Source: Candidatus Omnitrophota bacterium (GTDB lineage: Bacteria; CG03). Taken from it: a stretch of 39,208 bases of DNA. Each line of letters opens with the position of its first letter. Position 1 is the stretch's first letter. The translations under genes were made by a program, and so were the position numbers. Positions 1 to 39,208 of this stretch are shown here, in pieces. The notes beneath the pieces are model-generated. The model did not search any database and was not told the origin of the DNA. It was given only the letters and a program-made list of their open reading frames with translations. The DNA is taken from positions 1-39,208 of the forward strand of contig VMTH01000166.1 in NCBI GenBank assembly GCA_013791745.1, written 5' to 3'.

Positions 1-648
1 GATAAGGCCCGCGTTTACGAAGCGGCCAAGCGCTATTATGCCGAGATCATGATGCCCTTTCGTAATATTGTAGGGAAAAATCTCGCGAAGGTCATGGAAA
101 GGGACTTAAAGCTGATCGCGCCAAGTCACGGGCCTATCTACGATGAGCCGGGGTTCATACTTGACGCCTATGCCGACTGGACCGGATCCCCGCCTAAAAA
201 CAGGGTGGTGATACCATATGTGTCAATGCACGGGAGCACGGCCAAGATGGTCGAATATCTTGTCAGCGGTCTGGCCGCGAGGGGTGTTTCCGTGGATCAG
301 TTCGATCTGGCTGTTACCGATATAGGGAAACTCGCGATTGCTCTTGTTGACGCCGCGACAATAGTGATCGGGACTCCGACCGTTCATGTGGGGCCGCATC
401 CCCTTGTTTTTTACGCCGCCCATCTGGCCAATGCTCTGCGCCCCAAACTGAAGTTTGCCTCGGTCATCGGTTCATACGGATGGGCCAGCAAGGCGGTCGA
501 GCAGATCGCGGGACTGATACCGAATTTAAAAGTTGAGCTTATTCCGCCCGTGCTCTGCAAGGGCCTGCCGCAGAAAGATGATTTTACCGCTCTGGACAAA
601 CTGGCAGAAGCGATAGCCTTAAAACACAAAGAAAATCAGCTGATTTAG
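1..648 (+). CDS. A-type flavoprotein (FprA/flavodiiron protein), C-terminal part
   Basis: The reading frame is open from the first base of the window, so the gene is cut at its 5' side and about 215 residues remain. Flavodiiron proteins reduce O2 (or NO) to water using a di-iron metallo-beta-lactamase-like domain followed by a flavodoxin domain, usually in the cytoplasm of anaerobes. The start of the fragment (YYAEIMMPFR, then APSHGPIYDEP) is the end of the beta-lactamase-like domain. The flavodoxin domain follows, with an FMN phosphate-binding loop (SMHGSTAKM), the GTPTVHVGPHP segment and SYGWASKAVEQ. The diiron ligands would lie upstream and cannot be checked. The gene ends in TAG at 646-648, about 30 bases before the promoter of the next operon, so it appears to be a separate unit. 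Confidence 0.88.
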   Translation, partial: DKARVYEAAKRYYAEIMMPFRNIVGKNLAKVMERDLKLIAPSHGPIYDEPGFILDAYADWTGSPPKNRVVIPYVSMHGSTAKMVEYLVSGLAARGVSVDQFDLAVTDIGKLAIALVDAATIVIGTPTVHVGPHPLVFYAAHLANALRPKLKFASVIGSYGWASKAVEQIAGLIPNLKVELIPPVLCKGLPQKDDFTALDKLAEAIALKHKENQLI

Positions 649-679
649 CTCCCTGCTAAAACCGCGTTGATGACGAATG

Positions 680-708
680 TTGACAAAAGGCTTCGTTTGT
701 TTTACAAT
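680..708 (+). promoter_or_regulatory. Sigma70-type promoter of the efflux operon
   Basis: A consensus -35 box TTGACA (680-685) is followed after 17 bases by the -10 box TACAAT (703-708). The predicted start point, near 715, lies inside the palindrome at 711-730, so a repressor bound there would block transcription directly. It faces the tetR-tolC-adaptor-pump genes. Confidence 0.85.
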
Positions 709-710
709 TT

Positions 711-730
711 ATGACTGACCGGTCAGTCAT
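711..730. promoter_or_regulatory. Perfect 20-bp palindromic operator, probable TetR site
   Basis: ATGACTGACCGGTCAGTCAT is identical to its own reverse complement. It starts two bases after the -10 box and ends 33 bases before the tetR start codon. Palindromes of this type are typical TetR-family operators, and the adjacent gene encodes a TetR regulator, so autoregulation and control of the whole efflux operon are the natural inference. Confidence 0.85.
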
Positions 731-763
731 TTGATTAGCGCTGTGGCCGGCGAAGGAGAGAGA

Positions 764-1342
764 ATGCCGAAAAGCGGGATAATAATAGAGGCCTTGAAAA
801 AAGTCATCATTGAAAAAGGCGTCAAAAACATCACATCCGAGGCCATCGCGAAAAAAGCGGGTGTGGCCAAGGGAACTCTCTACCTTTATTTCAAAACGAA
901 AGAGGATATGATCAGCACCCTCGTTGAAAGTTTTCTGAAAGAGGGCGAGGAGCTTGTCAGTTCCTCGCTGCGGACAAAAGGCGGGGCCATCGCGAAACTG
1001 AGGGCCTTTGTAAAGGCCGATCTGAGTTTTTACGAGAAAAACCACAAGATCTTCAGGACGCTCGGGATGGAAAATTCCGCCATGGGCAATCTTCTCGGCA
1101 AAGCGAAGAAAAAAATGATCTTAAAGCGTTATTTTAAAATAGTGGAAGCGATAGGCATGGCGGTCAAAGAGGGCATAGCCGAAAATAAAATAGAGAAGAT
1201 GCCGCCGATAGAAGGCGCGGTGCTGCTCATACAGATAATCCACGCCTACGCGGGGATGAGGATACACGAATTTTCAAAGCGCTCTATCGCCGGCAACACC
1301 GACAAGGTGCTTAAAATATTCCTTAAAGGGGTGGGAGCGTGA
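764..1342 (+). CDS. TetR/AcrR-family transcriptional regulator
   Basis: A 192-residue protein, the usual length for the family. The N-terminal helix-turn-helix lies at about residues 24-45 (SEAIAKKAGVAKGTLYLYF, then KTKEDM), the classic TetR signature; the rest is the helical ligand-binding and dimerization domain. I chose ATG 764 because GAAGGAGAGA precedes it; the frame extends to a TTG at 731 with no comparable ribosome site. It is the first gene of an efflux operon behind a perfect palindrome, so it probably represses tetR-tolC-adaptor-pump and is released by a pump substrate. Its last bases overlap the next start (GTGA), showing translational coupling. The inducer cannot be predicted. 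Confidence 0.9.
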   Translation: MPKSGIIIEALKKVIIEKGVKNITSEAIAKKAGVAKGTLYLYFKTKEDMISTLVESFLKEGEELVSSSLRTKGGAIAKLRAFVKADLSFYEKNHKIFRTLGMENSAMGNLLGKAKKKMILKRYFKIVEAIGMAVKEGIAENKIEKMPPIEGAVLLIQIIHAYAGMRIHEFSKRSIAGNTDKVLKIFLKGVGA

Positions 1343-2664
1343 AGGCCCGCCGCATTAAAGCATTTGTCTTTTCTTTAGCCGTTGCCTGCAATGTTGCCTC
1401 GGCGGATACGATAAGCTCCGGTGCGGGTGGGGCAGAGCAGGGACTTACTCTTGAAAACTGTCTTGATATAGCCTCGCGCGAGAGTGATATGATAAAGATC
1501 GCCTCGGAAGAGGTCATTGCGGCCTCCGGCCTGAAGCGGCAGGCGCGCGGGGCTTTTATGCCCGACATCAGGCTTTCCGGCGCATACACCAAGATACCCG
1601 AAGTGCCGTCCATCCTGGGTTTTGAAATGGGTAGCGAGGATAATTATTCGGGCAAACTGACACTGACGCAGTCTCTTTTCACATGGGGCAGGATCTTACA
1701 GGGCTACAGGCAGGCCCGTTATGGGGAAGATATCGCGGAAGAAAGTTACCGTCAGGCGCGGAATGAACTGTACTCCAATGTTAAGACGGCTTTTTATTCG
1801 GTCCTGCTGGCAAGGCATTTGAAGAATATTGCCGCCGAAACTCTTTCCGTCATGGAAAGGCATTACGAGGTGACGCAGGCGCTTTACAACGCGGGCAAAG
1901 TATCCGGCCTTGATGTTTCCCGTGTCAAGGTGCAGACGGTAAACAGCCGGACCAACCTGATAAAAGCTGAAAATGAGCTGACCCTTGCGGGAAAATCACT
2001 GATAAACATCATCAATGATCCGACAGCGGCGGGCAGGGATATCAGCGGCGAGCTTTCCGCTTCTCCCGACACCGGACGGTCACTCTATGAATATATTGAA
2101 ACGGCTTTCAGCTCCAGGCCGGAACTTTTGAGCGCCGCAACCCGGACAAAAATGGGTGAGAGCCTTGTGAAGCTCGCCCGCTCCGAACACCGGCCGAGTC
2201 TCGCTCTCATAGGAAACTATGAATACACGAAACCCTACAATTTTGTCGATGACTGGGACAGCACATGGAATGTTTCCTGCGCCCTCACCTTTCCTCTCTT
2301 CAGCGGATTCTCGAGTTTCGGCCAGGTCAAAGCCGCCAAATCCCGCTTTAATCAGATGGCGATGGGCGAGAGCCTTTTGAGGAGCAGCGTCAAGCTGGAA
2401 GTTGAGCGGGCCTTTCTGAACAGACAGAACGCTTCGGAGAGGATACGGGCCCAGGAAGAGAATGTTAAGGCGGCGAAAGAGAATCTCGCTATCATAGAGA
2501 AACGCTACGGCCGCGGCCTTGTTTCAGACCTTGAATTGAGGGACACCCAGCTTGCTTTTACGCAGGCGCAGGTGCAGTATTACACAGCCCTCTTTGACTG
2601 GAACATAGCCGACGCGGAACTAAAAAAAGCCACGGGGCAGTATGGAGATGAAAATGAAAAATAA
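1339..2664 (+). CDS. TolC-family outer membrane efflux protein
   Basis: The protein has 441 residues, typical of TolC/OprM channels, which form trimeric exit ducts across the outer membrane for RND pumps. It starts with GTG at 1339, overlapping tetR by four bases. A signal peptide (positive KARRIK, hydrophobic FVFSLAVACNV, cleavage after ASA near residue 22) is visible. The sequence shows the duplicated OEP pattern of long amphipathic helices: LTLENCLDIA near the N-terminus, repeated heptad-like stretches, LTFPLFSGF in the second half, and a final segment with QAQVQYYTALFDWN that is characteristic of the family. It overlaps the adaptor gene by 11 bases or more. The tripartite context (channel, adaptor, pump) makes the role firm; the substrate is unknown. 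Confidence 0.9.
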   Translation: MKARRIKAFVFSLAVACNVASADTISSGAGGAEQGLTLENCLDIASRESDMIKIASEEVIAASGLKRQARGAFMPDIRLSGAYTKIPEVPSILGFEMGSEDNYSGKLTLTQSLFTWGRILQGYRQARYGEDIAEESYRQARNELYSNVKTAFYSVLLARHLKNIAAETLSVMERHYEVTQALYNAGKVSGLDVSRVKVQTVNSRTNLIKAENELTLAGKSLINIINDPTAAGRDISGELSASPDTGRSLYEYIETAFSSRPELLSAATRTKMGESLVKLARSEHRPSLALIGNYEYTKPYNFVDDWDSTWNVSCALTFPLFSGFSSFGQVKAAKSRFNQMAMGESLLRSSVKLEVERAFLNRQNASERIRAQEENVKAAKENLAIIEKRYGRGLVSDLELRDTQLAFTQAQVQYYTALFDWNIADAELKKATGQYGDENEK

Positions 2665-3535
2665 AATTCTTTTGGCTTTGTCAGGCATTATGGTTTTGTC
2701 ACTGATATCCTGCGGCGCAGACAAGGGAAAGTCCGGCAGCAAGGAGCAGTCCACACGGGTGAAACTGGCGGCCGCTGCCAAGGGCGGCATAGAAGAGATT
2801 TTATCCCTCACGGGTGATATACACGGCGAGAAAGAAGTGAAAGTTTTCGCGAAGGTCACCGGCAAACTCATTGACAAGAAGAAGAAGGAAGGCGACCGTC
2901 TGCGCTCAGGTGAAGTGATAGCTCTGATTGACAGAGACGAAACAGCCCTTGATTTCAGCCGCGCGGAGGTTGTCTCTCCCATCAAGGGAATACTGACAAT
3001 GTTCTATCCTGATCTGGGCGACGCTGTTTTTCCGTCCCCCGGCGAACCCATTGCGGTTGTCGCCGACATGGACAGGGTCAAAATAATTGTTTATCTGAAC
3101 CCTACCGACGCTGTCAAAGTGCGGGAGGGACAGAAGGTGAGGGCGTATACGGATGCTTACGAAGGCCGCCGCTTTGAAGGCGCGATTAGTCTAGTCGCTC
3201 CGGCGGCGAATCCGGCCACGAGAAAGATCAAAGCCGAAGTGACGATACCCAATAGCGACCATCTTCTGAAGCCCGGCACTTTCGCGAGGGTGGAGATAGT
3301 GATAGGCCGTCGTTCCGGTATTTTAACGCTGCCCAAAAAGGCGGTGCGTTCAGTCGAGGAAAAACAATTTGTGAGCATCGTTAAGGATGGCCGGGCGGAA
3401 TCAAGGGAAGTGCTCACGGGCATCGCGGATGAGAATTTGATTGAGATCCGCGAGGGCCTGGCGGAGGGCGAATCCGTGATACTTGAAGGGAATTACGGTC
3501 TTTCCGACGGCACAAAAGTGATCGTGGTAGAATAA
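2654..3535 (+). CDS. RND efflux periplasmic adaptor lipoprotein, hairpin-less
   Basis: A membrane fusion protein that would bridge pump and channel in the periplasm. I prefer ATG 2654 (GGAG eight bases upstream); ATG 2642 is also in frame. A lipoprotein signal peptide ends in the lipobox LISC (Cys20). The two half-lipoyl motifs are clear (VFAKVTGKLIDKKKKEGDRL with GEVIALID, then VVSPIKGIL), followed by beta-barrel and membrane-proximal domains ending in GLSDGTKVIVVE. At 293 residues it is about 70-100 shorter than AcrA-type adaptors: the two lipoyl halves are joined by only a dozen residues, so the alpha-helical hairpin that normally touches TolC is missing. It overlaps the tolC-like gene and ends two bases before the pump gene. 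Confidence 0.88.
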   Translation: MKNKILLALSGIMVLSLISCGADKGKSGSKEQSTRVKLAAAAKGGIEEILSLTGDIHGEKEVKVFAKVTGKLIDKKKKEGDRLRSGEVIALIDRDETALDFSRAEVVSPIKGILTMFYPDLGDAVFPSPGEPIAVVADMDRVKIIVYLNPTDAVKVREGQKVRAYTDAYEGRRFEGAISLVAPAANPATRKIKAEVTIPNSDHLLKPGTFARVEIVIGRRSGILTLPKKAVRSVEEKQFVSIVKDGRAESREVLTGIADENLIEIREGLAEGESVILEGNYGLSDGTKVIVVE

Positions 3536-3536
3536 T

Positions 3537-6500
3537 ATGACAATACCTGAATTTTCCGTCAAAAGACGCGTCACCATAACGATGCTCATGCTGATAATAG
3601 TTTTGGGCGGTGTTGTGTCTTTTTTCAGCCTCGGCCTGGATCTGATGCCGGACATGGAATTTCCCATGATCAGCGTCGTGACAAGATATGAGGGCGTGGC
3701 GCCGGAAGATATAGAGAATCTGCTGACAAAGCCCATAGAAGAGGCCTGCGGCTCACTCAAGGGGATGAAGAATATATATTCAACCTCACTCGAGGGATCT
3801 TCGGTGGTGATGATAGAGTTTGAGTGGGGCACCAATCTTGATTTCGCGGCTCAGGACGCGCGGGAAAGCATAGACATGATGAGGATGATGATCCCCAGCG
3901 ATGCCGACAGCTCAGCGGTGCTGAAATTTGATATGTCGCAGATGCCTGTTGTTTTCTTCGGAATTATCGGACTCAAAGATACGATGGAGCTGAGGGAATA
4001 TATAAAAGACAGCGTGGTGCCGAAACTGGAGAGGCTTGACGGAGTGGCAAGCGCCATGGTCTTCGGCGGACGCGAGCGCGAGATCAATGTGCTCATAAAC
4101 AGGTTCAAACTCAACGCTTACGGGATTTCCATGGATGAGATCGCCTCGGCCCTGGCCGCGGATAATATCAATGTTTCAGCGGGACAGGTGACGGAAAAAT
4201 ATACGGAATATTTTGTGAGGACCCTTGGCGAATACAAAAAGATATCCGATCTGGAAAATACCATTATAAGGAAGACAGGCGATGTGCCGATCTACCTCAA
4301 GGACATAGCCGAAGTCAGGGATTCATATAAAGAGCAGCGCGACATAACCAGGCTTAACGGTAAAGAGGCTGTTCTGATGATGATATCCAAGCAGTCCGGC
4401 GCCAACACCGTGCTGACCGTCGACCGCGTTAAAAAGGCGCTGGATGAGATGAAAGAGACAATGCCGGCAGACATAGAATTCTTCCCCGTGATGGACCAGG
4501 CGCACATAATAAAGAAAATACTGAAAAACACGCTGTTAAACGCTTTGGTGGGCGGTGTGCTGGCCGTTTTTTTCCTTTATGCTTTTCTCAGGAACTGGCG
4601 CCCCACATTCGGGATATTTTTAGCCATACCTATTTCCATAATAACGACCTTTATCGGACTTTATCTCATGGGTTACACATTCAATATTTTTACGCTCGCC
4701 GGTTTCGCTCTTGTGGTGGGAATGCTCGTTGATAACGCTGTTGTCGTCATAGAGAACATATTCAGGAAGCTTGAGGCTGGCGAAGAAAGGCCGCGGGCCG
4801 CCGCGCAGGGCGCCACGGAGGTTGGGATGGCCATCACCACATCAACCCTGACGACAATAGCGGTTTTCCTGCCGATGGTTCTATCAAAGGGCTTCGCGGG
4901 CCAGATATCAAGGCCGCTTGCGATGACGGTCTGCGCCGGGCTTTTATCGTCTCTTCTGGTCGCGCTGACGATCGTGCCGATGGTGGCCTCTGTTCTTTTC
5001 AAAAAAAGAAAAAAGATAGCACCCGCCGAACTGGAAAAAAGAAAATTCGAAAAATTCAAACAGCGCTACATCGCTCTGCTGGCTCTCGCCCTGAAGAGAA
5101 AAAAGCTCGTCATATTTTCAGCCCTCGGAGTTTTTTTTCTGAGCCTTTTCGGACTCATGATAACCGGCCTTGAATTCATGCCTCAGGCCGATACGCCCAT
5201 AGTGATGATGATGACCTCTTTTCCTGTCGGCACAGACCTTGATGAGACCAGCCGGGTCGTTGAGCAGATCGCTGAAGATTTTATGAATGTGCCGGAAAAA
5301 ATGTATGTGCTGACGATGATAGGCCGCAGTTCTTACGGAGACACCGACGCGGCCATGGGAACGATGCCCGCGGATGTCAATGAGGGGATGATAATGTCGC
5401 GCATGGTGGATCTTGAAAAGAGGAAGAGGACGGTATTCGAAATATCCGATGAGCTGAGAGAGAAGTTTCCCCCGGTTGAGGGCGTGACATATAAATTTTC
5501 GGACATGGGGAGTCAGATGTCGGGGAGTATGTCTCAGACGCCCGTTGAGCTCAAACTCTTCGGCCGGGATCTGGATGAGATGGAAAGATACGCTAAAGGA
5601 ATTGCCGAGAGGATCAAGGATGTGCCGGGACTGAGGGATGTGACCGTCTCGCTTAAAGAGGGCAAGCCGGAGATACAGGTGCTTGTCGACCGTGACCGGG
5701 CGGCTCATTTCGGCATGAGAGTCTCTCAGATAGGAAAGACGGTGCAAACCGCGCTTTTGGGAAAGGTCGCCACCAAATACAGGGCATACGGCGAAGAGAC
5801 CGATGTGAGGATAAGATTCAGCGAAGAAGACCGCGATAGTCCGGAAGACATAGCGAATATCATTCTGCCTGCCCCGGCCGGGCAAACCATATATTTGAAA
5901 GACGTCGCGCAATTAAAAGAAGGTGTCGGGCCTCTCAAGATCGACAGGGAAAACCGTTTGAGAAAAATCACTATCGGGGCCAATGTCGCCAACCGTTCTA
6001 TCGGCCAGGTTGTTGCTGATATAAAGGTCCGCCTTGCTGATTTTCCCATGGCCAAGGGTTATTTCCTGGAATACGGCGGTACCTACAAGCAGATGGCGGA
6101 GACCATGATCGATCTTATGCTGGCGTTTCTGGCCGCCGCGATATTGATCTATATGATAATGGCGGCACAGTTTGAATCTCTGACACAGCCCTTTGTGATA
6201 ATGTTCTCCATCCCTATGTCCATCATCGGCGTCATAATGGGGCTTATTGTTATGGGGATGTCCTTTTCAGTTCCCGCGATGATGGGCGTTATAATACTCG
6301 GAGGCATAGTGGTGAATAACGGCATAGTGCTTGTTGATTATGTGAACCGCTTGCGGAAACAGGGTATGGAAAAACACGAGGCTATTATCCAGGCGGCCTC
6401 AGCGAGGCTCAGGCCCATCCTCATCACAGCCCTGACGACCATAATGGGAATACTGCCTATGGCCTTTACAACTTCCCAGGGCGCGGAGATGCGGGCGCCT

Positions 6501-6647
6501 CTCGGAGCGGCGGTGGCATTCGGCCTGATGGCATCTACCATTCTCACGCTTTTTGTGGTGCCGGTGATGTATTCCGTGACAGAGACTGTCGCCGATCGCG
6601 CGCAGCGCAAAGCCATGAGAAAACTGCACGGGCGGGATGAATCATGA
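3537..6647 (+). CDS. RND-family (HAE1/AcrB-like) inner-membrane efflux pump
   Basis: At 1036 residues this is a full-length proton-driven resistance-nodulation-division transporter of the cytoplasmic membrane. It starts FSVKRRVTITMLMLIIVLGG (TM1), has two large periplasmic loops (for example GLDLMPDMEFPMISV, SPEDIANIILPAPAG) and the duplicated 12-TM layout with TM4 GFALVVGMLVDNAVVVIEN and TM10-11 MMGVIILGGIVVNNGIVLVD. The TM4 proton-relay pair is Asp399-Asn400, where AcrB has Asp-Asp, and the TM10 Lys of AcrB is replaced by Asn; this pattern is seen in many HAE1-like pumps outside the AcrB group. Drug, lipid or metabolite export are all possible. The gene closes the tripartite set and its end overlaps the region of the next start. 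Confidence 0.93.
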   Translation: MTIPEFSVKRRVTITMLMLIIVLGGVVSFFSLGLDLMPDMEFPMISVVTRYEGVAPEDIENLLTKPIEEACGSLKGMKNIYSTSLEGSSVVMIEFEWGTNLDFAAQDARESIDMMRMMIPSDADSSAVLKFDMSQMPVVFFGIIGLKDTMELREYIKDSVVPKLERLDGVASAMVFGGREREINVLINRFKLNAYGISMDEIASALAADNINVSAGQVTEKYTEYFVRTLGEYKKISDLENTIIRKTGDVPIYLKDIAEVRDSYKEQRDITRLNGKEAVLMMISKQSGANTVLTVDRVKKALDEMKETMPADIEFFPVMDQAHIIKKILKNTLLNALVGGVLAVFFLYAFLRNWRPTFGIFLAIPISIITTFIGLYLMGYTFNIFTLAGFALVVGMLVDNAVVVIENIFRKLEAGEERPRAAAQGATEVGMAITTSTLTTIAVFLPMVLSKGFAGQISRPLAMTVCAGLLSSLLVALTIVPMVASVLFKKRKKIAPAELEKRKFEKFKQRYIALLALALKRKKLVIFSALGVFFLSLFGLMITGLEFMPQADTPIVMMMTSFPVGTDLDETSRVVEQIAEDFMNVPEKMYVLTMIGRSSYGDTDAAMGTMPADVNEGMIMSRMVDLEKRKRTVFEISDELREKFPPVEGVTYKFSDMGSQMSGSMSQTPVELKLFGRDLDEMERYAKGIAERIKDVPGLRDVTVSLKEGKPEIQVLVDRDRAAHFGMRVSQIGKTVQTALLGKVATKYRAYGEETDVRIRFSEEDRDSPEDIANIILPAPAGQTIYLKDVAQLKEGVGPLKIDRENRLRKITIGANVANRSIGQVVADIKVRLADFPMAKGYFLEYGGTYKQMAETMIDLMLAFLAAAILIYMIMAAQFESLTQPFVIMFSIPMSIIGVIMGLIVMGMSFSVPAMMGVIILGGIVVNNGIVLVDYVNRLRKQGMEKHEAIIQAASARLRPILITALTTIMGILPMAFTTSQGAEMRAPLGAAVAFGLMASTILTLFVVPVMYSVTETVADRAQRKAMRKLHGRDES

Positions 6648-6660
6648 AAAGGAGAAGGGC

Positions 6661-7191
6661 ATGTTAATGCCTTTAAGCGCGCCCGAGCGCAAATGGCTTT
6701 ATGAGACGCTGAAGAAAATCAATTTTTTATCTGTGCTGACCTTCGGCGAAATGGATAAATTGGCCGAAAGCATTTTTAAAAAAAGCTTCGCCGGGAAAAG
6801 CGTTATCTGCAGGCAGGGGGCTCCGGGGGATTGTTTTTATATTGTTTACAAAGGAACGGTTTCCGTATGGGCATCCCGCGAAGATAAAAACGAACAGCTC
6901 ATCACTAAACTTAAGCCCGGCAGTTATTTCGGCGAGAGCGCGCTGGTTTCCGGTGAACCGAGAAACGCAACGGCGATCGCCGATAGCAGGGCCGAGCTGT
7001 TTGTGCTTTTGAAAAATGATTTCAGCGCTATTGTGGAAAAGAACCCGCAGCTCAAAAACAGGATACGGGGAACCATGGCCGTCCGCACATCACAGAGGAC
7101 GATTGACCTTCTTCATGCGAGGCCGGAAGAGAGCAAAGGTTTTTTTTCAAGACTGTCAGGATTCTTCAGATTTAATTCAAAAGCAAAATAA
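6661..7191 (+). CDS. Stand-alone cyclic-nucleotide-binding (CNBD) protein
   Basis: A 176-residue protein with one Crp-type cyclic-nucleotide-binding domain at about residues 20-140. The beta-roll (GKSVICRQGAPGDCFYIV) and the phosphate-binding cassette FGESALVSGEPRNATA (90-105), with its conserved Glu and Arg, are intact, so nucleotide binding is plausible. No DNA-binding helix-turn-helix follows; the tail (KGFFSRLSGFFRFN) is basic, aromatic and could touch membrane. I chose ATG 6661 because AAGGAGAAGG lies just upstream; an in-frame ATG at 6637 overlaps the pump gene. It is the last gene of the efflux operon, suggesting a regulatory or accessory part for the pump, but this is inference. Confidence 0.8.
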   Translation: MLMPLSAPERKWLYETLKKINFLSVLTFGEMDKLAESIFKKSFAGKSVICRQGAPGDCFYIVYKGTVSVWASREDKNEQLITKLKPGSYFGESALVSGEPRNATAIADSRAELFVLLKNDFSAIVEKNPQLKNRIRGTMAVRTSQRTIDLLHARPEESKGFFSRLSGFFRFNSKAK

Positions 7192-7207
7192 AATACCCCA
7201 TAATTTT

Positions 7208-7236
7208 TTGAAGAAAAGACATAATTTTGTTATAAA
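7208..7236 (+). promoter_or_regulatory. Probable promoter for the PLDc_N protein/aldolase genes
   Basis: TTGAAG (7208-7213), 17 bases, then TATAAA (7231-7236). It lies in the 83-base gap after the CNBD gene. The predicted transcript would begin near 7243 and lead at once into a small hairpin and a strong ribosome site. Confidence 0.6.
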
Positions 7237-7244
7237 CATTGAAT

Positions 7245-7261
7245 AACCGGAGGAACCGGTT
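7245..7261 (+). other. Small leader hairpin before the ribosome site
   Basis: AACCGG, a five-base loop AGGAA, then CCGGTT can pair over six bases. It directly precedes the ribosome site AAGGAGGT (7263-7270) and ATG 7275. The loop itself looks like a ribosome site. A stabilizing or decoy role is possible; chance is not excluded. Confidence 0.35.
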
Positions 7262-7274
7262 TAAGGAGGTCGGT

Positions 7275-7481
7275 ATGTGCGCAGGGCCCGGTATTCTGGG
7301 GATGTTGGTGATTTTGGCGGTGGTTATAGGCGCGGTTTGTTTCATAGTGATGTCTCTGATCAGACTGGGGCATGCGAAATTGGACGAGATCCCGCGTTTT
7401 CTCTGGGCGTTGCTGATACTTGGTTTTCCCATAGTGGGGTCACTGGCTTTTTTTCTTGTCGCCCCCGGTAGAGGTGAATAA
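7275..7481 (+). CDS. Small PLDc_N-domain membrane protein
   Basis: A 68-residue protein with two hydrophobic segments (about residues 8-27 and 40-60). The second half, KLDEIPRFLWALLILGFPIVG followed by SLAFFLV, matches the phospholipase D N-terminal (PLDc_N) pattern of a Trp-containing helix with FPxxG. Such domains occur alone as small membrane proteins of unknown function as well as at the front of cardiolipin synthases. The start at ATG 7275 has an ideal ribosome site, AAGGAGGT, four bases upstream; a TTG at 7239 is in frame but unsupported. The stop codon overlaps the next ATG by one base, so the gene is translationally coupled to the aldolase. No catalytic HKD motif is present. Confidence 0.72.
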   Translation: MCAGPGILGMLVILAVVIGAVCFIVMSLIRLGHAKLDEIPRFLWALLILGFPIVGSLAFFLVAPGRGE

Positions 7482-8431
7482 TGTTCAGGCCGGAGATAAA
7501 AGTTTTTGACTGCACGATAAGGGACGGCGGGCTTATAAACAAGCACAATTTCAGTTTTGATTTTGTGCGGGCTGTCTATAAGTCTCTCTCGGAAGCAGGG
7601 GCTGATTATATAGAGCTGGGATATAAGAATTCCCGCAAACTTTTTTCGTCAAAGGAGTACGGCCCGTGGAAATTCTGCGGCGATGACGATATCAAAAGGG
7701 TGACTGCGGGAATTGAATCAAAGTCGAAAATATCCGTTATGGTTGATGTCGGACGGGTGGATATGGAAGAGGTGAAGCCCGCTTCTGAAAGCCCGGTGGA
7801 CATGGTCAGGGTGGCCTCGTACGTCAAAGACATAGACAAGGCGATCTTTCTCGCGAATGATTTCGCGGATAAAGGTTATGAAACCACAATAAATATAATG
7901 GCGATATCGCGCGATCAGGGACCGGAGCTGGATGAAGCCCTGCGGCAGATACAGGCGGAGAGCAAGGTGATAGCTGTGTATATCGTTGACAGTTTCGGAG
8001 CGCTCTATCAGGAACAGGTGGAGTACCTTGTTAAAAAATACCAGACTTATCTTAAAGGTAAAGAGGTGGGATTCCACGGCCATAATAATCAGCAGCTCGC
8101 TTTCGGAAACACCATAGAAGCCATAATACATAACGCGAATTTTCTCGACAGCACCGTCTACGGAATAGGCCGCGCGGCCGGCAACTGCCCCCTTGAGCTG
8201 CTCATCGGATTTCTTAAAAATCCCAAATTCAACATAAGGCCTTTGCTGGACCTGATATCAAAGGAATTTATCCCGCTGAGGGATAAGATAGAGTGGGGTT
8301 ACATCATACCTTACGCCATTGCCGGAATGATGAATCAGCATCCCAAGGCGGCCATGGCTCTGAGAAACAGCGACGCTAAAGAAAATTACAGAGCATTCTA
8401 CGAGAGTCTTGTGGACCTCGAGATGGATTGA
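7481..8431 (+). CDS. DRE-TIM metallolyase-type aldolase (HMG-CoA lyase/HOA aldolase-like)
   Basis: A 316-residue TIM-barrel protein. The hallmark metal-binding motif of the DRE-TIM superfamily is at the N-terminus (FDCTIRDGG, Asp10 and Arg14-Asp15), and the metal His pair is in GFHGHNN (His199, His201). YIELGYK and the GIGRAAGNCP loop also fit. Members cleave or form C-C bonds next to a keto acid, such as 4-hydroxy-2-oxovalerate aldolase; related 'aldolase catalytic domain' proteins occur in cell-surface sugar loci. It lacks the C-terminal dimerization domain of isopropylmalate synthases. It overlaps the PLDc_N gene by one base and is followed after 9 bases by a KDPG/KHG aldolase, so a shared keto-acid or acidic-sugar pathway is likely; the exact substrate is not known. 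Confidence 0.8.
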   Translation: MFRPEIKVFDCTIRDGGLINKHNFSFDFVRAVYKSLSEAGADYIELGYKNSRKLFSSKEYGPWKFCGDDDIKRVTAGIESKSKISVMVDVGRVDMEEVKPASESPVDMVRVASYVKDIDKAIFLANDFADKGYETTINIMAISRDQGPELDEALRQIQAESKVIAVYIVDSFGALYQEQVEYLVKKYQTYLKGKEVGFHGHNNQQLAFGNTIEAIIHNANFLDSTVYGIGRAAGNCPLELLIGFLKNPKFNIRPLLDLISKEFIPLRDKIEWGYIIPYAIAGMMNQHPKAAMALRNSDAKENYRAFYESLVDLEMD

Positions 8432-8440
8432 GCGCAACTT

Positions 8441-9064
8441 TTGGACATAAAAAAATTCAGAGAGCTTCCCTTGATGGGGATCATCAGGGGCCTTCCGCTG
8501 GATAAAGCCGCCGCGTTTGCCGATTGTGTTGTTTCTTCGGGGCTGAGAACGCTTGAGGTGACGATGAATACCGAAAAGGCGGGCGAAGTCCTGAAAATAA
8601 TAAAAAAAACAGCAGGTAAAAATCTTATGCTCGGCGCGGGAACGGTGCTGGGCGCAGACGAGCTGAAAGAAGCGCTGGATTCCGGCGCGGAATTCATTGT
8701 CATGCCTACACTTGTGAAAGAAGTCGCCGGGCTGTGTGTTAAAAAGAATGTTCCCGTGTTCCCCGGGGCGCTGACGCCGCAGGAGATACATCAGGCCTGG
8801 CTTGCCGGAGCGGCAATGGTGAAGGTCTTCCCCGCGAAATTTTTCGGACCCTCTTACTTCAAAGAGATCAAGGGCCCGTTCAATGATATAGAACTGCTTG
8901 CCTGCGGAGGCGTGAACGCGGGAAACATAAAAGAGTTTTTTTCATCCGGCGCATCAGGGGCGGCTTTCGGCGGCAGTATATTCAGCAAAGAGCTCATCGA
9001 GTCCGGCGGATTTGAGACGATAGAAAACTCAGTCAAAGAACTTATAGCCGCTTACAGGGCGTAA
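8441..9064 (+). CDS. eda: KDPG/KHG aldolase (2-dehydro-3-deoxy-phosphogluconate aldolase)
   Basis: The 207-residue length matches the family, which splits KDPG to pyruvate and glyceraldehyde 3-phosphate, or KHG to pyruvate and glyoxylate, through a lysine Schiff base. The catalytic Glu39 lies in TLEVTMNT, the phosphate/glycine loop is LGAGTVLGADEL, FPGALTPQE is the usual FPG..TP motif, and the Schiff-base Lys128 is in VKVFPAKFFG. The LLACGGVNAGN loop completes the phosphate site. The only sensible start is TTG 8441, without a clear ribosome site, nine bases after the upstream stop; translational reinitiation is likely. No KDPG dehydratase (edd) or 2-keto-3-deoxygluconate kinase is in the window, so the in vivo substrate is open. 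Confidence 0.9.
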   Translation: MDIKKFRELPLMGIIRGLPLDKAAAFADCVVSSGLRTLEVTMNTEKAGEVLKIIKKTAGKNLMLGAGTVLGADELKEALDSGAEFIVMPTLVKEVAGLCVKKNVPVFPGALTPQEIHQAWLAGAAMVKVFPAKFFGPSYFKEIKGPFNDIELLACGGVNAGNIKEFFSSGASGAAFGGSIFSKELIESGGFETIENSVKELIAAYRA

Positions 9065-9068
9065 GGTT

Positions 9069-9093
9069 TACTATTAGGAACCGTCCCCAATAC
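9069..9093. repeat. Short GGAACCGTCCCC motif between convergent genes
   Basis: The 33-base gap between the convergent eda and STT3-like genes holds TTAGGAACCGTCCCCAATAC. The reverse, ATTGGGGACGGTTCC, resembles a motif I recall near REP-associated transposase remnants in uncultured bacteria. No transposase is present here. Identification is from memory and weak. Confidence 0.25.
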
Positions 9094-9097
9094 CGCG

Positions 9098-11518
9098 TTA
9101 CTGTTTGAAGTTGGGATCTTCCGGAAAAAGTTTTCGCGCCTCTTCCGCGGCGTCGCGCGCCTCTTTTTCATAACCGCTCGCCCGCAATGATTCTGTCAGA
9201 TAATAATAACTTTGCGCTGACGGATAATTTTGAACGAGCCAGAGCGTGTGCGGCACGGCTTTTGAATACCGGCCGGACCGCATATAAAAATCGCTGATGA
9301 TTATTCTGGTTCTGCTGTAATAAGGATCCGTTTCAAGCATTTTCAGATATATTTTTTCGGCTTCCTCAAAATTACCCGAAGCGATGGCCGCGTCCGCCCG
9401 GTTTTTGAGCTGAGGCAGCGACCACACCGCATCCATTTTGCCCCGGGCGTATTCGTCGTCGAATAGAGGGCCTTTTTCACGCATATCCTCCATATAGAGT
9501 ATTTTATCCTGTGGTTCAAAAACAAGGCTGTTGAAGAAAGGCACGTATTCAAGTTCTGCAGGGGCCGCCTTACGGTGAAAATCCTCCGGGGCGGAATGTA
9601 TTTCAAAGAGCCGGTAATAGTCGTTCTGATAGGTCAGGGTGAAATATTCCAGGTTCTTTTCATCGAAATGCAGTCTGTAGGCGGCGCAGGTTTTGAAGAG
9701 ATTCATGGCGTCCACTTGATAGCGCATGGAGTTCACGGATTTATCAAAGAGGAACTCCCAGTGATAGATCAGATATTCTGCGCCGTATTGTTTCGCGAAG
9801 CCGTAGAGATCTTTTTCGGAGCCGTACATCCGCTTATAGAATTCCTCCGTTTTATCGCGTATATTTTTCTCTTCATAGTGATTGTGGAGGACGGTTGAGA
9901 AGGATGAATTCTGGACGATCTCGGGCGCTATGCCTATGTTGCAGAGAAGAACGCTCCCGGGGGGGAGCTTTTCATTCATGTGTTTTATCAGGTCCTGCTT
10001 GTAAGTGTTTATCCTCCGGGGCACATTTTTAAGTTTCAGGTAGGCCGCGTCCCACTGCATGGCCGAGCCCGCGAAAAAAATCGCGCCGGCGGCGAAATAA
10101 TATTTTCTTTTTTTCAGGAAGGCGGTTACAAGCGGCAGCAGTATACACAGAAAATATATGACAAAAACATAAAGGCGTTTTACCAGGAGAAAAAGGATGA
10201 AGAATCCCGCCAGGGCCGCCATGGAAATAAATACTCCGCTGTCTTTTTCTTTTATTATTTTAAGGGCTCCGGCGAATAATCCGGGAAGGGCGAAAATAAA
10301 AGCGATGAGAAAAATTTCCTTTGTGAATTGCATACCGGGGCTGACGAAAGAAGATTGCCAGAGGACTTTTGTGTCAAAGGGCAGTTTTTTCACCTCGGCC
10401 TCAAAAGTGGGTTTGTTGCCGAGATAGCGTATTTTGTTGAACATGAGCGTGTAAACATGGCCGTAATTTTTTGCGTGTTCTTTGAGCAGCGGCCGTGAAA
10501 CCGCGAAAAGTAGCCCGGACAGTATCAGAAAGACGGTTGTCACCGAAAAAATGTTTTTCATAAGTCCGCGGAATTTTAGACCTGTCAGATGCAGGAGGAT
10601 AAAAGCGTATCCCAGGAGCTGGCTGAATGAGAGAAGAAAATAACCTCCCCTGAGGACGGGGACGATTATGCCGGCCACCGTGAGAATGGCTACAACCGGC
10701 GCGAGGAGATTAAAAATATTGTCCCGTTCCTCATTTCGGCAGATGTATATAAAACATAATATGGCCGTGAGGATTAGATAAAAGAACTGGCTCACATGCC
10801 AGGCGCTGACGGCTCCCGCCAGGAGAGCTCCGGCGGCTATAGGGTACGCGCGCTTTCGGCTTTTGAGAGCTTTCATGACAAAGAGCAGGGCGAAAAACAT
10901 CAGGGGCAGGGCAAAATCTTCCTCAACGAGTCCTCCGGCTATCGTCCTGGAGCTTGACGCGAAACTCCCTGCATAAAAAGCGCAGGCCGCCAAAGCCATT
11001 ATCCTTCCGCCGCCGAGGAGCCGAGCTGATTTATACAAAGCTATGACAGAAAGAGAGGAGTAGAGGAACATAAAATAAACAACGAATTTGTGAAAAGGCG
11101 TCTTGAAATGGAAAATCCTGTGAGTGAGGCCTAAGACTCTTTGCGAAAGTGTGGTGAAATGTTTTTTGACATTGAGGCCCTCGGGATACTGTATGCGATG
11201 GTCGAGGTCAGGTATATTTTTGCCTTCGGAAACCAGTTTAGCGTATCTGTAGCGGGTGGCCTCTTCGACTCTGAAAAGTCCGAATTCCCCGGCGTCAATA
11301 TTGCAGCCCTTGTCGAAAATACTGAGTTTCGCCGAAAAGAGCGCCAGGAAAATAAGTATTACGCCGCCGGCTGCCGCATACGAGGTCAGAGGTCTGTTAA
11401 AGCGTGTTACGCTGTTACTGTCTATGTTCCGGGATACCGAGGCAGGCCGCGATCGTGCGGGCCCTGTGCGATGTTCATCACGCCCCGGAGCTTTATTTTT
11501 TCTGGATTTTTTTCGCAT
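9098..11518 (-). CDS. GT-C/STT3-like multi-membrane glycosyltransferase with C-terminal TPRs
   Basis: An 806-residue protein with a basic soluble N-terminus, roughly a dozen hydrophobic segments between residues 45 and 490, and a large soluble C-terminus. The first external loop carries an acidic motif (NIDAGEFGLF, Asp75) and then DLDHRIQYPEG, which recalls the YPxG element of oligosaccharyltransferases (STT3/AglB/PglB). A second acidic cluster, GGLVEED (residues 196-201), sits where GT-C enzymes keep a metal-binding motif. The last 110 residues form TPR-like helices (ASGNFEEAEKIYLKMLE, SGRYSKAVPHTLWL). It probably transfers sugar from a lipid carrier at the outer side of the membrane, but no classic WWD sequon-binding motif is seen. 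A divergent promoter region separates it from the TPR gene at 11590. Confidence 0.6.
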   Translation of the reverse strand: MRKKSRKNKAPGRDEHRTGPARSRPASVSRNIDSNSVTRFNRPLTSYAAAGGVILIFLALFSAKLSIFDKGCNIDAGEFGLFRVEEATRYRYAKLVSEGKNIPDLDHRIQYPEGLNVKKHFTTLSQRVLGLTHRIFHFKTPFHKFVVYFMFLYSSLSVIALYKSARLLGGGRIMALAACAFYAGSFASSSRTIAGGLVEEDFALPLMFFALLFVMKALKSRKRAYPIAAGALLAGAVSAWHVSQFFYLILTAILCFIYICRNEERDNIFNLLAPVVAILTVAGIIVPVLRGGYFLLSFSQLLGYAFILLHLTGLKFRGLMKNIFSVTTVFLILSGLLFAVSRPLLKEHAKNYGHVYTLMFNKIRYLGNKPTFEAEVKKLPFDTKVLWQSSFVSPGMQFTKEIFLIAFIFALPGLFAGALKIIKEKDSGVFISMAALAGFFILFLLVKRLYVFVIYFLCILLPLVTAFLKKRKYYFAAGAIFFAGSAMQWDAAYLKLKNVPRRINTYKQDLIKHMNEKLPPGSVLLCNIGIAPEIVQNSSFSTVLHNHYEEKNIRDKTEEFYKRMYGSEKDLYGFAKQYGAEYLIYHWEFLFDKSVNSMRYQVDAMNLFKTCAAYRLHFDEKNLEYFTLTYQNDYYRLFEIHSAPEDFHRKAAPAELEYVPFFNSLVFEPQDKILYMEDMREKGPLFDDEYARGKMDAVWSLPQLKNRADAAIASGNFEEAEKIYLKMLETDPYYSRTRIIISDFYMRSGRYSKAVPHTLWLVQNYPSAQSYYYLTESLRASGYEKEARDAAEEARKLFPEDPNFKQ

Positions 11519-11548
11519 TTATATTTCCGTTTCTGCCGATTCAATGTT

Positions 11549-11576
11549 ATGATAAGAAATTAAAAGCAAAAATCAA
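11549..11576 (-). promoter_or_regulatory. Possible promoter of the STT3-like gene
   Basis: On the minus strand TTGATT (11571-11576) and TATCAT (11549-11554) are 16 bases apart, about 30 bases before the start codon at 11518. The 71-base intergenic region is shared with the divergent TPR gene. Confidence 0.5.
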
Positions 11577-11589
11577 AGGTGGTAAATAT

Positions 11590-12564
11590 ATGGCGCTTAA
11601 GAAAATCGATTTGTGCGCTCAGGCGGAAAAATTTATTTTTTCCGGCGATTATGCCCGCGCTCTCAGGAAAGCTCTTCTGGCGCATAAAAAGGCGACCGCG
11701 CGCTCGGGTAAACTGCTTGTGTGGATATACCGTATGATGGGCGATCCGGCGAAAGCGCTTCACTATCTCAAGCCCGTTCCGGGCGATGCCGACAGTCTCT
11801 GCGAAGAGGCCATTCTTTACAGGATGCTGTGCGATTTTAAAACAGCGCGGAAGCAAATCAGCCGTGCCGCTTCCATATACAAAAGAAAAAAGGATTCTGA
11901 GGGATTGGGCTTCGCGCACTGGACTCGCGGGGGTATAGAACGCTACGGTGGAAACCCCAAAAAGGGTTTCCACTATTTTCAGAAAGCCCTGCCGCTGACA
12001 AAGGGTCAGTCCGCGAAGGCCTATGTCTTCTGCGGCATAGGAGGAACGGCCCGGCTTCTGGGCGACTATGCCCTTTCAGCCAAAAGCTATTTTTTGGCAA
12101 ACAAAATTTTTTCCCGGAGAAAGGAAAAATTCGGCATAGCCTATTCATCCTGCGGCCTCGGCAGTGCCGCGAGAATGAAAAAAGATCTCAAAAAATCGGA
12201 GAAACTTTATAAGAAAGCCGTTTCCATATATGCAAAAATAAATGACCGCTGGAATATGGCTTATTCCATGTGGGGCCTGTCGCAAACGCTTTGGTTCCTC
12301 GATCATAAGTCAGCAGCCGTTAAAATGAACGGTGACGTGCGTAAAATATTCAAAGAATTTTCGGATCCCCGGGGAATATTCTACTGCGATCTCCAGAAAG
12401 CCAATTTTCTCAGAATGGAATGCGGATTTCAAGAAGCCGCCGCGCTCCTTTCAAGAAGCGCTTCAACGCCGGATGAGCTGTCGCTTGCCTATGAAAAAGG
12501 CATTCTTGGGGAACAGCAAAAACTGGCTAAACAAAAAAACTCACAGCCTCTTCTTATCGCCTGA
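11590..12564 (+). CDS. Tetratricopeptide-repeat (TPR) protein
   Basis: A 324-residue protein built almost entirely of helical repeats: SGDYARALRKALLAHKKA, DFKTARKQISRAASIYKRK, GNPKKGFHYFQKALPL, GDYALSAKSYFLANKIF, KDLKKSEKLYKKAVSIYAK. These are TPR/Sel1-type helix pairs about 40 residues apart, each with G-A-A-type small residues. There is no signal peptide or membrane segment, so it is probably cytoplasmic and acts in protein-protein contacts. ATG 11590 is supported by AAAGGTGG upstream; a longer in-frame start at 11404 would run into the divergent gene. It is read away from the STT3-like gene, which also carries TPRs, so a shared system is possible. No specific function can be named. Confidence 0.8.
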   Translation: MALKKIDLCAQAEKFIFSGDYARALRKALLAHKKATARSGKLLVWIYRMMGDPAKALHYLKPVPGDADSLCEEAILYRMLCDFKTARKQISRAASIYKRKKDSEGLGFAHWTRGGIERYGGNPKKGFHYFQKALPLTKGQSAKAYVFCGIGGTARLLGDYALSAKSYFLANKIFSRRKEKFGIAYSSCGLGSAARMKKDLKKSEKLYKKAVSIYAKINDRWNMAYSMWGLSQTLWFLDHKSAAVKMNGDVRKIFKEFSDPRGIFYCDLQKANFLRMECGFQEAAALLSRSASTPDELSLAYEKGILGEQQKLAKQKNSQPLLIA

Positions 12565-12690
12565 ACTGATTCGTCGCGTATTTTGCTTTCACCCTCCATG
12601 CGATGTCGGCGCGGCCCGGCGCAGTTACAATCCTGACGGATACCATCCACTGTCCGCGATTATGTTTTGCGCTCTGATGTCGCGGCGGGC

Positions 12691-12719
12691 TTGACAACCC
12701 TCCTTGCTTGCATTATGAT
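12691..12719 (+). promoter_or_regulatory. Sigma70-type promoter of the mod operon
   Basis: TTGACA (12691-12696), 17 bases, TATGAT (12714-12719): a near-consensus promoter. An 8-bp palindrome ATGTACAT follows at 12718-12725, around the predicted start point. The gap 12565-12750 (186 bases) otherwise holds no gene that I can support, no clear Mo-responsive operator and no riboswitch, since most of it lies upstream of this promoter. Confidence 0.82.
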
Positions 12720-12750
12720 GTACATATAAATGCGATAAGGGATGGTTTTT

Positions 12751-13602
12751 ATGAAAAAGTTCAGGATACTGGGTTTGGTTTTAGTTGTTGGTTTGGGTTT
12801 CAGCGCCTGCGGTAAAAAAGAGCTGCCGGAACTGGATTTTTTCTGCGGAGCCGCGGTAAAAGTGCCGATGGATGAAATCGTAGCAAATTTTGAAAAAGAA
12901 ACGGGAGTTGAAGTCAACGTAATTTACAGCGGTTCGGGAAATCTTCTTTCTCAGATGGAAATCACGAAAAGGGGTGACGTTTATCTGTGCGGCTCGCCAG
13001 ATTATGTCATAATCGGCGAGGAGAAAGGGCTCCTTGTGAAAGGAACTTCAAGAAGAGGCACGTATCTTGTTCCGGCGATTATAACGCCAAAGGGAAATCC
13101 GAAAAATATAACATGTCTTGAGGACCTGGCGAAAAAAGGCGTGAGATTCGGAATAGGCAATCCCGAAACCGTCTGTCTCGGCCTTTATTGCGTCGAGCTT
13201 CTTGACTACAACAATTTACTTGAAAAAGTCATGCCTAACACCGTGGTATTTGCCAAAGGCTGCGCGTCAACGGCAAACCTTGCTGTTCTCGGAAAAGTGG
13301 ACGCGATTCTCGGCTGGCGGGTTTTCAAGGCGTGGAATCCGGAAGAAGTTGAGCTCATAGAAATCCCGGGCGAAAGAATTCCCCGTCTTTCCTATAACGC
13401 GATTGCCGTGGGAAGTTTTGTAAAAAACAGGCGCCTCGCGGACAAATTCATTAATTATGTTCTCTCCGCAGAAGGGAAGAAAATCTTCAAAAAATGGGGT
13501 TATATTTCGGATGAGGGCGAAGCGATGAAATTCGCCGCTGAAGCGAAAATCGGAGGATGCTATAAACTTCCGGACAAATATTTCAGAATAATAGGAAAAT
13601 GA
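12751..13602 (+). CDS. modA: Molybdate/tungstate ABC transporter, substrate-binding lipoprotein
   Basis: A 283-residue binding protein of the ModA/WtpA type that captures molybdate or tungstate outside the cytoplasmic membrane. The signal peptide ends with the lipobox FSAC (Cys20), so it is membrane-anchored. The mature protein begins LDFFCGAAVKVPMDEI with a YSGSGNLLSQME loop, which matches the conserved oxyanion-binding start of ModA (xxGxxL), followed by GDVYLCGSPDY and FGIGNPETVCLG. I chose ATG 12751, preceded by AAGGGAT; ATG 12742 is in frame but would lengthen the signal peptide. It is first in the operon, and its stop overlaps modB (ATGA). Mo versus W preference cannot be read from the sequence. 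Confidence 0.9.
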   Translation: MKKFRILGLVLVVGLGFSACGKKELPELDFFCGAAVKVPMDEIVANFEKETGVEVNVIYSGSGNLLSQMEITKRGDVYLCGSPDYVIIGEEKGLLVKGTSRRGTYLVPAIITPKGNPKNITCLEDLAKKGVRFGIGNPETVCLGLYCVELLDYNNLLEKVMPNTVVFAKGCASTANLAVLGKVDAILGWRVFKAWNPEEVELIEIPGERIPRLSYNAIAVGSFVKNRRLADKFINYVLSAEGKKIFKKWGYISDEGEAMKFAAEAKIGGCYKLPDKYFRIIGK

Positions 13603-14432
13603 GAGGGATCAAAAAGTTCTGGAGCGAAGGCGGCTGGCGTGATAAATTCCTGCTGTTTTTTTTCCGGCTTATTTTTGTTCTGACGATAGCCTTTTTCGCG
13701 GCGCTCATAATTTCAACAATTATTCAGATGCAAACAAGTTCTTCTGTGGGAACTATTTCAAAAAATGAGATTTTCTTCGCGGTGAAACTCACCCTCATCA
13801 CGGCCTTTTCTTCTTCGGCTCTTGCCGCTTTAATTTCAATTCCTGTCGCTTACATTCTTTCGCGTCATAAATTCCCTCTGAAAAACGCCGTCGAAACGCT
13901 TTTGTTTATTCCCGTTGTCACGCCGCCCGTCGCGCTGGGAGCAATGCTTCTGATGTTTTTCAAAACGCCGCTCGGCGAATTTTTTGAAAGTCATTTTTTC
14001 GGCGTTGTTTATGAAGTGCCCGGCCTTGTTTTAGCGCAGGGGGTTGTCGTTTTCGGCATTGCGGTAAATGTCATTAAAATGGTCTTCAATTCTGTTGGGC
14101 CCGAATACGAGGAGATAGCAAGAACTCTCGGGGCGACAAAAATTCAGGCCTTTTTTAAGGTGCTCCTGCCTCTTTCAAAAAAAGGAATAATCGCCGCCTT
14201 TTTTCTTGCCTTTGCGCGCGCGATAGGAGAATTCGGAGCGGGGGTAATGCTTGCGGGGGCAACGACAATGAAGACGGAAACGCTCCCGATCGCTATTTAT
14301 CTGAATTTCTCAAGCGCAGATGTCCGAGGCGCATGCGTTTTTACCTTGATTTCGCTGATTGTTTCTCTGGGAACGCTTTTTCTTATAAAAGAATATGCTG
14401 AAAATAGAAAACCTTTATTACAAAGCAGGTGA
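13599..14432 (+). CDS. modB: Molybdate/tungstate ABC transporter, permease
   Basis: A 277-residue inner-membrane permease with about six hydrophobic segments. The cytoplasmic EAA loop (EYEEIARTLGATKIQAFFKV, then LLPLSKKG) contacts the ATPase, and RAIGEFGAGVMLAG is a strongly conserved ModB signature; FIPVVTPPVALGAMLL is also typical. Its ATG overlaps the modA stop by four bases and its end overlaps modC by 38 bases, so the three transporter genes are tightly coupled. There is no fused ATPase domain. Confidence 0.92.
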   Translation: MRGIKKFWSEGGWRDKFLLFFFRLIFVLTIAFFAALIISTIIQMQTSSSVGTISKNEIFFAVKLTLITAFSSSALAALISIPVAYILSRHKFPLKNAVETLLFIPVVTPPVALGAMLLMFFKTPLGEFFESHFFGVVYEVPGLVLAQGVVVFGIAVNVIKMVFNSVGPEYEEIARTLGATKIQAFFKVLLPLSKKGIIAAFFLAFARAIGEFGAGVMLAGATTMKTETLPIAIYLNFSSADVRGACVFTLISLIVSLGTLFLIKEYAENRKPLLQSR

Positions 14433-15471
14433 TTTCCTGCTTAAAGCGGTGACGCTGAAAGTGGAAAGAGGCGGGTATTTTGTTCTTTTGGGGCCCACGG
14501 GATCCGGAAAAACAACTCTTGCCAAGTGCGTCTGCGGACTGCGCCGGAATTCCGGAGGAAAAATTTTCCTGAACGGAGCGGATATAACGGAACTCCCCCC
14601 GGAAAAAAGAAAAATAGGTTATCTGCCTCAGGATTTCGCTCTTTTTCCGAATATGAATATCCGTGAAAATCTTCTTTTTGCGCCCCGGATGCAAAAAAAA
14701 GACATGAAAGATATCAAAGGCAGATTAGATTATGTTGTAAAAACGCTTGGTATAGACGGAATCCTTGAAAGAACAGCCGTAAATCTTTCGGGCGGCGAAA
14801 AGCAGAGGGCGGCTCTCGGAAGGGCGTTGCTGGCCGATCCGGAAATCCTTATTCTTGACGAGCCTTTTTCGTCAATCGATACAGGCCTTAAAACTAATTT
14901 ATGGTTTGAAATGAAAGATTTTCTGAGCGCTCTTAAAATTCCGGTGATTCATATAACTCACAATCTTGATGAGGCCGCTGTTCTTGCCGGAACGATGGGT
15001 ATTTTAATCAACGGTGAAATTGTTCAGCAGGGCGAAAAAGAGGATATTTTTTCAAAACCCGCGTCGGCGGAAGTGGCGCAATACCTCGGAATCAGGAACA
15101 TTTATTCAGGGAAAATCGCCGGACTGGACGGTGAAAGAATAATAATAGGGGGCGCAAATTTTAAAATCGCGGCTTTTAACGACAAAAATTTCATCAAAGG
15201 AGAAAATGTAAAATTTTCCATAAGAGCGCAGGATATAAAAATTATGAAAGAAACTTTTGCGGTCAGAGACGAATTAAAAGACAATATTTTTGAGGGAGAG
15301 ATAAAAGCGTCTCACTTTTTAAGTGACTCCTGCATTATAAAAGTTGAATCAGCTTTGAATTTTGAATTGAAATTCCCATCTTATATTTATCAGCGGCACA
15401 AACTTTCTAATGGAAAAAAGGTGAGAATGGGAATCTGGCAGAAGGGAATAAACGTTTTCAGGGATAAATAG
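14395..15471 (+). CDS. modC: Molybdate/tungstate ABC transporter, ATPase
   Basis: A 358-residue cytoplasmic ATPase that powers ModB. All nucleotide-site motifs are intact: Walker A GPTGSGKTT (33-41), Q-loop Gln79, signature LSGGEKQR (131-138), Walker B ILILDEP (151-157), D-loop SSID and H-loop His189 in ITHN. The C-terminal ~100 residues resemble a TOBE/MOP-like regulatory domain (SIRAQDIKIMKE...), which in ModC proteins can bind oxyanion and inhibit transport. It overlaps modB by 38 bases. The stop is followed by an 83-base gap with a second promoter, so the cofactor genes can also be expressed separately. Confidence 0.92.
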   Translation: MLKIENLYYKAGDFLLKAVTLKVERGGYFVLLGPTGSGKTTLAKCVCGLRRNSGGKIFLNGADITELPPEKRKIGYLPQDFALFPNMNIRENLLFAPRMQKKDMKDIKGRLDYVVKTLGIDGILERTAVNLSGGEKQRAALGRALLADPEILILDEPFSSIDTGLKTNLWFEMKDFLSALKIPVIHITHNLDEAAVLAGTMGILINGEIVQQGEKEDIFSKPASAEVAQYLGIRNIYSGKIAGLDGERIIIGGANFKIAAFNDKNFIKGENVKFSIRAQDIKIMKETFAVRDELKDNIFEGEIKASHFLSDSCIIKVESALNFELKFPSYIYQRHKLSNGKKVRMGIWQKGINVFRDK

Positions 15472-15487
15472 CGATATGGCTTTATTG

Positions 15488-15516
15488 TTGACGGCGGCTT
15501 ATAATTTCATTAGAAT
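15488..15516 (+). promoter_or_regulatory. Internal promoter for the Moco biosynthesis genes
   Basis: TTGACG (15488-15493), 17 bases, TAGAAT (15511-15516) in the 83-base gap after modC. The predicted leader is only about 30 bases, too short for a Moco riboswitch. AGGAGAC precedes the TTG start at 15555. Confidence 0.6.
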
Positions 15517-15554
15517 GAGCATAGAAATGCAAATTAACAGGACAGGAGACAAGT

Positions 15555-16604
15555 TTGAAAAAAAGAAAAATAAGGGTTGAAAATTCCGTTGGAAAGATGC
15601 TTCCGCACGATATAACTGCGATAGTCCCCGGAAAATTCAAGGGGCCCGCGTTTAAGAAAGGGCAGATGATAAAAAAAGAAGATATTCCGGCTTTGTTAAA
15701 AATAGGAAAAGAAAAAATATGGACTCTGGAAATTTCAAAGGACGAATATCACGAAGACGACGCGGCGAAAAAATTCAGAGATCTTGCCGGAAAGAACGTC
15801 AGAACAATCGGGCCTTCAGAAGGTAAAATAAATTTTTTCGCCGGTAAAAGCGGTCTTTTTGTCGTTGACAGAAATAGTGTTGACAGAATCAACGCCGTCA
15901 AAGATGTGGTTTTGTCGACACGGCACTCTTTTGTTCCGGTTAAAAGCGGAGAGACAGTGGCGGGAATAAGAATTGTTCCTCTGGCGACGAAGAAGAATAA
16001 TGTGGAAAAGGTTTTAAAAGCCGTGTCGGCACAGGCTGCCTCCGGCGGTGCAGGGCCGTCACCCGGGCTGCTGAACATCGCGCCGTTTAAAAAGAAAAAA
16101 TGCGCCATTATTGTCACCGGTTCGGAAGTCGCGAAAGGCAGAATAAAAGATAAATTCAGGCCGGTGATAGAAAAAAAATTGGAGGATTACGGGAGCTCTG
16201 TTAATTTTTTCAAAATTGTCACTGATGATAAAAAACTGATAAAAGAAGCGGTCCTTGAGGCGAAAAAGAAATGTAATTTGATTATACTCACAGGCGGCAT
16301 GTCTGTTGATCCTGATGATGTGACGCGTCATGCAATAAAACAGGCGGGAGCGAAAATTATTTCTTACGGAGCCCCTGTTCTTCCCGGAAACATGTTTCTG
16401 GCGGCCTATATCGGAAAAATCCCGGTCCTGGGGATTCCCGCATGCGCGCTTTTCTATAAGAGGACAGTCTTTGACCTTTTTCTTCCGCTGGCGCTGGCCG
16501 ATGTTGAGATAACAAGGGAAAATATTTTAAGCAGGGGTTACAGCGGCCTCTGCCTTCAATGCAGAATCTGCGTTTTTCCCGATTGCCCCTTTGGAAAGTC
16601 ATGA
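15555..16604 (+). CDS. MoeA-like molybdopterin-binding protein with Cys-rich tail
   Basis: A 349-residue protein. The N-terminal half (SVGKMLPHDITAIVPG, FKGPAFKKGQMIKKEDIPAL, IGPSEGKINFF) matches the MoeA-like family found in anaerobe Moco operons. The second half is a MoCF_biosynth domain: IIVTGSEVAKGRIKD and the molybdopterin-binding LIILTGGMSVDPDDVTR. It would bind molybdopterin or adenylyl-molybdopterin during metal insertion or cofactor handling. The C-terminus ends CLQCRICVFPDC, a CX2CX2CX4C motif that could hold a metal or Fe-S centre. The start is TTG 15555 with AGGAGAC upstream. The stop overlaps moaA by four bases. True MoeA activity is not proven, because the protein is shorter and differs in domain order from classical MoeA. 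Confidence 0.85.
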   Translation: MKKRKIRVENSVGKMLPHDITAIVPGKFKGPAFKKGQMIKKEDIPALLKIGKEKIWTLEISKDEYHEDDAAKKFRDLAGKNVRTIGPSEGKINFFAGKSGLFVVDRNSVDRINAVKDVVLSTRHSFVPVKSGETVAGIRIVPLATKKNNVEKVLKAVSAQAASGGAGPSPGLLNIAPFKKKKCAIIVTGSEVAKGRIKDKFRPVIEKKLEDYGSSVNFFKIVTDDKKLIKEAVLEAKKKCNLIILTGGMSVDPDDVTRHAIKQAGAKIISYGAPVLPGNMFLAAYIGKIPVLGIPACALFYKRTVFDLFLPLALADVEITRENILSRGYSGLCLQCRICVFPDCPFGKS

Positions 16605-17527
16605 CAGATTCACAGGGAAGAAAAATTAACTACCTCAGGATTTCGCTGACAGACAGGTGCAATCTCCGCTGCCGCTATTGTATGGGACAGGAAGGAATAA
16701 AAAATTTAAGACATGGCGAGATTCTGACATACGAGGAAATTCTGAAGATGATAGAAATTTTCAGAACTCTCGGCGTGGAAAAATTCCGGTTTACGGGAGG
16801 TGAGCCGTTTGTGCGCAATGGCGTTATGGATTTTTTTGAAAAGCTGGATTTCCCTTTTCACATAACGACAAATCTTACCGCGCCTTTTCTCGACATAGGC
16901 AGAATAAACAAACTTAAAATTGCCTCAATCAATGTGAGCTGTGATTCGCTGGAACCCGAAAAATACAGATTTATAACGCGCGGCGGCCGGCTTGAAACTT
17001 TTCTTGAAAATTTCAGAAAGCTCCGTGTAAAAAACAAAAAACTGAATGTTGTGCTGGTAAAAAATTTTAATGATGACGAAGTGCTGGATTTTATAAAATT
17101 CGCCGCGCAATTTGAAGCCGATGTCAGGTTTATAGAGAAAATGGATTTTTTGAACGATAATCTTGATTTTGCTCCGCTGCGGCCCCTTAAAAAAAATCTC
17201 ATAGAGACGGGAATTATTGAAGAGGAAAGTTTTAACGAGCCCGGCGGTGCCGCCAGATATCACAAGATGAATAACTCGGATAAACGTGTCGGATTTATTT
17301 CTTCCATGACCGAGCCTTTCTGCGACAGGTGCGGCAAAATCCGGATTAAAGCGAACGGCGATGTGAAACTCTGTCTTTTTGATGAGAACAGTTTTAATAT
17401 GCGTAATATTTTAAAAGACGGCACGCCCTGCGGGATAAATGATTTTATTTACGCGATTATTAAAAAGAAGGGCAAATTTCCCGATGTCCGCCGGGGAATG
17501 GAGCCGATAGCTCAAATGGGAGGATAA
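16601..17527 (+). CDS. moaA: GTP 3',8-cyclase MoaA (radical SAM)
   Basis: MoaA uses two 4Fe-4S clusters and S-adenosylmethionine to convert GTP into 3',8-cyclo-GTP, the first step of Moco synthesis. The protein has 308 residues. The radical SAM motif is CNLRCRYC (Cys20, Cys24, Cys27), with FTGGEP as the SAM-binding strand. The second cluster ligands are in CDRCGKIRI and DVKLCLF. The C-terminal Gly-Gly (IAQMGG) needed for catalysis in known MoaA is present. ATG 16601 overlaps the upstream stop (ATGA) and is the only start that leaves a normal N-terminus (KINYLRISLTDRC); an upstream ATG at 16559 lies inside the previous gene. moaC follows at once. Confidence 0.96.
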   Translation: MTDSQGRKINYLRISLTDRCNLRCRYCMGQEGIKNLRHGEILTYEEILKMIEIFRTLGVEKFRFTGGEPFVRNGVMDFFEKLDFPFHITTNLTAPFLDIGRINKLKIASINVSCDSLEPEKYRFITRGGRLETFLENFRKLRVKNKKLNVVLVKNFNDDEVLDFIKFAAQFEADVRFIEKMDFLNDNLDFAPLRPLKKNLIETGIIEEESFNEPGGAARYHKMNNSDKRVGFISSMTEPFCDRCGKIRIKANGDVKLCLFDENSFNMRNILKDGTPCGINDFIYAIIKKKGKFPDVRRGMEPIAQMGG

Positions 17528-18001
17528 ATGAATACCGCACTTTCGTATTGGTCCGAAAAAGGCAATTTAAGAATGATGGATGGCACGGAAAAGAAAATTA
17601 CAAAACGCACCGCGCGGGCTGTCGGGAAAATTCTGATAAAAGACAAGACTATGGCCCTGATAAAATCGAAAAAAACGCCGAAAGGCGATATTTTTGCCGT
17701 GTCAAAAACAGCGGGAATAAACGCCGTAAAGCAGACGCAATTTCTGATACCGTTGTGTCACAATTTGGGAATCACGCACTGCGAAATAGATTTCAAAATC
17801 AGAAAAAACGCTGTTGAAGTGATCACGACCGTAAAAACCAAAAGCTTCACCGGCGTTGAAATGGAGGCTTTGACTGGGACGGCCGTCACGCTTCTGACTC
17901 TTTATGATATGCTGAAACCCGCGGATAAATCCATGGTGATTTCGGAAATAATGCTGCTTTCAAAAAGCGGAGGGAAGAGCGGGAAATGGCTGAGAAAATA
18001 A
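17528..18001 (+). CDS. moaC: Cyclic pyranopterin monophosphate synthase MoaC
   Basis: MoaC converts 3',8-cyclo-GTP to cyclic pyranopterin monophosphate. At 157 residues it has the usual length. The family motifs are all present: GNLRMMDGTEKKITKRTARA (MVDVSxKxxTxRxA), GDIFAVSKTAGINAVKQT, LIPLCHNLGITHC, and TGVEMEALTGTAVTLLTLYD with DKSMVISEIMLLSKSGGKSG. The catalytic Lys and Asp region (DMLKPADKSM) is intact. The ATG directly follows the moaA stop, with GGAGGA as ribosome site inside the moaA end. It overlaps mogA by 16 bases. Confidence 0.97.
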   Translation: MNTALSYWSEKGNLRMMDGTEKKITKRTARAVGKILIKDKTMALIKSKKTPKGDIFAVSKTAGINAVKQTQFLIPLCHNLGITHCEIDFKIRKNAVEVITTVKTKSFTGVEMEALTGTAVTLLTLYDMLKPADKSMVISEIMLLSKSGGKSGKWLRK

Positions 18002-18471
18002 CTGCTGCCGTGCTGACGGTGTCCACCGGCTCTTTTGCCGGAACAAGAAAAGACACAAGCGGGCCCGTGCTTTGTAAACTGTGCAAAAATAAGGGTTTCA
18101 CCGTGATTGCGTATGATATTGTTGATGACAGCAAAGCCCGGATAATGCGTAAGCTGAAATTTTACGCGGACAAACTGAAAGCGGATATTGTTCTGACAAC
18201 AGGCGGCACCGGCTTCGGCCCCGAAGACATCACTCCCGAAGCGACAGCGGCGGTGCTTGAGCGAAACGCTCCCGGTATTCCGGAACTTATACGAATGGCC
18301 GGCTTCAAAAAAACAAAAACAAGCGTTTTATCAAGAGGTATTGCCGGCATAAGAAAAAAAAGCCTGATAATCAATCTGCCGGGATCGCCGAAAGGCGCGG
18401 AAGAATCGTTTGAAGCGGCGGCCGGCCTGCTGCCTCATGCGGTAAAGATGTTAAAGGGCGGCGGCCATTGA
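17986..18471 (+). CDS. mogA: Molybdopterin adenylyltransferase (MogA/MoaB family)
   Basis: The protein has 161 residues and activates molybdopterin by adenylylation before metal insertion. The binding motif DIVLTTGGTGFGPEDITPEA is a near-perfect match to the family (TTGGTGxxxRDxTPEA), although the usual Arg-Asp is Glu-Asp here. The N-terminus AAVLTVSTGSFAGTRKDTSG (LTVSD..GxxxDxSG) and C-terminus LIINLPGSPKGAEESFE also agree. It overlaps moaC by 16 bases, with the ribosome site (GGGAAATGGC region) inside moaC. A 28-base gap separates it from the MOSC gene. Confidence 0.94.
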   Translation: MAEKITAAVLTVSTGSFAGTRKDTSGPVLCKLCKNKGFTVIAYDIVDDSKARIMRKLKFYADKLKADIVLTTGGTGFGPEDITPEATAAVLERNAPGIPELIRMAGFKKTKTSVLSRGIAGIRKKSLIINLPGSPKGAEESFEAAAGLLPHAVKMLKGGGH

Positions 18472-18499
18472 CGGAGCCGTCGCGAAGAAGGAGCATTTT

Positions 18500-18934
18500 A
18501 TGAAAATAGCGGAAATAAATATAAGCAAAAAAAAAGGAACGGTAAAGATCCCCGTTGAAACAGGCGAATTGATTGCGGATTTCGGTTTTTGCGGGGACGC
18601 GCATGCCGCATCTGGTTCTGCGAAGCAGGTGAGTATTCTGAGCGTTTCCTCAATAAATAAGATGAGGGAGGAGCTTGGAGACAAAATTACCGGCGGTGTT
18701 TTCGGCGAAAACCTGGATTTGGAAGGAATTGAAAATTCGGAACTTCCTGTCGGCAAAAAAATAGTTTTCTCCTCCGGAGCGGAACTGGAAGTGACGGAAA
18801 TCGGCAAGAAGTGCCACAGCGGCTGCGAGATATTCAAAATCACGGGGAAATGCATTATGCCTCAAGAAGGAATATTCTGCAAAGTTGCCAGAAGCGGTAA
18901 AGTTAAGAGAGGGGACGCATTTAATGTTTTGTAA
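18500..18934 (+). CDS. MOSC-domain protein
   Basis: A 144-residue single MOSC domain, the fold of the Moco sulfurase C-terminus, thought to carry sulfur on a conserved cysteine for metal-sulfur cofactors. The N-terminus (KIAEINISKKKGTVKIPVE) and GDAHA, QVSILS, GVFGENLDLEGI and LPVGKK segments are family hallmarks. The conserved Cys region is KKCHSGCEIFKITGKCIMP, with the following EGIFCKV. Standalone small MOSC proteins of this kind sit in Moco operons of anaerobes next to mogA and moaC. The start has AGAAGGAGC upstream. It overlaps the following gene by 11 bases. Confidence 0.9.
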   Translation: MKIAEINISKKKGTVKIPVETGELIADFGFCGDAHAASGSAKQVSILSVSSINKMREELGDKITGGVFGENLDLEGIENSELPVGKKIVFSSGAELEVTEIGKKCHSGCEIFKITGKCIMPQEGIFCKVARSGKVKRGDAFNVL

Positions 18935-19568
18935 GGTTGAAAACGCCACAAAGGCAAGAAAGAAATTTCTTCAGCTTATAGACGAAAAAAAAACCTATAT
19001 TATCTCCAAGGATTCCATAGCGCGCGCCGTACTGATGCCGGTGGAGGCGTATGAAAAATTCATTGCCGCGGGAAGAAAAAAGCTCCCCGCTCTTGCCGTC
19101 CTGGGAGCCCGCGACTGCGGCAGGAAAAAAGCGCTTGAAACGGCCTCAGCCGTTAATTCTGCAGGAGAGCATTTTTCAAAAATAATTTTTGTGTACGGCC
19201 CCGAAACAGAAAAATACGCAGGGCTTTTTAAAACCGGTGAAACGCGGATTGTTTGCAATGAAAAACCCCAGATGCCTATAATCACTTCGCTGAAGCTCGC
19301 TGTTTCGGCGCTGTCGCCGGGCGATGATTTCCTTGTGTTCTGCTTTCTTTCAAAGCCCCCGGCCAAAAATATGCTGGGAAAGATGTCCCGAAAAACAGCC
19401 CTTGCCCGGAAAAACCGCAAAGGCATTGTTATAACAACAGTGAACAAGCGACCGACGCATCCAGTAGCGATGTCAAAAAAATATTTTAAGATGCTCCTGT
19501 CTACGAGAAAAGAGCTGGGCATTCCATATATAATCAGAAAGTTCCAAAAAGACATAATTTACTCATAA
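18924..19568 (+). CDS. Phd/YefM-like N-terminus fused to MobA/MocA-like NTP transferase domain
   Basis: A 214-residue protein in two parts. Residues 1-45 (NATKARKKFLQLIDEKKTYI, then RAVLMPVEAYEKFI) look like a Phd/YefM antitoxin DNA-binding domain. The remainder resembles MobA/MocA-type nucleotidyltransferases: a Rossmann-like start LPALAVLGARDCGRKKAL in place of the LAAGxSxRMGxxK loop, IVCNEKPQMPIITSLKLAVS (compare NPxxxxGMxxSL), DDFLVFCFLSKPP (compare ADQP), and RPTHPVAMSKKYF (compare GHPVLF). The nucleotide loop is degenerate, so activity is uncertain; a regulator using an old enzyme fold is an alternative. The start ATG 18924 overlaps the MOSC gene. As last gene of the Moco operon it could make or sense a dinucleotide cofactor. 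Confidence 0.6.
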   Translation: MFCKVENATKARKKFLQLIDEKKTYIISKDSIARAVLMPVEAYEKFIAAGRKKLPALAVLGARDCGRKKALETASAVNSAGEHFSKIIFVYGPETEKYAGLFKTGETRIVCNEKPQMPIITSLKLAVSALSPGDDFLVFCFLSKPPAKNMLGKMSRKTALARKNRKGIVITTVNKRPTHPVAMSKKYFKMLLSTRKELGIPYIIRKFQKDIIYS

Positions 19569-19583
19569 CAGGAGACGAGGGGT

Positions 19584-19910
19584 TCAGCGCTTGAGTTCTT
19601 TCTCCAGCCAGTTCTCATAATCTTTACCGCATGCGTACATATCAAAGGCGATTATTTCCGGCACTTCATAATTATGAAGCTTTTTTATAACTTTCTCAAC
19701 TCTGCCAAACAGCGATTTTCGTGTCTTGATAAAACAGAGATATTCTTTCGCGCGCTCTATATCGCCTTCCCATCTGTAAACACTGTTTGCTTTCCCCGTG
19801 ATTTGAACGCAGGCGGCAAGGCGTTTTTCGACCAGGACTTCCGCTATTTTTTCCAGCGTTTTCCGGCTTCCGGAAGCCGTTGTAATCTGAATAAATTTTT
19901 CTCGTTTCAT
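19584..19910 (-). CDS. cutA: Divalent-cation tolerance protein CutA
   Basis: A 108-residue protein of the CutA1 family, small trimers with a ferredoxin-like fold linked to copper tolerance in E. coli, with a still debated role. The hallmark segments are present: FIQITTASGSRKTLEKIAEV (VxxTxPxxExAxxIA), RLAACVQITGKANSVYRWEGDIERAKEYL and TRKSLFGRVEKVIKKLHNYEVPEIIAF. ATG 19910 is the better start because GGGGATG lies upstream at good spacing; ATG 19916 is in frame but touches the ribosome site. It converges with the Moco operon, 15 bases after its last stop, and diverges from the FAD oxidase gene. Confidence 0.93.
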   Translation of the reverse strand: MKREKFIQITTASGSRKTLEKIAEVLVEKRLAACVQITGKANSVYRWEGDIERAKEYLCFIKTRKSLFGRVEKVIKKLHNYEVPEIIAFDMYACGKDYENWLEKELKR

Positions 19911-19986
19911 AAACATCCCCGTTTATGTTATTAAAAAATTTCGGCTGTGGCTATATGAATACCGGGTTTTTTGTTAAAATAACACC

Positions 19987-21159
19987 ATGGAAAAAATAGA
20001 TACAGTTGTTATAGGGGGCGGGGCAGTGGGCCTGGCGATTGCCAACGCCATCGCCGAAAAAGGCAAAGACATATTTCTTTTTGAGAAAAACCCCTATCTC
20101 GGCGATGAGCAGTCCGGCAGGAACTCCGGGGTCATCCATGCAGGACTTTATTACAAGGAATATCCTTTGAAGAAAAGACTCTGCGTTGATGGCAACAGGA
20201 TGCTTTATGCTTTTTGTGAAAAGAACGGTGTCTCCTTTTCAAAAACGGGTAAATTCATAGTGACTGTCAACGCGGAAGAAGACAGGATGATTGATTGCTA
20301 TATTGATAACGCGCGGGATGCCGGCGCACCCGGCGTGCGGCGCGTGAGCCCCGCTGATGTGCGGGCAAAAGAACCTAATGTTAATGTTTATTCGGCGCTC
20401 ATAAGCCCTTCCACCGGCATTGTGGATGCCGCCGATTACATAAGCTGCCTCGGCCGCGAGGCCCGCGCGAAGGGCGTTGAGGTGATGACATCCACAAAGG
20501 TCACGGGCATTACTTCCGGCGGAGCGGGGTTTATTATTGAGCTGGAAGAAGGCGGCGGAAAATCCGGGGGTGCTGTCAGGAGGGAGGAATTTACGGCTGA
20601 GACAATCATCAATTCCGCGGGCCTTTGTTCCGACGAGATAGCCAATATGATAAATCCGGAAAACGCGTATAAGATAATACCCGTGCGCGGCGAGTATTAC
20701 TGTTTTGATTCATCCTCAAGAAGCGAACTGGCGATGAACGGAACGAATGTTTATCCCGTGCAGAAAGAATATTTCATAGACGGGGTAAGGCATCTGGCCA
20801 TAGGCATACATCTCACTCCGGTTTTTGATATAGCGCCGGACGGCCGGAAGGTCATAGGCAAAAAAATACTTGTGGGTCCGACATCCCTCCCCGTGAGAGA
20901 AAAGAACGACTTTGAAAAAGGACGCCTCGGGCCGGAGCATTTTTATGAGGGTGTCAAGGGGTTTTTCCCCGGGATAAAACCGGAAGATCTGAAAATTGAT
21001 TATGCCGGCAACCGCGCGAAACTTGAAACGGGCGGTGATTTCATAATAGAGAGGGATAAAAAGTATTCCGGAGCGGTGAATCTTGTCGGCATAGAATCAC
21101 CGGGTCTGACAGCGTCTCTGGCGATAGCGGAATTTGTTAAAAATCTTATCGCGGTATAA
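19987..21159 (+). CDS. lhgO: LhgO-like FAD-dependent 2-hydroxyacid oxidase/dehydrogenase
   Basis: At 390 residues it matches L-2-hydroxyglutarate oxidase/dehydrogenase, a flavoprotein of the DAO family that oxidises L-2-hydroxyglutarate to 2-oxoglutarate and often passes electrons to quinone. The FAD dinucleotide fold is at the N-terminus (DTVVIGGGAVGLAIANAIAE), followed by the diagnostic EQSGRNSGVIHAGLYY and LKKRLCVDGNRMLYAFCE segments and PSTGIVDAADYI. INSAGLCSDEIA is the second FAD contact and NLVGIESPGLTASLAIAEFV the C-terminal one. The ATG lacks a clear ribosome site and follows a TAAAAT by six bases, so the message may be leaderless. Family membership is strong; the precise substrate is inferred. 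Confidence 0.85.
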   Translation: MEKIDTVVIGGGAVGLAIANAIAEKGKDIFLFEKNPYLGDEQSGRNSGVIHAGLYYKEYPLKKRLCVDGNRMLYAFCEKNGVSFSKTGKFIVTVNAEEDRMIDCYIDNARDAGAPGVRRVSPADVRAKEPNVNVYSALISPSTGIVDAADYISCLGREARAKGVEVMTSTKVTGITSGGAGFIIELEEGGGKSGGAVRREEFTAETIINSAGLCSDEIANMINPENAYKIIPVRGEYYCFDSSSRSELAMNGTNVYPVQKEYFIDGVRHLAIGIHLTPVFDIAPDGRKVIGKKILVGPTSLPVREKNDFEKGRLGPEHFYEGVKGFFPGIKPEDLKIDYAGNRAKLETGGDFIIERDKKYSGAVNLVGIESPGLTASLAIAEFVKNLIAV

Positions 21160-21210
21160 ATGGCCTCGCGCGGGTTTGTGTTTACGGTGGAATTTCAGTA
21201 AAATCAGGAC

Positions 21211-22317
21211 ATGGGAAATATACTTATTTTTGTCGCCATCGCTCTTCTTGCGGCGATACTGATCAAGCTCTTTATATCAGGCGGCAGCAATGACAATCAG
21301 GCGCTGATAGATATCAATAACAAAATAACGGAGATGAAAATCAATCAGCTGGAAGGCCTTAACCAATCCATGAAAGCGCAGCAGGAGGCGTTCGGCGTTA
21401 TTATTAAAACAGTGAATGATAACCTTTCCAGAACCCAGGGCAACATCAATGAGCAGCTCGGCTCGGCCGGAGCGACCATGGGGGATGTGCAGAAGAAACT
21501 TGGAGCGCTCGCCGAAACTACCAAAAACATCCAGAAAATAGGGGAAGACATTTCCTCGCTTCAGGATATTCTCCAGGCCCCGAAGCTCAGGGGTAATCTC
21601 GGGGAATTCATGCTCGAAGATTTGCTAAAAAACCTCGGCGCCAGCAATTATGCCATGAAGTATTCTTTCAGCGACGGGACACAGGTGGACAGCATTATAA
21701 AGCTCGGCGAAAAAATAGTGCCGATAGATTCCAAATTCCCGTTGGAAAGTTTTAAGCGCCTGATGCTCGCGCCCGACGATGATGAAAAAAAGAAGTGCAA
21801 AAAAGAATTCGTCCGCAGCGTAAAAGAGAGAATAGACGAAATCGCCGATAAATACATCAATCCTGATGAGGGAACTTTTGACTTTGCCCTGATGTATATT
21901 CCGGCTGAAAATGTTTTTTACGAAATAATCATCAATGATTCTTTCGCGCATGATTATGAGATAGCGGAATACGCCATGAAGAAACACGTTGTCCCTGTTT
22001 CACCCAACAGTTTTCACGCCTATATCATGGCCATAGTGTACGGGCTCAAGGGGTTTAGAATAGAAAAACAGGCGGCGACGATCCTGGGTGAACTGACAAA
22101 AATACAGGATAAATTCGCGAAATTCTATTTAAATTTCACGCTCGTGGGAAAGCATATAAGCAACGCCTATGCCAAATATGACGAAACACAAAGGCGCGCC
22201 GAAAAATTGAATGAGAAAATATCAAAATTGACTCTAGAACATAACGAGCTGCCCGACGAAACGGAATATATAGAAAAGATACCGGATGGCGGAAATTCTC
22301 CGGCGCCGGACGATTAA
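21211..22317 (+). CDS. rmuC: RmuC-family DNA recombination protein
   Basis: A 368-residue protein with an N-terminal membrane anchor (ILIFVAIALLAAILIKLFI), a coiled-coil stretch (about residues 35-110) and the RmuC core. Diagnostic segments are LQDILQAPKLRGNLGEFMLE, QVDSIIKLGEKIVPIDSKFPLE, ADKYINPDEGTFDFALMYIPAENVFYEI and VPVSPNSFHAYIMAI. RmuC limits recombination between inverted repeats in E. coli and its core is related to endonuclease folds. It follows the FAD oxidase by 51 bases with its own weak -10-like TAAAAT six bases before the ATG; no normal ribosome site is seen. It converges with the pilus-type ATPase operon, 13 bases away. Confidence 0.92.
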   Translation: MGNILIFVAIALLAAILIKLFISGGSNDNQALIDINNKITEMKINQLEGLNQSMKAQQEAFGVIIKTVNDNLSRTQGNINEQLGSAGATMGDVQKKLGALAETTKNIQKIGEDISSLQDILQAPKLRGNLGEFMLEDLLKNLGASNYAMKYSFSDGTQVDSIIKLGEKIVPIDSKFPLESFKRLMLAPDDDEKKKCKKEFVRSVKERIDEIADKYINPDEGTFDFALMYIPAENVFYEIIINDSFAHDYEIAEYAMKKHVVPVSPNSFHAYIMAIVYGLKGFRIEKQAATILGELTKIQDKFAKFYLNFTLVGKHISNAYAKYDETQRRAEKLNEKISKLTLEHNELPDETEYIEKIPDGGNSPAPDD

Positions 22318-22330
22318 GCGGATTCAAATC

Positions 22331-22591
22331 TCAGTCTTCTTTCTGTTCAAGTTCCACGATGTGGATTATCGCCGATTTGCTGATTATGATGGAGTGATAT
22401 TTTTTTTCCAGCTGCCCGTTTTTTGAGATGATCGCGTTTGCCATGGGAATAAAAGATTTGGTCGCGTCGTTGATAAAATCCGACAGGCGTGTTTTATAGC
22501 CCGCGGTGGGAAGATTAATAACGCCTTCCACTATACGCCCGCCGAGGATCTCTATTTCCACTGGAATCTTTCTGAAAACGCCGTCTGCCAT
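22331..22591 (-). CDS. Small DUF6812-like protein
   Basis: An 86-residue protein without signal or membrane segment. The pattern VEIEILGGRIVEGVINLPTA, then RLSDFIND, FIPMANAII and HSIIISKSAIIHIVE, gives alternating beta strands and resembles DUF6812 proteins (a small beta-barrel family of unknown function, often written 'RLSDFLN..FLPLTDA'). ATG 22591 has an excellent ribosome site, AGGAGG, five bases upstream. It is cotranscribed after the GAF-ATPase gene (41-base gap), and a role with that ATPase is the most economical guess. No function is known. Confidence 0.7.
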   Translation of the reverse strand: MADGVFRKIPVEIEILGGRIVEGVINLPTAGYKTRLSDFINDATKSFIPMANAIISKNGQLEKKYHSIIISKSAIIHIVELEQKED

Positions 22592-22632
22592 TTTTCCTCC
22601 TCGGGACGCGCCGAAAGCCGCCCCGTCCGCTC

Positions 22633-24798
22633 TTACTGCTCTTTTTTAAGGACTCTGAAAACTTCCTCGGAAGATGTCACGCCGCTGAGGCATTTTTGGA
22701 GTCCGTCCTGAAACATGGGTACAAGAGTGCCGTTATCTATCGCGGCCCTTTGTATTTCCTCGGGCGTCACCCCTTTTCTAATAACCAGTTTTCGTATTTC
22801 CTCATCGGGCATAAGGATCTCGTGCACCCCGATACGGCCTTTATAGCCTGTGTTATCGCATTTTTTACATCCCGCCTTTCTGAAAAGCGTGGTGCCAGGT
22901 TCAATTCCAAGACTCTCGGCCAGATCGGCGTCAGCTTTAAATTCTTCTTTGCAGGCGCATAGCCTTCTGACAAGACGCTGCGCGCAGACGATTATAAGGG
23001 AAGAGGATACGAGAAAAGGCTCCACGCCCATATCAAAAAATCTTGTTATGGTTGTGGAAGCATCATTCGTGTGAAGCGTGGAAAGCATAAGATGACCGGT
23101 GAGAGCCGCCTCGATAGCGACTTCCGCGGTTTCAAGATCGCGTATTTCCCCCACCATTATGACATCCGGATCCTGCCGGAGAAAGCATTTCAGGGCGTCG
23201 GCAAAAGTGACTCCGATGTCTTTTCTGACGGGCATCTGGTTGATCCCCTCGAGCATATATTCCACGGGGTCCTCGGCGGTCTGAATATTGATGTCGGGCT
23301 TATTGATCTCGGTGATAGCCGCGTAAAGTGTCGTGGTTTTTCCGCTCCCGGTGGGCCCCACATTCAGTATCATTCCGTAGGGCTTGGCTATCGCGGCTCT
23401 GTAAAATTGCATGTTCTTGGGCGAAAAACCCATAGCTTCAAGACCGAGCATGGTGCCGGTCTTATCCAGAATACGCATGCAGACTTTCTCTCCCCAAACA
23501 AGCGGCGCGATGCTGACCCTGAGCTCTATATCGGGATTATCCTTTCCGAAATCTTTGAATTTAATACGCCCGTCCTGAGGCCGGCGGCGTTCGGCTATGT
23601 CAAGCGATGACATTATCTTGTATCTTGTGAGCATCGCGCTGTGGGCGCTGCGGGGAAGTTTGTGCACCTGTTTCATCACGCCGTCCATCCTGAATCTCAC
23701 CATAGTGTATTTTTCAAAAGCCTCTATGTGTATGTCGCTGACTTTTTTATTATAAGCTTCCCTGATTATCTGGTTCGCGAGTTTGATGACAGGGGCCGAT
23801 TCTTCACTTTCATAATTTTCGTTGTCTATATCCTCACTAACACTTGTTTTTATTTCCAGATCCGCCTGCATTTTAGCCGTGGCTTCGTCTTCGTCCGACG
23901 CAGGCTCACCGATGCTCTCAAGATAATTTTTTATGGCATAATCTATGTCACTCTTGGCGGCAACTACGGTTTCCTTCACTTTGCATTTTGTTATAACTTC
24001 AAAATTTTCTATGCCGGTGTAATCCAGCGGATTGGAACACACCACCCGCAGCTGCCTGCCGGGATATAATTTTATGGGTATCAGCCTGAATTTCCTGAGG
24101 TTATCCGACGTTATGCGGGTTTCGTCGAGTATCTCGTTGGCTATGGTGAAATCTTCGCCGAGCTCTATGTACTGCTGCTTTGTCAGCCGGGCGATGTAAT
24201 ACGCAAGTTCCTGCGGTGTCATCGTAGCGGCGGGGTTAAAGGCCTTTTGGATTATTTTTGCCGAATACTGGGCGACTTCCTCCAGCAGATAGGCATCGGA
24301 TTCGCTGAAATATCCCGGAGCTATGGATTTATTCAGCACCTGTATGGCGCCTATGACTTTGCCGTCCGCTTTAAGAGGAGACGTGATCATCGAGCGGGTC
24401 TGAAAACCCGTGTCTTTGTCAATGCCGGCGGCGTGGTCGGCGTCTTTGGAAACATCCTCAACGACCCTGCTTTTTCCCTCGGATATCACCTTGCCGACGA
24501 TACCCGTATTGAGAGGCAGGGTGAGTTTCAGCAGAGTCTCTCTTTTAGCTTCATAAGATTTCTGCAGGGCGGGATTGCCTTTATACAGGTTTGGGGAAAA
24601 ATAAACATGGCTGAACTTGATCTTGTCTTTGTCCACAAGATAAAGCGTTATTGATTCCGCGAAAAGGCTGTTGACTATTTTTTCTATTGTTATTCTGAGG
24701 ACGGTGTTAAGCACCTCCGGAGAGATTTCTTTTTTGAATATTATCTCCCTCAGCAGCGGAGCGATGATACGGTTTAGTTTATCTTCTATACCGGCCAT
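22633..24798 (-). CDS. GAF-domain PilB/GspE-type secretion ATPase
   Basis: A 721-residue hexameric ATPase of the type II secretion/type IV pilus family with an added sensor. Residues about 30-190 form a GAF domain (FAESITLYLVD, PLNTGIVGKVISEG, SPLKADGKVIGAIQVLNK). Residues 205-310 match the MshEN/T2SSE N-terminal domain. The motor follows: Walker A GPTGSGKTTT (481-490), Asp box AEDPVEY, Walker B LRQDPDVIMVGEIRD, His box GHLMLSTLHTNDA. A four-cysteine zinc site is formed by LCACKEE and CKKCDNTGY. The protein would drive pilus assembly or secretion from the cytoplasm, with the GAF domain possibly binding a cyclic nucleotide or other small ligand. Other pilus genes are not in the window. The start has no clear ribosome site. 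Confidence 0.9.
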   Translation of the reverse strand: MAGIEDKLNRIIAPLLREIIFKKEISPEVLNTVLRITIEKIVNSLFAESITLYLVDKDKIKFSHVYFSPNLYKGNPALQKSYEAKRETLLKLTLPLNTGIVGKVISEGKSRVVEDVSKDADHAAGIDKDTGFQTRSMITSPLKADGKVIGAIQVLNKSIAPGYFSESDAYLLEEVAQYSAKIIQKAFNPAATMTPQELAYYIARLTKQQYIELGEDFTIANEILDETRITSDNLRKFRLIPIKLYPGRQLRVVCSNPLDYTGIENFEVITKCKVKETVVAAKSDIDYAIKNYLESIGEPASDEDEATAKMQADLEIKTSVSEDIDNENYESEESAPVIKLANQIIREAYNKKVSDIHIEAFEKYTMVRFRMDGVMKQVHKLPRSAHSAMLTRYKIMSSLDIAERRRPQDGRIKFKDFGKDNPDIELRVSIAPLVWGEKVCMRILDKTGTMLGLEAMGFSPKNMQFYRAAIAKPYGMILNVGPTGSGKTTTLYAAITEINKPDINIQTAEDPVEYMLEGINQMPVRKDIGVTFADALKCFLRQDPDVIMVGEIRDLETAEVAIEAALTGHLMLSTLHTNDASTTITRFFDMGVEPFLVSSSLIIVCAQRLVRRLCACKEEFKADADLAESLGIEPGTTLFRKAGCKKCDNTGYKGRIGVHEILMPDEEIRKLVIRKGVTPEEIQRAAIDNGTLVPMFQDGLQKCLSGVTSSEEVFRVLKKEQ

Positions 24799-24855
24799 AA
24801 GATATTATCGGGCCCGCGGTTTTTTCAAGAGAGAAAATTATTTGCGGGCTTTTCT

Positions 24856-25497
24856 TCACTCGCTGTCGGGGACAATGAATTCGTCTAAGCTCCCGGGATT
24901 ATAGGAACTCTTGTAGCCTGATTCGGGGCTCCGCAGTATCCGTATAGGTATCGCGCCGGCTTCTTTGGCGTATCTTATGTCGGAATCGGAGTCGCCGTAA
25001 AAAGCGTCGATACCGAGTTCTTCTATCAATTCTGTTTTTCCGCTGGGCGCGAAAAAGATATTGCTTTCAGGGATATCAAGCGTTTTGCTCATGAATTTTT
25101 TAAGAGCTTCCCCACCGGAATTATTACGCGCGGTTATGAGGAACACCTCATGCCCTTTTTGCTGATGGGCCTTTATGATCTCAACGGTTTTCGGTTTCAG
25201 GATAGAGACTTCCTCGTCGGATCTATTCACTATTGTCCAGAACTCATCCGTATAGGCCTGGGCGCCCTCGTAACCTTTGTCAAAAGCGGGAGAAGAAAAC
25301 AGAACCGTATCGTCAATGTCCAATCCCACTTTTTTTACAGACGGGTCATCCAGCGCCGGAGTTGTTATGCCGGCGGATTCGCGGGCTTCTATAGCGGCCG
25401 GTGACGCACTCTGTTGCGGGACAACAGGCGGGGCGGCGCATCCGGCTAAAAATAACGCCGCGGTTAATGTCAAAAACAAGGATTTGAACTGTTTCAT
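24856..25497 (-). CDS. aphA: AphA-type (class B) acid phosphatase, lipoprotein
   Basis: A 213-residue HAD-superfamily phosphatase. The lipobox LAGC (Cys20) predicts a membrane-anchored, extracytoplasmic enzyme. Catalytic motifs follow the class B pattern: VGLDIDDTVLFSSPAF (Asp60, Asp62), VFLITAR, Lys154 and FYGDSDSDIRYAKEAGA; the last part matches E. coli AphA very closely (FYGDSDND, IRILR). Class B phosphatases dephosphorylate nucleotides and other phosphomonoesters. ATG 25497 is chosen because AGGAG precedes it and gives a proper signal peptide; the longer in-frame start at 25668 would read through repeat DNA. The gene lies downstream of tRNA-Leu and the duplicated tRNA end. Its product may feed nucleosides to the salvage genes at 31-39 kb. 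Confidence 0.86.
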   Translation of the reverse strand: MKQFKSLFLTLTAALFLAGCAAPPVVPQQSASPAAIEARESAGITTPALDDPSVKKVGLDIDDTVLFSSPAFDKGYEGAQAYTDEFWTIVNRSDEEVSILKPKTVEIIKAHQQKGHEVFLITARNNSGGEALKKFMSKTLDIPESNIFFAPSGKTELIEELGIDAFYGDSDSDIRYAKEAGAIPIRILRSPESGYKSSYNPGSLDEFIVPDSE

Positions 25498-25527
25498 AAT
25501 TTTATCTCCTAAATTACATCTCATAAC

Positions 25528-25692
25528 AATTTTGCCGGGGGCGGGACTCCTTCTCCCCCAACGCTTTCGCGTTTCTTCCGAAGCCTGGCGCTCTCGCTGC
25601 CGTTCGCTACGCTCACTATCGTCCGCCGGACGCGCTTCGAGTCGCCTTCGAGTCCCTTGTCTGGACATATAATTTTGCCGGGGGCGGGACTC
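25528..25692. repeat. Duplicated tRNA-Leu 3' end flanking a structured 121-bp insert
   Basis: A 22-bp sequence (AATTTTGCCGGGGGCGGGAC plus TC) occurs at 25528-25549 and again at 25671-25692; the second copy is the 3' end of tRNA-Leu. The spacer 25550-25670 contains a GAAA-loop hairpin (AACGCTTTCGCGTT, 25560-25573), CTTCCGAAG, GTCCGCCGGAC and two TTCGAGTC copies; TTCGAGTCCC at 25647-25656 is the inverse of the tRNA T-loop GGGACTCGAA at 25686-25695. It may be an attachment-site scar, or a mobile repeat using the tRNA end. Confidence 0.75.
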
Positions 25693-25757
25693 GAACCCGC
25701 AAGAGTTGCCTCATACGGCCCTCAACCGTACGTGTATGCCAGTTCCACCACCCCGGC
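25676..25757 (-). tRNA. leuU: tRNA-Leu (anticodon GAG)
   Basis: An 82-nt class II tRNA folds completely: acceptor GCCGGGG/CCCCGGC, D-arm GTGGAACTGGCATACAC, anticodon stem TACGG/CCGTA with loop TTGAGGG (anticodon GAG, reads CUC and CUU), a short variable arm GAG-GCAA-CTC, and T-arm GCGGGTTCGAGTCCCGC. CCA is not encoded: the discriminator A is followed by AAA. It lies 19 bases after secG and is likely cotranscribed, the same order (secG, then tRNA-Leu GAG) as in E. coli. The symbol leuU is given by that analogy. Confidence 0.95.
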
Positions 25758-25776
25758 GGAACAAAAAACTAATATA

Positions 25777-26070
25777 TCAGCGCTGAGCCCCTTCCTGGGG
25801 GGCGGGCGCAGCCGCCGGCGGCACAGCCGGAAATTTCACACCCCGTTGTTTTACCGCCGCGGATATGGATATGGATGTGATAACAAAAAGAATGCCGAGC
25901 ACGACCACGACCTTTTTTAAAAACTCATCCCCTGCCGGGCCCATCAGAAGGGAATCCGAGGAGCCGCCAAGAAATGACGATCCGGTCGCGCCGCGGCTGA
26001 CCTGGATCAGAATTATAAATATCAGCGCCGTTGCTATTACCACATGACAAACAACCAGAAATGTATACAT
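25777..26070 (-). CDS. secG: Preprotein translocase subunit SecG
   Basis: A 97-residue membrane protein with two transmembrane helices (residues 3-23 and 52-74). SecG assists the SecYEG channel in protein export. The conserved linker between the helices, QVSRGATGSSFLGGSSDSLLMGPAG, with its Gly/Ser-rich character, is diagnostic, and the C-terminal tail is Pro/Ala rich. It starts four bases after the pgk stop, so it is part of the gap-pgk operon. In many bacteria secG follows tpiA; here tpiA is absent. The tRNA-Leu gene follows. Confidence 0.92.
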   Translation of the reverse strand: MYTFLVVCHVVIATALIFIILIQVSRGATGSSFLGGSSDSLLMGPAGDEFLKKVVVVLGILFVITSISISAAVKQRGVKFPAVPPAAAPAPQEGAQR

Positions 26071-26074
26071 AAAA

Positions 26075-27247
26075 TTACTCCTGCTTTAAGGCTTCTATTC
26101 CCGGCAGCACCCTGCCTTCCACGAATTCCAGCGATGCGCCCCCTCCGGTTGAAATATGGCTGAAATCACCAGCGACCCCGGTTTTGTTTATGGCCGATAC
26201 GCTGTCGCCGCCGCCGGCGACCGAAACGGCTCCTGCTTTTGTGGATTCCGCTATTATCTCGGCGATTTTTTTTGTGCCTTCCGCGAACTCGTTTACTTCA
26301 AAAACCCCCATGGGCCCGTTCCAGAATATGGTTTTGGCTTTCTTTAAGATCCGGGAATATTTCTGCACCGTCTCAGGGCCTATGTCAACACCGTAAAAAC
26401 CGTCGGGGATTGCAGATGATACGGAATTTTCAAGGGCTTCTTTAAACGATTTGCTTATCACATGGTCCGATGGCAGAAGAAGTTTTTCTCCGGCCGCCTC
26501 GGCGATTTCCTTCGCCTTTTCAAGAAACTCGTCCTCGACAAGCGACAGGCCGGTATTTTCCCCGCGGGCTTTAAGAAAGGTGTATGACATGGCTCCGCCG
26601 ACAAGCAGATAGTCCACTTTTGACAGCAGGCTTTTCATGACCGATATTTTGGTGGATACTTTCGCCCCCCCGAGCACGGCCGCGAAGGGCCTGTTCGGGT
26701 TTTTAAGAAGCTCAGAAAGATATTTCACCTCTTTCTGTATCAGAAAGCCCGCCGCCGACGGCAAAAGAGCGGGAATACCTGCTGTTGAGGCATGCGCCCG
26801 GTGAGAAACAGCGAAAGCGTCCTGTATGAACACATCTCCGTAAGATGCGAGTTTTTTCGCGAAATTTGCGTCGTTGTTCTTTTCTTCGGAATAAAAACGC
26901 AGGTTTTCAAGCAGGGCTATGGAGCCCTGTGGAAGATTTTCGAGACCCTCTTTTGTATTATCGCCAGCGCAATCTTCAAAAAAATACACCTTTTGAGCGA
27001 GAAGTTTTTCAAGGCGCGGCAGAACGACTTTTAGCGAAAATTCCGGATCGGGGGCGCCCTTGGGCCTGCCGAGATGGCTCATAAGAATGATTGAGCGCGG
27101 CCGCTGTTCAAGGATGCTGTTTATGGTGGGCACATGAGCGCTCAGTCTTGTGTCGTCGCTGACTTCGCCGTTTTTTACAGGCACATTGAAATCAACCCGC
27201 ACGAGGACTTTCTTGTCCCGGAGATCCATATCTTTCAGTGTTTTCAT
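26075..27247 (-). CDS. pgk: Phosphoglycerate kinase
   Basis: At 390 residues it has the normal length. It catalyses 1,3-bisphosphoglycerate + ADP to 3-phosphoglycerate + ATP. Motifs: KVLVRVDFNVPVKNGEVSDD (substrate Asp-Asn), MSHLGRPKG, VFIQDAFAVSHRAHAST, AVLGGAKVSTKI, the WNGPMGVFE nucleotide loop and AGGGDSVSAINK near the C-terminus. The usual GGGD(T/S) motif is intact. The gene begins three bases after gap and ends four bases before secG, a compact operon. The pair gap-pgk would serve glycolysis or gluconeogenesis; a matching tpiA is not in the window. Confidence 0.97.
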   Translation of the reverse strand: MKTLKDMDLRDKKVLVRVDFNVPVKNGEVSDDTRLSAHVPTINSILEQRPRSIILMSHLGRPKGAPDPEFSLKVVLPRLEKLLAQKVYFFEDCAGDNTKEGLENLPQGSIALLENLRFYSEEKNNDANFAKKLASYGDVFIQDAFAVSHRAHASTAGIPALLPSAAGFLIQKEVKYLSELLKNPNRPFAAVLGGAKVSTKISVMKSLLSKVDYLLVGGAMSYTFLKARGENTGLSLVEDEFLEKAKEIAEAAGEKLLLPSDHVISKSFKEALENSVSSAIPDGFYGVDIGPETVQKYSRILKKAKTIFWNGPMGVFEVNEFAEGTKKIAEIIAESTKAGAVSVAGGGDSVSAINKTGVAGDFSHISTGGGASLEFVEGRVLPGIEALKQE

Positions 27248-27250
27248 GAA

Positions 27251-28246
27251 CTATTTTCCCTGCATATACTCTATAAGGTCGATAACCCTTGTGGCGTATC
27301 CCGTCTCATTGTCATACCATGCCAGGAGTTTCACCATGTCGCCGAAAACTTTAGTAAATCCGGCGTCGACGGTGGATGATTTGGGATTGCCGTTAAAATC
27401 TATCGAAACGAGAGGCTCTGTACAGACGGCCATGTATTTTCCGAGAGGGCCGTTCGCGGCCTTCACCAGCGCCGCGTTGACTTCTTCGGCTGTGGTTTCT
27501 TTTCCGACCTGCACAACGACATCTACCACGGACACGTTCGGGGTGGGAACGCGTATCGCGAAACCGTCCATTTTGCCTTTCAGTTCAGGTATCACAAGCC
27601 CTATGGCTTTGGCGGCTCCCGTAGTTGTCGGTATCATTGAGGCCGACGCTGTTCTGGCGCGGCGAAGATCTTTGTGCGGCGCGTCCAGAACATTCTGATC
27701 GTTGGTGAAAGAATGAATCGTTGTCATAAGGCCTTTTTTAATGCCAAAGGAGTCCATCATCACTTTCATCGGCGGCGCCAGGCAGTTTGTCGTGCAGGAG
27801 GCGTTGGAGATGATGAAATGTTTGGAAGCGTCATATTTATCTTCATTGACGCCCATCACTATTGTTATATCCTCCTCCTTTGCCGGCGCTGATATTATCA
27901 CTCTTTTTGCCCCCGCTTTAAGATGCTTAGAGGCCTTGTCTTTACTTGTGAAAAGTCCTGTTGACTCAACGACTATTTCCACGCCCAGATCTTTCCACGG
28001 AAGAGCTTCAGGATCCCTTTCGGCAAAAACTTTGATCTCTTTACCGTCGATGACCAGGCTGTTCGCCTTTGCTTCCACGGAGCCGGGAAAAGTGCCGAAG
28101 GTGGAATCGTATTTAAAAAGATGCGCGAGAGTTTTAGTGTCCGCAAGGTCGTTTACGCCCATAAACTCAATGTTCTTAGAGTTTAATCCGGCTTTAAGCA
28201 CCAGGCGGCCTATGCGGCCGAATCCGTTAATACCAACTTTTGTCAT
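27251..28246 (-). CDS. gap: Glyceraldehyde-3-phosphate dehydrogenase
   Basis: The protein has 331 residues. It oxidises glyceraldehyde 3-phosphate to 1,3-bisphosphoglycerate with NAD and phosphate. The NAD fold ([17 protein letters not shown]), the catalytic [12 protein letters not shown] (Cys151) and [20 protein letters not shown] (His and sulfate/phosphate-binding loop) are present. The residue after the nucleotide fold (VNDLAD) has Asp, typical of NAD-preferring enzymes. I chose ATG 28246, preceded by GGAGG at 28252-28256; the longer start at 28270 is unsupported. It leads the gap-pgk-secG-tRNA cluster. Confidence 0.97.
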
Positions 28247-28301
28247 TTTACATCCTCCATTTTGGAACATTAATTCAAAAATCCTTCAATCCTTCGTTTC
28301 G

Positions 28302-29069
28302 CTATTTTGAGATGGGAATATCCCGCTCAATCAAGTTTTGATTATACAAGTTTTTATAAAATTGTAAAAGACCGTTAAACACGAGCGCCTGATCTTTTTT
28401 GTAGCGGAACGAAAGGTCCCCGGGCCTGAGAAACCGTGATCCGGAGCCGGTTAAGAACACCGCCGCCCCCGGCTCACGTTTGAGAAAATCAGAGACTGTT
28501 TTTTCTATACCGCCGAGTGTCGCCGCCCACACGCCTTTTCTGATACATTCCCCGGTGTTTGTGCCGGGCCCTTTCCGCGGGCGCGAGAATGCCGTATCAG
28601 GAAGAAGGGCGCATCCTTCATTCAGCGCTTTAAGGGAAAGCTCTATTCCCGGGAATATCACGCCACCCCGGTAATTGCTCTTTTTATCCACAAGTTCGCA
28701 GGTGACGGCGCTGCCTATGTCGACGATTATAAAAGGAGGCCGTCTTTGGATGAGAGCGCCGATTATCGAGGCTATCCTATCGGCGCCGATGTCTTTAAGA
28801 GGAGCGTATTTTAGTTTGACGAGCGCGATATCTCGGTAGGTTAAGAAATAAATTTTTATACCGCTGGAGCGGCAAATTTTTTTTAGCAGCGCCGTTACTT
28901 TCGGCACCACCGAACAGCACACGCAGGTGTGGGTGTTTTTCAGGATATCCCTTAGTTTTTTTTCGCTCAGGAGCGAAGTCCTGAACTGTTTTCCCGGTAC
29001 GGTTTTTCCTTTTTTTACGACGGCGCTTTTTATCAGGGTGTTGCCGGCGTCAATCAAGAGCTTTATCAT
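28302..29069 (-). CDS. coaX: Type III pantothenate kinase
   Basis: CoaX phosphorylates pantothenate in the first step of coenzyme A synthesis, and belongs to the ASKHA fold. The protein has 255 residues. Motifs: LLIDAGNTLIKSAVV (phosphate-1), the conserved CSVVPKV, APLKDIGADRIASIIGA (GADR(V/I) element), FIIVDIGSAVTCELVD (phosphate-2 like DFGTATT) and YRGGVIFPGIELSLKAL. Its start overlaps the end of the M23 peptidase gene by 20 bases. Expression would depend on the upstream operon. Type III enzymes need a monovalent cation and are not inhibited by CoA. Confidence 0.93.
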   Translation of the reverse strand: MIKLLIDAGNTLIKSAVVKKGKTVPGKQFRTSLLSEKKLRDILKNTHTCVCCSVVPKVTALLKKICRSSGIKIYFLTYRDIALVKLKYAPLKDIGADRIASIIGALIQRRPPFIIVDIGSAVTCELVDKKSNYRGGVIFPGIELSLKALNEGCALLPDTAFSRPRKGPGTNTGECIRKGVWAATLGGIEKTVSDFLKREPGAAVFLTGSGSRFLRPGDLSFRYKKDQALVFNGLLQFYKNLYNQNLIERDIPISK

Positions 29070-30306
29070 GTTTGAATTTGCCCTGCGTTATCAGTTCGGC
29101 TATGGAGCGGTAATACTTTTTCTTGAGCGGTAAAAAATCCTCCATCTCTTTCTTTGTGAGGCTTTTTGCCGGCGGAAGTTTTAAGGTCAGGAAATTCACG
29201 AAACTCCCGTGTTTTTTTACCCTGAAATCAAGATGAGGGCCTGTAGAAAGACCTGTCGAGCCGACATAACCGATATCCTGACCTTTTTTAACAAAAGCCC
29301 CTCTTTTTATGCTGCTGGAGTATCTTGAAAGATGTCCGTACCACGACTCGTATGTGGAATTGTGTTTTATTTTAACCATCTTGCCGTAGCCGCCGTTTCT
29401 GCCGACATAAACAACTTTGCCATCGCCGATCGATGACACGGGAGTGCCGGTCGGCGCGGCGTAGTCTATGCCGTGGTGAGACCTGTAGTATTTTAAAACG
29501 GGATGAAAGCGCCGGTTGGAGAAGTAAGAGGAAATCCTCCTGAAATGCAGGGGCGCGCTGAGGAACTGCGTGCTCAAAGATTCTCCCGCCGGACTGTAGT
29601 AGTCATAAAGTGTTCCGCGCGGAAAAGCGAAAGCCATGAATTCCTTTATCTTCCCCCTCCCGCGCTGACCGCCGGACATGATATATTTGCCGACGAGTAT
29701 TGTGCCGTTGTCCACCTCCTGTCCGCTGTCGGTGAAAGACTGCTCATAAACGATAAAAAATCTGTCACCAGGCCGTTGATCCGTGAGAAACGCTATTCTG
29801 GATTCGAAAATATCCGCGAAATTCATTATGAGCGAGGGATTCACGCCGGCCGAGATCATGGAATAATAAAGATTGTTTTGAACGGTGCCGGAATAGCCGA
29901 AATATTTTTTATGGATTCTCATTCGCACTTCACCGGACCTGTAACCCGCAGTCGTGAGTTTTACGAGATATTTTTTTGCCACTTCCGGCTGGTATGAAAA
30001 TTCCAGTATTTTATTTTCCGTGGACAGGGCGATCTCATAGTAATGTCCGGCCTGTATTTTTTTGACATTGTAAATTTTTGAGAATTCGCCGATCACGTCG
30101 TAATAGTTGTTCGCCGGCACGCCGCGTCTGGCGAAAATTGTTATGAGATTTTCGCCGGGCGCGAGGGTGTCGCCGTATATGATCGTCTTCGGTTGCGGGG
30201 GAATCTCATCGCGGCTTCTCCTGGCACGGATAAAAAAAACCGCTGTCAGCAGAAAAACAGCGGCGGCGGCAAAAACAAGCGGTTTTTTGTTTTCCGGCAG
30301 CTCCAT
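29050..30306 (-). CDS. M23-family peptidoglycan endopeptidase
   Basis: A 418-residue protein anchored by an N-terminal helix (PLVFAAAAVFLLTAVFFIRA, residues 9-28), with an OapA/LysM-like middle part (GDTLAPGENLITIFARRGVP) and a C-terminal LytM/M23 zinc peptidase domain. Zinc ligands are in YRSHHGIDYAAPTGTPV (HxxxD) and GPHLDFRV (HxH-type, first His of SWYGHLSRYS also conserved). Such enzymes cut cross-links in the periplasmic cell wall during growth or activate amidases. It overlaps coaX and follows apgM by 21 bases. The HxH here reads HLD, where many members have HLH; this may weaken activity. Confidence 0.85.
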   Translation of the reverse strand: MELPENKKPLVFAAAAVFLLTAVFFIRARRSRDEIPPQPKTIIYGDTLAPGENLITIFARRGVPANNYYDVIGEFSKIYNVKKIQAGHYYEIALSTENKILEFSYQPEVAKKYLVKLTTAGYRSGEVRMRIHKKYFGYSGTVQNNLYYSMISAGVNPSLIMNFADIFESRIAFLTDQRPGDRFFIVYEQSFTDSGQEVDNGTILVGKYIMSGGQRGRGKIKEFMAFAFPRGTLYDYYSPAGESLSTQFLSAPLHFRRISSYFSNRRFHPVLKYYRSHHGIDYAAPTGTPVSSIGDGKVVYVGRNGGYGKMVKIKHNSTYESWYGHLSRYSSSIKRGAFVKKGQDIGYVGSTGLSTGPHLDFRVKKHGSFVNFLTLKLPPAKSLTKKEMEDFLPLKKKYYRSIAELITQGKFKHDKALD

Positions 30307-30327
30307 TATTTTGACCCAGCCCGTTTG

Positions 30328-31530
30328 TCAGGCCCCGAATTTTTTTAGCTTCAGAGCGTTTGCCATAAGGATAGGCATTATGTCAGCCGACCATATCCTT
30401 CCTATGGATCCGTTTTCAAAAGCTCTTTCCGAAAAAACGGATATATCGTCCGCTATTTCATATTTTGATTTTATGGCTATGGGGCAGGGATGCCAGGAAT
30501 GCGCGCTCATCTTCGCCGGCGTTGAATGGTCCGCCGTTATGCAGACCACATCAAAATTTTGTGATATTATTTCGGGAAGCAGTTTATCAAAAGCCTCAAT
30601 GGCTTTCACTTTGCCTTCAAAATCCCCGTCCTCACCGCGGGAGTCGGGGTATTTGTAATGGTAATAGATGAAATCGAAGACGGAGCCCTTTTTCTTTAAC
30701 GCTTCCAGCTGGCTCTCCGGCGTTGCGCCGCAATCGACAATATCCATTCCCACAAGCGAGGCGAGCCCTTTATACATGGGATAGGTGGCGAAGGCCCCGC
30801 ATTTCAGTTTGTAGAGTTCGCTCATCTTCGGGATGTCCGGCAGGCACGCGAAACCCCGCATGAGCGCCGTGTTGGCTACCGCTTCGTCTTCAAGAGCCTC
30901 ATTCAGCCGTGTTATGAAAGCGTTGACAATTCGGGCAGATCTTGACGAGGCCTCGGAGGTGTTCCTGCATTTGAGCGGCGGAAGGCCTTCCTTCTGGGGA
31001 TCGGCGTCGGCAAGATCGCCGCAAAGATTTTCTCCGGTGAACATAACCACGAACCTGTGTTCTTTTCCGGGAAAAATTTTCACTTTCACATCGTCTATTT
31101 CCGTTATTTTTTCGGAAAGTTTTTTGACAAGCCGTTCGTTCTCCTCCGTGGGAATCCGCCCGGCCCTCCGGTCAACGATGAGCCCGTCTTTGAGAGTGGC
31201 GAAATTCGCCCTCGCGGCCATATCAAATTCCGTCATCTCCAAACCTATACCCAGCGCCTCGAGAACGCCTCTTCCTATCTGGTATGTCATGGGATTATAT
31301 CCGAAAAGCGCGAGATGCCCGGGCCCGGAGCCGGGCGTTATACCCAGCGCCACAGGCACATTTCTTCCGCAGACAGACTCCTTCGCGAAAGCGTCAAGGT
31401 TCGGACACACGGCCGCTTCAAGTTCCGTCTTGCCGTTGACAGGAATGCCGCCGAGGCCGTCGACGACGATCATGCATATTCTTGACGGCGTCTTCTCAGA
31501 CAGGCCCATCATCACATTTTCAGGAAACAT
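30328..31530 (-). CDS. apgM: 2,3-bisphosphoglycerate-independent phosphoglycerate mutase (ApgM type)
   Basis: A 400-residue enzyme of the archaeal-type iPGM group in the alkaline phosphatase superfamily. It interconverts 3- and 2-phosphoglycerate using two metals and a phosphoserine. ICMIVVDGLGG holds the first metal Asp, TPGSGPGHLALFGYNP the catalytic Ser and the ApgM hallmark, ARANFATLKDG and RRAGRIPTEE the substrate region, and ITADHSTP the distal metal ligands. ATG 31530 has AAGGAGG upstream. The gene sits between pdp and the M23 peptidase; with gap and pgk nearby on the same strand it completes part of lower glycolysis. Confidence 0.95.
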   Translation of the reverse strand: MFPENVMMGLSEKTPSRICMIVVDGLGGIPVNGKTELEAAVCPNLDAFAKESVCGRNVPVALGITPGSGPGHLALFGYNPMTYQIGRGVLEALGIGLEMTEFDMAARANFATLKDGLIVDRRAGRIPTEENERLVKKLSEKITEIDDVKVKIFPGKEHRFVVMFTGENLCGDLADADPQKEGLPPLKCRNTSEASSRSARIVNAFITRLNEALEDEAVANTALMRGFACLPDIPKMSELYKLKCGAFATYPMYKGLASLVGMDIVDCGATPESQLEALKKKGSVFDFIYYHYKYPDSRGEDGDFEGKVKAIEAFDKLLPEIISQNFDVVCITADHSTPAKMSAHSWHPCPIAIKSKYEIADDISVFSERAFENGSIGRIWSADIMPILMANALKLKKFGA

Positions 31531-31554
31531 TAAACCTCCTTAACACCGGTGTTT

Positions 31555-32883
31555 TTACATCTTGATGATGCCGTTTTTATCGGCTTTGCCGTAGAAAAAT
31601 TTAGGAGATGCGACTTTTTCAGCTCCTATGGTGTAAGCGGCGATAAAACGCTTTTTCGCGGATTCAAACTTAACCTTATCGCTGTAATAAAATATTGCAA
31701 GCGCTTCGCCTTTTTTGACTTCATCACCAACCTTCTTTTTCAGATATATACCTACTCCGGGATCCACTATATCATCCTGCTTGGCCCGTCCCGCGCCAAG
31801 AGCATTGGCGGCAAGTCCGACTTCAAGAGCGTTGATCTTCTGCACATATCCGTCACGGTCGCTGGCAACCTCAACTTCCTCTTTTGCCCTGGGAAGCATA
31901 TCCATATTATCAATAGAGGCCGGATCTCCTCCCTGAGCCTCTACCATTTCTTTGAACTTCTTAAGGCCGCTGCCGTCGGCAATGGCTTTTTTCATTCTGG
32001 TTTTTCCGTCTTCTATGTCGGCGGCGATTCCGGATATGATAAGCATATTCGCTCCAAGTTCAACGCAGAGGTCTTCAAGGTCTTTGGGCCCTTGGCCCTT
32101 AAGGGTGGCTATCGCTTCCTTAACTTCTATGGCGTTACCTATTGCGAAGCCCAGGGGTTCTTCCATTGAAGTAACAAGCGCCACCATTCTTCTACCGGCA
32201 AGTTCCCCGACATCAACCATGGCTTTCGCGAGTTTTGCGGCATCCTCATATGTTTCCATAAAAGCGCCTGACCCGGTTTTCACATCAAGAACGATACCGT
32301 TGGCTCCCGCCGCGAGTTTCTTGCTCATAATACTTCCGACTATCAGAGGGATGGAATCCACTGTCGCCGTCCCATCGCGTAACGCGTATATTTTCTTATC
32401 CGCGGGGGCGAGCTTTGCTGTTTGTCCTATGAGTGCGATATGTATTTTATTTACGTTCTCAACAAACTTCTCCATTGGCAGACTGCAGGAAAAACCCGGA
32501 ATAGATTCAAGTTTATCGATAGTGCCGCCGGTGTGGCCCAGGCCCCGTCCCGTCATTTTAGCAACGATACCGCCGCAGGCCGCGACAAGAGGATTCAACA
32601 CCAGTGAGGTAGTGTCACCTACGCCGCCGGTAGAATGCTTATCAACCTTAAAACCTTTTATACTGCTTAAATCCACACGGTCTCCGGAATCAACCATGCA
32701 CTCCGTCAGGACCGTTGTTTCTTCCGCTGTCATATCCGAAAAATATATTGCCATCAGAAAAGCCGATATCTGATAATCCGGTATGTCGCCTTTGACAAAC
32801 CCTGATATCATAAACTGAATCTCTTCTTTTGAAAGAACCGCACCGTCCCTTTTCTTCTTGATCACTTCATAAACACTGAACAT
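31555..32883 (-). CDS. pdp: Pyrimidine-nucleoside phosphorylase
   Basis: At 442 residues the protein is a class II nucleoside phosphorylase. It splits uridine, thymidine or deoxyuridine with phosphate to the base and (deoxy)ribose 1-phosphate. KVDKHSTGGVGDTTSLVLNP (phosphate loop with Lys and Ser), MTGRGLGHTGGTIDKLESI, PADKKIYALRDGTATVDSIPL and LDVKTGSGAFM are nearly identical to Bacillus Pdp, with DeoA less similar. The start has AAGGAGG. It lies 21 bases after the RecJ-DnaQ gene in the nucleoside operon. Its product pentose 1-phosphate is the substrate of DeoB encoded upstream. Confidence 0.94.
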   Translation of the reverse strand: MFSVYEVIKKKRDGAVLSKEEIQFMISGFVKGDIPDYQISAFLMAIYFSDMTAEETTVLTECMVDSGDRVDLSSIKGFKVDKHSTGGVGDTTSLVLNPLVAACGGIVAKMTGRGLGHTGGTIDKLESIPGFSCSLPMEKFVENVNKIHIALIGQTAKLAPADKKIYALRDGTATVDSIPLIVGSIMSKKLAAGANGIVLDVKTGSGAFMETYEDAAKLAKAMVDVGELAGRRMVALVTSMEEPLGFAIGNAIEVKEAIATLKGQGPKDLEDLCVELGANMLIISGIAADIEDGKTRMKKAIADGSGLKKFKEMVEAQGGDPASIDNMDMLPRAKEEVEVASDRDGYVQKINALEVGLAANALGAGRAKQDDIVDPGVGIYLKKKVGDEVKKGEALAIFYYSDKVKFESAKKRFIAAYTIGAEKVASPKFFYGKADKNGIIKM

Positions 32884-32904
32884 TTTTCCTCCTTGCGTTC
32901 AACA

Positions 32905-35022
32905 CTATTTCTTTTTCCAGCTTTTTAAGAAAAAAATAATCCTTTTCTTCCGCGCGAGCGCGGTGAAAATAACATCCATAACACCGCAGCCCGGATCCTC
33001 ACCAGCGATTATATTAAGAAGTTTTGCGTTTTTTTTCAACCTCAAAAGGAATTTATCCCCTTTTTGCGAGACCGAAACGCAGTCCATCTCCTCAGCGGCG
33101 AAAAGCGGAAGCGGATTCCCGTTCCCGAAAGGCTCAAGGGTTTCAAGGAAACTTTTTATGTTTTTGTCGAGCCAGTCATCCCACATAATATCAGCTCGCG
33201 GAATTTTTTGCTCAGGCATGTCTTCGAAATAAGTCTCGCAGTCGTCTATGAATTGCCTAAGATCATCTTTTTTTATCCGGATCCCGCATGCTCCCGGATG
33301 TCCGCCGTATTCCGCGCCCTTGCCGCATTTTTTGAATAGCTCCAGCATATCGCGGCCCGAGCCTCTCGCGGAAGCCGTCCAGTCGAAGGATGAAGCGGTA
33401 AAAACAACCGATGGTTTTCCGAATATCTGCGAGATCCTGCTCGCCGCGGGCCCCCGCAGGCCGGGAGGAAGTTTTTCCGCCTTGACCATTATGACGGGTT
33501 TTTTATTTAATCCGTTTTCGCGGATTTGCGTCAGCACTTCCTCAAAATGCAGTCTCATATCGCGCTGTCTTTTGTCATTTAGTTCTTTGACCCGATTGAA
33601 TGAGGCGGCAATGTTTTTTTTGGAATCGGCTTGCAGGATTTCCAGGGCAAGGCGCGGTTCGCCCATTCTTTTAGGTGCGTTAAGAAAAGGTATGAGTTTT
33701 CGTGACAGCTCCTCCCTGGGATTTTCCCGGGATATGGCGAGTTTTTTTATAAGTGTTCTCAGAGAATATCGCCTCACGTTCAAAATACCCGCAAGGTGTT
33801 TTTTGACCAGCGCGCGGGAAGTTCCTTTTAGGGCGATGTTGTCGGAAACAGTACCCAGCGCCGCCAGCGGCAGGTTCTGCTCAACAAACACCTTAAAGGC
33901 CGGGGTTCTGAAATGAGACAGGATCATGTAGAGTTTGCGGGCGGTCTCCGCGTCCGGCAGAGCCCTGTGCGCCTCGGCGTTTATGCCGAAATAGTCTTTG
34001 AGATGTTCAAGCTTGTGACTCTGTGACGGCAGGCAGCTCCTCGACATGGGAAGGGTATCAATCACATCATTGACCAGCGCGCAGCCGGTGTATTTGCGAA
34101 ATTCAGAATCTATGAAAGATGTGTCAAAGGGCGCGTTGTGAAATATCAGAGTGTCATTGCCTATCCATTCCCTGAAGCGGCGCAGCGTCTCCACGCGGCA
34201 GGGGGCTCCTTCAAGTTCCAGATTGCTGATACCGGTGAGAACGCTTATTTCGGGGCTTATACGGCTTGATGGTTTCAGCAGCGACGAGAAACGGTCTATG
34301 ACCCTGAATCCGGAGAATCTTACAGCGCCTATTTCTATGATCTCGTTTTGAGAAGGCGAAAGGCCGCTTGTTTCTATGTCGCAGGCTATTTTGATCTTGT
34401 CAAAATCTTTGTCAAGGCTCAGTTTATAGGCGGCGGCGAGGCAGAAAGCGGCCGCGCAACCGGCTATTTCGGTGTCCGGATGGCTGATGCAGGAATCTAT
34501 GACGGCGTCGGCTTCGGCGGCTTCCCCCGAAGGATAGTGATGATCCGTTATTATGAACCTGATGCCCCGTTCTTTAAAAGCTTTCGCGGCCTTGTGTTCC
34601 GAGATTCCGACATCGGCGCTGACGACAACAGCGGGCTTTGATTTCAGGACGTTTTCAATATCCGCCTCACCGATACCGTGCGCCGGACCGCCGCAGACAA
34701 AAAGAGATTTCTCCGTCCCGCTTAAAGCGTCGTCAAGGATCAGAAGTGAGCAGAGCCCGTCCGCGTCCGAATCCCCTATCAGGGCTATCCGTCCGCCCGC
34801 CTTGACGGCCTCTTTCAGTATCCCGACGGCTTTGCTCATGTCGGGGAAAATTCCCATGAGTTCAGGGATATTCACTTCAGGGTTAATCCAATCTCTGATT
34901 GCGCTTTCGGTTTTCAGTCCCCGCGCTAGAAGAAACTCAAGGATATGCCTGTCAGCTTTAACCTTTGACGAAAGATAATTCAGCAATTTTTCATCATCCG
35001 GCCGTTTCTCGTTAAAATCCAC
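32905..35022 (-). CDS. RecJ-type nuclease with nested DnaQ-family 3'-5' exonuclease domain
   Basis: A 705-residue chimera. The RecJ DHH domain opens with GDSDADG (83-89; DYDVDG in RecJ), VSADVGIS (Asp137) and ITDHHYPSG (Asp160-His161-His162). After AGCAAAFCLAAAYKL comes a complete DnaQ/epsilon-type exonuclease, residues about 210-378: CDIETSG (Asp215, Glu217), FHNAPFD (Asn296, Asp300) and EAHRALPD (His352, Asp357). Then RecJ resumes exactly with LAALGTVSD (Asp394, motif IV), and the DHHA1 domain (GGHPGACG, 573-580) and the OB-like PFGNGNP follow. Both polarities (5'-3' and 3'-5') of exonuclease could thus be in one chain. Start GTG 35022 without a clear ribosome site; 12 bases after punA. Confidence 0.88.
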   Translation of the reverse strand: MDFNEKRPDDEKLLNYLSSKVKADRHILEFLLARGLKTESAIRDWINPEVNIPELMGIFPDMSKAVGILKEAVKAGGRIALIGDSDADGLCSLLILDDALSGTEKSLFVCGGPAHGIGEADIENVLKSKPAVVVSADVGISEHKAAKAFKERGIRFIITDHHYPSGEAAEADAVIDSCISHPDTEIAGCAAAFCLAAAYKLSLDKDFDKIKIACDIETSGLSPSQNEIIEIGAVRFSGFRVIDRFSSLLKPSSRISPEISVLTGISNLELEGAPCRVETLRRFREWIGNDTLIFHNAPFDTSFIDSEFRKYTGCALVNDVIDTLPMSRSCLPSQSHKLEHLKDYFGINAEAHRALPDAETARKLYMILSHFRTPAFKVFVEQNLPLAALGTVSDNIALKGTSRALVKKHLAGILNVRRYSLRTLIKKLAISRENPREELSRKLIPFLNAPKRMGEPRLALEILQADSKKNIAASFNRVKELNDKRQRDMRLHFEEVLTQIRENGLNKKPVIMVKAEKLPPGLRGPAASRISQIFGKPSVVFTASSFDWTASARGSGRDMLELFKKCGKGAEYGGHPGACGIRIKKDDLRQFIDDCETYFEDMPEQKIPRADIMWDDWLDKNIKSFLETLEPFGNGNPLPLFAAEEMDCVSVSQKGDKFLLRLKKNAKLLNIIAGEDPGCGVMDVIFTALARKKRIIFFLKSWKKK

Positions 35023-35034
35023 GAATTTTTTTAT

Positions 35035-35829
35035 TCAGAATTTTTTTGAGGAAAGAATACTCTTTATAAGCCGTATGAAATCGCATGAAATCATTTTTCC
35101 CGATTCAACGACTTCCTTGTGGGAAAGGGGCTGTCCCGTCACACCGCAGGCGTAGTTGGTCATGCAGGAGATGCCTATCACCGTCATGCCGAGCTTTTTG
35201 GCCGTGATCACCTCCGGCACTGTGGACATTCCGACCGCATCGCCGCCGAGCGTCCGCACCATTCTTATCTCGGCCTTTGTCTCATAAGAGGGCCCGGAAA
35301 AAGCCAGATAAACGCCTTCATTGATTTGGATTTTCAGTTTTTTCGCTTCGGCTTTCACTATTTTTCTGTACTCCGCGTCATAAGCGTCGCTCAGATCTAT
35401 GAAATGCGCGCCGCCGATAAGGGGATTATCCCCGAGCATGTTTATGTGGTCGCTTATCAGCATAAGAGACGGCACCTTGAAACTTCTATTGACCGCCCCG
35501 CCCGCGTTCGTCACAATGAGTTTTTTCACGCCCATTTTGGCCAGCACTTCTATCATCAGCACAAGCTTCGCCATCGGGTGCCCTTCGTAATAGTGAATCC
35601 TTCCGGCCATGATGATGACTTTCCGCGAAGCTATTGTACCGGAGATGAGCTTTCCGGAATGGCCCGGCACTTTGCTTTTGGCGAAACCCGGGATTTTCTC
35701 GTAGGAAATTTCTTTTCTGTTTTTTGCTTCGTCCGCAAGAGCCCCCAGTCCGCTGCCCAGTATCAGGGCTGTTTCAGCGCCGTCGATCTTCTTCTTTATA
35801 ACGTTGTAAGCTTTGTCTGTCGCGTTCAT
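35035..35829 (-). CDS. punA: Purine-nucleoside phosphorylase
   Basis: A 264-residue PNP of the trimeric (NP-I) type. It cleaves inosine and guanosine, and their deoxy forms, with phosphate to base and pentose 1-phosphate. TALILGSGLGALADE (phosphate loop), VPGHSGKLISG, AGRIHYYEGHPM, LIVTNAGGAVNRSFKVPSLM, ISDHINMLGDNPLIG and GPSYETKAEIRM with GMSTVPEVI are all present. ATG 35829 is chosen because AAGGAGATATT precedes it and it overlaps the deoB stop (ATGA); a longer in-frame start at 36021 lies inside deoB. The GDAVGMSTVPE loop replaces xanthosine-type variants. Confidence 0.95.
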   Translation of the reverse strand: MNATDKAYNVIKKKIDGAETALILGSGLGALADEAKNRKEISYEKIPGFAKSKVPGHSGKLISGTIASRKVIIMAGRIHYYEGHPMAKLVLMIEVLAKMGVKKLIVTNAGGAVNRSFKVPSLMLISDHINMLGDNPLIGGAHFIDLSDAYDAEYRKIVKAEAKKLKIQINEGVYLAFSGPSYETKAEIRMVRTLGGDAVGMSTVPEVITAKKLGMTVIGISCMTNYACGVTGQPLSHKEVVESGKMISCDFIRLIKSILSSKKF

Positions 35830-37016
35830 AATATCTCCTTTAAAAATGATGTTCCCTTTTTGAGGCCTTCCACGCCGAGATATTCCGCCGCCGTGGCCCC
35901 TATATCGGCGAAAGTCTCCCGCGTTCCCAGATCCACACCGGCTTTTACCATGCTCCCTGACACTATCAGCGGCACAAATTCTCTCGTGTGATCTGTGTGC
36001 GCGATGTATGTCGGATCGCATCCGTGGTCCGCGGTGAGGATGAGTATGTCGTTTTTCAGCATGGATTTTCTTATCTCCGGCAGAGCCGCGTCAAATTCCT
36101 TTAAGGCGTCGTAATAACCCTGAGTATTTCTTCTGTGACCGAACAGTGAATCAAAATCCACCAGATTCACAAACAAAAGCTCTTTTTTTTCAGGAACCCG
36201 CTTTATATCTTCGATCGTCTGTTTTATTCCCGCGCCGTTAAGGCCGGTGTGCTGTTCTTCGGTCAGACCTCTGTGGGCGAAAATATCTCCTATTTTTCCG
36301 ACCCCCACGACATTTACTCCGGACGCTTTAGCGAGATCCATAAGCGTGATTGACACCGGTTCTATGGCGTAATCCTTGCGGTTCGTTGTTCGCGCGAAAC
36401 TGCCGGCTTCGCCGTTGAAGGGCCTGGCTATGACGCGCGCTATGGCGTGAGGCCCCGTCAGTATTTCTCTGGCTTTTTCACAGACACTGTAAAGTCTGTC
36501 CAGGCCGAAATATTTTTCGTGGGCCGCTATCTGAAAAACGCTGTCGGCGGAAGTGTAAACAATTGGGAATCCCGTCTTTACGTGCTCTTCTCCTAGTTCT
36601 TCCAGTATAACCGTGCCGGAGGAGGCTTTGTTGCCGAGGATGCCGTCAACCCCCGCGGCTTTTTTGAAGGTGTTCAGCAGGTCTTCGGGAAAACCGTCAG
36701 GGTAAGTTGGGAAGGGGCGTCTGGCGGGACTTCCCATTATTTCCCAGTGCCCCGCAGTCGTGTCCTTGCTGGCGGATACTTCCGCCATTCTTCCGTAGGC
36801 CCCCTGAGCCTCAGGCGCTTCTTTGCCGGGGTGAAGATTTTTTATTTTACCCAGCCCCAGTTTTTCCAGATTGGGCAGATCCAGGCCTTTGAATTTCTCA
36901 ACAATATGCCCCAGTGTGTCGGACCCTTTATCGCCGTATTCAGCGGCGTCCGGCATCTCGCCCACGCCCACGCTGTCAAGAACGATAACGATAACTCTCT
37001 TTGCGCCTTCAGTCAT
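35826..37016 (-). CDS. deoB: Phosphopentomutase
   Basis: The protein has 396 residues. DeoB converts (deoxy)ribose 1-phosphate to (deoxy)ribose 5-phosphate, linking nucleoside phosphorolysis to central metabolism. The alkaline phosphatase-like metal site is seen in IVLDSVGVGEMPDAAEYGD and TADHGCDPT with HTDHTREFVP. KDTTAGHWEIMG contains the catalytic Thr, and GSDTLGHI is a family motif. The start has AGGAGG four to six bases upstream. It leads the deoB-punA-recJ/dnaQ-pdp operon and its stop overlaps punA. A deoC aldolase for the deoxy branch is not in the window. Confidence 0.96.
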   Translation of the reverse strand: MTEGAKRVIVIVLDSVGVGEMPDAAEYGDKGSDTLGHIVEKFKGLDLPNLEKLGLGKIKNLHPGKEAPEAQGAYGRMAEVSASKDTTAGHWEIMGSPARRPFPTYPDGFPEDLLNTFKKAAGVDGILGNKASSGTVILEELGEEHVKTGFPIVYTSADSVFQIAAHEKYFGLDRLYSVCEKAREILTGPHAIARVIARPFNGEAGSFARTTNRKDYAIEPVSITLMDLAKASGVNVVGVGKIGDIFAHRGLTEEQHTGLNGAGIKQTIEDIKRVPEKKELLFVNLVDFDSLFGHRRNTQGYYDALKEFDAALPEIRKSMLKNDILILTADHGCDPTYIAHTDHTREFVPLIVSGSMVKAGVDLGTRETFADIGATAAEYLGVEGLKKGTSFLKEIL

Positions 37017-37138
37017 TTTTCCTCCTAATCAGTCAATCAAATATTTTTTATTCCACAAATAAGCCGCGCCGAAGATCCGCCTAAGACGGCGGACTTACAG
37101 CGGCGGACTTGACAGCCGCGCGATCGGGCGTATTTAGA

Positions 37139-37193
37139 AAACTTTTTGAAACCATTAATGTTCGCTTTTACGCGAAGTTCAGACAAAAAGTTT
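37139..37193. terminator. Nested hairpin overlapping the ade stop codon
   Basis: AAACTTTTTG (37139-37148) pairs with CAAAAAGTTT (37184-37193) over 10 bases, enclosing a second stem TTCGC/GCGAA (37161-37165 and 37172-37176). The right arm lies in the last codons of ade. After the left arm, on the minus strand, comes GTTTTC, so it could end ade transcription. The whole 37017-37178 gap also holds GGCGGACTT twice (about 37089 and 37103), and no gene. Confidence 0.5.
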
Positions 37194-38888
37194 CACAAAT
37201 TTATTCTGCGTCACATCCACCAGCCCTTTATCGGTTATCTTCAGATCCGGTATGACCGGCAGAGCCAGAAAAGAAAGCACCATAAAAGGGTCATCAAGTT
37301 TACAGCCCATGGCGGCAGATGCCTTATGCAGATGTTTCAATTGTTTGTAAACAAAGGAAAGATCCCTGTCGCTCATAAGGCCGGCTATCGGCAGGGGAAG
37401 AATTTCCTGCCTGTCGGATTGGAAGCAGCAGAGTCCCCCACCGGATTTTATAATGGCCAGCACCGCCTGATAAATGCTCTCGTCGTCGCAGCCGACGCAG
37501 ATTATATTGTGGGAATCATGCCCCACCGAGGATGCCAGCGCCCCTTTTTTAAGGCCGAAGCCTTTTACAAAGCCCTGAGAGATATTACCTGTTCTCTTGT
37601 GGCGTTCAACAACGACAATTTTAAGGATGTCATTTTTTGTGTCAGACACGGCAAAGCCATTTTCCGTCTTTACGGGCATCACCCGTTTTTTTGTTATAAG
37701 TTCATCGGGGAAGAGCTCAATCACATTGACTTTTTTGGATGCCGCCGGGAGTTTGAAATGCGCGGGCATTATCCATTTTACGTTTATGCTGCTGCGAAGA
37801 GGCACGGGCTTTGGTTTTCTGCTTTTGAGGGCTTTTCCGTTACGGGCGACTTCTTCCCCGCGCTTGTAAACATTCAGAACCCTGAATTTGGACAGATTGT
37901 CCACAATAATAAAATCGGCGAAATAGCCGGGCGCGACAGCCCCCGCGTTGCGCAGGCTGAAATGTCTGGCGGGGTTTATTGTGGCCATTCTTATGGCGGA
38001 GACGGGATCAACCCCTAAAGATATGGCTTTCCTTATCGTGTAGTCCAGGTGGCCTTTTTCCACAAGATCTATGGGATTGCGGTCATCGCTGACAAGGCAG
38101 AAGCGGCTCTGGTTTGTTTCGCTGACAATGCCCGCGAGTGTTTTGAGGTTTTTGGCCACGGAACCTTCCCGTATCATCACGGTCATCCCCGCCGAAAGTT
38201 TTTCAAGGGCCTCTTCTTTCCCGAAGGATTCATGATCGCTGTGTACGCCGCTTGTTATGTATGCGTAAAGATCTTTACCCATGAGACCGGGCGCGTGCCC
38301 TTCTATGGCTTTGCCGAAAGCTATTTTCAGTTTGTCAAAAATCTCCCTGTCATTCTCAAGGACGCCGGGCACATTCATCACTTCCCCGAGGCCGACGACC
38401 CATTTTTGTGAGAAATAAGGCATGAGATCGACCGCCGAAAGCCTCGCCCCGGAAGTTTCCATATCGGTGGCCGGCACTGTCGAGGGCAGGGTAAAATATA
38501 TGTCCACAGGCTGGTATTTTGCCGATTGCAGCATATAGGTAATACCTTCCAGCCCCAGAACATTCGCTATTTCATGAGGATCGCATATAACGGTTGTCGT
38601 GCCGTAAGGCAGCACCGCTTTTACGAATTCGCCCATTTCCAGCATTGAGCTTTCCGTGTGTATGTGCCCCTCCACAAGGCCGGGCACGATATAGTGGTTT
38701 TTTATGTCAACAGTTTTTTTTGCTTTATAATTTCCGAATCCCACAACAACGCCTTTGTGCACAGCGACCCCTGTTTTCTCTACCTTGCCGGAAAACACAT
38801 TAACGAGCCGCGCGTTCTTGAAAAAAACATCCACGGGGATTTTGCCCCTTGCCGCTTTCACGAGTTCGTATTTGTTGATAAAATTCAT
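37179..38888 (-). CDS. ade: Adenine deaminase
   Basis: An approximately 569-residue metal-dependent amidohydrolase that converts adenine to hypoxanthine and ammonia. The metal site is HIVxG-like GLVEGHIHTESSMLE (HxH), with VICDPHEIANVLGLEG, a signature of bacterial adenine deaminases. SDDRNPIDLVEKGHLDY supplies the conserved Asp-Asp, and the C-terminal domain has NIICVGCDDESIYQA and GGGLCCFQ. I chose ATG 38888 (a TTG at 38912 is in frame). No ribosome site is visible, but a good promoter lies directly upstream, so the message may be nearly leaderless. The enzyme complements PunA in purine salvage. The gene is in its own unit, 162 bases upstream of deoB. Confidence 0.94.
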   Translation of the reverse strand: MNFINKYELVKAARGKIPVDVFFKNARLVNVFSGKVEKTGVAVHKGVVVGFGNYKAKKTVDIKNHYIVPGLVEGHIHTESSMLEMGEFVKAVLPYGTTTVICDPHEIANVLGLEGITYMLQSAKYQPVDIYFTLPSTVPATDMETSGARLSAVDLMPYFSQKWVVGLGEVMNVPGVLENDREIFDKLKIAFGKAIEGHAPGLMGKDLYAYITSGVHSDHESFGKEEALEKLSAGMTVMIREGSVAKNLKTLAGIVSETNQSRFCLVSDDRNPIDLVEKGHLDYTIRKAISLGVDPVSAIRMATINPARHFSLRNAGAVAPGYFADFIIVDNLSKFRVLNVYKRGEEVARNGKALKSRKPKPVPLRSSINVKWIMPAHFKLPAASKKVNVIELFPDELITKKRVMPVKTENGFAVSDTKNDILKIVVVERHKRTGNISQGFVKGFGLKKGALASSVGHDSHNIICVGCDDESIYQAVLAIIKSGGGLCCFQSDRQEILPLPIAGLMSDRDLSFVYKQLKHLHKASAAMGCKLDDPFMVLSFLALPVIPDLKITDKGLVDVTQNKFVKLFV

Positions 38889-38899
38889 AATGTAGAGGT

Positions 38900-38928
38900 A
38901 TTTTAACAACAAAACCGTTAAAAATCAA
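38900..38928 (-). promoter_or_regulatory. Promoter of ade
   Basis: On the minus strand TTGATT (38923-38928), 17 bases, then TAAAAT (38900-38905). The start point would fall near 38893, only about five bases before ATG 38888, giving an almost leaderless message. Confidence 0.65.
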
Positions 38929-39035
38929 GCTGGCAGAAAAGGTTGGAAGAAATAAAGTTGTATCGTGATGAGATTCTATTTGACCCCGAATTTGAATGGT
39001 GCCAGGGGTTGATTTTCGATCCTTACAAATCTTCA

Positions 39036-39059
39036 CGCAAGCCAAGCAGTTGGCTTGCG
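39036..39059. repeat. Perfect 10-bp inverted repeat with 4-base loop
   Basis: CGCAAGCCAA, loop GCAG, TTGGCTTGCG form a perfect stem. No T-run follows on either strand. The whole stretch 38929-39208 (280 bases) has no gene I can support. The hairpin could be a terminus of a lost mobile element or a REP-like unit. Confidence 0.6.
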
Positions 39060-39134
39060 CCTCTCATAAATGTCAAGTAATGGCGGAGCGTTTCAAACTA
39101 TGTTCGAACTTATTGCATAAAACATTCATTAATT

Positions 39135-39175
39135 TGTCATTCCGAACCCTGAGCGTAGTCGAAGGGGAGGAATCT
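39135..39175. repeat. Dispersed intergenic repeat-like unit (CATTCCGA...GGAATCT)
   Basis: TGTCATTCCGAACCCTGAGC and GTAGTCGAAGGGGAGGAATC make an imperfect hairpin: ATTCC (39139-39143) pairs with GGAAT (39169-39173) and CCC with GGG inside. Sequences of the form 'cattccga...gtcgaggaatct' are, from memory, a common interspersed repeat in Bacteroidetes and uncultured phyla. Only one copy occurs here. Confidence 0.5.
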
Positions 39176-39208
39176 TATTCATTCTTCTTTTATGGCTCCC
39201 TTCCAGAC

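Follow-up and report, generated by a model that had tools for sequence, protein, structure and literature searches.

A RecJ-like protein with a nested DnaQ-type exonuclease, encoded beside nucleoside salvage genes in a Candidatus Omnitrophota bacterium

Introduction

RecJ classically degrades single-stranded DNA in the 5'-3' direction, and DnaQ-type domains act in the 3'-5' direction. The closest described systems to the protein presented here are the bacterial RecJ proteins of Thermus (1ir6, 2zxo) and Deinococcus (5f55), which share its fold, its domain order and all of its metal ligands; the nested form differs from them in an insert of 157-182 residues between motifs III and IV and in the loss of the motif I aromatic residue and R109. 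In the Deinococcus enzyme (drRecJ), after which the metal ligands are named here, R109 forms part of the 5'-phosphate pocket, the Y80A and R109A exchanges each lower kcat/Km about 10-15 fold, and Y114 clashes with ribose (PMC4846377). The loss of the 5'-phosphate pocket was also the proposed explanation for the altered polarity in Cdc45 (PMC4846377), a RecJ-derived scaffold that has lost its nuclease site but, unlike the nested protein, has no DEDDh domain and serves in the replisome.

DEDDh exonucleases joined to other enzymes have been described as well. In PolC, a loop in the PHP domain holds a DnaQ-like exonuclease (PMC5636811), which is thus likewise nested in another catalytic domain, although the host in our case is RecJ and not a polymerase. 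PolC exonuclease domains were among the best outside matches of the insert, which points to a likeness of sequence rather than to a demonstrated descent. DinG with an N-terminal DEDDh exonuclease (PMC12345164) is similarly a fusion to another DNA enzyme, but it is joined end to end to a helicase, whereas the protein studied here is nested. In the freely accessible literature searched, no description of a RecJ and DnaQ/DEDDh/RNase T architecture was found, and its novelty is regarded as provisional.

Results

The window, i.e., the whole stretch of 39,208 nucleotides that was analysed (contig VMTH01000166.1), comes from a genome that is 97% complete (G000). The nested gene and the salvage genes that form a tight run with it are as follows:

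31555..32883, minus strand: pdp, pyrimidine-nucleoside phosphorylase, 21 nt downstream of recJ-dnaQ
32905..35022, minus strand: recJ-dnaQ gene, 705 aa, GTG start (ORF call, Pfam, orthologue alignment)
34417..35022, minus strand: RecJ part 1 (aa 1-202), the N-terminal region together with the DHH domain, which carries motifs I-III (GDSDADG 83-89, ADVG 136-139, DHH 160-162)
33895..34416, minus strand: inserted DEDDh (DnaQ/RNase_T) exonuclease, about aa 203-376 (D215, E217, D300, H352, D357)
33490..33894, minus strand: RecJ part 2 (aa 377-511), motif IV (ALGTVSD, D394), motif V (NAPKRMG) and linker helix
33223..33489, minus strand: DHHA1 domain (aa 512-600), SAR 551-553 and GGH 573-575
32908..33153, minus strand: C-terminal OB-like region (Pfam RecJ_OB, slightly below cut-off; low model confidence)
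35035..35832, minus strand: punA, purine-nucleoside phosphorylase, 12 nt upstream of recJ-dnaQ
35826..37016, minus strand: deoB, phosphopentomutase, in the gene run with recJ-dnaQ
37179..38912, minus strand: ade, adenine deaminase, in the same gene run

Pfam placed a DHH domain at aa 78-197 (8e-11), RNase_T (PF00929) at aa 213-365 (6e-28; 98.8 bits against a cut-off of 24), DHHA1 at aa 512-600 (7e-6) and, slightly below its cut-off, RecJ_OB at aa 624-667 (3e-5). The set of RecJ metal ligands is full (D84/D86/D88, D137, H161 and D394), and the five DEDDh residues are identical across six orthologues from the window's family (f1). The protein missed the equivalog cut-off of the NCBIfam model TIGR00644 (396.9 bits) with a score of 255.5 bits, or 258.7 bits without the insert; a recurring RecJ variant can therefore escape profile-based RecJ annotation.

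An alignment of 14 nested copies with 16 canonical RecJs revealed that, between motifs III and IV, the insert occupies the position of a loop that is 1-14 residues long in the canonical proteins, and the solved RecJ structures align to both flanks with about 10-16 residues between them. In the AlphaFold model (six sequences, pLDDT 73, pTM 0.73), the DHH strands (79-176) are followed by a helix (188-202), the exonuclease (210-371) and a second helix (374-393) that runs into motif IV; the last 100 residues were poorly modelled. Foldseek ranked RecJ first (1ir6, TM 0.73 by target; 5f55, E 5.6e-21) and matched the insert to DnaQ domains (8h18, TM 0.82). According to these predictions, the RecJ core stays folded around the inserted exonuclease. 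An earlier note, which was made from the sequence of the window, had described a precise junction, two intact catalytic sets and a RecJ core that could fold around the insert, and all three claims held.

Orthologues were found at the same locus, between punA and pdp, in five related MAGs, which means that six separate MAGs of the family, including G000, have the gene, at 34-97% identity and in open frames with no stops. Within the window's group, pairwise dN/dS against the two orthologues of intermediate distance, which are the informative ones, was about 0.07-0.2 for each domain; the closest pair had too few changes and the farthest pairs were saturated. These ratios, which are well below 1, indicate that the nested gene is under purifying selection in this group, where the insert is among the best-conserved domains. 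A profile built from the six orthologues was searched against 386 genomes, and it returned full-length nested matches in at least nine genomes from five families outside the phylum; this count is a lower bound because no more than two candidates from any one genome entered the scoring. The DHH, insert, DHHA1 and OB regions were all confirmed in the sequences of these copies. The nested architecture thus occurs in six families in total, f1 together with f191, f74, f35, f121 and f23. Among the matches listed for phages, plasmids and viral contigs there was no nested form, and those listed for 300 Bacillota genomes were separate RecJ and PolC/DinG-type proteins, with no nested form among them. 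A RecJ-like protein of another genome (L028 in G014; 6% contamination) is without the DxDADG and DHH motifs and was set aside.

The RecJ metal ligands are complete in five f1 copies and in the nine copies from outside the phylum, and in all of these 14 copies the RecJ pocket is altered: the motif I aromatic residue (DYD) is replaced, giving DRD, DKD or DSD, and R109 (Deinococcus numbering) is lost. Both Y80 and R109 were kept in nearly all of the 16 canonical RecJs, although these do not come from the phyla of the nested copies, and lineage effects may contribute to the contrast. The motif V arginine and, in DHHA1, the S/T-x-R and GGH motifs are retained in the nested copies. The RecJ chemistry of these proteins is thus probably modified, and as RecJ enzymes they may be weakly active or act differently. 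Since both Y80 and R109 are lost, the polarity and the substrate of the RecJ half may differ from the classical ones, and its polarity should not be assumed.

Either active site was found to have been lost separately. In the sixth f1 copy (G006, L010:1087-2700, same locus), the DHH and DHHA1 motifs, and with them the RecJ metal ligands, are gone and the DEDDh site is intact, which resembles the state of Cdc45; the AlphaFold model of this copy is of low confidence (pLDDT 57). The reverse was observed in the two f121 copies, in which the DEDDh residues are gone and the RecJ residues are intact:

L142:2742-4964 and L143:6178-8166: nested copies of f121 (G432, G569) with the DEDDh site lost and the RecJ residues kept

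Even so, 157-167 insert residues remain in these two. Overall, the DEDDh residues are complete in 12 of the 14 aligned inserts and in G006. Because RecJ was lost in one lineage and DnaQ in the other, either activity can be retained alone, and these copies represent natural single-site mutants for dissecting the role of each site.

The gene neighbourhood is conserved across families. In five of the six (f1, f191, f74, f35 and f121), pdp adjoins the nested gene, with punA, MTAP or deoB nearby; in f1 it is flanked by punA and pdp, in the other four both genes lie alongside, and in f35 MTAP is additionally near. In the f23 pair (L136, L139), the nested gene has pyrB on one side and a response-regulator-like gene on the other, with no salvage neighbours. 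At six canonical recJ loci, no pdp, punA, MTAP or deoB was found within the flanks examined. That the salvage genes are usually beside the nested gene suggests a dedicated nucleic-acid-recycling nuclease. This adjacency supports a link with nucleotide salvage, but alone it is no proof of function, and across families it could partly have come from the transfer of the whole operon. Downstream of the run in the window, apgM, an M23-type peptidase gene, coaX, gap and pgk follow on the same strand (25777-31530), so that salvage and glycolysis genes lie close together.

Discussion

The f1 inserts form a single clade (98/88) that is separate from the stand-alone DnaQs of the phylum, and a derivation of the insert from these proteins is therefore unsupported. 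For a single origin of all nested forms, the p-AU values were 0.40 for the RecJ part and 0.118 for the insert, which neither establishes nor rejects it. Tentatively, the nested RecJ-DnaQ could be a distinct multi-family subfamily that was fused once and spread or was inherited with the pdp-punA salvage operon, and in which the remodelled RecJ pocket and the inserted 3'-5' exonuclease would jointly turn DNA into salvageable nucleotides. That the gene is an assembly chimera or a pseudogene has practically no probability: no point in its support was found, and the dN/dS values, the locus in six f1 MAGs and the architecture in nine further genomes contradict it. Because the nested architecture recurs in separate genomes, a chimera was ruled out. 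Of the other matters raised by the earlier note, the order DHH, RNase_T/DnaQ and DHHA1 proved not to be unique to G000, a second intact recJ did not emerge in this 97%-complete genome, and the proposed link with nucleoside salvage was strengthened by the synteny that five families show, of which four lie outside the phylum; its idea of proofreading, as discussed below, is disfavoured.

With moderate confidence, we favour a two-site exonuclease that keeps both of its active sites and degrades single-stranded DNA or short oligonucleotides, most likely to nucleoside monophosphates for the adjacent salvage enzymes. We infer the activity of each site, the substrate, the direction in which the RecJ half works and the co-expression with the salvage genes: the DnaQ site between motifs III and IV would attack 3' ends, the DHH site, classically 5'-3', would attack 5' ends, and the products could feed nucleoside salvage through pdp, punA, deoB and ade, presumably after a 5'-nucleotidase step ahead of the phosphorylases. 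Two nuclease families are joined here in one nested chain, and RecJ would be tied to nucleoside recycling and not to repair alone. The f121 pair, however, shares this operon although its exonuclease is dead, and there a second active site is thus not required; in G006 it is RecJ that is dead.

The main rival, which we consider rather unlikely, is a repair nuclease whose single chain unites RecJ with an ExoI/ExoX-like activity and which could approach a nick from either side, during excision in mismatch repair or in RecFOR end resection. RecJ and DnaQ-type exonucleases are redundant in known repair pathways, which would suit such a role, as would the presence of recR in G000 and the gene content of this genome, in which no canonical RecJ and no second RNase_T domain were found. 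Its three other DHH proteins are shorter and without the RecJ arrangement, so the nested gene is the sole RecJ-like gene found there. However, salvage enzymes and not repair genes adjoin the nested gene in five families, ExoVII (xseA) is available as an alternative, and either active site can be lost. A nuclease for RNA or oligoribonucleotides (nanoRNase-like) instead of DNA is less probable again. Oligoribonucleases occur in both the DHH/DHHA1 and the DEDDh families (PMC9757072, PMC5593865), and the position of Y114 is Ile in f1; nevertheless, the tyrosine is retained outside f1, and G000 already encodes an NrnA-like DHH protein.

The f121 inserts, which persist in length after losing their catalytic residues, would agree with a mainly structural or docking module on an ordinary RecJ, but the complete DEDDh sets in the other 12 aligned inserts and in G006 and the strong conservation of the insert in the window's group make this a poor candidate. 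These same dead inserts also speak against a replicative proofreader on a RecJ scaffold. This reading, which is very improbable, draws on the nested RNase_T domain being the only one found in G000, G006 and G007 and on its survival in G006 despite the decay of RecJ in that copy. All 16 of the phylum's DnaE proteins with a complete N-terminus kept HHDHEHCDH, the nine exonuclease residues of PHP that are a signature of its active form (PMC12926913); an inactive PHP that would call for an epsilon subunit was thus not observed, and replicative proofreading is unlikely because DnaE retains an intact exonuclease site.

Other DHH/DHHA1 proteins also occur beside salvage genes in the phylum. A different protein of this kind, of about 430-460 aa (L030, L031, L005), has pdp or MTAP as its neighbour elsewhere in the phylum, with pdp in two other genomes, and in G000 it is MTAP that adjoins it.
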